A DNA stretch of 64,000 nt from Nitrososphaerota archaeon (lineage in GTDB: Archaea > Thermoproteota > Nitrososphaeria > Nitrososphaerales > JACPRH01), in contig JACPRH010000010.1 of assembly GCA_016190055.1 (NCBI GenBank), positions 46,497 to 110,496 on the forward strand, read 5' to 3'. Of the stretch, positions 1 through 64,000 are shown piece by piece. Under the pieces are notes generated by a model. That model was not told the origin of the DNA. It saw only the letters and a list, made by a program, of their open reading frames with translations, and searched no databases. Positions within the stretch are counted from its first letter, which is position 1. Each line of letters opens with the position of its first letter. A program made the position numbers and the translations under genes.

Positions 1-703
1 AGCTAGTAGGCTGCTCAGTCCACACGGCGCTAATCAACGCGTGATCCTTATCGAACGGGTCGAGCCTGATGAGCTGCTTGATTTTGAAGCCTGCAGCCTC
101 AATCTTCTCTCCCTCCTCCTTGAAGACCCTGTCAGGATCTTTCAGGGCGTCAATGCTCCTCGCCTTGACAATTAGGAGAAGACTTCCTCCTCCGGAGAGA
201 TAGCGTCGACAGTTCAAAAGTGCAATCTCGGTCTGATCCGGCTGCGCAATATCGCAGTAAACCACATCCACCTTACCAAAGACTGATCGGTACCGCTCAG
301 GCCGCCGCGCATCCTCCACTATAGGGATAACATTAAGTCGCTTCGAAGCAACCTGCTCCAGAAACTCTCTCGCGACACGCGGCGCCATCTCAACAGCGAA
401 GACTATCCCACTCTCACCCAGCAGATCCGACACGTGGCTCACCGTGGTCCCTGTCGAAGCGCCAAGGTACAACACCTTGACTCCCTCATAGATTGGAAGA
501 TCCTTCAGACCCTTCAACAAGGCTGCGGCAAGCTTGCTTCGAACCGGATCCCACATCCGATACTCAGCGCCATCCACCTCAATTAGCCGTTCACCGTAGA
601 CCTTAAAGCTTGGAGTCAGGTTTAGAGTAGCGAGCTTATCTTCGCCCTCGACCTTGACCCTTCTGAACCTCGCCTTGCCTACCCCAGCGCCTCTTTCTTC
701 CAC
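1..703 (-). CDS. flpA: Fibrillarin-like rRNA/tRNA 2'-O-methyltransferase, C-terminus runs off left edge
   Basis: Minus-strand translation includes ...KVYGERLIEVDGAEYRMWDPVRSKLAAALLKGL...VLYLGASTGTTVSHVSDLLGESGIVFAVEMAPRVAREF...VDVVYCDIAQPDQTE...; likely GTG start at 703 overlaps nop5 end; sits next to nop5. Confidence 0.92.
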   Translation of the reverse strand, partial: MEERGAGVGKARFRRVKVEGEDKLATLNLTPSFKVYGERLIEVDGAEYRMWDPVRSKLAAALLKGLKDLPIYEGVKVLYLGASTGTTVSHVSDLLGESGIVFAVEMAPRVAREFLEQVASKRLNVIPIVEDARRPERYRSVFGKVDVVYCDIAQPDQTEIALLNCRRYLSGGGSLLLIVKARSIDALKDPDRVFKEEGEKIEAAGFKIKQLIRLDPFDKDHALISAVWTEQPTS

Positions 704-1907
704 CTTGCCACCTCCTTTCCCCTCCTCTTCTCTCCTCTCTTTCAAAACTAGGCCTTTCCGTCGGTGCGGGCGCCTCACTGTACTTCTGCCTGATTTCCTC
801 GAACCTCTTATCCAAGTTCTCCTTCAACCCGCTCTCGCTGGTGCCGCGGTAATAGTCTATCCTAGCTGCAATCGCGATCTTTGCCGCTAACGAGCGGGCA
901 ATCTTCCCGCGCTGCCACCTTGGTGCAGTATGAACCGCCTGATGCTGGAAAATTATACCGTGCTTCGGAGGACGTGCCCCGGTGCGGAGAGCCCTGAACA
1001 ACGCCTTCTCAGCTCCAAGCACCTGAATCGTGCTTGCCGGTCGCCGTGCCAACTTGTCCAGTCCACCTGCCTTAGCAATCAACCTGGCCCCGATTGTGGC
1101 GCCAGCCACGGCTGTCACGTTAGGCGCAATGTGGCTCATCGTCTGCTCAACATGCTTATTCAGGCGATCCCGTATACCGGACATCCGCACCGCCTCTTCG
1201 GCGAGATCAAGGATTCTCTGGAGATCCTCATCTCTGAGGTCGCTTCCTCTCGAACGCTCTGCAGATGAGAGTATCTTTTCAATCTTCTCAGCTGGAAAAT
1301 CGAGCTTCTCCATCTCTTCCTTAGTAATGCTGTCACGGCGACCGAACTTTGCGACCAAGTTGACATAGGACTCAGGGCTATCAGTAATCCTGTCGAGCTC
1401 CGGGAAGTGAAGCCCATACCACTCTCGTACACGGGCTTCAACATTATTCAGCGTCCTATCAATCTCGTCGAGGGCCTGAACGGACTGGATGACTTGAAGA
1501 TCCGGTTTAGCCGCCATCTCCCTAAGCTTCAGACTCGATTGTTTCAGCGCGAAGTCACGGATAATCTTCTGAGCCTCCTCCTCATCCTTCGCCCAGCCCG
1601 CCTGAACCATCAACGCGGTCTTCCGGCTCTGCATCCGCTCAACCTCGTGATCCGAAAGAGAAGCCACTGTAAAACCTGCCTCTGCAGCGGCCTTCAGCAA
1701 CGGCTCTTCATAGACTTGGAAACTGTCGAAACCCTTCTCAACCGCCTCTGAAAGAAGCGTCTTAAGCAAGGGAATCATCTCACCGGACTCGATCCGCCTG
1801 TAAAGCTGAATCGCCTCACCTTCAGGGAACCGCTTTGCTACAATAGTCTCCATCGGCTTATCAAGAATCATGACGCCTGCCTCAGTAAGAAAGAGCCGAC
1901 CCTTCAA
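636..1907 (-). CDS. nop5: Nop5/Nop56-family C/D box sRNP core protein
   Basis: NOP-domain signature VTAVAGATIGARLIAKAGGLDKLARRPASTIQVLGAEKALFRALRTGARPPKHGIIFQH; basic C-terminal tail. Confidence 0.95.
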   Translation of the reverse strand: MKGRLFLTEAGVMILDKPMETIVAKRFPEGEAIQLYRRIESGEMIPLLKTLLSEAVEKGFDSFQVYEEPLLKAAAEAGFTVASLSDHEVERMQSRKTALMVQAGWAKDEEEAQKIIRDFALKQSSLKLREMAAKPDLQVIQSVQALDEIDRTLNNVEARVREWYGLHFPELDRITDSPESYVNLVAKFGRRDSITKEEMEKLDFPAEKIEKILSSAERSRGSDLRDEDLQRILDLAEEAVRMSGIRDRLNKHVEQTMSHIAPNVTAVAGATIGARLIAKAGGLDKLARRPASTIQVLGAEKALFRALRTGARPPKHGIIFQHQAVHTAPRWQRGKIARSLAAKIAIAARIDYYRGTSESGLKENLDKRFEEIRQKYSEAPAPTERPSFEREERRGGERRWQGGRKRRWGRQGEVQKGQGRGRR

Positions 1908-2017
1908 AACAATCTGTCTCCGGCTAACCTGCGGCTACTCCGCATAAATCCTTACCTAAATGAACCGACAAATGTTTAAAGCGTAAAGACCTAACCCGGC
2001 GTCTAGGCTGAAACAAC

Positions 2018-2977
2018 TTGGAGCCGAGCCACAAGAAAAAGGAGTCCGAGACCAGTCTCGCAGACATCTCCTTTAACTTGGCTGGTTTCAAGATGCGGAA
2101 CCCTGTGATGCTCGCTTCTGGCATCCTCGGAGTTACTCCTGACATTATCAAACGTGTTGCCGATGCAGGAGCTGGGGCGATGGTGATGAAATCTATCAGC
2201 GTTGAGCCTAGGCAGGGCTACCGGAACCCCACAATCGTTGAAGTTGAAGGCGGAGGATACGTAAACGCAGTCGGACTCTCCAACCCGGGGCTTGACGTAT
2301 TCGCTGAAGAGATGCGTGGATTGAAAGAGAAACCGATACCTGTCGTCGCAAGCCTCTTCGGATCTACAGCCGAGGAGTTCAGCCACATCGTCTCAACACT
2401 TGAATCGACCCCAGTGGACTGCTACGAACTGAACCTCTCCTGCCCCCACGTCGAGAAGGTAGGGTTGGAGGTAGGTCAAGACCCTGTGGCCGTCTCAAAG
2501 GTGGTTAAAGCAGCCAAAAAAGCCGCCTCCAGACCGGTGCTAGTCAAGATTTCACCGAACCTCACCGCCCCCGCCGAGATAGCTGCAGCAGCCGAATCCG
2601 CCGGAGCAGACGCGATCACAGCGGTGAATACGGTGCGTGCAATGGTTATCGACGTCGAGACAGGTCAACCTATCCTATCACACCGGATAGGCGGATTATC
2701 TGGCTCTGTGATCAAGCCTATTGCGGTGCGTTGTGTCTACGATGTCTCTCAACGAGTAAAGATACCAGTTATCGGATGCGGCGGAATCACCACTTGGAAA
2801 GATGCTGTCGAGTTCCTGCTGGCGGGCGCATCAGCAGTACAAGTAGGTTCGGCAGTAGGATACCGTGGACTCGGCGTGTTTAGCGAGATCACTGACGGTA
2901 TCAGGAGCTATATGGCGCAGCGCGGATTGAAGAATATTGGTGAAATAATTGGTCGAGCACACAACTCCTCTGACTAA
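2018..2977 (+). CDS. pyrD: Dihydroorotate dehydrogenase, catalytic subunit
   Basis: NPVMLASGILG, ELNLSCPHVEK, VKISPNLT, IPVIGCGGITTWKDAVEFLLAGASAVQVGSA; followed by pyrK. Confidence 0.92.
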   Translation: MEPSHKKKESETSLADISFNLAGFKMRNPVMLASGILGVTPDIIKRVADAGAGAMVMKSISVEPRQGYRNPTIVEVEGGGYVNAVGLSNPGLDVFAEEMRGLKEKPIPVVASLFGSTAEEFSHIVSTLESTPVDCYELNLSCPHVEKVGLEVGQDPVAVSKVVKAAKKAASRPVLVKISPNLTAPAEIAAAAESAGADAITAVNTVRAMVIDVETGQPILSHRIGGLSGSVIKPIAVRCVYDVSQRVKIPVIGCGGITTWKDAVEFLLAGASAVQVGSAVGYRGLGVFSEITDGIRSYMAQRGLKNIGEIIGRAHNSSD

Positions 2978-3779
2978 CCGAACCAGAGTAACCACTGTCC
3001 GGAAGATACTGAGTGAGTCAGAGACTATACGGACAATTCTAATTGAGGATAAGCAGTGCTCTAAAGCTGCTCCGGGACAGTTCGCGATGCTCTGGGTGCC
3101 CGGCGTAGGAGAGTCACCGATGAGCCTATCCATAATGGATAAGCAGAGTCTCTGCGGTTTCACAGTAAAGCCTCTGGGACCAACATCAAACGCGCTCTGC
3201 AGCCTTAGAGAAGGCGACCGAGTAGGCATCCGAGGTCCCTACGGAAACAACTTCACTCCAGTCTACGGCTCATCGCTGCTCATAGGCGGAGGAACCGGTT
3301 TAGCCCCGCTTATTTCGCTCTCACAGATGCTAATCGAAAGAGGCGGTCACGTAACCCTCATCTTGGCGGCCAAGACCCGTACCGAACTCCTATTCCTAAA
3401 AGAGGCAGAGCATCTCTTTCAACCCCCACGCCACCAGCTAATAGTAGCGACAGACGACGGAAGCTACGGCTTCAAAGGCTTCGCCTCAGACTGCGTCGCA
3501 GACCTCCTGAAACGAGAAAGATACGACATGATCTACACCTGCGGGCCGGAGAAGATGATGCGAAAAATCTTCGACCTAGCTGAGGCAAAGGCTATTCCAG
3601 TGCAGGCCAGCCTCGAACGATACATGAAGTGCGGCTTCGGCCTATGCGGAAGCTGTGCAATCGGTCCCTACCTTGTCTGTGCCGACGGCCCCATATTCAA
3701 CTCAAAACAGCTCAGAGAAGTCTCAAAGGAGTTCGGAGCCTTAAGGCGAGACTCATCAGGACGACCAATACCCGTCTAA
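2949..3779 (+). CDS. pyrK: Dihydroorotate dehydrogenase electron transfer subunit
   Basis: FAD/NAD-binding reductase fold (LLIGGGTGLAPLISL, YTCGPEKMMRKI) and C-terminal 2Fe-2S cysteines CGFGLCGSC; overlaps pyrD. Confidence 0.9.
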   Translation: MVEHTTPLTNRTRVTTVRKILSESETIRTILIEDKQCSKAAPGQFAMLWVPGVGESPMSLSIMDKQSLCGFTVKPLGPTSNALCSLREGDRVGIRGPYGNNFTPVYGSSLLIGGGTGLAPLISLSQMLIERGGHVTLILAAKTRTELLFLKEAEHLFQPPRHQLIVATDDGSYGFKGFASDCVADLLKRERYDMIYTCGPEKMMRKIFDLAEAKAIPVQASLERYMKCGFGLCGSCAIGPYLVCADGPIFNSKQLREVSKEFGALRRDSSGRPIPV

Positions 3780-3875
3780 CAAATACTAAGGAAACTATAA
3801 TCAAGAAAGCCTGTGAGGATCAATTCGTGAGACCTACCTTAAATAGAGCTTTCTCTGAAGCAGTGACGATCAAAT

Positions 3876-4031
3876 ATGCTTAGAGCCGTATGCCCTAAGT
3901 GTAAACGCGGAGTTATTGTGGAAGACGATGTGAAATTAGAGCTTATCAAGGCCAGAGCAAAACCAGGAGATATGTTCCCATATCCCTGCCCTATGTGCAA
4001 GAACCCTCACTTAGTAATTGCTACAAAATAA
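3876..4031 (+). CDS. Small zinc-ribbon protein (51 aa)
   Basis: ATG ORF MLRAVCPKCKRGVIVEDDVKLELIKARAKPGDMFPYPCPMCKNPHLVIATK with two CxxC pairs; not in the supplied ORF list because of size. Confidence 0.6.
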   Translation: MLRAVCPKCKRGVIVEDDVKLELIKARAKPGDMFPYPCPMCKNPHLVIATK

Positions 4032-4130
4032 CGCGTAATCACTTCTACCTGACTATGATGACACATCCAGCGCTATGGCGCCTCTTGCTTGATGCGGGTA
4101 AGCAACCAAGAGATTTGTCGCTGTAAAGAC

Positions 4131-4390
4131 TTTTAAACGGGTTTCAGCCCGGTTTCAATGCAGGACGTGATTAGTTACGCCAACCCACGGTTCACTGACA
4201 AAAGCCGGTAAGGTTAGAGGCCAAACTCCGAAGCTAGAAGCGAGAGCGCATCGTTCGCCTATCCCCAAAGTTCGAAACCGAAAGACATACCTTAAACGAT
4301 ATGCTCTGAAACGGAAGCCCGGTCAAAACTGGGGCGATACCAGAGGCCGCCGCTGAAAACCCGGTTTCAGATACTTTTTCTCCTCTTTTC
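4131..4390 (+). ncRNA. Possible uncharacterised structured RNA with 3' terminator-like hairpin
   Basis: No ORF; TATA-like cttttaaa at ~4131; 3' hairpin ctgaaaacccggtttcag followed by T-rich atactttttctcctcttttctc; repeated cccggttt motifs; no match I could make to 5S, SRP or RNase P motifs. Confidence 0.3.
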
Positions 4391-4513
4391 TCTCCGCATC
4401 CCCTCCACTAGAATAGACTCTAGGTTTGTTAGATGCATCTGCTAGACGTAGTTCCACCTAGCCCCGCCTAATCTATCATATCTCCTTGTTTTACCGAGTT
4501 ATCCGGGCTGATC

Positions 4514-4978
4514 TTACGGTGTAAGTGGCCCGATTACTGGTTCTTCATTCTTTATAGGTTCGGTGGGAATCGGGTTCTTCACTTCTATAGTATCTAGGAT
4601 ATCGGATCCTCTGAGCATCAATGCAGTAGATGCTAATGTTACCGCCGCGTAGAGCGCAGGTGCGGCTTCATGCATATGTATGAATAGAAGTGATGCCTCT
4701 GCAGCCAGGATAGCGCCTCCTCCCATCAGGAAGATGGATGTCATCCACATACTGTGGGACATACGTGTCTCCCCTAAGATAGAAGGTTTCACACCAGAGT
4801 ACATGCAGGTGGTGGCTGCAGTCGATAGTCCAAGCAGAAGAAGATAATCAAATCGTCCAGTGAACCTGAGGAGAAGGCTGGTTCCCATAACCAGCGCGAA
4901 GCTGCCTGAAACGATGAAAGCGGCCGCGTTCAGACGCCCTCTCCGCTGAAGAAACATTCGATAGTCTATCATACCCAA
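4514..4978 (-). CDS. Hypothetical multi-pass membrane protein
   Basis: 154 aa with several hydrophobic segments. Confidence 0.6.
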   Translation of the reverse strand: MGMIDYRMFLQRRGRLNAAAFIVSGSFALVMGTSLLLRFTGRFDYLLLLGLSTAATTCMYSGVKPSILGETRMSHSMWMTSIFLMGGGAILAAEASLLFIHMHEAAPALYAAVTLASTALMLRGSDILDTIEVKNPIPTEPIKNEEPVIGPLTP

Positions 4979-5100
4979 ACATTCACCTTATGCTGAAAGC
5001 AAAAGAAACCATGTTCGATCACTTTGACCTCCCACTCAAAGAAAGATCTGTAAAGAAGAGTAACTGCAGCTTCTCCACGTTCCGCAGTAGTAAACAGGGT

Positions 5101-6468
5101 CTACCAGAAGTCAGATATTTTCCGTTGGAAGAATGCTTCCTTCAGCAAGGTGCTTGTCTCAATCCAGTTCTGCAAAGGTATAGTGAGAATGCTGCAGGCA
5201 TATTTGATCGACGCATCGAAACTGTCGAACTTCGCGGGCTGTCCTCTGAACGCAGCTCGCACACTCTCCCTCACATTCCAAACTCCCACTGGGAGAATAT
5301 ACCCCGGATGTATTTCGCGAAGAATAAGTGCTGAGGCCTGCCTCCTCTCTCGGATCAGCCGCTCAACCGTTGCCAGCCGTGCGGAGTAGTAGCAGCCTCC
5401 CACAGCTGCATAGGTCTTTCGACCCCAATACGGCTCATGATCACCCATCAACACAGGGCTGCTTCCCACCTCGTTCCAGGTGGTTCCGGGGAACCACGCT
5501 TCTATCCACTCAAACTTCCACTTCTCAGGCGAGAGAATGGCTGCGAAGATATTGTCGAGGTTCCTGAAAACGTAGACACGATACTCATCGATAGTCTCGA
5601 ACTGCTTCACCTTATCCAGGATCTGTAGTGAAAGCCCGTCGTCAACAGCTGTTATGCTCCACCTAGTGGGAACAAGCTTTCTTCTGCCGCCTGTCCCGAA
5701 CATCCCGAGGCTGAACGACCGCTGTATACGTGTGACAGAAACTCCTCTGGAGTAGAGATCAGCCACCGCGTCAACCGCCCGCAAATCCCTATCGTAATAC
5801 GCTCTCTCAATCCGCCTATCCACTCTCAGGCTTGAAGCCTTGAACGATTTCAGCGGCGCTGAAGGCCCGAAAGGCTGAACATCTGAGCTGAGAGTTAAAC
5901 GGCTATCAGGACGTTTAGAGAAAACCACTTCGGAGTCAACCGGCTGAGACGCCATCGACAATTCCTGAAGCGAGTCCAAAAACCTTCCTCCAACCTGCGG
6001 CTCCTCAATACTGGTACGCACTTTGCCGCGAATCAACGAATACCTATAATCAATAATGTCCTCGATTTGTTTCCCAACCCACCGCTCTGGCGCATCCAGA
6101 ATCTCCGTGTTCTCATAGTAAGGAGGAACCATAGGCCCAATGTACACCTTAGGATAACCCTCCCGGCCCACGAACACACCAGGCGGCGCAGCCCCCTCGA
6201 TCTCCAGCGCATCGATCTTGGGCTGATGCCTCACCATCGAAATCGCCTTTGCGATAAGCGGACAGGTGCTTTTCCCGCACAGCATCTTCCCACCCTTACA
6301 GTAGAGACAGAGAGAGTCGGAGGAGCCGCTAACCACCCCGATAGACTGCACATCTGCACCCAGCTCACCGAAACGGTGACTCGGAATCACATCTATTAGG
6401 CTCGTAGTGCTTCCAGCACCATTCTTCTTCTCATCAGCCTCGGTAGAAGTCACTCCTGAAGCGCTCAC
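5101..6468 (-). CDS. Nre-family archaeal DNA repair protein
   Basis: CLYCKGGKMLCGKSTCPL zinc-like motif, PPGVFVGREGYPKVYIGPMVPP and RSFSLGMFGTGGRRKLVPTRWSITAVDD typical of Nre proteins; ends in PIP-like QRKISDFW. Confidence 0.85.
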   Translation of the reverse strand: MSASGVTSTEADEKKNGAGSTTSLIDVIPSHRFGELGADVQSIGVVSGSSDSLCLYCKGGKMLCGKSTCPLIAKAISMVRHQPKIDALEIEGAAPPGVFVGREGYPKVYIGPMVPPYYENTEILDAPERWVGKQIEDIIDYRYSLIRGKVRTSIEEPQVGGRFLDSLQELSMASQPVDSEVVFSKRPDSRLTLSSDVQPFGPSAPLKSFKASSLRVDRRIERAYYDRDLRAVDAVADLYSRGVSVTRIQRSFSLGMFGTGGRRKLVPTRWSITAVDDGLSLQILDKVKQFETIDEYRVYVFRNLDNIFAAILSPEKWKFEWIEAWFPGTTWNEVGSSPVLMGDHEPYWGRKTYAAVGGCYYSARLATVERLIRERRQASALILREIHPGYILPVGVWNVRESVRAAFRGQPAKFDSFDASIKYACSILTIPLQNWIETSTLLKEAFFQRKISDFW

Positions 6469-7391
6469 CTCTCTATCGGGAGATCAGAACGGTTACCCCA
6501 CTCCGACCAGGAACGGTTATACACTCTCACATTCGGATAGCCAAGTAAACGCAGCACGAGGTATCCGTGAGAAGCCCTGTGACCTGATTGACAGTAAACC
6601 ACAACCTCCTTATCCAGAGCCACCCCCGCGTCGCGATACATCTTCAGGAGCTTGTCCGCCGATTTGAATGTGCCATCCGGGTTCATCGCAGTAGACCACT
6701 CCACGTTCACAGCGCCGGGTATGTGCCCACCGCGCTTCGAGTTACGAATCTCGCCTGTGTACTCCTTAGGCATCCTTACATCCAGAATCTTCACGTTAGA
6801 ATCGTTGAGGTGCTGAAGCACCCAGTCAGCGCTCGCAATCCGATCCTCGTGCACAGCTACGTTGTAGATGGCTTGCTGAAACTTCGGCGCCACTTTATCG
6901 GTAGGCCTGCCATGCGTAACCCATCTTTGAAGGCCTCCGTTCAAGACGCGAACATCCCCATGCCCATAATACTCAAAGACCCAGAACGGCAGCGCTGCGT
7001 CAAGACTATCCGACGCGTCGTAAAGCACAACTGTGGTTGCAGGCGTCACGCCGACAGCTCCCACGATATTTCCAAAATCTCCGGGTGATACGGTGCCGCT
7101 CCCCCCTCCTAAAGAGGTTTGGAGCAGTCTGTAATCGATGTTTGCTGCACCCGGTATGTGGTCTTCATCGTACTGCGCTTTAGGTCGAACGTCGATTACC
7201 CGGACATCAGCCTTATCCCTGTTCTGCTCAAGCCAGTCCGGCTCCACTAGAATCTGAGGGTTAGCATAGCCCCCAGTAGAGTACTGAGTGGTCTGCCAAT
7301 CCTTGATAGGTTGATAGTAAAGCAAGAATAACACGGCGGCTGCTCCAGCGGCCATTAAGATTGCTGTGTAGAGCATCCTTCTTCCAGTCAT
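6465..7391 (-). CDS. Membrane-anchored thiosulfate sulfurtransferase (tandem rhodanese)
   Basis: N-terminal TM; two rhodanese domains; active-site CQSGHRAS; 4-nt overlap with nre gene. Confidence 0.88.
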   Translation of the reverse strand: MTGRRMLYTAILMAAGAAAVLFLLYYQPIKDWQTTQYSTGGYANPQILVEPDWLEQNRDKADVRVIDVRPKAQYDEDHIPGAANIDYRLLQTSLGGGSGTVSPGDFGNIVGAVGVTPATTVVLYDASDSLDAALPFWVFEYYGHGDVRVLNGGLQRWVTHGRPTDKVAPKFQQAIYNVAVHEDRIASADWVLQHLNDSNVKILDVRMPKEYTGEIRNSKRGGHIPGAVNVEWSTAMNPDGTFKSADKLLKMYRDAGVALDKEVVVYCQSGHRASHGYLVLRLLGYPNVRVYNRSWSEWGNRSDLPIER

Positions 7392-7457
7392 TTGTACATC
7401 ACCTGAGGGTATAGCTCTACTAAATCGTTAAATATGCAGTAATATAAACTGTTTAGT

Positions 7458-7685
7458 ATGCCAACAGCAATAATGCTGATTAACGCAGAGCTAGGCTCTG
7501 AGAGAGATCTAATCAAGGAGCTCAGGACAATCGAGAATGTCAAAGAGGTCTACGAGGTTTACGGCGTCTACGATATCGTCGTGAAAATCGAGTCAGACTC
7601 TATGGACAAGCTCAAGGACACCGCATCAAGAAAGATACGCAGCCTACAAAACGTACGTTCTACACTAACGATGATCGTCGTATAA
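7458..7685 (+). CDS. Lrp/AsnC ligand-binding (RAM) domain protein without HTH
   Basis: 75 aa AIMLINAELGSERDLIKELRTIENVKEVYEVYGVYDIVVKIES. Confidence 0.85.
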   Translation: MPTAIMLINAELGSERDLIKELRTIENVKEVYEVYGVYDIVVKIESDSMDKLKDTASRKIRSLQNVRSTLTMIVV

Positions 7686-7784
7686 CGCGCCAAATCAAGT
7701 AAACGCGCTTCATACCTCCCTCGCTCTACGAAGGGAAGACTAATAAGGGGACAAAACTTAACATATCCTGATTGGCGTCTGTAA

Positions 7785-9953
7785 ATGAGTCAACGATCCT
7801 CTGTTCTGAAAGTACTTGAGGCCTACACCCGAGACGTTGGACGCGGTGTAGCTAGAATAGACTATGACGCAATGGATGCGCTGGACGCCTCAACAGGCGA
7901 CGTAATCGAGATTAGAGGAAAACGGAGAACAGTCGCTAAATGCCTGCCACTATACCCTTCTGACGAAGGAAGAGGCGTAATCCGCGTAGACGGATTAATT
8001 CGAAACAATGCGGGCGTAGCCATCGGTGACACAGTTACAATAAAGAAGATCAGGGCACCATCCGCCGAGAAAGTGGTCGTAGCCCCACTTGAAGCCATTC
8101 CCCCCATAGATGAACGATACCTCGCGGATGCTCTTGAAAGCGTCCCAGTCACCAAGGGGGACAACATAATGATTCCTTACTTCGGAGGCAGACTCACCTT
8201 CCAAGTTATCGGCGTCAACCCCATTGCTGATGCCGTGCTGATCACGCAGCGCACCGTCTTCGCAATATCTGAGAAGGGTGAAGTACTACGAGGTGTACCT
8301 CAGGTAACCTACGAGGACATCGGTGGACTGAAAGACGAAATTCAAAAAGTCCGCGAAATGATCGAGCTTCCGCTTAGGCATCCGGAGATCTTTGAACGAC
8401 TCGGTGTCGAGGCTCCTAAAGGTGTCCTCCTATACGGTCCTCCTGGAACAGGTAAGACACTGCTTGCAAAGGCAGTGGCGAATGAAAGCAGCGCCCACTT
8501 CATTAGCATCAGCGGGCCTGAGATCATGAGCAAGTTCTATGGAGAGTCTGAGGCTAGGCTCCGAGAAATCTTCAAGGAGGCTAAGGAGAAGGCTCCTACT
8601 ATCGTTTTCATCGATGAAATAGACTCAATCGCACCTAAGCGTGAAGAGGTCACGGGAGAGGTTGAGCGCCGCGTAGTCAGCCAGCTCCTCTCTCTAATGG
8701 ATGGACTGGAAGGCCGAGGCAAAGTCATCGTCATCGCCGCAACCAACAGACCAAACGCAATCGACCCAGCGCTGAGACGACCAGGAAGATTCGACCGAGA
8801 AATCGAGATTAACGTGCCGGATAAGCGTGGACGACTAGAGATCATGCAGATCCACAGTAGACACATGCCTCTGACTGAGGATGTTGATCTCGACAAGCTT
8901 GCCTCCGTAACCCACGGCTTCGTAGGCGCAGACCTAGAGTACTTGGCTAAAGAGGCAGCTATGAAGACTCTGAGAAGAATACTCCCAGAGATGAAGCTGG
9001 ATGAGAGCAAGCTGCAGCCTGAATTCCTGAACAAACTCAAGGTCACAATGTCTGACTTTGAACAGGCCCTGAAAGACGTGACCCCATCAGCCATGCGCGA
9101 GGTCTATCTTGAGACCCCGGATATCAAGTGGAGTGATATAGGTGGTCTTGAAGGCATCAAGAAGGAGCTTCAAGAGGCAGTTGAGTGGCCTATGAAGTAC
9201 CCGACGATCTACGAGAAAATCGGCTACTCGATGCCTAAAGGTGTAATGCTGCACGGTCCCTCCGGAACAGGCAAAACTCTGCTGGCCAAGGCCGTAGCGA
9301 CTGAAAGTGAAGCTAACTTCATCAGCATCAGAGGCCCCGAGCTACTCTCAAAATGGGTAGGTGAATCGGAGCGAGGTGTCCGCGAAGTCTTCCGACGAGC
9401 ACGTCAAGCAGCACCCTGTGTCATCTTCTTCGACGAGGTAGACGCTTTAGCACCTATACGAGGTATAAGCGGCGACAGCATGGTCACAGAAAGAGTAGTC
9501 AGTCAACTGTTAACAGAGCTCGACGGTATCAGATCACTCGCAGGCGTAATCGTATTAGCCGCGACTAACCGCATCGATATGGTAGACCCAGCTCTGCTGA
9601 GACCCGGACGCTTCGACAAACTACTATACATTCCGCTGCCTGACCGCGACTCAAGAGAACAGGTGCTCAGAATCCACACCGCTGGCAAACCCCTAGGGAA
9701 AGACGTAGACCTTGGACGCCTCGCCGAGATGACCGACGGCTTCAGCGGCGCAGACATAGCGGCAGTAGGCAACACAGCAGTCAGCATCGTCCTCCAAAAC
9801 TACATCGCCAGCTACCCAGACCCCGAAGAAGCAACTAAACACGTCAGCGAAGCTACAGTCTCAATGAAACACTTCGAAGACGCAATAAGAAAAGTCAAAT
9901 CATCCAGAGAAAGCAAACCACTCGAAAAAGCAGCAGTACCATACTACCGCTAA
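7785..9953 (+). CDS. cdc48: CDC48/VCP-type AAA ATPase
   Basis: N-domain plus two AAA modules ([36 protein letters not shown]) with second regions of homology. Confidence 0.96.
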
Positions 9954-10450
9954 ACACAGCCGTCATTCACTCACCAAACTAATCGACCAAACCTAGCGAA
10001 CAGCCTCAAAGCAACATCCTACAAGCGCACCCTTCTACCCCGCCTTGTATTCACCCGACCAATCCAATACAAGAAGCAGAACGCAATCTATTCGCATATA
10101 CAATTCTATCTTGTTAGCGGGAAAAAGTCACCGAGGATAATCTTGCAAGCACAACCAACGTTTTCAACAAGCACTGTATATCCCGAGATCTCATTCAAGC
10201 AGATCGCTTAGAACAGCAATTGGATTCTTACGCACATTTCAATAGAATATATACCCTCCCCCCTAGGTCGGCAGCAGGCGTGCGAGTTCTATGAAGCATC
10301 GCAAATCTGTCTAGCCCAGCAGAGCAGCATAACTATACTTGCACAGAAGCCTGTTTCCAAATACGAATATTCAGTGCGTTCCATTGGCTCCAAGCTAAAG
10401 TTGCAAGGTAGGGTACAGAACAAATCCGCCAGATAGAAGAAGTCTAGATA

Positions 10451-10467
10451 GTTCTAACAGTTAGAAC
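10451..10467. promoter_or_regulatory. Palindromic operator-like site upstream of integrase
   Basis: gttctaac-a-gttagaac, perfect 8-bp arms, ~125 bp before the integrase start. Confidence 0.4.
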
Positions 10468-10590
10468 ATCTCTTCTACGGAACTGCAGCAATGGGCATGT
10501 TGGCGACGATGGTTCTTTATTGTTAAAGGTTAAGAGCGTTATCCGAATAAAGGATTAAAGATAAATGGGTCAAGTATAGACGTTTCGTCT

Positions 10591-11925
10591 ATGTCAGCCC
10601 TTCGGGATTTGAAGGTAAGAGATGATGAGTGGAGTAGTGATTCTCCGGCAGTCGATAAGCTACTCAAGCGGCTGATGCGTAAGACGAAGAGTGACTCAAG
10701 CCGCAAGGGCTATCTCTACACTTTGCATCGATTTTGTCAGGCTAATAGTACAACACCGGATGAGGTTGTGACTTGGCCTCGAGAGAAGGTGGAATCTACT
10801 GTTCAGAGCTTTACGGACAGGCATACGGATTCTCCTATGGTTGCAACGGTTAATCAGGCTCGGCTAGTAACTTTCTTCTTTGTCAACGGTTTCCGTGTTG
10901 GGAAGCACAGCAATCTAGAGCTTGAAAGCTACAGCGTGCCTGCTCGTTTCAGAAGGACCGAGGAGTACATACCTACTGATGAAGAGATTCGTGACATAGC
11001 CACCAAAGCCGGTGTGGGTCTTCGCAACCGCTGCGGGATATTGCTTCTTTACACGGCCGGTTTGAGAAACAGCACAATGCGAGCTCTGCGCTGGGAAGAT
11101 TTCCCAGACTTAGAAACCTGCGGCGATAAGCCGCTTTACGTACCTATTTACCCTGAGATGAAACGCATAGACCCAGATAGCTGCAAGGGCCGCGTACCCT
11201 ACTTTACCTTCGCGGCACCGGAAACCGTTGAAGCTTTGAGGAATTACAAGCGATTCATCGAAGAGAGGTACGGAATAGTTCCGGGTCAAGTCATTTTCAT
11301 GTCCACCGATAGGAGAAAGACACTAGATGAAAAACGGTTCATTCCGATTAGCAAAACCATACTCGAAGGGCTTGTGAAAACAGCCGCTAAGAACGTAGGC
11401 ATATCCAAATGGAAACAGGTTCACCCGCACGTCTTTAGGAAAGCATACGAGTCGCGACTGCGCAATTCAGGACTAGATCTGAAGGATCAGGAGTTCCTAA
11501 TGGGTCATATATTGGATGGTTCGATGGATTGCTATTACGATAAGACGAAGATAGAGGATCTTCGAGCTAAATACAACAAGGTTGTTTTCTTCCCCGATGT
11601 CAGTCGAGAGGTGAGGGACGAACTTGAAGAGGCCCGCAAAGAAATTGCTAATCTGAAACATGAGAGAGAAAGAGAGAAGGTTCAAGAAAGAGCGTTGATC
11701 GACAGGCTCGCATCCTTTGAGGAGAGATTCAGTAAATACGAACAGTTCACAAAGAAGTTCATGGAACTAAATCCAGACGAACTAGCTCAGTTAGAGGAGA
11801 AGATGCAAGAGAAGAGAGAAGAGAACTGGAAGAAAGAGGAGCGGGAAGCAGACATAGAATACGAAAAGGGGAAAGCGGAGTTCAAGGCGCAAATAGAAAG
11901 GGAGAACAAGAACGGCTTCCCCTAA
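10591..11925 (+). CDS. Tyrosine recombinase / integrase
   Basis: Catalytic pattern TAGLRNSTMRAL ... HPHVFRKAYES ... GHILDGSMDCYYDK; C-terminal coiled coil. Confidence 0.85.
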   Translation: MSALRDLKVRDDEWSSDSPAVDKLLKRLMRKTKSDSSRKGYLYTLHRFCQANSTTPDEVVTWPREKVESTVQSFTDRHTDSPMVATVNQARLVTFFFVNGFRVGKHSNLELESYSVPARFRRTEEYIPTDEEIRDIATKAGVGLRNRCGILLLYTAGLRNSTMRALRWEDFPDLETCGDKPLYVPIYPEMKRIDPDSCKGRVPYFTFAAPETVEALRNYKRFIEERYGIVPGQVIFMSTDRRKTLDEKRFIPISKTILEGLVKTAAKNVGISKWKQVHPHVFRKAYESRLRNSGLDLKDQEFLMGHILDGSMDCYYDKTKIEDLRAKYNKVVFFPDVSREVRDELEEARKEIANLKHEREREKVQERALIDRLASFEERFSKYEQFTKKFMELNPDELAQLEEKMQEKREENWKKEEREADIEYEKGKAEFKAQIERENKNGFP

Positions 11926-12008
11926 CTAAAGACGCTAATTATCCTCAAAATCAAACACACGGCTAGACGGACAAAACCAGCTCAGAAAGCGGTGATAGAC
12001 GTTAATGG

Positions 12009-12263
12009 ATGAGATATGCGGATATCTTTATTAGAAGCGTTGCTAGGCTTTCGTTCAGATTGAAGTGCCCATGCTGTCATCATGATGCCGATAGGCGTCA
12101 ATTCAGAGTCCTACGTATCGAAACAGAATATACAACACCGCAGACCCCGGATTATCAGGCAGTAGTGCTTTCTCCAAGAGCTTGTCCAAAATGCGGGGTC
12201 ATCTTTATGGATACGTCTACACTATCAAAGCTACCCGCCTTAGCCCCTAAAGGCCCAGAGTAA
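12009..12263 (+). CDS. Zinc-ribbon protein
   Basis: CPCCHHDADRRQF ... CPKCGVIF. Confidence 0.5.
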   Translation: MRYADIFIRSVARLSFRLKCPCCHHDADRRQFRVLRIETEYTTPQTPDYQAVVLSPRACPKCGVIFMDTSTLSKLPALAPKGPE

Positions 12264-12400
12264 AGCATCCATTACCCAAACTGAATCTCCTTCAACAATT
12301 ATCAGACAACGAAGCGGAACCACTAAATAAATTCAACACCCGTTCACATCACCCAAAGATTCATCATATCCATAAATCATATTTTTATTGAGCTTAGCAT

Positions 12401-12634
12401 ATGTGGCTCACAGATAATATCCGAGATATGGACAAGTCCGAGATGCGAAGGACGTTTCAATCCATGAAACGACAGATACAAACGGCCTCCAGCGAAAAAG
12501 AGGCAAACGAGATCCTCTCCGAAGCAGAATACCTAACACAGAACTGCTCCAAAGATAATCGACAATTCGCCGAAAAACAACTCGAAGAACTCAAGCAAGC
12601 TTCGCAGTTCCGCTTCCCAGCAGACTCCGAGTAA
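12401..12634 (+). CDS. Small hypothetical protein
   Basis: 77-aa ORF, charged helical, within integrase-linked segment. Confidence 0.45.
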   Translation: MWLTDNIRDMDKSEMRRTFQSMKRQIQTASSEKEANEILSEAEYLTQNCSKDNRQFAEKQLEELKQASQFRFPADSE

Positions 12635-12702
12635 ACAACCGCCTCATCTTTTTTCTTCCTTCATTTTTCTAATTCCAAAAGCTGTTAAGTCGCAACTTGA
12701 AC

Positions 12703-12922
12703 AAAGTGGTAAGTGGTAAGTCCAGTGAATACCATTACTGCTTCAACTAGTGGCAAGTAGTTGAATTGTCCGTCTTAGTTATCGTTTAAGAAGTAGTAAG
12801 GAAATTAATGTTTCTTACTACTTATTACTTTACTACTTACTACTTCTTCTTCCTACCGACTAGTTTTAGAGAATAGTACGACGAATCTTGGAAAGTCCTT
12901 TTCCCACTCTTACCACTCTTAT
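12703..12922. repeat. Iteron-like repeat field (agtrgtaag motifs, both orientations) with internal hairpin
   Basis: gtggtaagtggtaag; tagtggcaagtag; hairpin aagtagtaaggaaa-ttaatg-tttcttactactt (12791-12823); then ttactacttattactttactacttactacttc and cactcttaccactctta. Confidence 0.6.
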
Positions 12923-14313
12923 GTCTCCCATCCCTTCTTTGTGAGTCGAAATACTTGTGGAGAAAAACCGCCTTTCGGTTTGAACTTCTCATACTCTTCA
13001 TCCTTTAGTGTGCCTTGCTCGCCGGGCTCTGCAGCTACTTCGAATAGGCCCATTTTAATTCCTAGACCAATTACTTCGCTTACTTTTTGCTTATATGTTG
13101 TTTTTAGCTCGGTCATTATGATATTTGTTGTGAAAAGGCCATTGTTCGCTTTTGCTATTCTTACGAAGTCTGCTAGATCGTATTTGGATGATGGGATTCT
13201 CTTCTCTTCACGGTTTATAGTGAACTCTCTCCAAGTATTCATTGCCTCACGCCACATCGAGAGATATATCTCTGCATCATCAATTGCTCTCCGCATATCC
13301 TCTTCGTCGATCATTAGGATTTGGTCGCGGCTGTACTTGAGTCGAGCTCCTGCGTAGATTGCAGACAGCTTAAGCGCATTGAGTTTTATCTTTGAAAGAA
13401 CTGATGCCTCTATTCCTTCAGTTCGCCTCTTCTCATAGATCTGGTCTCTGATTTTCTTGTCATAATCTAACCACAAGGCGCCAGCAGCGGAGACTACGAA
13501 AATGTACTCAAAGCTGTACAGCAGTTTCATCTGGTCAAGTATTTCGTTCTGTAATTCTTCGAGTTCTTTGTCACCTTCAGTACTGTCAAAGAAGAAGCTT
13601 GTGGGCAGCTTCTCTGGCTGCGGGATATCTTCGGTTATCCAGAGAAATCTGCATCCCAAGCCTTGCAGGAAGAAATCCTCGGTAAGTACCTTGTATGTCA
13701 TGTGGCTACCGCAGCCTAGGAAGGCTACGTATGGCTCTGTCCCGCCTTCTAACTGCATGCTGCGTGTGTATTTTGCGCCTATACGGCTATCCCAAAGGCT
13801 AGACAGGTATTCGAGCATATCTTTCTGGTACTGTTTGTTGCTTATTCCACCTATCAGCTTGCTGAATTCATCCTTTATGATTAGGTTGATCGGGTGAGGC
13901 TTTACATTTTCACGTTCGACGCCGCCTTTCTTACCTATAGTTCCAGTCACGTATTCTGTGAAGCCTTCCGGTGTAAAGTCATCTGGTCCAAGATGCTCGA
14001 CACCCATCATTTTGTTCCATTTTTTCGCTATGTCCTCGGTAGCGTTCTTGAGCGGTGTTTTGCAGCCTGTTCCAGAGGGCGCGATGTAGAGTTGCCAAAA
14101 AGCCGGTTTTACGTCGCCCATCTCATCCCGTATCTTCGCGTTGCCTAGAGCTAGCGAGAGCAAAGCTAACGCAGGAGCTCGAGCCCACATTGGGCCAACC
14201 TTGAACCTTTTCCTGAAGAATTGTTCGGACTTGTAGATAACAGAATCTTCCCATCGCAAGCGTTGATACGGGTATTCAACAACAGAGAAAGGATCTTGTT
14301 CCATTAGCGTCAC
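12919..14313 (-). CDS. Replication-type ATPase, DUF3987-like (mobile element protein)
   Basis: FWQLYIAPSGTGCKTPLKNA P-loop-like motif, NLIIKDEFSKLIGG, overall resemblance to DUF3987 proteins of plasmids/viruses. Confidence 0.5.
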   Translation of the reverse strand: MTLMEQDPFSVVEYPYQRLRWEDSVIYKSEQFFRKRFKVGPMWARAPALALLSLALGNAKIRDEMGDVKPAFWQLYIAPSGTGCKTPLKNATEDIAKKWNKMMGVEHLGPDDFTPEGFTEYVTGTIGKKGGVERENVKPHPINLIIKDEFSKLIGGISNKQYQKDMLEYLSSLWDSRIGAKYTRSMQLEGGTEPYVAFLGCGSHMTYKVLTEDFFLQGLGCRFLWITEDIPQPEKLPTSFFFDSTEGDKELEELQNEILDQMKLLYSFEYIFVVSAAGALWLDYDKKIRDQIYEKRRTEGIEASVLSKIKLNALKLSAIYAGARLKYSRDQILMIDEEDMRRAIDDAEIYLSMWREAMNTWREFTINREEKRIPSSKYDLADFVRIAKANNGLFTTNIIMTELKTTYKQKVSEVIGLGIKMGLFEVAAEPGEQGTLKDEEYEKFKPKGGFSPQVFRLTKKGWET

Positions 14314-14648
14314 TTATCCATGCTGCGGGTCGATTCTCGTGTCGTAGGCTTTCGTGTTCTTCGCCCTATCATAATTTCACATAAGTCTACAAAGTCGCCC
14401 GGCTTAAGTTGCAAATCGCGGATAACTTCCTCCGGAATAGCCACTTGTACGTGATCGATGACGCAGCATTCAAAGAATGAGCTTCTTCGCCCTGTTTTCA
14501 GGTTGATTATTGTCAGACCCATATATGTGCCTGTGTCTAGCCCTATCCGTCTCGCCGTATGATCTGAGAAGGTTATGCGGCCGCCCTCGGTTATCTCGAA
14601 GCCGTCTGATCTTTTGTTTTGGGACATGTTAGTACCAACACTAATCAA
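14310..14648 (-). CDS. AbrB/SpoVT-like DNA-binding protein
   Basis: VAIPEEVIRDLQLKPGDFVDLCEI swapped-hairpin pattern; 4-nt overlap with the ATPase gene. Confidence 0.5.
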   Translation of the reverse strand: MISVGTNMSQNKRSDGFEITEGGRITFSDHTARRIGLDTGTYMGLTIINLKTGRRSSFFECCVIDHVQVAIPEEVIRDLQLKPGDFVDLCEIMIGRRTRKPTTRESTRSMDK

Positions 14649-14867
14649 TTATTTGAATAAAAGCATTTCTATTTTCATTATAATAATCAATTATCCGCAC
14701 ATATTGCTATATAATGGATTTAATTTGGCGAATCTCGTGATAAATAATCCTTTGGGGCTAGCCCCAAGATGTTCAATGTAGAATTCACAAATATCTCGAA
14801 ACTCACACAAGTTTCGCGCACCACCTATTTGTTAAACCATATACTCTTAGACTATTATCGTGAGAGT

Positions 14868-15134
14868 ATGGGAAGAATACTCATCAACGGTTTTGTGTGT
14901 GAACGATGCGGACATCAATGGGTTCCCAGCGCCGTGTGTATGTGTGAGAAATGTGTGGAGGAAAGTAAAAAGGTAAAGTCTAAAGACGGCAGGATACCGC
15001 TGTCTATAGTCCGACCGCCAGCCGATCCTAACGCTTTACCAACGGTTTGCCCGCGCTGCAAGTCAGCGTACTGGAACAGGGCAAAGAAGGTTGAGGCTTC
15101 ACAACCCGCAGTTACCTCGGATATACCGGCCTAG
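14868..15134 (+). CDS. Zinc-ribbon protein
   Basis: MGRILINGFVCERCGHQWVPSAV ... CPRCKSAYWNRAKK; ATG at 14868 preferred over 14769 because an A/T-rich promoter-like stretch lies between. Confidence 0.65.
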   Translation: MGRILINGFVCERCGHQWVPSAVCMCEKCVEESKKVKSKDGRIPLSIVRPPADPNALPTVCPRCKSAYWNRAKKVEASQPAVTSDIPA

Positions 15135-15466
15135 ACGGGTATTCGCCTACTAGCCCACCTTGTTTATGCTGCATGTCTAGCCCCTAGTAGAACTTAGTCT
15201 AGATGTCCTGTGCGCTATGTAACGAGGTTGTTGTAGGCTAGGTTCTTGGGGTAGACTAGAACAACGATGGCTAGCTCCTACCTAACGCTAGATGAACGAC
15301 GGTATATTACTGAAGAACCCCACTAATCTTATACGATTAGTGGCAATATCTTGTTTAGAATGGTGCCTTATCATCTACATTCTCCCGATGGCAAGACGAA
15401 AAAATGCAGGAAACCTTGGGAAAGAACCTTAATGAAAGTGAGTTAAACAGTGCTAATATCAATCAG

Positions 15467-15787
15467 CTAGTTTTTCCCACCTATGCGTCCTGCTCCCTCT
15501 AAGAGTTTCGCGCAAGCTTCGACAAATCGGGTTCCTTTACCTCGCTCTGCCTTCCTATAGTTTGAGAACGCTTTCTGAAGCGCTTGTTCTAACTTGGCAT
15601 CTAGGATGTGCCTGCGATTTACAGGTTCCCAAGTATCTACCTGCTCAAGCATCTCTTCAAATGCGCTGTCAAAACTGGAAAAGTACGTTAACCGTATTCG
15701 ACTTATTTGATCCTTGTCGAGTTCCATCTGCTCCAGCTCTGGAATACTAGACTCCCAATATGCAAAGAAATCGTCTAAACGGGTCAA
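15467..15787 (-). CDS. Hypothetical protein
   Basis: 106-aa helical ORF. Confidence 0.4.
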   Translation of the reverse strand: MTRLDDFFAYWESSIPELEQMELDKDQISRIRLTYFSSFDSAFEEMLEQVDTWEPVNRRHILDAKLEQALQKAFSNYRKAERGKGTRFVEACAKLLEGAGRIGGKN

Positions 15788-15838
15788 ACGATTGCGAAGA
15801 TTCGTGACGGCAAGAAAAGGTTTACTCTGGAGTTTAGG

Positions 15839-16765
15839 CTATTCCTGTTTTTCGCCGCATTTAGGACAGTATTTGGCCGCCTTCACTATCCTAGTTCCGC
15901 AGTTTATGCAGAATTTCTGAGGTGACTCGTTGACCGCTTCGCTTACTATTGCTTTTTCTGGTTCTTCGACGTGTCTCGCCTTGGTTTCAGAGTGTTGAAG
16001 GTCTCCCTCTTTTCTCGTTGGCAGTATTACGTACGGTGTGGCGAAGCTGATTGCAGCCCCGATCGCGATGAGGAAGATCCCTATGTCGAGGCGCCAGCTC
16101 GCATGTATTGACTGAGTGCTTGTTAGTGTTTCTGAAAGAGAGCCGGTTACTAAACCTACGCTGTTCAGGCCGAAAACAAATATGGCTACTGTGAATATTG
16201 CTAAGATGCCTCCTGCTTTTTGTCCTTTCTTGCTTGACTCCCTCAGCGCTGCGACAAGGAGAATCGGCAAGGAGACCACGTATAATAGGAGGCTGAGAAG
16301 CATTGAAGCTAACCAAATTATTCCGGTAGACGTTGGGGGTCTGTATAGTGCAAGACTTTGTACTAAACCCCATCCCAGCTGACGCTGGAACATCGGGCTG
16401 TTCAACGCAGCGTCTATGTCAAGTTTTTTCATCTCCTCTGCGCTAATTTCTGGAGGAGATTTGTTTCGTGCTGCGGCCTCGTTTAATTCACCCAGTAAAT
16501 ACGGTGAATAACTAAGTGAGAGCGACATGATTCTAGTTTTCTCTGGTTCAGACAAATACTCTCCGCTTATCGACCACCAAGGCAGTACTCCTCCTGTTAC
16601 GACGAGGAGTAAAGCGATAAGACCTACGTAATTTACCAAATCACAACCCCTCCTGTAGCTTGTCATCTCACTTCGGTATCGTAAACGTGACTCCTGATGA
16701 GCTGGTGAATGATGTTGAACCGGAGCCACCGCTGAAGTCATACATGACTTGGCTGCTCCTGACAC
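15839..16765 (-). CDS. Membrane protein with C-terminal zinc ribbon
   Basis: Four or more hydrophobic segments; C-terminal FCINCGTRIVKAAKYCPKCGEKQE; true start probably downstream of 16765. Confidence 0.6.
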   Translation of the reverse strand: MSGAAKSCMTSAVAPVQHHSPAHQESRLRYRSEMTSYRRGCDLVNYVGLIALLLVVTGGVLPWWSISGEYLSEPEKTRIMSLSLSYSPYLLGELNEAAARNKSPPEISAEEMKKLDIDAALNSPMFQRQLGWGLVQSLALYRPPTSTGIIWLASMLLSLLLYVVSLPILLVAALRESSKKGQKAGGILAIFTVAIFVFGLNSVGLVTGSLSETLTSTQSIHASWRLDIGIFLIAIGAAISFATPYVILPTRKEGDLQHSETKARHVEEPEKAIVSEAVNESPQKFCINCGTRIVKAAKYCPKCGEKQE

Positions 16766-17333
16766 TTAGTACGCCTTGGTCTCCGGGCTGAACTGTTCCG
16801 TAAACAGCAACCTTGGTTGTTATGTCTAGTATGCTGGATGTGTGTGGTTCAACTGTGAAGTTTAGGCTTTTGCTGAGATTGGTTTGGCCGCGAGCTGGCC
16901 CGGTAATGCCTATTTCGCCTTGAGCTTGTGGGCCGTTAGATTTAGACTGTTGAGAGATATTGCTCTTACCTGTGCTAGATCCTATAGTGACTTCCCTGTT
17001 GGGAAACTCGATGCGGAGATCTGCCTCGACTAACTTTAACGTGATTTCAACAGGAAATGTGTCAGTAACATTAAGAGAGATCTGCATGGTTACTAGAGTC
17101 TGACCATTGCTATGCGTGGTGTTCAAAACTGAAGCATGATCTAACTGAACTGTTTTAGTGGGCTGAACCTTGTTCGATGCTGTAGGTTGTGTTTGTGAAA
17201 GTGTCGCGGTGGTCGTGGTACTAGTATGGGTCTGATAATCACTGTTGGGTTGGTTCAGCGAAAAGCCTGCTAATTCTATAATGACGATTAGAATCACGAC
17301 TCCCACTATGATTTTCTTTAACATGTGGTTCAA
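16668..17333 (-). CDS. Secreted/membrane-anchored hypothetical protein
   Basis: N-terminal signal/TM, Ser/Thr-rich linker, beta-rich body. Confidence 0.55.
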   Translation of the reverse strand: MNHMLKKIIVGVVILIVIIELAGFSLNQPNSDYQTHTSTTTTATLSQTQPTASNKVQPTKTVQLDHASVLNTTHSNGQTLVTMQISLNVTDTFPVEITLKLVEADLRIEFPNREVTIGSSTGKSNISQQSKSNGPQAQGEIGITGPARGQTNLSKSLNFTVEPHTSSILDITTKVAVYGTVQPGDQGVLSVRSSQVMYDFSGGSGSTSFTSSSGVTFTIPK

Positions 17334-17407
17334 GTAGCGGTTAAATTGGTGGCGCTTTTAACACTATCGCTACTTTTCTCACCTACCCTTATTAGAGATA
17401 CATCGAG

Positions 17408-17599
17408 ATGTGGAATGTAGCGAGGGTGGTATTAGTGGAGAAAGGAGAGAAAGTGCTGGGGACAAGCAGAGTAGGCCCCAAATTCCGCGTAACCCTCGTC
17501 AAAAACGTGCAGGAGAAGCTTCAGGTCAAAGAAGGAGATCTCATCGTCTACGTAGAGGATGCGCGAGGCAATGTGACCTTAAGGGCGTCGAAACTCTAG
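17408..17599 (+). CDS. AbrB-type DNA-binding protein
   Basis: GTSRVGPKFRVTLVKNVQEKLQVKEGDLIVYVEDARGNVTLR. Confidence 0.65.
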   Translation: MWNVARVVLVEKGEKVLGTSRVGPKFRVTLVKNVQEKLQVKEGDLIVYVEDARGNVTLRASKL

Positions 17600-17623
17600 T
17601 TAAGCTGAAACAGGACATTCAAC

Positions 17624-18997
17624 CTATAACATGCCGTTAAATGCTCTATCAAGTATAGATGGCAATAACATGTCTACTTGAGCTGCCGTTTCAACTTGAT
17701 GATGCTTGAGCGCGTCTACTTTCTTTTGCAAGTGATTGAGATAAGCAACAACACGAAGTTGTTCTGATAGAGGAGGCACGGGAATCTTTGCTATGCGTAA
17801 TCTTCCAAGACTAACGTTATATTGTCCAGCAGTTGTTCTTGCAAAGTCAACTAGTTGATTTTCTGTTCGAAGATACTTGAGCAAAAGCTGTAAGTATTCG
17901 GGGGTAACAATATTGCGATCGCACCGAATCCGTATTAAATATGAGGCAAATGCTGTAGGTTCGGAGAGGGCGGGTACTACCGCACATCGTCCAACTAAAT
18001 CGGCACTCCCATTGGTGCGGACTACCAAAATATCGCCTTCAGCAAGGAGCACGCGGTTCAATTCAGAGCTGCTTATTTGCCCGTATTTGATATTATCAAA
18101 ATTAATTAGTTCAGATGCCACATTCGGGATACGCAACACAGCCACTGAATTTGCTATTTTTGTGTATCCACACTTTATTGATGTACCGTAACCGGCTTCT
18201 ATGATAAAATCATCTAACTCCAGAAGGCCGTACTGCGCAGTAAGTGTTTTGACCTTCGTTGCGGATATACTCTTGTTGAGCGCTTCAGATTCTTCCATTG
18301 CTTTTCGCTGAATACTATGAGCTTTCTCAACCTTGGCTGCGAGAGATTCGATACGCTTTACAATACTACATTGATCCTTAAGGAACTTAGGCAAGTCCAA
18401 CAACTTGGAGGTATCCTCACCATTTTCGATTGTTGATAGAATCTTAACCACTGAATCTACTATATCTGGTGGTGGGATAGGAACAAGAAATGTCTTGACC
18501 ATTCGTCCATTAATATTTTTTTGGCTAGTTCCTTTTGCGTCTGCAAAAAGCGCTAAACGTGCGTTAATTAAGCAATAATAAAGGTATTCTGATGGTATAT
18601 TAGGTTTCGGTTCTAAGCCTATAATTGCCTGATTGGTTGCAAGAGGCCTTGCAACTATCGTTGTCTTTCCGATACTTCCATAGATTGAAAAGAGCACTGT
18701 TCCTTTTGGAAACATCTTCGCTGTGCTTTTCTGTAATGCCTCTTTTGTAATGCATTCTTCTGTGGAATCTATCCATTTTCCTGCTTCTGTGATATCCCCA
18801 ATTTTAGCCCAAGGGATATCTCCGTTGTAAAGTGTAGGATCTCCTCTCGACGGAGTACCTCCACTAGAGATTGTTGCTAATTCAGATAACGGGACTTGTG
18901 CATAACGCGAATACAGTTGTGAATATACGAGCTTGACTGCTGTATCCAATATTTCTGTCCGAGTAGTAGCGCTTGTTTTGAACCCAGGAATAATCAT
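17624..18997 (-). CDS. hsdS: Type I restriction-modification specificity subunit
   Basis: Two target-recognition regions (PLSELATISSGGTPSRG..., PPLSEQLRVVAYLNHLQKKVDAL); 4-nt overlap with hsdM. Confidence 0.9.
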   Translation of the reverse strand: MIIPGFKTSATTRTEILDTAVKLVYSQLYSRYAQVPLSELATISSGGTPSRGDPTLYNGDIPWAKIGDITEAGKWIDSTEECITKEALQKSTAKMFPKGTVLFSIYGSIGKTTIVARPLATNQAIIGLEPKPNIPSEYLYYCLINARLALFADAKGTSQKNINGRMVKTFLVPIPPPDIVDSVVKILSTIENGEDTSKLLDLPKFLKDQCSIVKRIESLAAKVEKAHSIQRKAMEESEALNKSISATKVKTLTAQYGLLELDDFIIEAGYGTSIKCGYTKIANSVAVLRIPNVASELINFDNIKYGQISSSELNRVLLAEGDILVVRTNGSADLVGRCAVVPALSEPTAFASYLIRIRCDRNIVTPEYLQLLLKYLRTENQLVDFARTTAGQYNVSLGRLRIAKIPVPPLSEQLRVVAYLNHLQKKVDALKHHQVETAAQVDMLLPSILDRAFNGML

Positions 18998-20529
18998 TTG
19001 CTACTCGGCTCTAGCGTTTGCTTAATCTCAGCGATAATTTCGAAAACACGCTGTTCATTTTTGAGAATGGAATCAACTAATTGTTCTGGTGGTAAATGGG
19101 CGGCATCTATTCTTGCCTTTGGGTTTTTTATATCCAGATTATAGCCACTTTCAATTACTTTCTTTACAGGTACTTTCCAACCGTATTCATTTACTGTTCT
19201 ATGATCCCACCACGAAACGACCGGCTCGAATTCCTCAAATCTCAGTGGGTTGGTTTTAGTATATTGTCTTCGGCCTTCCGGCAACGGGAGTTCATAATAC
19301 CAGATTTCGTTAGTAGGGCCATCACGTTCGAAGAATAGCAGGTTAGTGGCAATTCCAGTATAGGGCGCAAAAACACCATTAGGTAACCTCACGATTGTGT
19401 GTAGATTAAATTTTTCAAGCAATTCTTTCTTGATACGCGCACTTACCCCGTCTCCAAATAAGGTGCCGTTTGGAACGACAATGCCACATCTACCACCTTT
19501 TTGCCCACCAACATTTCTCTTCAACTTCCTCATGATGAGCTGAAGAAAAAGTAGCGTCGTCTCAGCTGTCTGCTTATCTTCTGGGAAGTTAGAGAGTATC
19601 CCACGTTCCTCTTCGCCTCCGAACGGTGGGTTCGTAAGGATAATGTCTACCCGCTCTTTATCGCCCATCTCTCTCAACGGAAAACGTAGAGAATTCAGGG
19701 GATCTATCCGAGGGTAATCAAGGCCATGAAGCAGTAAATTCATCTGGCATAATAGGTAAGGCAGAGGTTTAGCATCTCCACCAAGAAGCGAATCTCGTTG
19801 TAGTTTCTCAAAATCTTCTGCGCGCTTACATTGCTTCTTCAGATATTCGAATGATTCAACAAGGAACCCCCCAGTGCCGCACGCTGGATCTAGGACTACT
19901 TCGCCTAGCTTCGGATCATTTACCTCAACCATGAAACGAATTACTGGCCGCGGTGTGTAGAATTCTCCCGCGTCGCCAGCTGCATCTCTCATTTCCTTTA
20001 GCATGCTCTCATAGAGATGCGAAAGGGTATGGATATCCTCTGAAGATGTAAAGTGAATCCTATTTACTAGATTAATAATATCGCGTAGCAAATATCCGTT
20101 AACCATCCGGTTGATAGTTCCTCGGAATACTATCGCGATTACATCACGTCGATCGCCGCCGTTTGAACCTTGAAGGCTCCGCAAATACGAAAATAGTCCC
20201 AATCCCTTAGTTCCATCAGGGCGAACTGCATCTTCATTATTAATGAAGGCGATGAGCTCATCTCCGGTAATTCCATCTTCTTTCTCGGCCCAGTCTCTCC
20301 ACCTGTAGGGTCGTTCGATTGCAGATAGATACTTCTCTCCAGCGAGCATACTCTCAGTTTCACGCATCCTCTCCATGTCATCAAGGAACTTGAGAAACAT
20401 GATCCAAGTAAGCATTGGTAAACGGTCTAGGTCACCGTTCAACCCCTTATCCTTGCGCATAATATCGCGCGCAGATTTGATAAGACTTCCAAGCTGCTGC
20501 GTAGTCACTTTTGGTTTATTATCAACCAT
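18994..20529 (-). CDS. hsdM: Type I restriction-modification methyltransferase subunit
   Basis: DPACGTGGFLVES and DIILTNPPFGG N6-adenine MTase motifs. Confidence 0.95.
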   Translation of the reverse strand: MVDNKPKVTTQQLGSLIKSARDIMRKDKGLNGDLDRLPMLTWIMFLKFLDDMERMRETESMLAGEKYLSAIERPYRWRDWAEKEDGITGDELIAFINNEDAVRPDGTKGLGLFSYLRSLQGSNGGDRRDVIAIVFRGTINRMVNGYLLRDIINLVNRIHFTSSEDIHTLSHLYESMLKEMRDAAGDAGEFYTPRPVIRFMVEVNDPKLGEVVLDPACGTGGFLVESFEYLKKQCKRAEDFEKLQRDSLLGGDAKPLPYLLCQMNLLLHGLDYPRIDPLNSLRFPLREMGDKERVDIILTNPPFGGEEERGILSNFPEDKQTAETTLLFLQLIMRKLKRNVGGQKGGRCGIVVPNGTLFGDGVSARIKKELLEKFNLHTIVRLPNGVFAPYTGIATNLLFFERDGPTNEIWYYELPLPEGRRQYTKTNPLRFEEFEPVVSWWDHRTVNEYGWKVPVKKVIESGYNLDIKNPKARIDAAHLPPEQLVDSILKNEQRVFEIIAEIKQTLEPSSK

Positions 20530-20551
20530 CTTTCTTACCGTCCATTTTCAC

Positions 20552-22939
20552 CTAATTTGAATAGAGCAGATTCTGTAGCTCCCCAAGGGTATCTCTAAGC
20601 TCGATAGGCCCTCCGAACAACTCCGTTATTTCCATTAAGTTCCCGTGATTTGATATTGGAGGTATCTTCAGGACATTCGTATCCGTAAGTTGCTGTGTCC
20701 CGAACTCGATGTATTTCTCAAGCATCTCGTTAAGTATTTGTTTCGCTTCCTCACCAAATTTGCTGAAAAAGTCCTTACGGTTCTTACGTACTTGCTCTAC
20801 CCGCTCTCTTCTCGTTCTCAATGGCGCGTTATATGCAACATGGCATAAAAGATCGAATGGGTCAGCATCGTATTGCTTGGTTGCTTCGGCCAGCTGTTCA
20901 AAGGTTATGCCTCTATCCTCAAGCGCCGATAGTATTTGCTTACGCTGTTCAGCATTACTCCATTTAGAACGTAGCTCTGCAGCGGATGTATACATGCTCC
21001 TCAACTGATCTGCCGTGTAATCGGTGTACTTAACAACTACAAGTCGCTTACCGTCTGAATCCAACTCATAAACAATATCCGCTACCATCTCAACAGGTCT
21101 TCCATTCACATAGTATTTTTTCGGGGTTCCCTCAGAATCATCCTTTATTCTTGGAGTATTATCTCGGGCCGTCCGAGCTTCTTCTTGTGATTCCTTGTCT
21201 ATGTACTCCTCAAACGTTGCTTTAACCGTCTTTCCGTTTTCGTCTATCTCCTCTTCAGTGATGCGGGCAGGTTCACCGTCGAATTCCGGATCCGCGAATA
21301 ATCGAGTGGCGCTTCCCGTATAGTCGATTATATTGAAATACAGTTTACCGTAGTCATCTCGGACTCGGGTTCCCCGTCCTATGATCTGCTTGAAATCCAC
21401 CATTGAATTGATGACCTTGAATATTACGACGTTCTTGCACATCGGAGCATCGATTCCAGTTGTCAAAAGCTGCGAAGTAGTCAGAATAACCGGCGTTTTC
21501 GTCTCAAGCTCCATGAACCTATCTAGATGACCTCTTCCGATGTCACCCTCATCCGAAACGACTCGGCAGACATAATCTGGATGCTCTTTAACTAGGTCTA
21601 GGTTGCAGTTGTTGAGTGCTTTACGCATATCTTCGGCATGTTCCTGATCAACACAGAAAATAATGGTCTTAGCGAACCTGTCTTTTTCTTTTAAGAAACT
21701 TGTTAGGTGCTTAGCTACTGCTTCAGTGCGGGCCTTGTAGGAAACTATCCTTTCAAAGTCTTTAGTGCCATATAATTCATCCGGGATTTCTCGACCAAGC
21801 TTATCTTTCTCACCTTTAGCGGGTCGCCAACCTGTTGCGTCTACGCTAGGTACGACACGGTGAACACGGTAAGGTGCTAAGAACCCGTCTTCAATCCCCT
21901 GTTTCAGACTGTATGTGTAAATGGGGTTGCCGAAATAGCGGTACGTATCTCGGTTATCCTCTCTGAGAGGTGTTGCGGTCATTCCAATCTGGTATGCTGG
22001 CTCGAAGTACTCCAGTATCTCGCGCCAATTACTCTCATCCTTAGCACTCCCTCTATGGCACTCGTCAACGATAATGAGGTCGAAGAAATCTCTGGAAAAC
22101 TCTCGATAAAGACCCGGGCGGTGCTCATCTTTCGCGACTGCTTGGTAAGTTGAGAAGTACACCTCTCGACTCTTAACAGCTTCTCCCTGAATTTGCCATC
22201 TAGCATCGCCAAGAGATGCAAATGTCTTATCCTTCGGATCTTCAACTAGAACAGTCCTATCTGCAAGGTATAGAATCTTTGGACGCCTGTACTCGCCAGT
22301 TCTATTCCAACGCGTATTCCAAAGCTTCCAGACAATCTGGAACGCGATATACGTCTTACCGGTTCCAGTAGCCAGTGTCAATAAAACCCGTCTTTTTCCT
22401 TGAAGGACGGACTTAACAGCGCGGTTAATTGCAATCTCTTGGTAGTATCGAAGCGCCTTTCCAGCTAGGGTATTACAAGGTGCAAGAAGTCGTTCACCAA
22501 CTTCAGGCGTAATGTTTTCTGATGTGCTTAACCTACTCCAAAGATCATCAGGCGTTGGGAAACGCTCAAAATCAGTATCACGCCCCGTGATAAAGTCGTG
22601 CTCGACAATACCTTTACCGTTAGTCGAGTATGCAAATTTGAGACCAAGCATCGACGCGTATTCCTTGGCTTGTTGTAATCCATCGCCAGCGTTCTTGTAA
22701 GCGGATTTCGCCTCAACGACCGCGATAGAGAAGTCTCGCCTATATCTTAACAGGTAGTCAGCCCGCTTCTGCTTCTTTCGGAAGCATTTCTCACCAGCCA
22801 CAATAATTCTTCCGTCGGTGAAGGTTTTCTGCTCGCTCATCTGATCGTCAGTCCAACCTGCACCGTAAAGCTTGGGCAAAACATACTTTCGACAAGTATC
22901 AGCTTCCGTTATCAAGTCTCGTAACCCTTTCGCCTGCAA
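20552..22939 (-). CDS. hsdR: Type I restriction endonuclease subunit
   Basis: N-terminal nuclease domain (VVEAKSAYKNAGDG), LATGTGKTYIAFQ, DECHRGSAKDESNW, helicase motifs. Confidence 0.94.
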   Translation of the reverse strand: MQAKGLRDLITEADTCRKYVLPKLYGAGWTDDQMSEQKTFTDGRIIVAGEKCFRKKQKRADYLLRYRRDFSIAVVEAKSAYKNAGDGLQQAKEYASMLGLKFAYSTNGKGIVEHDFITGRDTDFERFPTPDDLWSRLSTSENITPEVGERLLAPCNTLAGKALRYYQEIAINRAVKSVLQGKRRVLLTLATGTGKTYIAFQIVWKLWNTRWNRTGEYRRPKILYLADRTVLVEDPKDKTFASLGDARWQIQGEAVKSREVYFSTYQAVAKDEHRPGLYREFSRDFFDLIIVDECHRGSAKDESNWREILEYFEPAYQIGMTATPLREDNRDTYRYFGNPIYTYSLKQGIEDGFLAPYRVHRVVPSVDATGWRPAKGEKDKLGREIPDELYGTKDFERIVSYKARTEAVAKHLTSFLKEKDRFAKTIIFCVDQEHAEDMRKALNNCNLDLVKEHPDYVCRVVSDEGDIGRGHLDRFMELETKTPVILTTSQLLTTGIDAPMCKNVVIFKVINSMVDFKQIIGRGTRVRDDYGKLYFNIIDYTGSATRLFADPEFDGEPARITEEEIDENGKTVKATFEEYIDKESQEEARTARDNTPRIKDDSEGTPKKYYVNGRPVEMVADIVYELDSDGKRLVVVKYTDYTADQLRSMYTSAAELRSKWSNAEQRKQILSALEDRGITFEQLAEATKQYDADPFDLLCHVAYNAPLRTRRERVEQVRKNRKDFFSKFGEEAKQILNEMLEKYIEFGTQQLTDTNVLKIPPISNHGNLMEITELFGGPIELRDTLGELQNLLYSN

Positions 22940-23147
22940 GTGCCAACACCTGCTAACTTATATTCTAAATGTGAAGTATCCTGAATTGTGAAATCCAATT
23001 TACCGAATTTTATCCAATAGACGTTATATGCAGAAGTTGCAGTAGGATAAAGGTATCGGAATTCGCGCGAAAAAGTCGTGAAATGCTTACAAATAGTTTA
23101 AAAATGCGCAATTTCCTGACGGTAAGAGTATTGTTAGGGTTTTTACG

Positions 23148-24200
23148 ATGGATGATAGAGAAGTATTAAGCAACTATTTGGATATTATTCGAAGCGATGC
23201 CTTCCTAAAATACGAGAAACGGCTTGCTGCGAGGGCCATCAGTAATCTAAAAAAGTCCCAAAAGAGCGATGAGGTATCTTTAGTCAAAACCATAATTAAT
23301 AGTTTTGGCAGCCTACCATCCTTTAGCAACAAAAAGTTCGGCATCTCGACTCGGTCGATTTTTATCCACGATCAGAAGTCGCGGGTCATTTTCAATTCAT
23401 ACTACGACAATAATCCGTGTGAACTAGGTGATGTTATCTTCATCATATCTGTAGTTCTAGATGGGAAAAAGTGTTTTGAGAAGTTCACAATTACACAGTT
23501 TAAGAATGCTAAGAGCACGAACAATATTAAATGGAGCGGTATAGACCAAAAGCAACTTTACTTATTATCTAGGTTCCCTTGCTTCAGAGGAAAGAAAGGC
23601 ATTATTCCGAAGAAAGATTGTTTCCTACCCAATTATTCTGGGTGTCTAGGATCATACGGTTTCTTGTATAATAAAGGGGATTTTGCTTTTGTTAGCGCGA
23701 CCTCATTAGATTCGTTTCTTAGAGGTAGACAGGATCTCAAAGGTGAAGACCTTTACAAGCTGAGCATTACTGCAAAAGATTTTCCATGGCCCTACTTCTA
23801 CCTCACCTCTTCGGATGCGAAAAAGATTATTGAAATGGCGAATCTTTTTATTGATATCTCATATCCTCTCCCTAATCTCTTTGGAAACCATCATTATGCC
23901 GCTGATATCTACGACTTTTCTCACAAGTATTTGACATTAGGCATAGGTGAATCTACACTTATGGAATATGGAAGTGAGAACCCGCAAGCCAAGCGTTTCC
24001 TTGATAATTTGATTCAAAACCTGTATGAACTAGGTAAAAAGAAAAAAGCCAAGCTGATGAAGAATTTTGCTAAAAGATACTTTGTAGGTAATCATCCAAA
24101 TGAGGATGGTCGCCGAGCTGAAGCGTATCCAGATATCGAAAATAACGGAATCGGTATTGTCCACACAATAATAAATCTAGGTAATTCTAGACCTGAGTAA
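23148..24200 (+). CDS. Hypothetical defense-island protein, possible nuclease-like core
   Basis: 350 aa, divergent from hsdR; GDVIFIISVVLDGKKCFEKFTITQFKNAK resembles a PD-(D/E)xK-like beta/Q-x-K arrangement. Confidence 0.4.
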   Translation: MDDREVLSNYLDIIRSDAFLKYEKRLAARAISNLKKSQKSDEVSLVKTIINSFGSLPSFSNKKFGISTRSIFIHDQKSRVIFNSYYDNNPCELGDVIFIISVVLDGKKCFEKFTITQFKNAKSTNNIKWSGIDQKQLYLLSRFPCFRGKKGIIPKKDCFLPNYSGCLGSYGFLYNKGDFAFVSATSLDSFLRGRQDLKGEDLYKLSITAKDFPWPYFYLTSSDAKKIIEMANLFIDISYPLPNLFGNHHYAADIYDFSHKYLTLGIGESTLMEYGSENPQAKRFLDNLIQNLYELGKKKKAKLMKNFAKRYFVGNHPNEDGRRAEAYPDIENNGIGIVHTIINLGNSRPE

Positions 24201-24294
24201 ACTGATAAGTTACGAATGCCAACTATTTTACGGGATTATTTCCATGTAGAACTACCAATAGAGATAAAAACATTGAGCATGATGCTAGCAAGGA

Positions 24295-25287
24295 ATGAGC
24301 AAACGGCCTCAGCACTTTGATCAATTAATGGGACTCGGGATTCCTAAGGTTGTGCTAGACAGCATAGTAGAGGAGTATCGATTACATCTTGATCAATCAG
24401 ACGTCAACATTGAAAACATAGCGAAAGATTTGACTGAAGAACAAGCTGAGGATGTGTATTGGCGATATAGATTTGCCGGTCAAGTCTCCACTAATCTCTT
24501 CTACTTGGTCAATTTAGGTAGTCAGGATATCCAAAGTATCGCTAAGAAATTGAAACAAGAAGCTGCGCATATTTCTCAAGCTATCGAGAAGGAGATGTTG
24601 AGTGAGGAGGCCGCGGATTGGTATTATGAGCCGGGGAGCCTTAGGATAAGTGAATCAAAGGTAACAGTAGACAAAGCCTTAATGGGCTTTAATTATGTTG
24701 GTAATCCAGTATGGGTGTTTCACGAAGGTAAGCCTCAATACTTGCCACGCTTGCATAAAGCAAGCATTATTCTGCGAAAGAAGTCCAACATCTTAGAAGT
24801 TAGGTCGTCGAGCTATGGTGTGGGGAAAGGAGTATTTCGTTGGTTTATTGATAATACTAAGTTGCTCGGTAGTCCATTATGTTTCGATAAGAACATGGAA
24901 GAGCAATTTCGAAGAAAAGTCAAAAAATATACAAGTGCAACAGTCGACATTCCTGAAGGCTATTATGATGATTATATCGGGCGTGAGAGACTTTACGCGC
25001 GAACCAACGAAGGAAAAAGGAAAGACATCAGGCTAAGCCTAAGATTTCAGGAACTCGTCAAAAATGGACGCTTATCAATAGCCTACGCAACATTGGACTT
25101 GATGAAGGATATGGAGGTCTCTTTCAATCTAAATGCTAGACTCGGACGACTTTTCTTTAAAGCTTATGTTAGAGAAGAAGTGCTTGATGCAGTAATAAAC
25201 ATCGTGGAGAAGGTGTATGAGAGCGTTGGTGGATACCCGCAAAAGTCCTTATACGAAAATCTTAGAATACCTAGACAAGAAGTATAA
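24295..25287 (+). CDS. Hypothetical protein, first gene of a three-gene cassette
   Basis: 330-aa ORF, no family recognised; overlaps next ORF. Confidence 0.5.
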   Translation: MSKRPQHFDQLMGLGIPKVVLDSIVEEYRLHLDQSDVNIENIAKDLTEEQAEDVYWRYRFAGQVSTNLFYLVNLGSQDIQSIAKKLKQEAAHISQAIEKEMLSEEAADWYYEPGSLRISESKVTVDKALMGFNYVGNPVWVFHEGKPQYLPRLHKASIILRKKSNILEVRSSSYGVGKGVFRWFIDNTKLLGSPLCFDKNMEEQFRRKVKKYTSATVDIPEGYYDDYIGRERLYARTNEGKRKDIRLSLRFQELVKNGRLSIAYATLDLMKDMEVSFNLNARLGRLFFKAYVREEVLDAVINIVEKVYESVGGYPQKSLYENLRIPRQEV

Positions 25288-25639
25288 TGAGGGTATTCGG
25301 CAAATATTCATTGAAACCCTCAGTCAGGACACTTCTATTTCAGTAGATAGATTGCTAACAATAATACCGGAATTTCTAAAGGACGGACACTTATCTGTTA
25401 GGTTCGAAATTAGATGTCCTACCTGCAACGAGAACCATGGTTCATATAACAGGATGTCCGATATACCTCTAAAGAATATCTTCTGTGAAGATTGCGACAC
25501 ATCTTTCTATACTCTGAGCCAAGAAGTCATCGACGTTTCACTACTTGTTTCAGAAAGGCTGGGTGGAGCAGCCGCAAAGCCGTTTTTTCGACCATTGGTC
25601 AAACCCCCCAGATTTAACGCACCGCCAAGTCCTCTCTAA
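25217..25639 (+). CDS. Zinc-ribbon-containing hypothetical protein, second gene of cassette
   Basis: CPTCNENHGSY...IFCEDCDTSFY; start uncertain within overlap with preceding ORF. Confidence 0.5.
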   Translation: MRALVDTRKSPYTKILEYLDKKYNEGIRQIFIETLSQDTSISVDRLLTIIPEFLKDGHLSVRFEIRCPTCNENHGSYNRMSDIPLKNIFCEDCDTSFYTLSQEVIDVSLLVSERLGGAAAKPFFRPLVKPPRFNAPPSPL

Positions 25640-25640
25640 C

Positions 25641-26093
25641 TTGTCTGAATTAGATATTACCTTACCGTCGAGGCTTGCGTATTCAACGAGAGGGCACGTT
25701 TTTGAAGATTTAATGGGTTCAATGTTCGCGAAAATCCCGGGACTCCGAGTAAAGTTAAGACGATTAACACCCAAAGGCGAACGGGATATTCTGATATTCG
25801 CTGATGATGACGGGTTATCAAAGATAATTGGTACATTATCATGCGTGGAATGCAAGTGGCTCAAGGGCCCGGTTGGTGTTGGGATTGTAAATGAATTGAC
25901 AGGTAAGGCGGATAATCCTTGGACCAAAGCGGCCTTCCTTATCAGTATGAGCGGTTTCTCTCCCGACGCTAAGCAGCGTTGTCGCGACTCTGATATACCA
26001 ATTTTCCCATTATCTAAAGAAGACATCTTATCATTGCTTAAGGCAGAGATATCGTTCAAGGATCTCCTTGAACAAATTATGGCAGCGTATTAA
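25641..26093 (+). CDS. Mrr-like PD-(D/E)xK restriction endonuclease, third gene of cassette
   Basis: GHVFEDLMGSMFAKIPGLRVKLRRLTPKGERDILIF...LSCVECKWLKGPVGVGIVNELTGK...AAFLISMSGFSPDAKQ; TTG at 25641 just after preceding stop (listed ORF opens at 25545). Confidence 0.65.
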   Translation: MSELDITLPSRLAYSTRGHVFEDLMGSMFAKIPGLRVKLRRLTPKGERDILIFADDDGLSKIIGTLSCVECKWLKGPVGVGIVNELTGKADNPWTKAAFLISMSGFSPDAKQRCRDSDIPIFPLSKEDILSLLKAEISFKDLLEQIMAAY

Positions 26094-26184
26094 TCCTATG
26101 CTCGACTAGGGGTGTTGAAAGGCAAGTATCACAAGCAGAAGAATAAGCCAAAGCAGTTCTTAGAATGTTGAGCTAATTCAGGTT

Positions 26185-26955
26185 CTAGACATTGACACCG
26201 GCGTTAGGCCGACAGGTTCCATTGAACTCGCAGACCCTGCATTTCCCAATGTGGTTAGTTGGTATGGGATTTCTCTTACTCAACCAATAATCTTGAGCCC
26301 ATTCAATGCTCTTTATTGCGTCGCTTTTACTGTAACTTAGGCGAAATACCTTCACGGTTCCCTTATACCTTTTCTCGAATGTTTCTGTCTCTCCCTTTAC
26401 CAAGCTTTGAGTCAATAGACGCAAGAAGAAAACCTTCAAGACTCCATTAATACTCTCCCGCCTACTGGTTTTGACGATTGCTATCTTCAGCTGGGAGCAA
26501 TCAAAACCCATTAGATCGAGTAGAAGCGCGTATGTCTTTGCCTGTATCTCCTGATTATGCCATAGTATGTTGGGATCGCTTCTTGTGGTTTTAAGCTCCA
26601 ACACGAAGGTAGGTTTCCCATTCTCAAATATTATAGCGTCAGGTAACCCGACAACAATGATATCACCAACTCTTGCCCCGACTGGAAAAGAGGCGGTGTA
26701 CAACGGCCTTTTCTGTATCTTCTCGATAATTTCGTCAAGAGTCGTTTTCTGCATTGCCAAAAGTTCTTCATGTATAGCGGTTCCCTCACTCTCATCCTCA
26801 GTGGTTATGGCTCCTTGCGTGTATGAATAGTCTACTTTGAGTTCGCAGTAATATTGTTCAGCAATGCCTGATACTGGAACGAATGGCACGTTATGCCTGA
26901 ACTTTCCCTCTTCACGAAGGCTCAGAAGCCCGAGCAAGATATCTTTCCAGATCAT
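26185..26955 (-). CDS. Cas4-like PD-(D/E)xK exonuclease (orphan)
   Basis: VGLPDAIIFENGKPTFVLELKTTRSD, QIQAKTYALLL-like helix, C-terminal CRVCEFNGTC Fe-S-type cysteines and an N-terminal cysteine (QYYCELK). Confidence 0.6.
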   Translation of the reverse strand: MIWKDILLGLLSLREEGKFRHNVPFVPVSGIAEQYYCELKVDYSYTQGAITTEDESEGTAIHEELLAMQKTTLDEIIEKIQKRPLYTASFPVGARVGDIIVVGLPDAIIFENGKPTFVLELKTTRSDPNILWHNQEIQAKTYALLLDLMGFDCSQLKIAIVKTSRRESINGVLKVFFLRLLTQSLVKGETETFEKRYKGTVKVFRLSYSKSDAIKSIEWAQDYWLSKRNPIPTNHIGKCRVCEFNGTCRPNAGVNV

Positions 26956-27217
26956 TATTAGTGCACACAGTAGGACGTAGATTTAATCTAATCGCCGTCT
27001 TGTTCACATATCGTCTTTCGGTACTGCTCGATTACTGCAATGATGTATGATGCGTTTCGGGAGATGTCTTGATATTCTCCTATTTTGTTTGAGCCTGTTC
27101 CACGCCATCTTTTCCATACATCTAAGAATTCACTATAACGAATAGCACGCTCAATACTACTGTCTTGAGGAACACCAATTATAGCGTCACCTGATATTCT
27201 GTTGATCTGGAATTTCT

Positions 27218-27545
27218 GGTAGTGTCCCAGTTACGTTATGAATTTAGTCCGATTTAGTCTTGACAAGGTCCAACAGCTTCTTTGAGGGCTTGTAAAGCAC
27301 CTTGGGCCTTCCTACCTTTCCCTGAAGTATCTCCTCCTTGATCAGCAATGTATCAGCCTCAAGATGCTTCAGATGAAATAGGACCGTCGACCTAGCCAAT
27401 CCTGTCTTCTCAACCAACTTTGGAAGGGTACGCGGTGAAGCCTGGGCACTTGGCAAAGCAGCCCCGCTATATTACGGCAACAACTATCAAGAACCATGCT
27501 TGTCTTCGTTATGGACTAAATTCATAACGTATCTGGGACACTACC
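27218..27545 (-). mobile_element. 328-bp insertion element (MITE-like) with 33-bp TIRs and 8-bp TSD
   Basis: Left ggtagtgtcccagttacgttatgaatttagtcc (27218-27250), right inverse of ggtagtgtcccagatacgttatgaatttagtcc (27513-27545), one mismatch; gaatttct directly repeated at 27210-27217 and 27546-27553. Confidence 0.93.
27244..27456 (-). CDS. ArsR-like winged-HTH ORF carried inside the insertion element
   Basis: LPKLVEKTGLARSTVLFHLKHLEADTLLIKEEILQGKVGRPKVLYKPSKKLL; stop codon lies in the TIR. Confidence 0.55.
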   Translation of the reverse strand: MPSAQASPRTLPKLVEKTGLARSTVLFHLKHLEADTLLIKEEILQGKVGRPKVLYKPSKKLLDLVKTKSD

Positions 27546-28020
27546 GAATTTCTTGGGCCGGTGTAAAGTAGTTACATAGTTTAATGTCTTGAAATAAGTC
27601 CAGACATCACTTGCTGTAAACGAAGCTCCTTTGCCTTGACTATCAATGATTGTCATAGTCGCATTAGATGACGGTTCTACTAAAGGGTAGAGACGCATCC
27701 CGCAGTTTTCGCAAAACCTGTTCTTAGCTTTGTACTGTTCATCAAAGACCTTTCAGCAATTTCGGCATTCAAACTTCATTAGAGTCACGTAATATTGTGG
27801 GCATCATTATCTGTTTGATATTAAAGGCTTCTCAAGCACTGCTATTGTGCGTCAGTTATGCATAGAGCGCCTTGACGGAGGCTTATCACATCGTATTACG
27901 CCGAATGTGCAGTAGCAGAAGATGTAATTAGAAAAGGGTTTAGGTAGCTCACGGTGGCATACTATATGTCGTCTATGGCACGTTCGAGGTATCGTCTTCA
28001 GCCAATTGTGAGCTTGCAGA

Positions 28021-28674
28021 TTAATTGGATTTTACATGCCGTAGGAAATTTGAGACGAATTCTAGAATGTCAATTGACATACTCTGATTGATGGAGGTGT
28101 TTCCATGAACCGCCTTATTTCGAATAGATATCATTTTTCTAATTAAACGCTCATTGCTCTTTGAGATCAACTTATCCTCTGCCAATCTAGTAGTAATCTC
28201 TGTTTTACTCAACGTAACCGCTTCTTCTACATCTATATTCTTAGCCAAAACCTCTCTTATGAGGCTCTCCAAGACTGAAAAAAGCAATAGAAAGGCGCTC
28301 TCTTGCTTGCCTGCTTTAATGAGGAGCTTTGCATCATAAAGCATCCTTCGCCTCATCTTCATGATAATCTCATACTCCACATTACCTTTACCTTGCTTGA
28401 TGCGCCGAGGTCTTGGCTTCGTCATAACCAAGTCGAATCTTACATCTTCTTTTTGCTCTGCGTACCTTGCTAGTTCCTTTAACTTATCTGCCAGAGCTGG
28501 CATCGATTCTTTGGAAACTACCTCGACTATAATCATCTTCCCGCCTTTCCTTGCAATCAAGTCTGGACTCCATTGTAAATCCGGCAGCTTAGGTTCAAGC
28601 TTTACGTCGTAGCCTAAAGCCCTAAACTCCTCCTGTAGTTCTTTGATCTTTCTAGCATGCAACTTTACGATCAA
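28021..28674 (-). CDS. Nuclease-like N-domain fused to HEPN-like C-domain
   Basis: LQWSPDLIARKGGKMIIVEVVSK (PD...ExV/K-like) followed by helical domain with RNKAVHG (Rx4H HEPN motif). Confidence 0.55.
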   Translation of the reverse strand: MIVKLHARKIKELQEEFRALGYDVKLEPKLPDLQWSPDLIARKGGKMIIVEVVSKESMPALADKLKELARYAEQKEDVRFDLVMTKPRPRRIKQGKGNVEYEIIMKMRRRMLYDAKLLIKAGKQESAFLLLFSVLESLIREVLAKNIDVEEAVTLSKTEITTRLAEDKLISKSNERLIRKMISIRNKAVHGNTSINQSMSIDILEFVSNFLRHVKSN

Positions 28675-29108
28675 AGTAGATCCTTCACCTGCTCTCCCAA
28701 TTTAGAAATCTCGATGAACACAAACTCTTCGCCGTCCGCAATTGCTGTTACAAGCAGTGATGAGACGCCCCTTATTCTATATGGGTTATCCAGCGACCTC
28801 TTACGCACGTTGCGATCTGTGATTTGACGATCATCAGCATATGCTACTCCTTTTAGAGCATCAATCACAGGTTTAGAGACATTATCTGTATCATAATCAG
28901 GGATACCATCGTAGAACACTGTTACCCTTACGACCAGATCTTCATCCGCCAAAGGAGATTGAAAAAGAGGTTGAGCTGCTTCTGAGACCTTCAGTTTCCA
29001 GCTTCGCTTTTTCGACCCGGAATTTTGCGAAGAAGCTGGCTTGCCCTTAACAATGAAACCGATTCTTCGGCCATTAAGGATATTGGCGGCGCTGGTATTC
29101 TGGGCCAA
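28671..29108 (-). CDS. RusA-family Holliday junction resolvase-like endonuclease
   Basis: DYDTDNVSKPVIDALKGVAYADDRQITDRNVRK acidic motif arrangement; 4-nt overlap with downstream gene. Confidence 0.8.
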   Translation of the reverse strand: MAQNTSAANILNGRRIGFIVKGKPASSQNSGSKKRSWKLKVSEAAQPLFQSPLADEDLVVRVTVFYDGIPDYDTDNVSKPVIDALKGVAYADDRQITDRNVRKRSLDNPYRIRGVSSLLVTAIADGEEFVFIEISKLGEQVKDLL

Positions 29109-29232
29109 ATCACAAGCCTAACTAGGCTCTGAATTCGGAATCACTAATAACTTTTTTGTTTTGAAGCTCTTTGGTTCTGTCACTCTAGGTATCTCAACTG
29201 AAATTAGGGCTGTCAACTTTCGGTAGTTACCT

Positions 29233-29646
29233 TCAACTGCGGGTAACTGCCAACTCTAAGAGTTTGAGATAGTCTTCTGGATTAAGCTTAACAACCTTAC
29301 GGGCACTCGGCCTAAAAGAATCTAGATTCTCTTGAAGTTCATTGTATGAGATATTTCTTGGATACAGCCTGAAACATTCGTATCGCGGTGCTACTTTCCA
29401 ACCCGAATCTTCGGGCGCGTCCTCCACTTCGAAAACTATAGCATCACCAACTACAAACCATTTTCCCTTTTCTCTAAATGCAAATACAACAGTGTCACCC
29501 TTCTTGGCTTGGGTGAAATTAGTATGCCAGTCTCTATCCCAAACAGGCTCGTTCTTCATCCTCGCCTCCAAGTTCATTCGGAAGTGAATAAGACCCAGTT
29601 CACCTGCATACTCTTTCACATGCGGGTAAATCCAGACGTTTCCCAT
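29233..29646 (-). CDS. EVE/PUA-superfamily-like protein
   Basis: GNVWIYPHVKEYAGELG...AKKGDTVVFAFREKGKWFVVGDAIV...YPRNISYNELQENL resembles EVE-type modified-base readers. Confidence 0.45.
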   Translation of the reverse strand: MGNVWIYPHVKEYAGELGLIHFRMNLEARMKNEPVWDRDWHTNFTQAKKGDTVVFAFREKGKWFVVGDAIVFEVEDAPEDSGWKVAPRYECFRLYPRNISYNELQENLDSFRPSARKVVKLNPEDYLKLLELAVTRS

Positions 29647-29715
29647 AGTCCCCGACTATAGTGAAACAATATCTACTTATCGTTTAGGGTTAAATAGATG
29701 TAGGATTTTTTAAAT

Positions 29716-31140
29716 ATGAAAATGTCTTGCGAAGGTCTTGGCACATTACTTGAATCGCTGATAAAACGAACCGAAATACTCATCAACGAAAAAATAAGAA
29801 GTGGTTCAATTGCGAAAATCAAAAGGCCCTACTATAAGATAGAGGCTAAGAACTTTCATTTCGATAACGATGATAAAGTTTTTAGATGGAATATGAAGCG
29901 AGTCATCTTAGAAAAGGAGGAGTACGTTCCGACTGGTGAGGATCTTAGGAACATAGAAAACGAGATAACCGCTTCAACATCCTTCAGTTCTGCCAAGGAG
30001 AAGATAATCTCCGATTATCACATTAAAGCCAATGATGCCAATAACTGGATTCGATCGCTGGTTAATCGCGCTGTGAGAACAACTCTTCGAGGTGAGAGCA
30101 CCAAATCGGCAGATAGCATCCTTCTGTTTATACAGGACCTTAATGAAGCCCCTTTAACAGTTCATTTTACCTGCTATCTTACAGGTATCTTTTTAGAGCT
30201 TCCAGAAGTGGGAATTTCAGCATCAGTAAGAATCCGCCAACTTCGTCGAGATGATGTCGAGTATTCCTATGTTGAATCACCTGAGCCCGTCGAGGCCTTT
30301 AAGTATGTTAATCGTATATTCACACCAACTGTTCTTGAATCATCATTAAGGGTTAAACATGGCAATTACATACATTGGGAAGAATCGATATTAGATACCC
30401 TTCGACTTTTCAGAGTGGGCGCCATATTTTCAATACAGAGCATGTATTCATGGGATACGATTTTCAGAAGTTCTTCTCCAACTTCTATTTCTCAGCAAGC
30501 TTTTCCGATTCTTCCGCGCTATACTATCAAAGATGATGAGGTAACTGGGCTACAATCATTCTTTAATGAGTTGCACCCAAAAATTTACTCGCTCTATGAG
30601 GAGAAATCAGAAAGTCCAATTGCAATAGCCCTCAAAAGGTATCAAGATGCTTTGGAGCTTATGCCATTAAATGAGGTTAACAAAATTACAACTGCAATAA
30701 TGTGCTTAGAAGCACTCTATCTAAAGGCTCGTGAAAGAGAGGAGCTCACATATCGCCTAAGTAGTAGAATCGCGAAAGTCTCGAGCTTGATAGGGTATCA
30801 AGCCTTAGAGATTAAGGCAAAGATATCTCAGGCGTACAGCATGAGGAGTACTTTTGTGCACGGGGGAGCTTTGCCAAAGAAGGATGTCGAGAACGCTTCT
30901 AATCTACTTCCTATGATTTTGGAAATGTGTCGTGTTTCTCTAAGCTTGTTTCTTCTTCTAAGTCCGGAGTTGACAAAAGACAGTCTGCTATCACTTATTG
31001 ATGATTCTATGATATCCGTTGATTCACATAACAAACTCCAAAAGACGATTGGTAACATATCGTCGTATCTTAACAAATCACAATCAGAATATGGCCCTAT
31101 TCGAGCGATACGAGTAACTCAACAAGTTGAAATAGTATGA
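29716..31140 (+). CDS. ApeA-like HEPN-domain protein
   Basis: C-terminal AIMCLEALYLKAREREELTYRLSSRIAKVSSLIG...AYSMRSTFVHGG with Rx4H motif as in Apea-type HEPN domains. Confidence 0.6.
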   Translation: MKMSCEGLGTLLESLIKRTEILINEKIRSGSIAKIKRPYYKIEAKNFHFDNDDKVFRWNMKRVILEKEEYVPTGEDLRNIENEITASTSFSSAKEKIISDYHIKANDANNWIRSLVNRAVRTTLRGESTKSADSILLFIQDLNEAPLTVHFTCYLTGIFLELPEVGISASVRIRQLRRDDVEYSYVESPEPVEAFKYVNRIFTPTVLESSLRVKHGNYIHWEESILDTLRLFRVGAIFSIQSMYSWDTIFRSSSPTSISQQAFPILPRYTIKDDEVTGLQSFFNELHPKIYSLYEEKSESPIAIALKRYQDALELMPLNEVNKITTAIMCLEALYLKAREREELTYRLSSRIAKVSSLIGYQALEIKAKISQAYSMRSTFVHGGALPKKDVENASNLLPMILEMCRVSLSLFLLLSPELTKDSLLSLIDDSMISVDSHNKLQKTIGNISSYLNKSQSEYGPIRAIRVTQQVEIV

Positions 31141-31223
31141 ATGGCCAATATAATACTGTAAAGTTGTCGATTGCTTATAGATAGTCTTCGTGCACCCGCA
31201 ACCGAAGACTTGGCTCATGTTAT

Positions 31224-31904
31224 CTAAAAATGGTGGCTAGAGATTCTAGACGTCATCTCTACCGCATCAGCAACTTCGCAGGCAGTTCGTTCCTTGATTG
31301 CATCAAACTGTCGCAATTCATACATATCCCAGACGCTCCTACCGGTCATCTTTTTACTCCGAATTCCTAGTCTTGAGGACAAGTCATTAGCAGTCTTTGG
31401 ATAGATCGGAAAGATTGCTTGGTTATTCTTGAAAAGAGGTATTCCTACACTACTCAAATCTACAATTTTGGTTTTAAAATAGGTATCATAAAGCGCTGTT
31501 TCGGTGTCGATGTGATGAAACGCAGATCTAATGTATATTGTGGGGATATCGAAGCGTGATATCCCGATCCCCACCAAGATCAGGTCAGGATGATCGTGTC
31601 GTTTACCTTCTATCATCTTCCAAGACTCTTTGAAGTAATCGTAGATTTGCAGAAGAGTAGTCTTCTCATCCTCTATCCTCCAGTTCCAGATGTGCCTCGG
31701 TGGTTCCATCTTCTTTTGAAGGGGGAATGCTCGACAGAATACGCCTCCTAAAACAAAATTGTCCGGTCTCGCCGGATTGTAAAACATTGAACTCTTGCTT
31801 TGCTGTCGGGTCTCAGGTGGAACATAGCTTTCAATATCAAGGAATACAATTTCTGTATACTTAGGATCAAAATCAATCATAATTACTTTTCTAACTCTTA
31901 ACAT
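31224..31904 (-). CDS. Predicted DEDD-type 3'-5' exonuclease
   Basis: IVFLDIES (DxE), LVGIGISRFDIPTIYIRS (second D), ...CEVADAVEM. Confidence 0.45.
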   Translation of the reverse strand: MLRVRKVIMIDFDPKYTEIVFLDIESYVPPETRQQSKSSMFYNPARPDNFVLGGVFCRAFPLQKKMEPPRHIWNWRIEDEKTTLLQIYDYFKESWKMIEGKRHDHPDLILVGIGISRFDIPTIYIRSAFHHIDTETALYDTYFKTKIVDLSSVGIPLFKNNQAIFPIYPKTANDLSSRLGIRSKKMTGRSVWDMYELRQFDAIKERTACEVADAVEMTSRISSHHF

Positions 31905-31930
31905 CCTGTTTTCGCATATTTTTGGGAAAG

Positions 31931-33052
31931 CTACGCGACCTGATTCTGCGCTTCAATAAAATGCCTTGCAAGAATATAATTCATCATGTACTCGACTGAA
32001 GGTGTATACTTGTTTCTATTCTTCTCATTCATCATTACATACTTCTTGCCAGGGATATACTTTAGGACTGGGGCACTTCTCCACTTTGCACTTATCTCGT
32101 TCTCGTGTTCAGCTTTAGGCAGTTTAGCAATAATTTGTTTTGTGCTCATCTTCGATGTTGCTAGCATGAAAAGTTGGGTTTTACCTCCCCTAAACCATTC
32201 TCGTGTCAGGGCAAGCGGAATAAGATTATCGATAAAGTTCGGAAACATTGCAAGCTCTAACTTAAGATGATCGTTCACCAATCCGGACACGATTTTAGAG
32301 AAAGAACCCGAAAACCCTTGCATTGAAGGCACCCATCTGGCAGCAAAGCTCGGTGCGCAACCCCACTCATTCGGGAAGACAGCAACATCGTGACTCCTAA
32401 GTGGTACAAGTAGTCTATCCTCACAAGATAACAATACACTGATGCCGAGATTATTCGCCAATCTGACCCTTCTATTACGGTCTTGTAGCGGCGGAGGGCC
32501 ATCTCTTACTCTGGTCCGTTCTCGAAGTGTTGAAGCATCACTAGATGTTCGTCGCAAGTCCATGGAAAGATTCGTTAACACCTGCCAATTGTACGTGGTC
32601 CTTCCAAATTCAATTTCTCTCTTTTCCCTGTCAATCTCTCCAATTCGGAGCAATGGATTGTTAACACTTTCATCCCATCGCCTATTTGATATTGCAAAGC
32701 TGTTTCTTACATCATCCATAAAGCCGGACACAAAGAAATCCCCGGTCTGATCCGGGTGAGGGTCGACATCATGGGTTGCACTATATTTCGCCGTGACTTG
32801 TTCGTAATCGACGTAGTAACTATTCCATTTACTTCCTTTAAAGAAAACCATCTCTGGAGAATAAGGTAACAGGCATGAAAAATAGTTCTGCGGATACGCG
32901 ACCTTTTGTAACCTAATGTAATGCTTTTTCATTTCAAGATAATCAAGTGCGCCTCCATATACCGCATTCCAATAAGGTGCAGAAGTAATTGGGGCCGTGT
33001 AATTCCCCAAGTAGAAATTAAACTGAATCTTAAGTAGGTCGAAATCTAACAA
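31931..33052 (-). CDS. Hypothetical protein with Nudix-like segment
   Basis: NNLGISVLLSCEDRLLVPLRSHDVAVFPNEWGCAPSF resembles the beginning of Nudix-like folds; no canonical Nudix box seen. Confidence 0.4.
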   Translation of the reverse strand: MLDFDLLKIQFNFYLGNYTAPITSAPYWNAVYGGALDYLEMKKHYIRLQKVAYPQNYFSCLLPYSPEMVFFKGSKWNSYYVDYEQVTAKYSATHDVDPHPDQTGDFFVSGFMDDVRNSFAISNRRWDESVNNPLLRIGEIDREKREIEFGRTTYNWQVLTNLSMDLRRTSSDASTLRERTRVRDGPPPLQDRNRRVRLANNLGISVLLSCEDRLLVPLRSHDVAVFPNEWGCAPSFAARWVPSMQGFSGSFSKIVSGLVNDHLKLELAMFPNFIDNLIPLALTREWFRGGKTQLFMLATSKMSTKQIIAKLPKAEHENEISAKWRSAPVLKYIPGKKYVMMNEKNRNKYTPSVEYMMNYILARHFIEAQNQVA

Positions 33053-33417
33053 TGTGAACCCAAGTGCGTTAAGGAAAAATTAGCGCTTAAAAGTATTACG
33101 TCTGAAAACAATGTTTTTTCTAAAATAGGATACGTATATCGGTAGGAATCAAAGGTTGGATAACGAGTCGAGTCTATACTTCGATTTTATAAGATAATAA
33201 ATGCACTGTTGTTACCGTAGGGTTCTGAAGGCATGATTTATAGCGTCACTATTAGAACATCTGTTTTCGAGTTAACTGGCTGGGCGTGATCTAATCGTCG
33301 GTCAGTATACGTAAGCTGTTCATGATCATAATGCCGATATTGCATTGAATTCAATTTGTTAGTCTTGACATAGCTGTTCTGCAGGTTCGTAGTGCAGAAT
33401 CGAGCATAACAAGGGGG

Positions 33418-34284
33418 CTATGTGAATAGCTGCCGAATTATCCTGTTGAGTGGGCTACTGGGATAACTAGCGATGAAGCCGATAACCCCTGTTAGCAAGA
33501 TAGAATTAGAGAAGAAAGCTAGCTGTGCTGTGAATACCGTGAAAAGTGTTGATGCGCTTTCATTATTTGCTCCCGTAAAGGGAATTATCGCGATACCTAG
33601 AATAAATGCGAGCCCAGATACCAACAAGGCGCCTACAAGCAAGAATACAGCATTCTTTCCATAGCCGAGCACCGTTCCCAAGGATAGTCCAAAACTCCCT
33701 AAAATGAAACCAGCTACTAGTATTGCTGGCCTAAGTGTCCAGCTAATGCGGTAAGGAGAACCCATTGCTAACACGCCCAACGCTACGATTAAAGAGAAAA
33801 AGGCAGTAAGTCCGAGAATGGAACGAACGTTAGTTACCAACTCCTTTTTTTCTTCGACGTTTTGGCTAGAGTTGTCAAGACTTTGAACCCCTAGTTTAAA
33901 CACGTACGCACCTACCGCCGCATGTATCAGACTAACAGAGCCGCTCACTCCGCCGTCTTCAAGTATGGCGTTCCGCACCGCAATGACCCAATCAAATGTT
34001 GCGGGCCATCTGCTCAATATCTCCACAATGTAGAGTGGCGAAATTAGAATCTCAAGAATTATTGCTCCCCGCAAGAATACTTTTGGTCGCCACGCCCAGA
34101 CATACAGAACTACAATGAAGGACATACTAAGGTTAGCGAAAAAATACCATTCGCTCGGAATTAGTAATCGGCCAAGAAAAGGTAGTAACATGAAGCCAAT
34201 AGGAATTACTAACCAAATCAACCATTCTCGAACGTGAGGCCGCATGGTAAGTATGTCCGTTTTCCGCCGCCTTTTTTTATTCAA
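33418..34284 (-). CDS. Multi-pass membrane protein
   Basis: 288 aa, ~8 hydrophobic segments. Confidence 0.6.
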   Translation of the reverse strand: MNKKRRRKTDILTMRPHVREWLIWLVIPIGFMLLPFLGRLLIPSEWYFFANLSMSFIVVLYVWAWRPKVFLRGAIILEILISPLYIVEILSRWPATFDWVIAVRNAILEDGGVSGSVSLIHAAVGAYVFKLGVQSLDNSSQNVEEKKELVTNVRSILGLTAFFSLIVALGVLAMGSPYRISWTLRPAILVAGFILGSFGLSLGTVLGYGKNAVFLLVGALLVSGLAFILGIAIIPFTGANNESASTLFTVFTAQLAFFSNSILLTGVIGFIASYPSSPLNRIIRQLFT

Positions 34285-34678
34285 AGTGACACGCAGTTAC
34301 TCTGGTGAGATATATGTATAATGTATGTTTGCTTTGTCAAACCTTCAGGACATATCTGCGTAAACAGCCTCTATGCATCAATAATTGGAGAGTCAAATAA
34401 CTTAACTAATAAAATCCATTTCTCTGAGTTATCCTAATCCTTACGTTTACGCCCTCCAGACTCACCTCGATTAGGGGGTAAATCCTGACAAGGTTCAGTT
34501 AGTTACGGTCGAGGTTGAGCGAAGAGTTGCTAAGCTATTAGAATAATCGCTTGTGCGTAAGGGCTAATTACCTATTATTACCTTCACTCTCTAGATACAC
34601 CTCAATTTTAATTCATACCTAATGGTTTTGTTAATTCTTCGGGTGTTTAAAACGGGTGTTAATTTTCGGGTGGCAGAC

Positions 34679-35200
34679 CTATACCCGTTTGTTACGATGC
34701 TGATAATCGGAGTCGAGGTTGCTGTGTTTCTTTCTGTATATGAGATATACTGTTATTGCCAAAGCCGTAGGAACAGTAAGAAGAACGTTGCCAATGGTTA
34801 GACCATTATTCTGACCGAATGATTGATACAGATCTGAATTATAGCCTTCTAGTAATCCTAATGATGCTTGCCATGTGATTATCATAACTAGAAACGTGCC
34901 TAAAGTTAGGTGTTTATTGTGGTCTAGAAATCGGTGTTGCAGTACCATTACAATTGACATTACTATTGCAGAAAAGATTCCGCCATAGAAATTCACAAAA
35001 ACTGCATTTGTTGCGTTTGTAGCAAACTTGACGCTCGGGCTTATGCTGAGTAGATCGACAGATAATATTTGCACGCCTAAGGCAATAGCTAAGATACCGT
35101 GGCCTACTTCGTGAGTAACGGCTGATACGTACCAGATGACTGGAACTAGAGCTGTATCTGTAAGGACATAACGAATAAATTGCCAGTTTAACTCTCGCAT
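34679..35200 (-). CDS. Membrane protein with M50-like HEVGH motif
   Basis: VTHEVGHGILAIALGVQ (HExxH) in a hydrophobic context. Confidence 0.5.
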   Translation of the reverse strand: MRELNWQFIRYVLTDTALVPVIWYVSAVTHEVGHGILAIALGVQILSVDLLSISPSVKFATNATNAVFVNFYGGIFSAIVMSIVMVLQHRFLDHNKHLTLGTFLVMIITWQASLGLLEGYNSDLYQSFGQNNGLTIGNVLLTVPTALAITVYLIYRKKHSNLDSDYQHRNKRV

Positions 35201-35268
35201 TCTTTTGCCCTTAGCTTGCTCAGTAGAGAACAGGCTTTATTTTTTATGCCGTTTGACTAAAGGTTTGA

Positions 35269-35397
35269 TTATCTGAACATCCTATCTAAGATGCTTAGGA
35301 ATTTCTTAAGAGTGTAGAGTGGAATTAATGATGCGTACTGACCAGTGAGTATAACTAAAGCTATAAGTCCATCGATCATTCGGATTAGCTCTTTCAA
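35269..35397 (-). CDS. Small hydrophobic peptide (possible)
   Basis: TTG-start ORF MKELIRMIDGLIALVILTGQYASLIPLYTLKKFLSILDRMFR. Confidence 0.25.
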   Translation of the reverse strand: MKELIRMIDGLIALVILTGQYASLIPLYTLKKFLSILDRMFR

Positions 35398-35569
35398 ATA
35401 TTATCACCTACCACTTTACAGTAAGGCAATATCTACAGGTAAGATAAAAATACATGCATAGAATATGGTAGGGTTCTCTTAACTCTTCGGCAGCTGGCGC
35501 TGTTTTTGAGAAGCATTAACTGTCGGCAGCTGGCTAATGATATATACTCAATCGCTGTAAGGCACAGTT

Positions 35570-35737
35570 ATGGAAATAGACGATGGGACAATTACCCATC
35601 TATTCGAATTGGCTAGAACCGTTAGGGGCCGAATAAATCGTGGAAAAGACTTAGGAACGAAGGGAAATCTAGATCCAGATCTTGACATTCTATTAGACGA
35701 GATTGAGCGCCTAGAAAAGCGATGGTGGAAGAAGTAG
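35570..35737 (+). CDS. Small hypothetical protein (55 aa)
   Basis: ATG ORF MEIDDGTITHLFELARTVRGRINRGKDLGTKGNLDPDLDILLDEIERLEKRWWKK. Confidence 0.4.
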   Translation: MEIDDGTITHLFELARTVRGRINRGKDLGTKGNLDPDLDILLDEIERLEKRWWKK

Positions 35738-35833
35738 AAGAAAAGCCGTTTTTTCACTAATCTTCATGAATCTCAGCGTTTGCCTAATTTTGAAAAAGAA
35801 TTTAGGTATTTGTCAAGATAAAACGCTCGTCAA

Positions 35834-36388
35834 TTGTTGTTTGACCAAGGGGAGCGATACATTAATTTATATGCCTATTTCGTATATAGTATTCTGGTGT
35901 TTGGGTTGGGTAAGCGCGAGTTGGCATGGTTAGCCGATTTTCTGGGGCTAGACATTGAAGATATTACCAGAGAATCAGGTTTCAAGAACCGTCTGCTTCT
36001 GCAAAAAACTGTACATTTCCTGAAACATACAGGCGTAGAGCCTTTTAAAGAATACAAATTCAATCGATATCTTCACGGGCCATATTCGCCAGACTTGGCT
36101 AATGACTATTATAATCTGGAAGGGGTAAAGTTTAGACCAGTGGAGATTGACGAGCCACTTGTATTGTGGTATTCCAACCATAATGAAGAGTGGCTGGAAG
36201 TAGCATCAAGCATCATATCCTTTAACAGAACCAATCCAGATTTGACTAAGACCCAACTCTACGACTCATTACGGATGTCTAAACCATGGGTTGGTCTACG
36301 CCAATTTCTAGAGATAAGAGACGAACTAGATGAGAAAGGTGTCTTAAGTGGAACGCATACTTACAGATTATACCACTCTATCCCATAG
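35834..36388 (+). CDS. YwgA/Panacea-like protein, candidate antitoxin
   Basis: LLLQKTVHFLKHTGVEPFKEYKFNRYLHGPYSPDLANDYYNL. Confidence 0.55.
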   Translation: MLFDQGERYINLYAYFVYSILVFGLGKRELAWLADFLGLDIEDITRESGFKNRLLLQKTVHFLKHTGVEPFKEYKFNRYLHGPYSPDLANDYYNLEGVKFRPVEIDEPLVLWYSNHNEEWLEVASSIISFNRTNPDLTKTQLYDSLRMSKPWVGLRQFLEIRDELDEKGVLSGTHTYRLYHSIP

Positions 36389-36503
36389 TCGCTTCCAGCT
36401 GGCTAATGGGAGATCGGTCGAACTATTGGCCGAAAGACCATTACATATCAGCGTTGAGGTGGTATAGACAGCTAATCTGTGACCCACTTAAGGTAAGATA
36501 CCT

Positions 36504-37007
36504 TTGTCGTATTGCCATCATCTAGACACCTGTTATCTAATAGAATACCTTCAGCATAAATGCGGTATCAATGGTGACCAACCCAACCATGCTTCAGAAA
36601 TAATCGGTCACTTACTCTACCGCAATAATCATGAATTGAAAGTAACCGAAATTGGTCTTGGTGAAGCTCTTAAGGTAATAGCTGACCCAACCTCAGATAT
36701 TTCGGCTGATCGAAGCCAAATGGTAAACGAGTTATATGATTTAATTCGAGGTAATTCAAACATCAAAATTCATAGACCTAGAATACAAAGACTTGGCCGA
36801 CTAACAGATCTAGTGACGCAAATACGGAAATGTGATCCGTTGATGAAAACTAATGATGTGATTATACTCGCATACAGTATGGAAGAAGTGCAATGTAAAG
36901 GTCTTCTCACCTTCGATAGTGGGCTAATCGAAAACGGGGCGTTGAAAAATCTAGTGAACAGACAGATACGAAATCGAAGGGGGTACACAATATCAGATAG
37001 AGCCTAG
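36504..37007 (+). CDS. PIN-domain protein, candidate toxin
   Basis: HLDTCYLIEYL ... GEAL ... KTNDVIILAYSM ... LLTFDSGLI. Confidence 0.6.
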   Translation: MSYCHHLDTCYLIEYLQHKCGINGDQPNHASEIIGHLLYRNNHELKVTEIGLGEALKVIADPTSDISADRSQMVNELYDLIRGNSNIKIHRPRIQRLGRLTDLVTQIRKCDPLMKTNDVIILAYSMEEVQCKGLLTFDSGLIENGALKNLVNRQIRNRRGYTISDRA

Positions 37008-37008
37008 C

Positions 37009-37682
37009 CTAGATCCGCTTTAAACTCGCGTTCTGAATGATTGTCTTCCACTTGTTTTCTCCCTCTATCTTGATTCCAGCTGCCTCAGCTGGGGTTATCT
37101 TATTTGGCAGTCCTGTATGTTCACGTATGAAGTTGTGGTAAATCTCCATGCCTTCAATTACAGGAGAATTGTCTTTTTTGAGACCGCGAATGACTTTTTC
37201 CCGATCTCTCCATTCTCCATTTTGGCGTTCCATCTTGTTATTATGAACCTGTCCAGATAGCCTGATCTCTCTGATGTGTTCTGGGCTTTTCTCATCGCCG
37301 TAGGTGTCCCAGTACTCTTTACGGTGAGCATCGTGGAGGTTGTTTGCGCCATCGCTGATTAGAGTCTTGGGTTTCTTCTCAGCCTTAGCAGCTGCAATCC
37401 TATACATCGGTCTAACATCATCTGTTCCTTTGTGGGTTGATACTTGCTGAGCTAGTCGGAAACGGGTTTCATCATCCATCATCGCAAACAGATACTTCAT
37501 GTTGCCTTTGACTTTGATGTACATCTCATCCGTTCTCCACTCTTCTTTAGCAAGCTCGTCCACGTTTCCTTTTCTAATCCTGCTCTTTCAGCTGGTGTTT
37601 GACCGTCTAGTTCTGCGTGCGGCTTTATGAAATTGTAATTGATTCTCGCTCCCTCTGCTAAGTGAGTGCGCATAGTTTTCAA
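37009..37682 (-). pseudogene. DDE transposase remnant (two fused pieces, frameshifted)
   Basis: 37009-37563 WRTDEMYIKVKGNMKYLFAMMDDETRFRL...YHNFIREHTGLPNKITPAEAAGI; 37497-37682 in another frame RGLKTMRTHLAEGARINYNFIKPHAELDGQTPAERAGLEKE, itself a transposase C-terminus. Confidence 0.75.
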
Positions 37683-37957
37683 TCCTCGTTAAACCTGCCC
37701 TCAAAATAAGATCGTCCTGACGATGAAACGACCGGCGCGAAAATCCTAATTCACGATCTGAATAGCCGTTAATCCCGGCAGGCTTGATCCTATCTGGTCA
37801 AAAGATATCTAACTGAAACAAACATAGTAACACTCTAGACTATCTAAAACTGTGTCTTGAAGTGAAGAATACAACTCTTTGAAGAACTTGTCTTTTAATC
37901 ACCGGTTAACCGTTTGTTAAAGATTATTAACTGACCTGACGGTTCTTATCTTCGCCT

Positions 37958-38224
37958 ATGAACGACAAAGAGATTTACGCAGAGGCGTATAAGGCGATAA
38001 AAGAGATGTTCTTGAATGAGGGCTATGATCTCCTAACTCTGAGACCCATTGACTCAACTAAATGGGAGCTAGTCTATAAAAGAGCGCCTGACATGATAGT
38101 TACAGTACCGATCCGACCTATAGATGAGCAAAACATTGAACGAATCCTAAAACTCGCTCTGTCTGTATCGTCGGTTGATGAAACGATAGCGAAGTTGCGA
38201 TACGATTCTACCCGTGTCCCTTAA
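37958..38224 (+). CDS. Hypothetical protein
   Basis: 88-aa ATG ORF. Confidence 0.5.
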   Translation: MNDKEIYAEAYKAIKEMFLNEGYDLLTLRPIDSTKWELVYKRAPDMIVTVPIRPIDEQNIERILKLALSVSSVDETIAKLRYDSTRVP

Positions 38225-38397
38225 TTACAGAGCCAGACCATAAATTGGGAAGATTTATCTAGGCGATAGCAAATAAAACTGAACTGCTTAACCGGGTTCT
38301 AACAAGGACTCTCTGTAGACTCTTAACGCGTAATTCGGATTTTTCCTTAAAGGTTTAATTCTGCGTAGAAGAGGGCTTCTCCACGGTAAGCTAAGCG

Positions 38398-39735
38398 TTG
38401 GTGGCGGGGCTTCAAGGATACCGAGGTAACACACTCGAATTACTGAAGAAGTCCGGGGTCTCTATCGGAGATTTAGTCGAGGTTAAAACGACGCGAATGA
38501 CTGTTCAGGGCTCTTTGATGCCAAGATACGAGCATGCTGATGAGCAGCACATAGTTTTGAAGCTCAAAAACGGCTACAACATAGGTCTCCAAGTAAACGA
38601 TATACTTGAAATCCGCTGGATAGCTAAGAGTACTTCCCCCGCCTTCAAGTCTCCCGAGGCACCTAAACTCGACCCACAGCTACCGAAGGTCGCCATACTG
38701 GGAACAGGAGGCACCATCGCCAGCCGAGTTGACTACCGGACAGGAGGAGTTCACCCTCAATTCTCCGCAGAGGAACTCTACTTGGTTGTTCCCGAGATAG
38801 CTAAATACGCCCAGATACACACCGAGCTCCTCTTCAACGTCTACAGCGAACACATCAACGCCGACCACTGGGAAAAAATCGCTGAAAAAACAGCTGAAAT
38901 GATTAGAGACAGCTACGATGGCATAGTAATAGCCCACGGAACCGACACAATGGGCTACTCGGCCGCCGCACTAAGCTTCGCCCTAGCCGACACCCCAATT
39001 CCGATTGTTCTAGTCGGCTCCCAAAGATCGACTGATAGACCCTCCTCTGACGCTGCGTTAAACCTGATAGGCGCGGTTACAACAGCTGCAAAAGCCCCGT
39101 TTTCAGGCGTTTACGTTTCAATGCATCACACAATCGACGATGAAGCAGTCGCCTTGCACATAGGCGCCCGGATCCGGAAGAACCACACCAGCAGAAGAGA
39201 CGCCTTCGAATCAATAGACACCTCACCCGCAGCCTACGTCAGAAACGGAGAACTCGAAGTCATCCACAAAGATTTGCCAACTAAAGATAAACCGCAGCAG
39301 AGCTTCAAAGCACGATACCGGTTTGAAAAGAAAGTTGCACTGGTAAAGTTCTATCCAAGCTTCGACCCGAAAATCATTGATTACCTTGTAGACTCAGGGT
39401 ACCGCGGCATCATTCTAGAGGGAACAGGCCTCGGCCACGTGAGCGAACAGTGCTACGACTCAATTGCGTGGGCAACCGAGCGCGGCATCCTAGTCGGAAT
39501 GACCTCACAATGCATCTGGGGCCGAGTAAGGCTAACCGTATACGACACCGGGCGAGACTTGTTGAGACGTGGCGTCATCCCGCTTGACGATATGTTCCCT
39601 GAGACTGCGCTGGTAAAGATGATGTGGGCGCTAGGCAACACCAAGACAGCTGAAGAAGCTAAGACGCTGATGCTGCAGAACATTGCTGGCGAATTTATTG
39701 CTCGTTCACCGATTGAACGGAGGCCTAGAGATTGA
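38398..39735 (+). CDS. gatD: Glu-tRNA(Gln) amidotransferase subunit D
   Basis: Asparaginase-type motifs VAILGTGGTIASRVDYRTGGV, IVIAHGTDTMGYSAAALSF; adjacent to gatE; TTG start. Confidence 0.94.
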   Translation: MVAGLQGYRGNTLELLKKSGVSIGDLVEVKTTRMTVQGSLMPRYEHADEQHIVLKLKNGYNIGLQVNDILEIRWIAKSTSPAFKSPEAPKLDPQLPKVAILGTGGTIASRVDYRTGGVHPQFSAEELYLVVPEIAKYAQIHTELLFNVYSEHINADHWEKIAEKTAEMIRDSYDGIVIAHGTDTMGYSAAALSFALADTPIPIVLVGSQRSTDRPSSDAALNLIGAVTTAAKAPFSGVYVSMHHTIDDEAVALHIGARIRKNHTSRRDAFESIDTSPAAYVRNGELEVIHKDLPTKDKPQQSFKARYRFEKKVALVKFYPSFDPKIIDYLVDSGYRGIILEGTGLGHVSEQCYDSIAWATERGILVGMTSQCIWGRVRLTVYDTGRDLLRRGVIPLDDMFPETALVKMMWALGNTKTAEEAKTLMLQNIAGEFIARSPIERRPRD

Positions 39736-41636
39736 GCGGCCTAGATCCTGAGAAGATCGGTTTGAAGGTTGGGCTTGAAATCCATCAGCAGCTCAACACT
39801 CAAACAAAGCTATTCTGCAGCTGCGAGAAGTTCGAGGAGAACGACTTCAGATACACAATCTACCGCAGGCTCAGACCGACCCAGAGCGAGCTAGGCGAAG
39901 TGGATCCAGCGGCAAGATTCGAGTTCGCTAAAGGGCTCACAATCAAGTACGACGTAGGACAATACTCAGCCTGCCTCGTCGAAGCTGACGAGGAGCCTCC
40001 TCACTCATTAAACCCAGAGGCTATTCGCACCGTGCTGATCATCGCGCTCGCCCTCAACTCCCAAACAGTAGACGAGCTACATGTGATGCGCAAAATAGTG
40101 ATCGACGGCTCAAACACCACCGGCTTCCAACGCACCCTAATCGCCGCCCTCGGAGGCGAGCTTAAAGTGGGAAGCAAACAGGTAGGCGTACAAACTATCT
40201 GCCTTGAAGAGGATGCAGCCCGCCTGATCGCTGAAGCAGGAGGAGTACGCGAATACAGCATGGATCGTCTCACAGTACCACTGGTTGAGATTGCTCTAGC
40301 TCCCGTGACTGGGACACCCCGAGATGTTCATGAGGTTGCTTTGACACTGGGCAGGCTTCTGCGCTCCACCCGCCTAGTCTCACGTGGACTGGGAACAATT
40401 CGTCAAGACATCAACGTCTCAGTTCAAGGCGGCGCCGTAGTCGAAGTGAAGGGCGTCCAGAAACTAGATCTGCTCGAGAAGGTAGTTGAATACGAGGCTC
40501 AGCGGCAGATAGGCATCATCCACATCAAAGGAGATCTAGAGAAAAGAGGGCTCTCACCCAACGATTTCAATGTCGAGCCTATCGACGTCACAAACCTGTT
40601 CAAAGAAACCGAAAGCACCGTTCTGCAACGAGCGTTAAAACGCGGCGAACACATTAGAGCAATACTGTTGAAGGGAACCGCAGGCCTACTTGGCCTAGAA
40701 CCCTACCCTGACGTAAGGCTGGGTCGAGAGCTAGCTGATGTGGCACGCTTCTTCGGCCTCGGCGGATTGATGCATTCAGACGAGCTTCCAGGATACGGAG
40801 TCACCACCTCAGAGATAGATATGTTGAGGCAGCATCTCCAGCTAGCTGAGCAAGACGGTTTCCTCCTCCTCTCAGGTGAAGATAGACGGCTGCATCAAGC
40901 CTGTGAAGCAGTAATGCAGAGAATGCGAGATGCATTCAGAGGCGTGCTTGCTGAGACGCGGGGAGCGACACCTGATGGCAAAACAAGGTTCATCAGGCCT
41001 CGACCTGGAGCAGCCCGAATGTATCCTGAAACCGATATTCCACCAATACCTCTCTCCGCGGACCTGATTGAGACGCTGAGAAAGGAGGTTCCGAAGCCTT
41101 GGAACGAACAGATAGAGGAGTACATGTCAAAATACGCGCTCAGCCGAAAACTCGCCCTCCAAACATACGACACACCATATCTTGAGCTGTTTGAGCAGCT
41201 AACCGCAGAAACAAATGTCCCCCCCAGCTTCATAGCGGCCACTCTCACCGAGACACTGGTCAACCTATCCAGAGAAGGCCTAGACACCTCCACGTTAACC
41301 AGCAGCCTACTCAAATCACTCTTCACACAACTCGATCAAGGACAAATCTCAAAAGAAGCCGTTCCAGAAATACTGGGCCTAATCCTGCGACGCGAAGCCG
41401 GCAGCGTCGAAGAAGCCGCTGCTAAACTAGGGCTAACCGCAATTAACGATCAAGAACTCCTAGCGGTGGTGCAGCAGGTATTGGTGGAGAATAAAGGCTT
41501 CGTCGAAGAGAAGGGTGACACTGCGTTCAGCCTCCTCATGGGTAGAGTGATGGCTAAGGTCCGCGGCAAAGCCGACGGCAAAAAGATAAGCGACCTTCTT
41601 AGATCCGAGCTCAAAAAGATGCTTCAGCAGCATTAG
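39732..41636 (+). CDS. gatE: Glu-tRNA(Gln) amidotransferase subunit E
   Basis: GLKVGLEIHQQLNTQTKLFCSC; GatB/E motifs and Yqey-like tail. Confidence 0.95.
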   Translation: MSGLDPEKIGLKVGLEIHQQLNTQTKLFCSCEKFEENDFRYTIYRRLRPTQSELGEVDPAARFEFAKGLTIKYDVGQYSACLVEADEEPPHSLNPEAIRTVLIIALALNSQTVDELHVMRKIVIDGSNTTGFQRTLIAALGGELKVGSKQVGVQTICLEEDAARLIAEAGGVREYSMDRLTVPLVEIALAPVTGTPRDVHEVALTLGRLLRSTRLVSRGLGTIRQDINVSVQGGAVVEVKGVQKLDLLEKVVEYEAQRQIGIIHIKGDLEKRGLSPNDFNVEPIDVTNLFKETESTVLQRALKRGEHIRAILLKGTAGLLGLEPYPDVRLGRELADVARFFGLGGLMHSDELPGYGVTTSEIDMLRQHLQLAEQDGFLLLSGEDRRLHQACEAVMQRMRDAFRGVLAETRGATPDGKTRFIRPRPGAARMYPETDIPPIPLSADLIETLRKEVPKPWNEQIEEYMSKYALSRKLALQTYDTPYLELFEQLTAETNVPPSFIAATLTETLVNLSREGLDTSTLTSSLLKSLFTQLDQGQISKEAVPEILGLILRREAGSVEEAAAKLGLTAINDQELLAVVQQVLVENKGFVEEKGDTAFSLLMGRVMAKVRGKADGKKISDLLRSELKKMLQQH

Positions 41637-41644
41637 GGATTGTA

Positions 41645-41965
41645 ATGAAGATCAGAGCGAGAATCTGGTTCGAGGATGAAGAGGGTCACTCTCTGATAGG
41701 CGCAGGAGGCGCACGGCTCCTGTCTGAAATAGACTCCACTGGCTCCCTTAAGGAGGCAGCTAAGCGAGCCAAGATGTCCTACCGCTACGCCTTCAAACGG
41801 GTAGATCTAATGAATGAGCGGCTCGGCGCGGTGGTTCAGATGCATCACGGTGGCGTTGAAAAAGGCGGTGCGAGGCTTACACCTCTCGGGAAAGAGGTTT
41901 TGGCAAGGTACAGGATGGTTGAGGCTGAAGTTGAACGCGCCCTTTCAAAATGTCAAAAGTCCTAG
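41645..41965 (+). CDS. ModE-like HTH regulator (no molbindin domain)
   Basis: LLSEIDSTGSLKEAAKRAKMSYRYAFKRVDLMNERLG, ModE N-terminal HTH pattern. Confidence 0.8.
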   Translation: MKIRARIWFEDEEGHSLIGAGGARLLSEIDSTGSLKEAAKRAKMSYRYAFKRVDLMNERLGAVVQMHHGGVEKGGARLTPLGKEVLARYRMVEAEVERALSKCQKS

Positions 41966-42505
41966 TTAGCTAAGATTGAACTGCTCTGTAACCAAGTAGA
42001 CCAGTTGTTCGCCGTTTCGCTTCACGTTAACTACAGGTATCCCGTGCAAAGATCCTTCTGTTTCGTTTGAGACTCGTCCTGTTATGGCGATTATTGGTGG
42101 GCTCGTTCCCTTTAGGAGTCGTTCAACATCCTCAACATCGTTGGCCGATACTATTTTGACGACGTCTTCCCGTTTGGCCAGCAGCCAGTGAAACCCTTCA
42201 AGGATAATTAAATCAAATCCTCCGTCTTTGAAGAGGTCTGCAAGCCTCTCCAGTGTGTAATCTGACCCATGCTCCTTGCGAAAAACAGTAACCTCATTCT
42301 CAGCTACGCAGACAACTCTGGTGGCTCCAGCCTTAGTATGCCTCCAGGTGTCTTTGCCTTCGACATCTATAGAGAAGTTACTGTGGTGAACATGCTTAGC
42401 TGACCCGATCTTTAATCCTTTCTCAGTGGTCAGCTTAGCGATAAGATACTCAACAGTAGATGTCTTACCTGACTTGCTGCTACCGATAACCGAGAGAATC
42501 CGCAT
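41966..42505 (-). CDS. mobB: Molybdopterin-guanine dinucleotide biosynthesis protein B
   Basis: ILSVIGSSKSGKTSTVEYLIAKL, KHVHHSNFSIDVEGKDTWRHTKAGA. Confidence 0.9.
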   Translation of the reverse strand: MRILSVIGSSKSGKTSTVEYLIAKLTTEKGLKIGSAKHVHHSNFSIDVEGKDTWRHTKAGATRVVCVAENEVTVFRKEHGSDYTLERLADLFKDGGFDLIILEGFHWLLAKREDVVKIVSANDVEDVERLLKGTSPPIIAITGRVSNETEGSLHGIPVVNVKRNGEQLVYLVTEQFNLS

Positions 42506-42512
42506 TTACTCT

Positions 42513-43820
42513 TCACTCACTGCTCTCCACAGAGTAAAACTCAAGACCGCTGTAAACCTTAACGTCCACACCCTCACCCGCATCCAGCGAGACTCCCGCG
42601 TGAATCATGGCGAAACCGTTCGCATCCGCCAAGTTCTTCAGAACCGACAGAGGCTTCCTCATCGGAACAGCGTGATACTCACCACCGCGACTGTACATTT
42701 TCATAGGCAACACCAGCTCAACCCCGGGTTTACCAGGCCTAACCGGCTCATCAAGCACACACCTCACAACCGGCAAACGATCTGTGAAACCGAGGCCGAG
42801 CTGACGGTTCAAAAGTGGAAGAACCAGCAGACAGAACGCAGCTACTGTAGACCCCACGTGGCCAGGAAGCATCATCAACGGTTTACCTTGAACTAAACCG
42901 AAGCCGCTGACTTTGCCGGCGCTCAACGCGACTCCGTGAAAGATAATTCCGCCGTCATCTCCACCGAGCTTTTCAACCGCGTCAGGAACGAAATCTCTCG
43001 CTCCTACAGAGCAACCGGCTATCGTGACAATAATATCAGCCTGCGGAGCCGCTGCGGCGATTTTCTGTGAAATATCCTCAACAGTATCTCGCGCAATCCC
43101 GATGATGAGAGACTCAGCTTTAAAGGCTTCCGCGAGACTCGCGATGATATAGGCATTGTTATTCACAATCTTGTTTGGAGCAGACTTGAACGGTTGGGTG
43201 AGCTCTTCCCCCACCGAGATCACCGCAACCCGAGGCTTCCTTACCACTTTAACCGTCTCCAAGTTTAACGCGACAAGAAGCCCAATATCCTGAGGCCGAA
43301 TCAACCTATTCTTCGGAAGAACAAGATCCTGCTTCTTAACGTCTTCACCTATTAGACAGATGTTGCGGTTAGGCTCAAGCGGCATCTGAACAACAATAAC
43401 ACTGTCTGTTTCTTGACGCGCGTTCTCTACCTTCAGCACCGCGTCAGCACCCCTTGGAATAGGCGCACCACAGGCCACATACATCGTTTCGCCATTAATG
43501 ATAGCGGCGTCTGTAGGGTGATCCGGTGGAAAGAGTTCCCCCTTGACTGTGAGCCTGACCGGGTTCTTTTCGGATGTGTCCTTAACGTCCTTGGTATTTA
43601 CTGCGAAGCCATCCATCGCAGCGAAGTTGTGATCCGGTAGATTAACCTCAGCCACAATATCTTCAGCTAAGACTCTGCCTAGACACTTTACTGTCTCCAC
43701 CGCCTCTGCTTCAGAGAGCCGATTCAGAGTAGACTGCTCAATTCTGCTAAGCGCCTCCTCTAAACTGATCAGCTTGAAAAACCGCTTCTGGCGACTCTGA
43801 CTCTTCAACTTATCCCACAT
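42513..43820 (-). CDS. moeA: Molybdopterin molybdotransferase
   Basis: DHNFAAMDGFAV, ISVGEEL, IVTIAGCSVGARDFV, LPGHVGSTVAAF. Confidence 0.93.
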   Translation of the reverse strand: MWDKLKSQSRQKRFFKLISLEEALSRIEQSTLNRLSEAEAVETVKCLGRVLAEDIVAEVNLPDHNFAAMDGFAVNTKDVKDTSEKNPVRLTVKGELFPPDHPTDAAIINGETMYVACGAPIPRGADAVLKVENARQETDSVIVVQMPLEPNRNICLIGEDVKKQDLVLPKNRLIRPQDIGLLVALNLETVKVVRKPRVAVISVGEELTQPFKSAPNKIVNNNAYIIASLAEAFKAESLIIGIARDTVEDISQKIAAAAPQADIIVTIAGCSVGARDFVPDAVEKLGGDDGGIIFHGVALSAGKVSGFGLVQGKPLMMLPGHVGSTVAAFCLLVLPLLNRQLGLGFTDRLPVVRCVLDEPVRPGKPGVELVLPMKMYSRGGEYHAVPMRKPLSVLKNLADANGFAMIHAGVSLDAGEGVDVKVYSGLEFYSVESSE

Positions 43821-43833
43821 ACATCCTATCTAA

Positions 43834-44994
43834 CTAATTATGTTTCTTCTCTCTGAACCGTAACAGATGAGCTATCAACAATCCTATCAGGACCCCTATC
43901 AGCATATTATAAGCAAATCCAACTATTGCAGTCGCTGCTACTACACTCCAGTCAGTGGGTCTCCGAATATCTCGGCTCTGCCGTGCGAGCTCAAACGCTA
44001 CGAAGAGCAGAAGCGTGCCCAAGATGCTGATGGGGAAAACCCGCATAATCTCAAAGACGAAGTCTCCTGTAAAGACACCGAGGCCTACCAATACTGCGCC
44101 GAACATGATCATCGAGGCCCCAGTTTTTGCTCCGAAGCGGTGCCACGCGGCAACTCCACCTGCACCGTGACACATTCCTATTCCGCCGAAAAGCGGTGCG
44201 ATGAAGCTCATTAAACCTACACTCTTACCAATAGACTGGACTGAGGGCGCTCTATCACCATATCGGGTGCGGAGAAGTCCAGTGGTAGCGATTAACGAGT
44301 TAGTTAACGTGAGCGGGATCTGGGCGAGAGACAGGTTGAGGCTCGTTAAGACATTAGCAGCTAGCGGAAGCGTTAACGCCGGAGTCCACGGTGTAAAGCC
44401 GCTGTCCCTCACCACCTCTGGATGAATCATGACTGCAATCGCCGCTCCCACCGCTACAAGCGCTAAGGCTGCTGGGAACTGTCTCCGGAATGATGCGAAG
44501 ATGAACAACACAGATAGTACTGCTAGCAAGATACTGTCAAAACCTATGAGCGGAGTCTTACCGATCATCGCGAAGCCCTTGGCTGCTAAAGAAATACCTA
44601 ACCCCATCTGAATACCTCTAATCACCGATATCGGGATTAGTCTTTGAAGCCGAGTCAGCAGACCCGTTACAGTTAATGCAAGGATAGATATGCCTGTAAA
44701 CATGCCCGCCAGCATTACTGTGTCAGCCGTGTATCCGTTCGCTATTGCAATGGCGGAGATCTCCTTCATAGGCTCAATTGGAATAGGGATACCAAAGGCT
44801 AATCCGTTGGTGACGAAGAAGAATCCAAAGGTCGTTAGCAGCAGAGATGGATTCATCCCATTGATAGCTATTAGGCTGATGACTATTGGAATGAAGAGTC
44901 CGAGATCACCCAGTGCACCTGAGAGTTCATTTAATGTCCAAACGAAGCGCGGACTTCTAGTTTTCTGTCTGGATATGGTGTCGGTGATAGTCAA
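43834..44994 (-). CDS. Putative molybdate/sulfate transporter (MOT1/SulP-related)
   Basis: NELSGALGDLGLFIPIVISLI, PIPIEPMKEISAIAIANG, FGGIGMCHGAGGVAAWHRFGAKTG. Confidence 0.85.
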   Translation of the reverse strand: MTITDTISRQKTRSPRFVWTLNELSGALGDLGLFIPIVISLIAINGMNPSLLLTTFGFFFVTNGLAFGIPIPIEPMKEISAIAIANGYTADTVMLAGMFTGISILALTVTGLLTRLQRLIPISVIRGIQMGLGISLAAKGFAMIGKTPLIGFDSILLAVLSVLFIFASFRRQFPAALALVAVGAAIAVMIHPEVVRDSGFTPWTPALTLPLAANVLTSLNLSLAQIPLTLTNSLIATTGLLRTRYGDRAPSVQSIGKSVGLMSFIAPLFGGIGMCHGAGGVAAWHRFGAKTGASMIMFGAVLVGLGVFTGDFVFEIMRVFPISILGTLLLFVAFELARQSRDIRRPTDWSVVAATAIVGFAYNMLIGVLIGLLIAHLLRFREKKHN

Positions 44995-45156
44995 GCGTTA
45001 CTCGACATGCTCAAAGGTGCATATCGCATTAATTTAGTTTTCGCTGCTTTACGAAGGTTCTGTTATTCCCAGTATCTTCACCGTCGTTGCAACAGTACAA
45101 TCACTAATAGGCAAATTTTATCAGGTTCCCTAGATGCTAAAGGCTTGTTTCACTGG

Positions 45157-45873
45157 TCAGGATGGAGATACTCTAGAAGGATCAGCAAAATCAGATTCGT
45201 TACGAAGAATATTCTTCACCCTCTCCAGATCCGCCGCTGTATTCACATTCATGAAGCAGCGCAGCGACCCATCCACCGGTAGAAATCTCTCCACTGGAAC
45301 ATAATTGATTCTCCTAAGCCGTTTAATTGCGTCCCTGATACGAACTTCGCCCCTCTCAACTGCGTCACTGAATGCCTCCTTAGATGTCGATACTCTATAG
45401 ACTGCGTAAAGAGGCTCAATATTGCCGTTACTCCATCTCGGGATCGCCAAGTCAAAGCCCTTCGCTTCATAATACAGTATCCGAATTACATCAGAATTCA
45501 CGAAGGGAAGATCAGATGCGAGAACAGCCGCATAATCAGTATCCACAGCATTGAGGCCGGTCAGAACCCCATAGAGCGCAGCCTTCTCCTCGACCGTATC
45601 CTTCGCAATTTTTACTCTTCCAGGTAAAACCTCGGCGAACTTCTCTTCATCATCTTGACTCCCAATCGCCACAACAATGCTCTCAGAAACATCCGAAGCT
45701 ACTCGCACAATCTCACTGACCAGCGGTTCAACACGAACCTTCAGGAAGATCTTGTTAATCTTAAGCCTACTGCTCCTCCCTCCGGCAAGAACAATTACTC
45801 CAAAGGTGCCCTGTCCAGCGTTGTCACCCTGCTTATCATTTCTTGAGATCAACCACGTCATCCATCTTGACAA
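45157..45873 (-). CDS. mobA: Molybdenum cofactor guanylyltransferase
   Basis: GVIVLAGGRSSRLKINKIFLKV ... AAVLASDLPFVNSDVI; near other Mo genes. Confidence 0.85.
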   Translation of the reverse strand: MSRWMTWLISRNDKQGDNAGQGTFGVIVLAGGRSSRLKINKIFLKVRVEPLVSEIVRVASDVSESIVVAIGSQDDEEKFAEVLPGRVKIAKDTVEEKAALYGVLTGLNAVDTDYAAVLASDLPFVNSDVIRILYYEAKGFDLAIPRWSNGNIEPLYAVYRVSTSKEAFSDAVERGEVRIRDAIKRLRRINYVPVERFLPVDGSLRCFMNVNTAADLERVKNILRNESDFADPSRVSPS

Positions 45874-46014
45874 TCTCGTTCTAATAAATCATTATTTCGC
45901 AAGGGCTCATCGTTAGCTGCTATCGCATCAGCGAACAAATCACAATATTTGGAATAACTGTTGACACCGCGAAACAACGGTCTCGCCGCAACAGAAATGG
46001 CATTAGGTTCTTCT

Positions 46015-46653
46015 TTAGACTTGGCTACTGTCGAAGAATTCAAGAAGTATCCTCTTAATACCTTTTCTAAGTATCTGTGTCATAGCCGAAGGCGTGGTGC
46101 CGGAGATCTGAGCCATCTCCTCCAGCCTAATTCTTCTAGGATACTCAAAGTATCCTCTCTCAAGCGCAGTTTTAAGAATAAGGTTTTGCTTCGCAGTTAC
46201 GATAGTTTTGCCATCAAACTGCCTCCTGCGTACAACCTCAACCCCCACTCCGTCACTATCTAGTCCTTTCATTAACTGGTGGAAGGCGCGGCTGTCGCTG
46301 AGAATGTTCCACAGTACAAACCGATCCAGCGTAGTATTAGCTGATTTAAGATGAATTCCCGGTGTTCTTGTGAACAGACAGCTATGATTACGAATCTTAA
46401 TTGAGCCATAGATGCGGCCGGTCTTGGAAGCAATAATTTCAGGATCGTAAATAGCAGGATCATTCTCTATCGATTCGACGAGATACTGCGTTTTTTGAGG
46501 CGGAACCAATATTTCAAAGAGATGATGTACTCCTGTTGATTTGCCACTAATCTTCTTGCAGTCCACGACCTTCACTTGAACATCCGGATGCCTCTCTAGG
46601 AGATCGCTTACCCAGCAACCCTTTGGGGTGGCCTTGAGCGTTACTTCGAGCAC
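46015..46653 (-). CDS. Bat-type HTH_10 transcriptional regulator
   Basis: C-terminal LILKTALERGYFEYPRRIRLEEMAQISGTTPSAMTQILRKGIKRIL. Confidence 0.85.
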   Translation of the reverse strand: MLEVTLKATPKGCWVSDLLERHPDVQVKVVDCKKISGKSTGVHHLFEILVPPQKTQYLVESIENDPAIYDPEIIASKTGRIYGSIKIRNHSCLFTRTPGIHLKSANTTLDRFVLWNILSDSRAFHQLMKGLDSDGVGVEVVRRRQFDGKTIVTAKQNLILKTALERGYFEYPRRIRLEEMAQISGTTPSAMTQILRKGIKRILLEFFDSSQV

Positions 46654-46756
46654 ATGATTTTTCTAGAATAAGGTGCTAATAAATATTTAAAGAAATTACA
46701 TTGCCGCGCCGACCCGGCTTAACTTAAGATTTTAACTGCAATGCAATTAAACGAAG

Positions 46757-47248
46757 GTGCCGCAGATCATGTTGTTAGGATTGGAAGACGCACTGAAAAA
46801 CAGGTTCATGACTCCATTTAGGTTGAAACACAATGAGTTCCTGGCGGAGATAGAATCGCTTCAACGACGTCTGCTTCAAGTGCAGAAAGTGGATAAATCT
46901 TCTGAAGGTTCCTCTGAACTGTTAGAAACACTCTCAATTTTCTTAGGCCGCATCACTCGCCATATGCAGCAGGAAGAGCAGGGGCTCTACAGTTTCCTCC
47001 CATATTTTATAGACAAGGACCTAATCGACCTGATGATTAATGCTCATCAAAACTTAACTGAAGATATCGCGGAGATCAAGACACCACGCGGCAAAAATAG
47101 CCCGTATTTTTCGTCTCAGTGGTTTCTGAGTGTTAATAATTTTCTTTCCCTCAAGAAGGAGCATCTTCGGAAGGAGAGTGCAGTGGTCTTCTGGCTAGCT
47201 GAGGTAAAGACGCGACGATCCACCTACTTTCATGACCTACACACTTAA
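46757..47248 (+). CDS. Hemerythrin-like (HHE) domain protein
   Basis: RLKHNEFLAEIE ... GRITRHMQQEEQGLYSFLP ... AHQNLTEDI ... KKEHLRKE. Confidence 0.7.
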   Translation: MPQIMLLGLEDALKNRFMTPFRLKHNEFLAEIESLQRRLLQVQKVDKSSEGSSELLETLSIFLGRITRHMQQEEQGLYSFLPYFIDKDLIDLMINAHQNLTEDIAEIKTPRGKNSPYFSSQWFLSVNNFLSLKKEHLRKESAVVFWLAEVKTRRSTYFHDLHT

Positions 47249-47258
47249 CAGGTTAAGT
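47243..47258. promoter_or_regulatory. 16-bp palindrome ACTTAAC-AG-GTTAAGT
   Basis: Perfect 7-bp arms; same arms recur at 57397-57412. Confidence 0.5.
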
Positions 47259-47393
47259 AGAAGACTAATCTAATCAGCAAAACCTCCTTCTCTTCGGCGT
47301 TGGAACCCCTACAAAATCTTCAGACAGGTAACCAAACACCGCATTTTGTCTACGGATTAACTCAGCCCAGTCGGTTCAAGGTGGTGAAACGAT

Positions 47394-47807
47394 TTGTCTG
47401 AAGTGAAAAAGCAGACCGAATTAATCGAAAACTCCGCGTTAAAAGATATAGTTGAGGCTCTCCGCCTTCAGTATGAAGGCTACTCTATAACCAGAGACAG
47501 TATCGTTAACCCGTTGACCAAGGTTGTCGAATACATTTACGATGCTCATCAGGCGCATCTTACCAATAAGGAGCAGTGCTCCTACGCCGGCTCAGTACTG
47601 GTGGACGCTACTCTGGAAGAGACGCATCGCCGGTTTGCCTCCGATGTAGCAAAAGCGAACAAGGTGTACCTTGCTGGGATAAAACTAGCCAACTTAGTCT
47701 GGCGTAGACTAGACGAAGTCACGCAGACCCAGCACAAGACCCCGTTCGCAACACTGGGCCAGATTACAGATCAAATAGTTGAAGCGGCTTGTCGAGCCAT
47801 GTTGTAG
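47394..47807 (+). CDS. Conserved-position hypothetical helical protein upstream of respiratory genes
   Basis: 137-aa ORF overlapping region before CuA/Fe-S protein gene. Confidence 0.5.
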   Translation: MSEVKKQTELIENSALKDIVEALRLQYEGYSITRDSIVNPLTKVVEYIYDAHQAHLTNKEQCSYAGSVLVDATLEETHRRFASDVAKANKVYLAGIKLANLVWRRLDEVTQTQHKTPFATLGQITDQIVEAACRAML

Positions 47808-47818
47808 AGTGGGTATCA

Positions 47819-49756
47819 GTGAAGAACCATTCGGCCCTAGTTGCGCTTACATTGATGGTTGTGATCTTGGCGACAGGGCTTACACTCCCAGTCTTCGGTC
47901 AAGTCTACAAAGCTGACTCTCAGCCTAGAATAATCGACATTACGGCTAAACGTTTCGAGTTCACACCCAACATCATCCATGTGAACGCGGGGGAATCAAT
48001 TATCTTCCGTATCAGGAGCGAAGATGTAACACACGGCTTCTACATTGATGGGTATGACTATCACCTCGAGATTCCTCCGCTTAGCACCGTCGAAGTTGGC
48101 CCTATGCAATTCAACGAACTAGGCAAACTGAAGATCCGATGCTCAGTCACCTGTGGCCCTATTCATCCCTTCATGGTGGCTGAAATTATTGTTGAACCTA
48201 ACTACGTGCTCCCGGTCTTTCTCGTATTAACTGCAGGCATGTTCGGTACAAGCGTAGCCTATATTGGAACACGCCCGAAGAACAGGATGTTGGGTATCTC
48301 CACCGAAAAGGAGCTTGACATTCTAAGGATAAAAGTCATCGGTCCAGTTCTCAAGAAGTTTCTTCAGTGGCGAGGCAGTAACTATGCCCTTCTCTGGCCG
48401 AACCTCGTAATATTCATGATCGTATTCGCATCCGGCTTCGTTGGAAACCCAACGGGGAACCTGAACTTCTCAATCGCGGTCGTCTGGATACTTTGGTTCG
48501 CAGCAGTTGAGTTCATGATTCTATTGGGTGCACGGCTCTGGTGCACCCTCTGTCCACTTCCAGCCTTCGGCGAGTGGAGTACCCGGAGACGTCTTTACGG
48601 GGTTCATAGGCTGAAGAAGTGGTTCTCACTAGGGCGAAAGTGGCCAAAGCAGCTCGATAACATGTGGATAGGTGCCTTAAGCTTCTTAGGAATATCGTTA
48701 ATCGTGCCTTGGCTCGTAACGCGACCAATTATCTCAGGGCTTCTTTTCGTAGGGCTAGTCAGTATCGCGACGATTATGCACCTAGTTTTTACAAAACGCA
48801 ATTTCTGCAGGTCAATTTGCCCCGCAGGCGCCTACATAGGATACCACTCCGTTGACTCTCTCTTCTCAGTCCGCTCCAGAGACAAAGGAACCTGCGACAA
48901 ACACATCGCGAAGGAGTGTATGCAGGGTAGCCCAAACGGATACGGCTGCCCCTGGCTCCTATACCCTGGGGGAAACAATGACAACACCTTCTGTGGTCAG
49001 TGCTTCGAATGCCTAAAGTCCTGCTCTCTTGACAACATGACTTTGAAGCTGCGAATGATCGGCAAAGACCTCCCAAGCATCGCCGCGAAAGCCAAAGGCA
49101 AATTTGACGAGGCCTGGATGGGTTTCATCCGCTTCACGCTGGCACCACTCTACATGATAGTCTTCTTCGGTCCGACCTTCTGGATAAAAGATTGGGGCAA
49201 CATGAGTAACGTCTACGGTGCAAACTGGCCCACAATTGGGCTGCTAACCCCAACACCTAATGCGCTCAGTAACTGGTTAGGCTGGGCCGTGATCGTAGGT
49301 GGACTCTCCTTAGCAGTCTACCCTGCGATATTCTACGGCTTCTCTTGGCTTGCGAAGCAGGCGGTGGGTGAGGTGAAGCAGTCGGCGAAAGATCTCTTCC
49401 TCTCATTCAGCTACGCTCTCGCTCCCTACGGGATGACTCTATGGGTGGCCTTTGCCCTATCGCTCATAATGGTAAACTGGGCATACCCGTTGAACGCGCT
49501 TCTTCAGGACCCATTTGGCTACGGTTGGCATCTAGCGCCCATTGACAAGTTCACTTGGAGCCCGTTACTGGCGAACATGCTACCGTACATCCAAGCGCCA
49601 GTTATTTTCATAGGTCTAGCCTTTGCGGTAAACAGCACCTACAATATCGGGATGAAGCTCTTCGAGGATCACAGCAAAGCGATGAAGGCAACGATCGTCA
49701 TGGGTGTTCTTCACTTCGCAGCGGCGCTGATTGTGATGTTTATACTAGCAGGGTGA
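47819..49756 (+). CDS. CuA-type cupredoxin fused to NapH/NosR-like polyferredoxin membrane protein
   Basis: N-terminal ITAKRFEFTPNIIHVNAGES...THGF...CSVTCGPIHPFM (Cx3Cx3Hx2M); then TM segments with CTLCP, CRSICPAGAYIG, CGQCFECLKSC; GTG at 47819 preferred to TTG at 47789. Confidence 0.8.
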   Translation: MKNHSALVALTLMVVILATGLTLPVFGQVYKADSQPRIIDITAKRFEFTPNIIHVNAGESIIFRIRSEDVTHGFYIDGYDYHLEIPPLSTVEVGPMQFNELGKLKIRCSVTCGPIHPFMVAEIIVEPNYVLPVFLVLTAGMFGTSVAYIGTRPKNRMLGISTEKELDILRIKVIGPVLKKFLQWRGSNYALLWPNLVIFMIVFASGFVGNPTGNLNFSIAVVWILWFAAVEFMILLGARLWCTLCPLPAFGEWSTRRRLYGVHRLKKWFSLGRKWPKQLDNMWIGALSFLGISLIVPWLVTRPIISGLLFVGLVSIATIMHLVFTKRNFCRSICPAGAYIGYHSVDSLFSVRSRDKGTCDKHIAKECMQGSPNGYGCPWLLYPGGNNDNTFCGQCFECLKSCSLDNMTLKLRMIGKDLPSIAAKAKGKFDEAWMGFIRFTLAPLYMIVFFGPTFWIKDWGNMSNVYGANWPTIGLLTPTPNALSNWLGWAVIVGGLSLAVYPAIFYGFSWLAKQAVGEVKQSAKDLFLSFSYALAPYGMTLWVAFALSLIMVNWAYPLNALLQDPFGYGWHLAPIDKFTWSPLLANMLPYIQAPVIFIGLAFAVNSTYNIGMKLFEDHSKAMKATIVMGVLHFAAALIVMFILAG

Positions 49757-49765
49757 TGAGAAAAG

Positions 49766-50167
49766 ATGAGACAAGGTAAGCATTCAATCTTCTGGGAAAT
49801 TATAGCGCTAGGAACATTGATCCTAGGTCTCTCCTTCCTAGGCGTTCCTATGCTTGACGCAGTCTTGAAGCCTAGTCCACCTCATGGGATCGTTATCCGG
49901 CTGAACATAGTGGAGAGCAGCGGCTTTGACCCCAGTGTTATCACGGTAAAGCGAGGCGAGCCGGTGAAGATAATCCTTCACGGAATGGATGTTTCGCACA
50001 GTCTCGTCGTACCTGACCTAGGGATCGACAGCGGGCCCGTTGAGCCCGGTAAGGAGAAAGTTGTTGAGTTCACGCCCGACAAGGCCGGAACCTTCGTCTT
50101 CTACTGCGGCACCCTCTGCAGTGTGAAGCATCACTTCATGCGAGGAACAATTGTGGTTGAGGAGTAA
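49766..50167 (+). CDS. Membrane-anchored CuA-type (COX2-like) cupredoxin
   Basis: FDPSVITVKRGEPVKIILHGMDVSHSLVVPD...FYCGTLCSVKHHFMRG (Cx3Cx3Hx2M). Confidence 0.82.
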   Translation: MRQGKHSIFWEIIALGTLILGLSFLGVPMLDAVLKPSPPHGIVIRLNIVESSGFDPSVITVKRGEPVKIILHGMDVSHSLVVPDLGIDSGPVEPGKEKVVEFTPDKAGTFVFYCGTLCSVKHHFMRGTIVVEE

Positions 50168-53100
50168 TGCATAGAAAAATGAAACAAGAAAACAAGGACG
50201 GATCTAAGAAGAAAAGAATTGCTGTCTCACCTGAAAAGGGCACACAGGATCTAAAGCAAGCCAGCACAAATAGTGCCTCAAATGAAGTACTTGTAGAGGT
50301 AAAGCAGTCAGAAACCCCCGGAAGTGAGAAGCCAAGAGTCGAGCAAAACACAGTGAGTGAGCAGCAGAGCCAAGCCTCCGCTAAAGGTCGCAGCTACTCG
50401 TTTAACAGACGCAAATTCCTCCTCATGGTCTCACCTGTAGTAGCCGGAGTTTTAGCTAAAGTGTATCTGCCGGATCAGGTCTTCGCATTTTCTGCACTTG
50501 AACCGATTGATACCAAGATTAACCCACTTGAGACTTATCCGAATCGAGATTGGGAGGATGTATACAGAGACATCTATACGCCTGACTACACCTTCCACTA
50601 TCTCTGCTCGCCAAACTGCACTGTGGGATGTCTCCTGAAGGCCTCGGTGAAGAACGGTGTGCTCAGATACGTTGATCCTAGCTTCGGATATCACAATACC
50701 ACCGACATGTACGGGAACCACGCCTCGTCCCGATGGGATCCTAGAGCCTGCATAAGCGGGTTAAGCTATGTGCGACGCTTCTACTCGGATAGACGAGTCA
50801 AGAATCCGTTCATTCGGAAGGGCTTCAAAGCTTGGGTGGATGATGGGTACCCTCGAGATCCAGAAACAGGTCTCCCGCCGCAGAAATACTTGGAAGGGCG
50901 AGGTAAAGACGACTGGATAACGGTCTCTTGGGATGAGGTTTTCCAGATAATCGCCGCCACCATGGTCAACATCACTAAAACATACAGTGGCGATGGAGGA
51001 AAGAAGCTACTTCTAAAACAGAATTACGATCCCGCAATGGTTGAGGCAACCGAGGGTGCAGGGGTAAGAACTATGAAGACTCGCGGAGGCATGCCCTTCC
51101 TAGGCACCATGAGGCTGACCGGGATGTACCGCTTCGCCAACATGCTCTCACTATTAGACTCGCATGTTCGCAATCTGGACGCAGCTCATGCGAAGGGCGG
51201 CAGAACTTGGGACAGCTACTCTTGGCACACGGATCTTCCTCCGGGTCACCCGATGGTTACGGGAATAAAGACCTCTGACTTCGATCTATTCACCGCGGAA
51301 AATGCTAAGGTGATAACAATGTGGGGAATGAACTGGATATCCACCAAGATGCCTGATGCGCACTGGATCACGGAGGCCAGGATTAAAGGTGCAAAGCTAA
51401 TTACTATCGCTACCGAGTATCAATCCACAAGCAACAAAGCTGATGAAGTTATAATATTGCGTCCAGGAACAGACGCGGCCTTAGCGTTCGGAGTCGCGCA
51501 GGTGTTAATCAAGGAGAAACTTTACGATGAGGAGTTCATCAAGAGCTACACCGACCTGCCTCTACTCATCCGAATGGATACGCTCAAACGATTAAACGCT
51601 CGGGATGTGATATCAAACTACAAACCAGCCGAGCTTTCCAACTTCACTCGGATCATCAAGCCGGATGAGCATGAGACACACCCAGCTGAACAGGATCGTC
51701 AGTTGATACCTGAAGCTATTCGTAACGAATGGGGTGACTATACAGTTTGGGACTCAAAGAAAGGTTCTGCCGTTGTAGTTACAAGAGATCAGGTAGGAAA
51801 GATGTTCAATGAATCAGGCATTGATTCGGCGCTTGAGGGTGAATTCGAGGTTAAACTGGTTGACGGCTCTAAGGTCAAGGTTAGACCTGTTTTCGATCTG
51901 ATCAGGGAATATCTGGATAACAACTTCGATCCTGACACAGCCTCTGAGGTCACCTGGACACCTAAAGAGGCGATAACCAACCTTGCTCGCACAATCGCAG
52001 CCAACAAGAGAGGCGGTGTACTCTTCGCGACAGGAATGGGGCCTAACCACTACTTCAACAACGATCTCAAAGATCGAGCCATATTTCTGTTAGCTTCACT
52101 TTCAGCCAACGAGGGTTTCTTCGGAGGAGATGTAGGAAGCTACTCCGGGAACCACAGAATCGAGCTATTCAACGGTGTAATGGAGTACTACTATGAAGAT
52201 CCATTCAACATCGAAGCTGACCTGTCGAAGCCTACAAACACAAAGCATTACGCTTGGCCGGAGTCAGCCCACTACTACAACTACGGAGACCGGCCGCTTA
52301 GAGTTGGGAACAAACTCTTCACCGGAAAAACACACATGCCGACACCCACTAAAGTAGCTTGGTGGGCTAATGCCAACTCCATCCTCGGTAACGCCAAATG
52401 GGCCTACGACGTAATCATGAATACTCTGCCCAGGATCGAGATGGTTGTTGTTAACGACTGGTTCTGGTCAGCAACCTGCGAGTACTCCGATATAGTTCTC
52501 GGGGTAGACTCGTGGTGTGAGCGTAAACTCCCTGATATCTACGGATCATGTACCAACCCCTTTGTTCAGGCTGCTCCGAGAACTCCCCTGCCTAAAATGT
52601 TCGATACAAAAGATGATCTTGAATGCTACTACGGGGTCGCAGAGAAGCTTAGCGGATTAACAGGCGACGATCGCTTCAAGAAGTTCTGGAGCTTCGTACC
52701 AGCGAACAAGGTTGATGCAGTTATTGACAGAGTACTTGTAGCCAGTAACGCGACAAAGGGATACACATTCAAGGACATTGAAGAGTCCTGTAAAAACGGA
52801 ACTCCCTTCTACATGGCTACCCGCACAACACCTAGGATCACCGGCTGGGAGCAGGTTAACGAGAGCAAACCTTGGTATACAAAGTCGGGCAGATTGGAGT
52901 TCTACCGTGATGAAGATGAATGGATAGAGTACGGTGAGAACCTCCCTGTATTCCGTGAATGTCCAGACTCAACCTATCATGAGCCGTTCGTCATAGTCTC
53001 CAAACCGCATCCCGCTGTTAAACCCAAGCCACCGCAGGAGTACGGGCTTGATCCAAACGATCTCTCAGTCGAGGTTAGACAGGTACGTAACGTTGCGAAG

Positions 53101-53871
53101 CCTTGGAGCGAAGTGAAGAATACGAAGCACCCGTTAATGAAGGATGGCTTCACCCATATACTGTACACCCCCAAGTATAGGCACGCTGCGCATACAACCG
53201 CCGCTAGCACCGACATAGAGGTCGCCTTCTTCGGACCCTTCGGAGACTTTTACCGACATGATAAGCGGAAACCGTGGGTAAGTGAAGGTTACGTTGATCT
53301 TAACCCGTTAGACGCGAAGGAACTCGGCATCGAGGATGGTGACTACATCTGGGTTGACGGCGATCCGAGTGATCGTCCGTTCCGCGGCTGGCAGAAGAGG
53401 TCTGAAGATTACCGTGTAATGAGATGGATGGTCAGGGCAAGATATTACCCGAATATACCGCGGCGGACAGCAAGAGCTTGGTTCCACTTCTACATAGCTA
53501 CCCATGGTAGTGTACAGGGCGCCGAGACGAGACCTGATGGTCTTGCCAAGAACCCGAAATCAGGATATCAGGCTGCGTACAGATATGGTTCCCACCAGTC
53601 GGTTACCCGAGCTTGGTTGAGAACCACCTTGATGACCGACAGCCTAGTTCGGAAGGAGTATCACGGTCAGCTTCTAGGGAAAGGCTTTGCACCTGACATT
53701 CACTGCGTAGCCGGTGCACCGAAGGAGTCTTTCGTAAAAATATCGAAGGCGGAGGCAGGCGGCATCGATGGAAAAGGCCTGTGGGACCCTGCGGCAGCCG
53801 GCTTCCGACCTACCTACGAGAATGACATCGTCAAGAAGTATCTGAAAGGAGAGTTCGTAACAGTAAAGTAA
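50167..53871 (+). CDS. Tat-exported molybdopterin oxidoreductase alpha subunit (NarG-like, DMSO reductase family type II)
   Basis: FNRRKFLLMVSPVVAG Tat motif; CSPNCTVGC Fe-S; molybdopterin-binding signatures; followed by NarH-like subunit and chaperone. Confidence 0.85.
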   Translation: MHRKMKQENKDGSKKKRIAVSPEKGTQDLKQASTNSASNEVLVEVKQSETPGSEKPRVEQNTVSEQQSQASAKGRSYSFNRRKFLLMVSPVVAGVLAKVYLPDQVFAFSALEPIDTKINPLETYPNRDWEDVYRDIYTPDYTFHYLCSPNCTVGCLLKASVKNGVLRYVDPSFGYHNTTDMYGNHASSRWDPRACISGLSYVRRFYSDRRVKNPFIRKGFKAWVDDGYPRDPETGLPPQKYLEGRGKDDWITVSWDEVFQIIAATMVNITKTYSGDGGKKLLLKQNYDPAMVEATEGAGVRTMKTRGGMPFLGTMRLTGMYRFANMLSLLDSHVRNLDAAHAKGGRTWDSYSWHTDLPPGHPMVTGIKTSDFDLFTAENAKVITMWGMNWISTKMPDAHWITEARIKGAKLITIATEYQSTSNKADEVIILRPGTDAALAFGVAQVLIKEKLYDEEFIKSYTDLPLLIRMDTLKRLNARDVISNYKPAELSNFTRIIKPDEHETHPAEQDRQLIPEAIRNEWGDYTVWDSKKGSAVVVTRDQVGKMFNESGIDSALEGEFEVKLVDGSKVKVRPVFDLIREYLDNNFDPDTASEVTWTPKEAITNLARTIAANKRGGVLFATGMGPNHYFNNDLKDRAIFLLASLSANEGFFGGDVGSYSGNHRIELFNGVMEYYYEDPFNIEADLSKPTNTKHYAWPESAHYYNYGDRPLRVGNKLFTGKTHMPTPTKVAWWANANSILGNAKWAYDVIMNTLPRIEMVVVNDWFWSATCEYSDIVLGVDSWCERKLPDIYGSCTNPFVQAAPRTPLPKMFDTKDDLECYYGVAEKLSGLTGDDRFKKFWSFVPANKVDAVIDRVLVASNATKGYTFKDIEESCKNGTPFYMATRTTPRITGWEQVNESKPWYTKSGRLEFYRDEDEWIEYGENLPVFRECPDSTYHEPFVIVSKPHPAVKPKPPQEYGLDPNDLSVEVRQVRNVAKPWSEVKNTKHPLMKDGFTHILYTPKYRHAAHTTAASTDIEVAFFGPFGDFYRHDKRKPWVSEGYVDLNPLDAKELGIEDGDYIWVDGDPSDRPFRGWQKRSEDYRVMRWMVRARYYPNIPRRTARAWFHFYIATHGSVQGAETRPDGLAKNPKSGYQAAYRYGSHQSVTRAWLRTTLMTDSLVRKEYHGQLLGKGFAPDIHCVAGAPKESFVKISKAEAGGIDGKGLWDPAAAGFRPTYENDIVKKYLKGEFVTVK

Positions 53872-53891
53872 GGTGAGTTGAAAAAGAGAAA

Positions 53892-55031
53892 ATGGCGAAA
53901 GTATACAACTGGCAGCTCGGTCGATACATGGAGTATTGGTACGAAGAGGTGAGGCCGCGGAAGCAGATGGCGGCTGTCTTCGATATCAATAAGTGTATCG
54001 CCTGCCAAACCTGCACGATGGCCTGTAAGACCACTTGGACCTCAGGAAAAGGCCAAGAGTACATGTGGTGGAACAATGTTGAGACCAGGCCATGGGGATC
54101 TTTCCCAATGGGCTGGGACAGTAAGCTCCTAAACCTTCTAGGTCCACAGGAGTGGGTTAACGGTATCTATGCTGGAAAAACAATCTTCGAGGCAGCTCGA
54201 CCCGGTGAACGAGTCCTAGGTAATCTTCCAATAGATATGGACTGGGCCTACCCGAACCGAGGCGAGGATGAGACAAACGAGCCTATTGACGAAGCCAAAT
54301 ACTACTTCAGCATGCCACATTCCATCTGGACCTTCTATCTAGCCCGAGTGTGCAACCACTGCACCTACCCGGCCTGCCTAGCAGCCTGCCCAAGAACATC
54401 AATATACAAACGACCACAGGACGGCATCGTGCTGCTTGACCAGCAGCGCTGCCGAGGATACCGGGAATGCGTCAGGGCCTGCCCCTACAAGAAACCTATG
54501 TACAATCATGAAACGAGAATCTCCGAGAAGTGCCTCTTCTGCTTTCCAGCAGTTGAGCAGGGCAATTGGCCTCGCTGCATGCGGAGCTGCATAGGTAAAA
54601 TCCGTATGTTCGGTTCTATCCACACTCCTGACAATATTGATCCGGAGAATCCAATTGACTTCTTGGTGCACGTTAAGAAGGTTGGGTTACCACTCTATCC
54701 ACAGTTCGGCACCGAACCGAATGTCTACTATATCCCGCCAATTCACGTGCCTGCTACCAAGTTTCTGCAGCAGATGTTCGGCCCTAATGTGCAGAAGGCT
54801 CAGGAGACCTATAACGCGATGAGGAACGGAGAAGATCCGGAGCTCCAAGGAATCCTTATGCTGAACGTGAGCACCGACAGAATCTTCTCGAAGTTCAGGG
54901 TCACCGACAAACACGCAATAGGCTTCGATGACAACGGCTCAGAGGTAGTTCGAGTCAACCTTAACGAGCCTAAGGTGGTCAGGCCCTTCTACGATCCAAA
55001 GCTAGGCGTATACAGGCATAACATAACGTAA
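53892..55031 (+). CDS. 4Fe-4S beta subunit (NarH-like)
   Basis: FDINKCIACQTCTMACKTTW, VCNHCTYPACLAACPRTSIYK, QQRCRGYRECVRACPYKKP, ISEKCLFC. Confidence 0.92.
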   Translation: MAKVYNWQLGRYMEYWYEEVRPRKQMAAVFDINKCIACQTCTMACKTTWTSGKGQEYMWWNNVETRPWGSFPMGWDSKLLNLLGPQEWVNGIYAGKTIFEAARPGERVLGNLPIDMDWAYPNRGEDETNEPIDEAKYYFSMPHSIWTFYLARVCNHCTYPACLAACPRTSIYKRPQDGIVLLDQQRCRGYRECVRACPYKKPMYNHETRISEKCLFCFPAVEQGNWPRCMRSCIGKIRMFGSIHTPDNIDPENPIDFLVHVKKVGLPLYPQFGTEPNVYYIPPIHVPATKFLQQMFGPNVQKAQETYNAMRNGEDPELQGILMLNVSTDRIFSKFRVTDKHAIGFDDNGSEVVRVNLNEPKVVRPFYDPKLGVYRHNIT

Positions 55032-55047
55032 GCAGAGATGTGAGTAA

Positions 55048-55929
55048 GTGAAGAAGATAGTTTTAATCGCCGTTGCTCTGGTCGCGCTGGTCTCACTCTC
55101 AGTTCTTGTCTATGGCATCGAAGCTAGACAAGCTGCTGATGTCGTATCAATCCGAGTTTCAGACGCACTGCCCGTAACTGATCCGCACTCACAACTCTGG
55201 TCTAAAGCCACTGAGTTTCAATTACCCATGGGTAGCCAAACTATAATTGCTCCGGTGAAGCCGGCCCCCTCAGTTCCATACATCCAGGTTCGTTCACTCA
55301 ACAACGGTACGCATATCGCCTTTCTGATAACTTGGGCGGACTCTACTAAAAACGACCGTACTGTGAAGATAGACGAGTTCAGGGATGGTTCAGCTGTTCT
55401 CTTGGGCCCAGTCGGCGAGATGGCGGTACTGGCCATGGGCACCGCAACAATACCTGTTAACGTCCTTCATTGGAAGGCTGATTGGCAGGCTGATATCGAC
55501 ACTGGCTTTCAAGGAGTGGAGTCAGCCTTCCCAAACTTCTGGGTGGATATGTATCCAAACGTTATCGGCGAACCTCCCTATACCCTTCCAGGCAACTTCT
55601 CCGATGCCGCAAAGCTTTACCTGCCCGGATGGAAGGTAGGTAACTCTTTTTCTCAGCCACTTAAGGTGACATCGGTGGAGGAGAATAGAGCAAGAGGCTT
55701 TGGTTCCTTAGCTACTGAGCAGAGCCAAGGAGCAATTGGACGAGGCATATGGGAAAACGGTCAGTGGAGCGTTGTGATCGCGCGTCAGCTGCACCCTAGC
55801 GATAACGAGGACATTCAGCTAATCTCAGGAGAAAAATACTCTACCGCGTTCGCCATCTGGGATGGCGCCAGCGGAGATGTCGGCGCCAGAAAATCAATCA
55901 CCGCGCTACTTACCCTGTATGTTCAGTGA
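55048..55929 (+). CDS. Heme-binding gamma-like subunit (ethylbenzene dehydrogenase/DMSO-reductase type II family)
   Basis: Signal peptide; IQVRSLNNGTHIAFLITWADSTKNDRTVKIDEFRDGSAVLLG; operon position. Confidence 0.75.
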   Translation: MKKIVLIAVALVALVSLSVLVYGIEARQAADVVSIRVSDALPVTDPHSQLWSKATEFQLPMGSQTIIAPVKPAPSVPYIQVRSLNNGTHIAFLITWADSTKNDRTVKIDEFRDGSAVLLGPVGEMAVLAMGTATIPVNVLHWKADWQADIDTGFQGVESAFPNFWVDMYPNVIGEPPYTLPGNFSDAAKLYLPGWKVGNSFSQPLKVTSVEENRARGFGSLATEQSQGAIGRGIWENGQWSVVIARQLHPSDNEDIQLISGEKYSTAFAIWDGASGDVGARKSITALLTLYVQ

Positions 55930-55932
55930 TAG

Positions 55933-56583
55933 TTGTTGGTCGCCTCCCCATCTGTAATTCGCGTTCAGCTGCTCGCGGCAGAATCTGCTGTGTACGGGCT
56001 TCTCGCCAGGGCCTTAAGCCCAGATGTGCAGCAGCTTTACGATAAATCGCTGCTTGAGGATCTTAAGTCTACGATTGAATCAATTTCAACCCCATATCTT
56101 TCAGGCAGTTTTGCTCGGCTCTTTGAGAAGATTCAGGCTGGAGGCTGGTCGCTGCAGGATCTCCGGCTAGAACATACTCGTCTCTTCGTCAAGGGTGAAG
56201 GACTTCCATACGAAACCTCGTTCGATAAGAAGAGGCCGTTCGGCAAGCCGCATGAGTTGGCTGATATCGCTGGCTTCTACCGTGCCTTCGGCTTGAAGCC
56301 TAACAAAGAGTTTCCTGATTACATTGTGTGTGAGCTGGAATTTATGAGCTTACTATGTCTAAAGGAGAGTATTGCGGAGGGGGACGGTCAGTTCGAGCAG
56401 GCTGAAATCTGCATGGATACTCAGCGAAAGTTCATCAACGAGCATCTCGGCAGATGGCTAAACAGCTTTAACAAGCATATGGGGAAATCTGCGAGGCTAC
56501 CGGTCTATCCTGCGCTAATTTACTTTGTACATCAATTTGTGGTCTTTCACGCAAACACTCTCGGCGCGAAAATACCTGATTGA
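55933..56583 (+). CDS. TorD/NarJ-like molybdoenzyme chaperone
   Basis: LLARALSPDVQQLYD...EHTRLFVKGEGLPYETSF...PHELADIAGFYRAFGL...DYIVCELEFMSLLC. Confidence 0.85.
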   Translation: MLVASPSVIRVQLLAAESAVYGLLARALSPDVQQLYDKSLLEDLKSTIESISTPYLSGSFARLFEKIQAGGWSLQDLRLEHTRLFVKGEGLPYETSFDKKRPFGKPHELADIAGFYRAFGLKPNKEFPDYIVCELEFMSLLCLKESIAEGDGQFEQAEICMDTQRKFINEHLGRWLNSFNKHMGKSARLPVYPALIYFVHQFVVFHANTLGAKIPD

Positions 56584-56744
56584 TCGAGCAAACACCTGAT
56601 GACTTGCTTACAGATTGGTTGGTTAATTAGCTGACAAATACACTTGTTTTTAATTAATGAAAAGTACTAGTTGTAGGCAGGCTTTACCTACCGTAGAGGT
56701 GCTGTTACCCTCCGGTTACTACTTGTTTTTCGGGGCTGTCTGCT

Positions 56745-57383
56745 TTACTTTTGCAGTAGAGCATCTCGCTTGTCTTGCTGAACTGCTACCGTTGCAAGTA
56801 AGGCGGCACCTATCAAAGCTACAGCGATGGATACTAACATAGATATGATGACCCCGAGGGATTCTGTGGATATTACGGTGGGTTCCTCAGTGGCTAATTG
56901 CTTTAGCTCGAGTGACGCTTTTACTTGGTTTTCACTTAGGGTTTTACTTCCCTCAAATTTGGATGTGATTTCAATGGGTCCGCTTGTCTCTCTAGTGAAC
57001 CTTATTATTGCGACGCCGTCGCAATCGGTTATCGCGTGCCCAACCCATTCCAACGTTGAGTCTTGGCTGTCTATATAGAAGTTCACTGGGGCGGCGACTA
57101 TTGCGCTGCCATCGTCATCTGTAAGAGTGGCGTACGCAGTTACTTTGTTGCCGATGATTTCGTTTACAGCTACCTCAACAGTTAGGCTTGTTTGGGGATT
57201 AGTGGGTTGTGTCTGGATGCCCGTCTCGCAGAATGAGGTTCTTAATTGGGGTACTGCGACTGCGGCTGGGATTATCCAGACTGCTGTGAGGACTAAAAGC
57301 ATTACTGCTGGTAGAACGGTTTGTGAGACAGATCCTGCTGCAAATCTGACTTGTTTCACATTAGGACAGAATACATCCCTCAT
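56745..57383 (-). CDS. Secreted/membrane-anchored Ig-like hypothetical protein
   Basis: N-terminal TM, beta-rich YATLTDDDGSAIVAAPVNFYIDS domain, C-terminal TM. Confidence 0.6.
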   Translation of the reverse strand: MRDVFCPNVKQVRFAAGSVSQTVLPAVMLLVLTAVWIIPAAVAVPQLRTSFCETGIQTQPTNPQTSLTVEVAVNEIIGNKVTAYATLTDDDGSAIVAAPVNFYIDSQDSTLEWVGHAITDCDGVAIIRFTRETSGPIEITSKFEGSKTLSENQVKASLELKQLATEEPTVISTESLGVIISMLVSIAVALIGAALLATVAVQQDKRDALLQK

Positions 57384-57396
57384 TTAATAAAATTCT

Positions 57397-57412
57397 ACTT
57401 AACACGTTAAGT
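57397..57412. promoter_or_regulatory. 16-bp palindrome ACTTAAC-AC-GTTAAGT
   Basis: Perfect 7-bp arms identical to 47243-47258; 14 nt upstream of 56745-57383 start codon. Confidence 0.5.
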
Positions 57413-57570
57413 TGATCCTAAATGAGCCAACCAATAATAAACGCGTAAAGGCATTCTTCTACCACCGCAAAGTTCATTCAGCTTGACTTAAACCTGTTTC
57501 ATTCCCATTACTGGTCTCCAAACCTTCTCATATCGGATTAGACATGAAAAATTTCTGGTGGTTAATGATG

Positions 57571-58137
57571 TTATTTTGTTACGCTTCTTAAACTGATTGT
57601 TATCCACCAAGCTGCTCCCGCAAGATAAGCTGCGGCTTCAGGAATTGCGATACCCTGCCACTGAAACAGCCATACTAATATCGAGAAAAGGCTCAAAGCG
57701 ATTCCTAACAACCCTAGGGCGATTCTGTGCATCTCAAGAACATACGAGAGTCCAAGAACAAGGAGCGACAAGGTGAGTAGCGTAAAGAACACAACTGATA
57801 CGTAAAGGTGAATCCGGCCAACGGTCTCAGGGAACAGCCCGATAGCGCTTAGCGAACATCCATCAAGAAGCAGAAGCATCACTCCGACTCGGGCGAGACG
57901 ACTCTGTAGAATACTCCAAAGCCCTGATGCGAAGATAATTAGCATTGCACCACCTGTGATGAGTGCTGTGTTGAACAGCAGAGCAGCTGAACCGCTTACC
58001 CCCAAATCACTCAAAGCATTTCCTGTCCAGCTGAACCACGGTGAAACTGAAATGGCTGATAGAACTAGGGCCGAAACAACAAAGGGGCCAAGTATCCCTA
58101 TCCCGCCTGATGCTCTTACGTATAGTCGTCCCCTCAT
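57571..58137 (-). CDS. DUF998-like membrane protein
   Basis: Six hydrophobic segments, SPWFSWTGNALSDLGVSG...FNTALITGG. Confidence 0.7.
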   Translation of the reverse strand: MRGRLYVRASGGIGILGPFVVSALVLSAISVSPWFSWTGNALSDLGVSGSAALLFNTALITGGAMLIIFASGLWSILQSRLARVGVMLLLLDGCSLSAIGLFPETVGRIHLYVSVVFFTLLTLSLLVLGLSYVLEMHRIALGLLGIALSLFSILVWLFQWQGIAIPEAAAYLAGAAWWITISLRSVTK

Positions 58138-58176
58138 ACCTTTACACCATCCTTAATCATCAGTTAGTCTAGTCTC

Positions 58177-58932
58177 CTAATGCATAACTGTTCCGCCGTC
58201 CACAATCAAAGTTTGACCCGTCATGTAGTCTGAGCCGTTTGAGGCTAGGAAGCCTATTACTCTCGCGACCTCCTCAGGTTTTCCGAAACGCTTCAGCGCC
58301 GTCTCATCGAGAAAGGTCCGTATCTCCTCGTGGCTCAACCACTTTACCCAGCCTGTAGAAATGCTTCCCAACGCAACAGCGTTAACCTGCACATACGGCG
58401 CCAAAGACCAAGCTAACGCCTTGGTCATTCCTAGAATTCCTGCCTTGGCTACTGCGTAGACGAAGCCGTGGGGATCTCCAGCAATCGCCGGCGTCGACGC
58501 GACGTTGATTATTTTGCCCTCCTTCTGCTGCTTCATAGTCGCCGCAACGGCCTGTGAGCAAAGGAACGTTCCCTTCAGATCAACCTCCATCGGGCCACGC
58601 CACAAATCATCCGTAATATCCTCGAACGGTGTCTCCCAGACGTTGCCAGAGGCAAAGCCCGCGTTGTTAACAAGTATGTGCACTGCACCGAACTCCTGCA
58701 CCGTTCGGCTGACCAACGTCTCCACCTCTCTGCGAACTGAAACATCAGCCTTCACCACCAACGCCTTGGACCCCGCGGCCAGAACCTCTTCAGCCACTCT
58801 CTCCGCTTCTTCCTCCGACTTGTGATGGTTAATCACGACGTCTGCGCCTGCTTGCGCCAGCTCTAACGAGGTGTATCGGCCTATGCCTCGGCTGGACCCG
58901 GTGACAATAGCAACCTTTCCCTTCAAGCTCAT
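58177..58932 (-). CDS. SDR-family oxidoreductase
   Basis: VTGSSRGIGRYTSLELA, NNAG, YAVAKAGI, GQTLIVDGG. Confidence 0.93.
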   Translation of the reverse strand: MSLKGKVAIVTGSSRGIGRYTSLELAQAGADVVINHHKSEEEAERVAEEVLAAGSKALVVKADVSVRREVETLVSRTVQEFGAVHILVNNAGFASGNVWETPFEDITDDLWRGPMEVDLKGTFLCSQAVAATMKQQKEGKIINVASTPAIAGDPHGFVYAVAKAGILGMTKALAWSLAPYVQVNAVALGSISTGWVKWLSHEEIRTFLDETALKRFGKPEEVARVIGFLASNGSDYMTGQTLIVDGGTVMH

Positions 58933-59615
58933 ACTGTTACTCTATTCAGCGGGACGCCTCGATTTATGCTGTACTCTGCAGGATCCTCTACACCGAGCCT
59001 GTTGAACGCTTCTCTTCTCAGTCTGCAGGCGTCGCAGTGACCGCAGGCCTTGGCACCGCTTCCGTGGCAGCTCCAGGTGAGGTGCAGCGGTACACCTAGT
59101 TCAAGCGCCATCTTCACCACATCAATCTTCGAAAATCCTGCGAGCGGGGTAATGACGTTTAGAGGTTTCCTGCCTCCGATGAGTGTTCCCAGCTTAATCA
59201 CGTGGTTCATCGCCTCAATGAATTCAGGCCTTGAATCCGGGTAGTGCTGGTGGTCCTGCCGATTGTGTCCACCGATAATCCAATCTGCGTCCAACGTCTC
59301 CGCCCACCCTGCTGCGACCCCGTAGAAGACTATGTTCCGCGCCGGCACATAGCTATTAGGCACACGTTCCTCGTACCGCTCAAGACCATCTAGCGGACTG
59401 TCAACAGCTTCCTTCAGGAATGGGAGGCCGATTGTCCGATACTCCTTGACATGAGCTGCCTGCGCTAACTGCCCAGATGCACTTATTTCTCGAGGGTTTC
59501 TGCGGTTATAATTGAAGGTGAGCGCGAAGGGCTCCCAGCCTCGGTTTCTAGCCCACCATAAACATACAGCTGAATCTATGCCGCCTGAGACGAGGATGAC
59601 TGCCTTCTCAGATAT
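58929..59615 (-). CDS. queC: 7-cyano-7-deazaguanine synthase; apparent ATA initiation codon
   Basis: ILVSGGIDSAVCLWWARNRG ... VPARNIVFYGVAAGWAE ... C-terminal CHGSGAKACGHCDACRLRREAF; frame open to TGA just upstream of ATA with no ATG/GTG/TTG before the PP-loop. Confidence 0.85.
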   Translation of the reverse strand: MSEKAVILVSGGIDSAVCLWWARNRGWEPFALTFNYNRRNPREISASGQLAQAAHVKEYRTIGLPFLKEAVDSPLDGLERYEERVPNSYVPARNIVFYGVAAGWAETLDADWIIGGHNRQDHQHYPDSRPEFIEAMNHVIKLGTLIGGRKPLNVITPLAGFSKIDVVKMALELGVPLHLTWSCHGSGAKACGHCDACRLRREAFNRLGVEDPAEYSINRGVPLNRVTV

Positions 59616-59699
59616 GCCTCTTCACCTTATTGGGTGCAGATGATCAGATGTGGACATCCGGCTGCTCTTTAGATTAGATTGACGGCGTTTCAGATTAAG

Positions 59700-59930
59700 T
59701 TATGCAGTAATGGGATAAGTGGTGGTTCCGCCGACGTTTGCGGTGTGCGTCGGTGAAGAAAGGGTTTTGCTCAGTGATTTCTTGCGTGCTTTCCACCAGA
59801 TGATGGAGAGGGTGGTGAGTAGGATTATTGTTAGCACTGGGAAGACGAAGTCCCCGTATTGGGTGTAGACCGCTAGCAGTCGCTCTTTCATTGAATTTGC
59901 ACCGTTCCCTCGGGCCATTAGCTCACCCAA
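59700..59930 (-). CDS. Small single-TM hypothetical protein
   Basis: 76 aa with one TM and basic tail. Confidence 0.45.
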   Translation of the reverse strand: MGELMARGNGANSMKERLLAVYTQYGDFVFPVLTIILLTTLSIIWWKARKKSLSKTLSSPTHTANVGGTTTYPITA

Positions 59931-60119
59931 TCTACGTGTCTGTGGGTACGAGCCTTGGTTACGGTGCTGAAATGTGTAACACCCACCTGTTATAACTGTT
60001 ACGAGATATGTTACAGCAAAATGATCAATACACGAACAGCGGACTGGTTCACCTTATTTCGCCGCGCTGTTTCCAAAGTAAATATAACCCTGTTGAAACC
60101 GTGTTCAGGCTGAGTTATC

Positions 60120-62687
60120 GTGTCTAAGCAGCAGGCGCCAGTGTATGTAGCGGATCTTAAGGAGGCTGAGAACGGCGTCACCGAGCTGAAGGACTCGATA
60201 CTTGTTTCCGCAACATATGGCGGCGAGCGGAAGGCGGTTGTCCTCAAATTCTACGACCCTGAGAATCGAAGGATCCGCTTATGGTATGATGATACGGGAC
60301 ATAAACCGTACTGCTTTGTTAAGAGCGACCGGATAACCGAGGGGAAGCTGAATGAAATTAAGAAAAGATCAGACGTAGTTGGAGTTGAGAAGGTTGAGAA
60401 GCAGGATCTTCTGAACGATCGCACCGCCGAGTTATACAAGATTGTCGCAACAGATCCGCTTGCCATCGGAGGTTCTGCCCGCGTCAGCATCAGAGACCTT
60501 GTGGAGGCGTGGGAGGCTGATATCAAGTACTATGAGAATTACCTCTACGATGAAGGGTTCCCTGTAGGGGCCTTCTACAGGATTGAGAACTCCAAGATAA
60601 TCCCGATTCAGTACGGTCTTCCAATAGCTGTGCAGAAAGGACTGGAGAAGACGCTTCAAGAATCGAACCCTGATTTGAAGAAGAGCATTGAAGACTGGGC
60701 GTGGCTTCTCAGCCAACCTCTTCCGGATCTCCGCCGCATCGCGCTGGATATTGAGGTGATACCTGCTGAGGAGAACAGAATCCCTGACGCTCAAGAAGCC
60801 GCGCAGCAGGTAATAGCTACATCGCTGGTTAGCAGCGACGGCGTACGAGAAGTGTTAGTGCTGAGGCGGAAAGGAGTGGATGAGGGGCAGCGAACTGTAA
60901 ACGATAATTTCGAGGTGAGGTTCTTCGACAGTGAGCGCGATCTTCTCGAGGTGGTGTTTGATAGAATTGTACATTACCCGTTCGTCCTAACCTTCAATGG
61001 GGACGATTTTGACCTAAACTACCTTTACCACCGTGCGCTGCGCCCTGAAATCGGCTTCAGCAAAGACGAGGTTCCTATCTCTCTGGGGAACAATGTCGCT
61101 TACGTGCGGCCGGGTGTGCATCTGGATCTCTACAAGACCTTCATCAACCGCTCGGTTCAGGTTTACGCGTTTAACAACCGTTACTCTGAGCATACGCTTG
61201 ATGGAGTAGCCAGCTCGCTTCTTGACGAAGGAAAGATACATCTTGAGGTTCCTCTCGGCGAACTCTCACTTTACGAGCTAGGCGAATACTGCTATCAAGA
61301 CTCAAAGATAACGCTTCAGCTAACTAGCTTCGACGACAACATTCTCATGAAGCTGCTGGTAGTAATTTCTAGAGTAGCTAAGATGCCGATTGACGACGTT
61401 GCGAGGATCGCGGTTTCAAACTGGATTCGCAGCATGATGTACTTTGAGCATCGAAGACGCAACGATCTAATCCCGAGAAGAAGCGATCTCGAAGCCCGTG
61501 AGCAAGCAGTAATCTCGGAGCCGATTATCAAAGGCAAGAAGTACAAAGGCGGAATCGTGGTTGAGCCCACGAAAGGAGTCTACTTCGACGTCTCAGTCGT
61601 AGACTTCGCCAGCCTATACCCAAGCCTCATCAAAGTCTATAACCTATCCTACGAGACAGTGCGCTGCATACACGAAGAATGCCGCTCAAACAAGATCCCA
61701 GACACATCCCACTGGGTCTGCAAGAAGCGGCGCGGCATCACCTCAACCGTAATCGGCTCTCTCAGAGACATCAGGGTCAACTACTATAAGCCCCTCTCAA
61801 AGCAGAAAGATCTACGACCTGAAGACAAGGCGTTAGCAAACGTCGTGTCCCAAGCGCTGAAAGTCATCCTGAACGCAAGCTACGGTGTAATGGGCGCAGA
61901 CATCTACCCATTATACTATCTGCCCGCGGCAGACGCAACGGCAGCCCTCGGAAGATACGCGATCACACAGACAATAGAAAAGTGCCGCGAGCTCGGAATC
62001 ACGGTTGTCTACGGCGACACCGACTCACTTTTCCTTAGGAGCCCAGGTGACGAGAAGATAAAGGACGTAACCCGGTGGGCTGACGAGAAGCTAGGCATCG
62101 AGCTTGACTTGGATAAAGTCTACCGGTACGTAGCCTTCAGCCAGCGCAAGAAAAACTATCTCGGAGTACTTCCAGATGGAAGCGTCGATGTGAAGGGGCT
62201 TACAGGAAAGAAGAGCCATACCCCGCTCTTCATCCGCAACGCCTTCTACGACTCAGTTGAAATCCTAAGCCGCGTTAAAACCGAGTCAGACTTCGAGCAT
62301 GCACGAGAAGAGATTAAGACTCAACTCCGCAAAAAGTATCTCGCGTTGAAGAACAAGGAGATGCCGATCGAGGAGCTCGCCTTCAAAGTGATGATGAGCA
62401 AATCCCCGAAGGCCTATACAAAGACGAAGCCTCAGCATGTGAAGGCGGCTGAGCTTCTGATAAAGCAGGGCAAAGAGGTTAAAGCAGGGGACATCATAGC
62501 CTTCGTGAAAACAACCAACTCAGCAGGGGTGAAACCGGTGTCGATGGCCAGCGTGAATGAAGTGGACACCAAGAAATATGAGGACTATATGCGTGGAACA
62601 TTCGACCAGATACTGGATGCTCTAGGCTACGAATTCGAAGAGATCGTAGGCGCAACAAAACTGGAAGACTTCTTCTGGAGCCAGTAA
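60120..62687 (+). CDS. polB: Family B DNA polymerase
   Basis: Exo LDIEVIPAE, LTFNGDDFDLNYL; pol VDFASLYPSLIKVYNL, LNASYGVMGAD, VYGDTDSLFL. Confidence 0.96.
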   Translation: MSKQQAPVYVADLKEAENGVTELKDSILVSATYGGERKAVVLKFYDPENRRIRLWYDDTGHKPYCFVKSDRITEGKLNEIKKRSDVVGVEKVEKQDLLNDRTAELYKIVATDPLAIGGSARVSIRDLVEAWEADIKYYENYLYDEGFPVGAFYRIENSKIIPIQYGLPIAVQKGLEKTLQESNPDLKKSIEDWAWLLSQPLPDLRRIALDIEVIPAEENRIPDAQEAAQQVIATSLVSSDGVREVLVLRRKGVDEGQRTVNDNFEVRFFDSERDLLEVVFDRIVHYPFVLTFNGDDFDLNYLYHRALRPEIGFSKDEVPISLGNNVAYVRPGVHLDLYKTFINRSVQVYAFNNRYSEHTLDGVASSLLDEGKIHLEVPLGELSLYELGEYCYQDSKITLQLTSFDDNILMKLLVVISRVAKMPIDDVARIAVSNWIRSMMYFEHRRRNDLIPRRSDLEAREQAVISEPIIKGKKYKGGIVVEPTKGVYFDVSVVDFASLYPSLIKVYNLSYETVRCIHEECRSNKIPDTSHWVCKKRRGITSTVIGSLRDIRVNYYKPLSKQKDLRPEDKALANVVSQALKVILNASYGVMGADIYPLYYLPAADATAALGRYAITQTIEKCRELGITVVYGDTDSLFLRSPGDEKIKDVTRWADEKLGIELDLDKVYRYVAFSQRKKNYLGVLPDGSVDVKGLTGKKSHTPLFIRNAFYDSVEILSRVKTESDFEHAREEIKTQLRKKYLALKNKEMPIEELAFKVMMSKSPKAYTKTKPQHVKAAELLIKQGKEVKAGDIIAFVKTTNSAGVKPVSMASVNEVDTKKYEDYMRGTFDQILDALGYEFEEIVGATKLEDFFWSQ

Positions 62688-62787
62688 CCAAAAATAAACC
62701 AGCTATGAACCATACCTGAAGTAGGGTAAATGAGTAGGGTAAATGGTTAAATTGAGATGCTCTTAACCGTGGTGTGAGTAGATTGGG

Positions 62788-63210
62788 TTGGCTGATGCAA
62801 AGAGCATCCTCGGATTTTCAACTATCGTAGCGCTTCTCTTCTTGGCTACAGGACTCTTCTGGGCCGCGGTTGTTCTGTTGGGACAGGGTGATCCGCTTCT
62901 TATCTGGCCAAGTATCGCTAGCCTAGTTTCAGGCGGGCTTATTTTAGCTAAACGTAATGTTGGGATTACGCGGAGTGTTGCTTTGGCTGCGGCGCTGTAT
63001 AATTTGATCATTTTCGTGTATCAGGCTTATTCGGCGCTGACTCTGGTTGGGTCGAGCTTCAGTTCCTTCACACTGTTGGCTGCGGCTGGCTACCTGTTAG
63101 GAACGGTTGTCTTTGTTTTTGTTATGCTCAGGTTACACGCTGATTCTGGGGCTCTTGGTTTTGCTTCGTCTCGATTCGTTGAAGATAGTAGAACGAGTAT
63201 GCCGCGTTAA
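62788..63210 (+). CDS. Membrane protein, four TM
   Basis: 140-aa hydrophobic ORF, TTG start. Confidence 0.5.
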   Translation: MADAKSILGFSTIVALLFLATGLFWAAVVLLGQGDPLLIWPSIASLVSGGLILAKRNVGITRSVALAAALYNLIIFVYQAYSALTLVGSSFSSFTLLAAAGYLLGTVVFVFVMLRLHADSGALGFASSRFVEDSRTSMPR

Positions 63211-63727
63211 CCATTATTATTGTGAAGAGTTTCGTTGCGAAGACGATGTTCCATGGTGCCTTCGGGTTCGGGAACGGGTTCTTTATCACGTCAACGTTTA
63301 GCTCACCGATGATTGCGTCGTGAGCGATTAATCCGCTCCATAGTGTGAAGTTGAAGAGCACTTCGTAGAAGGCCATTGCTCCTACGAAGAAGGCGCAGAA
63401 CTTCAGAAAATCCCTTAAGGGCTTAGGCCACGCAGAAATCCTGTCAACGTTAAGTTCAAGAGTCGAGAAGTAGAGCGCCAGAAGCGCCGCGGCCAGCCAA
63501 GTCACAGGTTTAGAGTAAAACAGGGGAAAAACCGCGATCGGAGGGAACTCAAAGGTTACCAGCGTTTCGCCGACGACATTAATTCCCTGTAGGCTGGCTG
63601 CTAGTAAACCGTATATTGTGGTCGAAATTATTAAGGCGAGAGAGCCTAGACTGACTAAGCGAAAGAATGTTTTAAGCTTCTCCTCATCAGTCGATAAATC
63701 GATAATCTTCATCCTTCTGCCCAGCAA
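63128..63727 (-). CDS. Membrane protein
   Basis: 199-aa hydrophobic ORF. Confidence 0.5.
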   Translation of the reverse strand: MLGRRMKIIDLSTDEEKLKTFFRLVSLGSLALIISTTIYGLLAASLQGINVVGETLVTFEFPPIAVFPLFYSKPVTWLAAALLALYFSTLELNVDRISAWPKPLRDFLKFCAFFVGAMAFYEVLFNFTLWSGLIAHDAIIGELNVDVIKNPFPNPKAPWNIVFATKLFTIIMVNAAYSFYYLQRIETKQNQEPQNQRVT

Positions 63728-64000
63728 TGCACCCCGCTAAAAAATCTAATGCTTCAACTGTCTTGCTCTGTTATCCTGCTATTAGATAATTGTTGCTCAG
63801 CAATACCTGCATTGCTTCACGGTGTATACTATTACGCGTGCTGCTATAGGCCTAGTGAGGACTACATATACTAATGAAATAAGCATAAGAATCCAATTAC
63901 GGTTCTAATGGATCTGCTTGGAGCAAAGCTCCGGATCTGCAGTGCTTGTTGAAAGCATTGGTTCTGGCTGCAAGATTATCCCCCAAGAATACGCATTGAA

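Follow-up and report, generated by a model that had tools for sequence, protein, structure and literature searches.

A probable mobile insertion cassette of the Nitrososphaerales, with a self-bordered winged-helix regulator gene as cargo and putative exchange of IS1- and IS5-type ends

Mobile insertion cassettes (MICs), as defined in PMC3913671 and PMC3129680, are bounded by inverted repeats of a known insertion sequence (IS) family, generate a target-site duplication (TSD) and carry an unrelated passenger gene but no transposase gene; they include MIC231 of Bacillus cereus and the mic found with qnrD. The transporter ISs (tIS; PMC3129680) also harbour a passenger gene within IS ends, but they retain their transposase. 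A third kind of small element, the MITEs derived from IS1 or IS5, is ~0.3 kb long, has the terminal inverted repeats (TIRs) of a larger IS and a TSD and occurs in several copies.

We analysed a 64,000-nucleotide stretch of a contig of a Nitrososphaerota archaeon, hereafter the window, and found an element with inverted repeats matching those of an IS, a TSD, a non-IS passenger gene and no transposase. As for MICs, we presume that it moves in trans. It differs from them in that its cargo is a DNA-binding regulator gene with conserved inverted borders of its own, that it totals only ~0.3 kb, that its host is an archaeon and that its cargo also occurs within the ends of a second, unrelated IS family. 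In contrast with tIS, it lacks a transposase. Most probably, then, it is an MIC whose self-bordered winged helix-turn-helix (wHTH) regulator cargo is older than its carriers and whose ends were exchanged between IS1 and IS5 types at least once. Our literature search, the scope of which left out most subscription journals, returned papers on MICs, on tIS and on the mobilome of Thaumarchaeota; in these we found no description of the element, of a self-bordered regulator as cargo or of a switch between unrelated carriers.

The element, its insertion site and its copies

The element spans 328 bp, its 33-nt TIRs are 97% identical (32 of 33 positions), and the 8-bp TSD GAATTTCT is present on either side (Table 1). 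In a random 64-kb sequence, ~3e-10 repeats of 33 bp with at most one mismatch are expected within 3 kb of each other, leaving the TSD out of the calculation; thus, the pair is far beyond chance. The repeat search and the joining of the flanks therefore confirm the initial annotation, which had described a complete element with these repeats and this duplication. When the flanks are joined without the element and with one TSD, the minus-strand frame is stop-free across the junction (TTLHRPKKF followed by QINRISGDAIIGV), which indicates that the insertion broke a small ORF. The only ORF that fits inside the element is that of the wHTH protein, so that its description as non-autonomous also holds.

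Table 1. Coordinates of the features of the element and of the interrupted ORF in the window
Feature	Coordinates	Strand	Basis or remark
Interrupted ORF, 3' part (QINRISGDAIIGVPQ...QDGD-stop)	26988..27217	-	joined-flank frame
Left target-site duplication, GAATTTCT	27210..27217	.	flank reading
Left TIR, IS1-type, starts GGTAGTGTCCCAGTTACGTTAT	27218..27250	+	includes the last half-site of the cargo border; shared with the parent L040
3' border motif GACTAAATCGGACTAAAT, two direct repeats, 10-bp period	27242..27259	-	overlaps codons TKSD-stop
Winged-HTH ORF (70 aa), part of a gene for 82-83 aa	27244..27456	-	ORF list, profile searches, relatives, model
Out-of-frame remnant of N-terminal codons (MVLDSCCRNIAGLLCQ)	27450..27497	-	alignment to intact copies; 1-nt deletion
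5' border, one half-site GGACTAAAT only (two in most relatives)	27513..27521	+	alignment
Right TIR	27513..27545	-	inverted-repeat search
Right target-site duplication, GAATTTCT	27546..27553	.	flank reading
Interrupted ORF, 5' part, Cys-containing (FCENCGMRLYPL...HRPKKF)	27554..27750, start approximate	-	joined-flank frame

The interrupted ORF looks to be part of an integrated element with type I restriction-modification (R-M) genes and several nucleases. Positions 10591-37563 of the window form a probable integrated element or defence island that encodes a tyrosine-recombinase-like ORF, type I R-M proteins and Mrr-type, AHJR/HEPN, RusA and Exo5-like nucleases, several of them named by eye. A DDE transposase-like ORF is found at 37009-37563 in the same island.

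The element is not alone. Among 400 genomes from the order and 400 from the class, only a handful harbour it, with at least 13 copies in the window's own genome (G000) and five others of the same order. In addition to the window copy, G000 harbours those at C8:22456, C9 and C31, a diverged one at C42 and a remnant in C7; the others are in G020 (two, one truncated), G030 (three), G058, G399 and G410 (three). A degenerate relative is present in G075, and G406 encodes a distant homologue of the domain. The named records with the family are Thaumarchaeota groundwater MAGs and the archaeon MAGs YP1.bin46, FK2.bin78 and YF1.bin6. Each intact copy examined fills an inverted-repeat unit, mostly of ~310-380 bp, and the outer ends differ among copies (GGTAGTGTCCCAG, GGCTTAGTCCCA, GGTGTCCCTCGACA, GGTGCTCCCCC and GARCCTRTYTC). 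No relatives were found in viral contigs or in phages, and a plasmid search yielded only distant matches (35-39%). Two of the elements (L045 and L022) are closely downstream of tRNA-like sequences recognized by eye. We also noted in G000 a 187-bp unit (C32:71867-72053, L065) with perfect GAACCTATCTCAATA inverted ends, devoid of the HTH gene and of a clear duplication.

A regulator gene with its own conserved borders

The initial annotation had proposed a 71-residue HTH ORF ending inside a TIR. The wHTH nature of the product and the position of the stop codon, within the left TIR, are correct, but the ORF has 70 codons counted from a TTG. Intact relatives comprise 82-83 residues (MDACCKRI..LLCQ.GQSSPRSLAKLVEKTGLARSTVM.HLKHLE...GRPK.LYKP...TKSD). 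In the window copy, the gene start is the ATG at 27497, which the loss of one nucleotide near 27450 puts out of frame with the ORF, together with the first 16 codons. Several other copies also have frameshifts; that at G000:C8:22456, a sister copy 90% identical to that of the window, has one caused by an extra base in the same stretch. The broken HTH frame makes the window copy a probable dead passenger, although its ends look movable.

For an intact relative, AlphaFold2 predicts a winged HTH fold (mean pLDDT 79.7). The best profile matches are to Lrs14, SufR and Sta1 regulators, but they are weak and all under the cut-offs, with 30 bits against 90 for the best one, NF040939, and 21.8 against 22 for PF01022; the sole sequence match among solved structures is 2d1h. 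Thus, the protein resembles the archaeal wHTH regulators (Lrs14/AbfR2, Sta1, PDB 2d1h and 6cmv) by its fold and by weak profile similarity, while its scores, mostly far below the family cut-offs, place it on a separate, shorter branch. By those curated cut-offs, it does not qualify as a member of the Lrs14 or ArsR families. A homologous HTH domain forms the N terminus of a 493-residue protein of G406 (C64:24336-24557, L053; ORF 271-1752, minus strand), in which we read by eye two LAGLIDADG-like motifs, AWVGGLIQGEG and AWVGAIMQGEG; this protein has no match in Pfam or NCBIfam.

The dN/dS ratios of the cargo gene are 0.03-0.15 in most pairs and 0.25 in one, values that are only rough since dS is saturated. 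They show that the gene is under purifying selection, and they could also reflect past selection as a host gene. The element has the small size, TIRs, TSD and multiple copies of a MITE, but a plain MITE was rejected: unlike the MITEs of IS1 or IS5, it bears a protein-coding gene that purifying selection maintains and that the parent IS lacks.

The gene is framed by a border motif, GGACTAAATCGGACTAAAT, which consists of two direct repeats with a 10-bp period and is inverted at the two ends of the gene. At the 5' end, where the motif is non-coding and covers the likely promoter, its pairwise identity is 0.92, whereas the spacer next to it reaches 0.32. At the 3' end, identity at codon position 3 is 0.85 within the motif and 0.43 across the rest of the gene. 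Furthermore, the copy at G410:C38 has kept the second repeat, which is non-coding there as the frame ends at the first. The motif is thus conserved as DNA. In most copies, the motifs are symmetrically placed, 23-36 bp inside each end.

The diverged paralogous element at G000:C42 (L028, positions 1310-1816) codes for a 121-residue HTH protein with a Cys-rich tail and has ends of yet another type (CAGTCAATCAAAAAGTGG) with a 5-bp TSD, GATTA. Its border motif, AGACAAAAATAGAC, is different, but the layout is the same: the period is again 10 bp, and the motif stands in inverted orientation at either end and extends over the last codons. That motif and protein have changed together while the layout was kept is the best indirect support for the mechanism proposed below.

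Could this simply be an ordinary host regulator, captured by ISs several times independently, with the motif as its operator and mobility incidental? The wHTH family itself, the regulator-like matches and the location of the 5' motif at the promoter would fit such a history. However, all intact copies examined are within inverted repeats, the searches of the order and of the class (400 genomes each) detected no intact host copy standing alone, and an operator alone would not need a motif inverted at both ends. We therefore regard repeated capture as unlikely and favour a cargo that travels with its borders.

Ends of two insertion sequence families

IS1-family elements generate TSDs of 8-9 bp, and IS5-family elements TSDs of 3 bp. 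A relative, G313, harbours a full 1.2-kb IS1-family element (L040) with the TIR GGTAGTGTCCCAGTTATATTAGT and the 8-bp TSD TGAAAAGA. Its transposase, of the zinc-ribbon/HTH type, matches NF033558 (E 1e-7) and scores over the cut-off of PF03400. The window element has outer ends of this type, with a GG-start TIR and an 8-bp TSD, in agreement with the initial attribution of its TIRs to an IS; as there is no transposase in its 328 bp, we rejected its classification as an IS1-family IS itself. L040 is a full copy that could supply transposase. In the window's own genome, fragments of the parent's ends are found at the ends of contigs C55 and C26, which break there, and no complete cognate IS was found in the assembly (87.5% complete, 63 contigs). 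The transposase of L040 (1498-2628) is split over two frames near the run AAAAGGGGGG, which possibly reflects programmed frameshifting of the kind used by IS1, or else an inactivating mutation.

The initial annotation had viewed the element as non-autonomous, with a DNA-binding ORF kept or derived from a parent IS, which would amount to a MITE left after internal deletion of that IS. The match of the ends to an IS1-family IS and the N-terminal HTH of IS1 transposases are compatible with this scenario. However, the similarity between L040 and the window element is limited to the outermost ~16 bp on each side, and L040 contains neither the HTH cargo nor the border motif. Moreover, the cargo is found in two unrelated types of IS ends, neither parent of which encodes the HTH protein, and its weak similarity is to Lrs14/SufR-type regulators and not to transposase HTHs. 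Under the refuting condition set in the initial annotation, an HTH ORF without relation to any IS bearing the same TIRs, the origin of the HTH gene in a parent IS is thereby refuted, and descent by internal deletion appears extremely unlikely.

The same cargo with the same borders also occurs in two other genomes, where IS5-family ends and 3-bp duplications surround it. IS5-family elements of G412, G226 and G402 have GAACCTATTTCAAAAC TIRs (16/16) and encode an IS5 transposase (NF033580, E 1e-27 and 3e-24 for its two halves), and they are devoid of the HTH cargo and of the border motif. The cargo element of G410 starts with GAACCTATTTCGAAACTT, to be compared with GAACCTATTTCAAAACTT in an IS5-family IS, 17 of the 18 terminal bases being identical. 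Four of the five intact IS5-ended copies have 3-bp TSDs (GAA, TTA, CCT and TCT), and the TSD lengths thus agree with two types of transposases. Other IS5 copies, in G030 (L087) and G058 (L086), were rejected as parents because they have other TIRs. We also discarded the GAGCCTATCTCAAAA matches of G020 as cargo copies; they belong to a distinct MITE of ~240 bp (L066, L077 and L079), which shares the IS5-type ends, is devoid of the HTH gene and has 3-bp duplications in two of its three copies.

In the tree of cargo DNA, the IS1-ended and IS5-ended cargos split with a support of 88/93, so that one exchange of ends is enough. The presence of the same gene between ends of an unrelated family indicates that the cargo apparently changed carrier and kept its own conserved borders. 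By sequence and TSD length, a swap of ends between the IS1 and IS5 families is shown.

The ends of the copies of G020, G058, G399 and G000:C9 can be provisionally assigned to the IS1 type by their GG start, their TCCC core and, where readable, their TSD length. In this group, TSDs are of 8 bp for the window element, 9 bp in G020 and 8 bp, offset by 3, in G058. The ends GGTAGTGTCCC, GGCTTAGTCCC and GGTGTCCC have GG...TCCC in common and 8-9 bp TSDs, and divergence of the ends within this group is therefore likely. Searches for a parent IS yielded only single, unpaired matches for the G058-type ends (GGTGTCCCTCGACA) and only C9 and C31, each at a contig end, for the C9-type ends (GGTGCTCCCCCTTTGACTG). 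Extending such divergence to all copies would give a single transposase lineage, whose TIRs drifted apart between hosts with no swap at all. This is very unlikely in our view: TSDs are of 3 bp in the GARCCTRTYTC group, whose ends agree with those of an IS5-family IS at all but one of 18 terminal bases, and IS1 and IS5 transposases belong to different families.

One copy, G000:C8:22456-22780 (L002/L029), has an IS1-type end on one side only. Its other side is of different sequence and contains ACAACTCCTTAAT, which is also found, in a different order, in the end of the G020:C11 element. This copy is possibly a hybrid, or else truncated.

Proposed working of the element and its significance

From the match of the ends, we infer that the window element is transposed in trans by an IS1-family transposase; ends of the other type would be recognized by an IS5-type enzyme. 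In our working model, the wHTH protein would most likely bind the border repeats at its promoter and at the far end of its gene. Binding at the promoter would repress its own synthesis, and binding at both borders would place the protein on each subterminal region of the element, where it may influence the access of transposase. Cargo and borders would predate the carriers, with the outer ends swapped between IS1 and IS5 at least once.

The protein might instead aid transposition, by binding to the subterminal motifs and pairing the ends or recruiting whichever transposase is present, which would make carriers switchable. The symmetry of the motifs near both ends of most copies and the occurrence of the 10-bp direct-repeat spacing in the diverged paralogue as well would be in keeping with such a role. 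In contrast, copies with a broken HTH gene have intact ends and TSDs, and the protein is thus probably not needed in cis; we consider an active role doubtful. It is somewhat less likely still that these elements represent a distinct minimal class, in which a border-occupying HTH hitchhiker would help IS1, IS5 and a third type of transposase, with 5-bp TSDs, to accept it and would so switch carriers.

We thus favour an MIC, the closest known kind of element, the novelty residing in the self-bordered regulator as cargo and in the apparent carrier switch. MICs are usually described as a useful gene placed between the ends of a single IS. In the present case, a tiny gene for a DNA-binding protein with matching sites at both its borders appears to have been under selection while its transposon ends were swapped between two unrelated IS families, and the C42 paralogue repeats this layout with a different motif and a third type of ends. 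Provided that the protein indeed binds its borders, the element would amount to a self-regulating mobile gene of very small size. With 83 residues, a ~20-bp site and ~20-bp ends, it would offer a tractable system for how a non-autonomous element changes helper and for what a regulator inside an element does to transposition.
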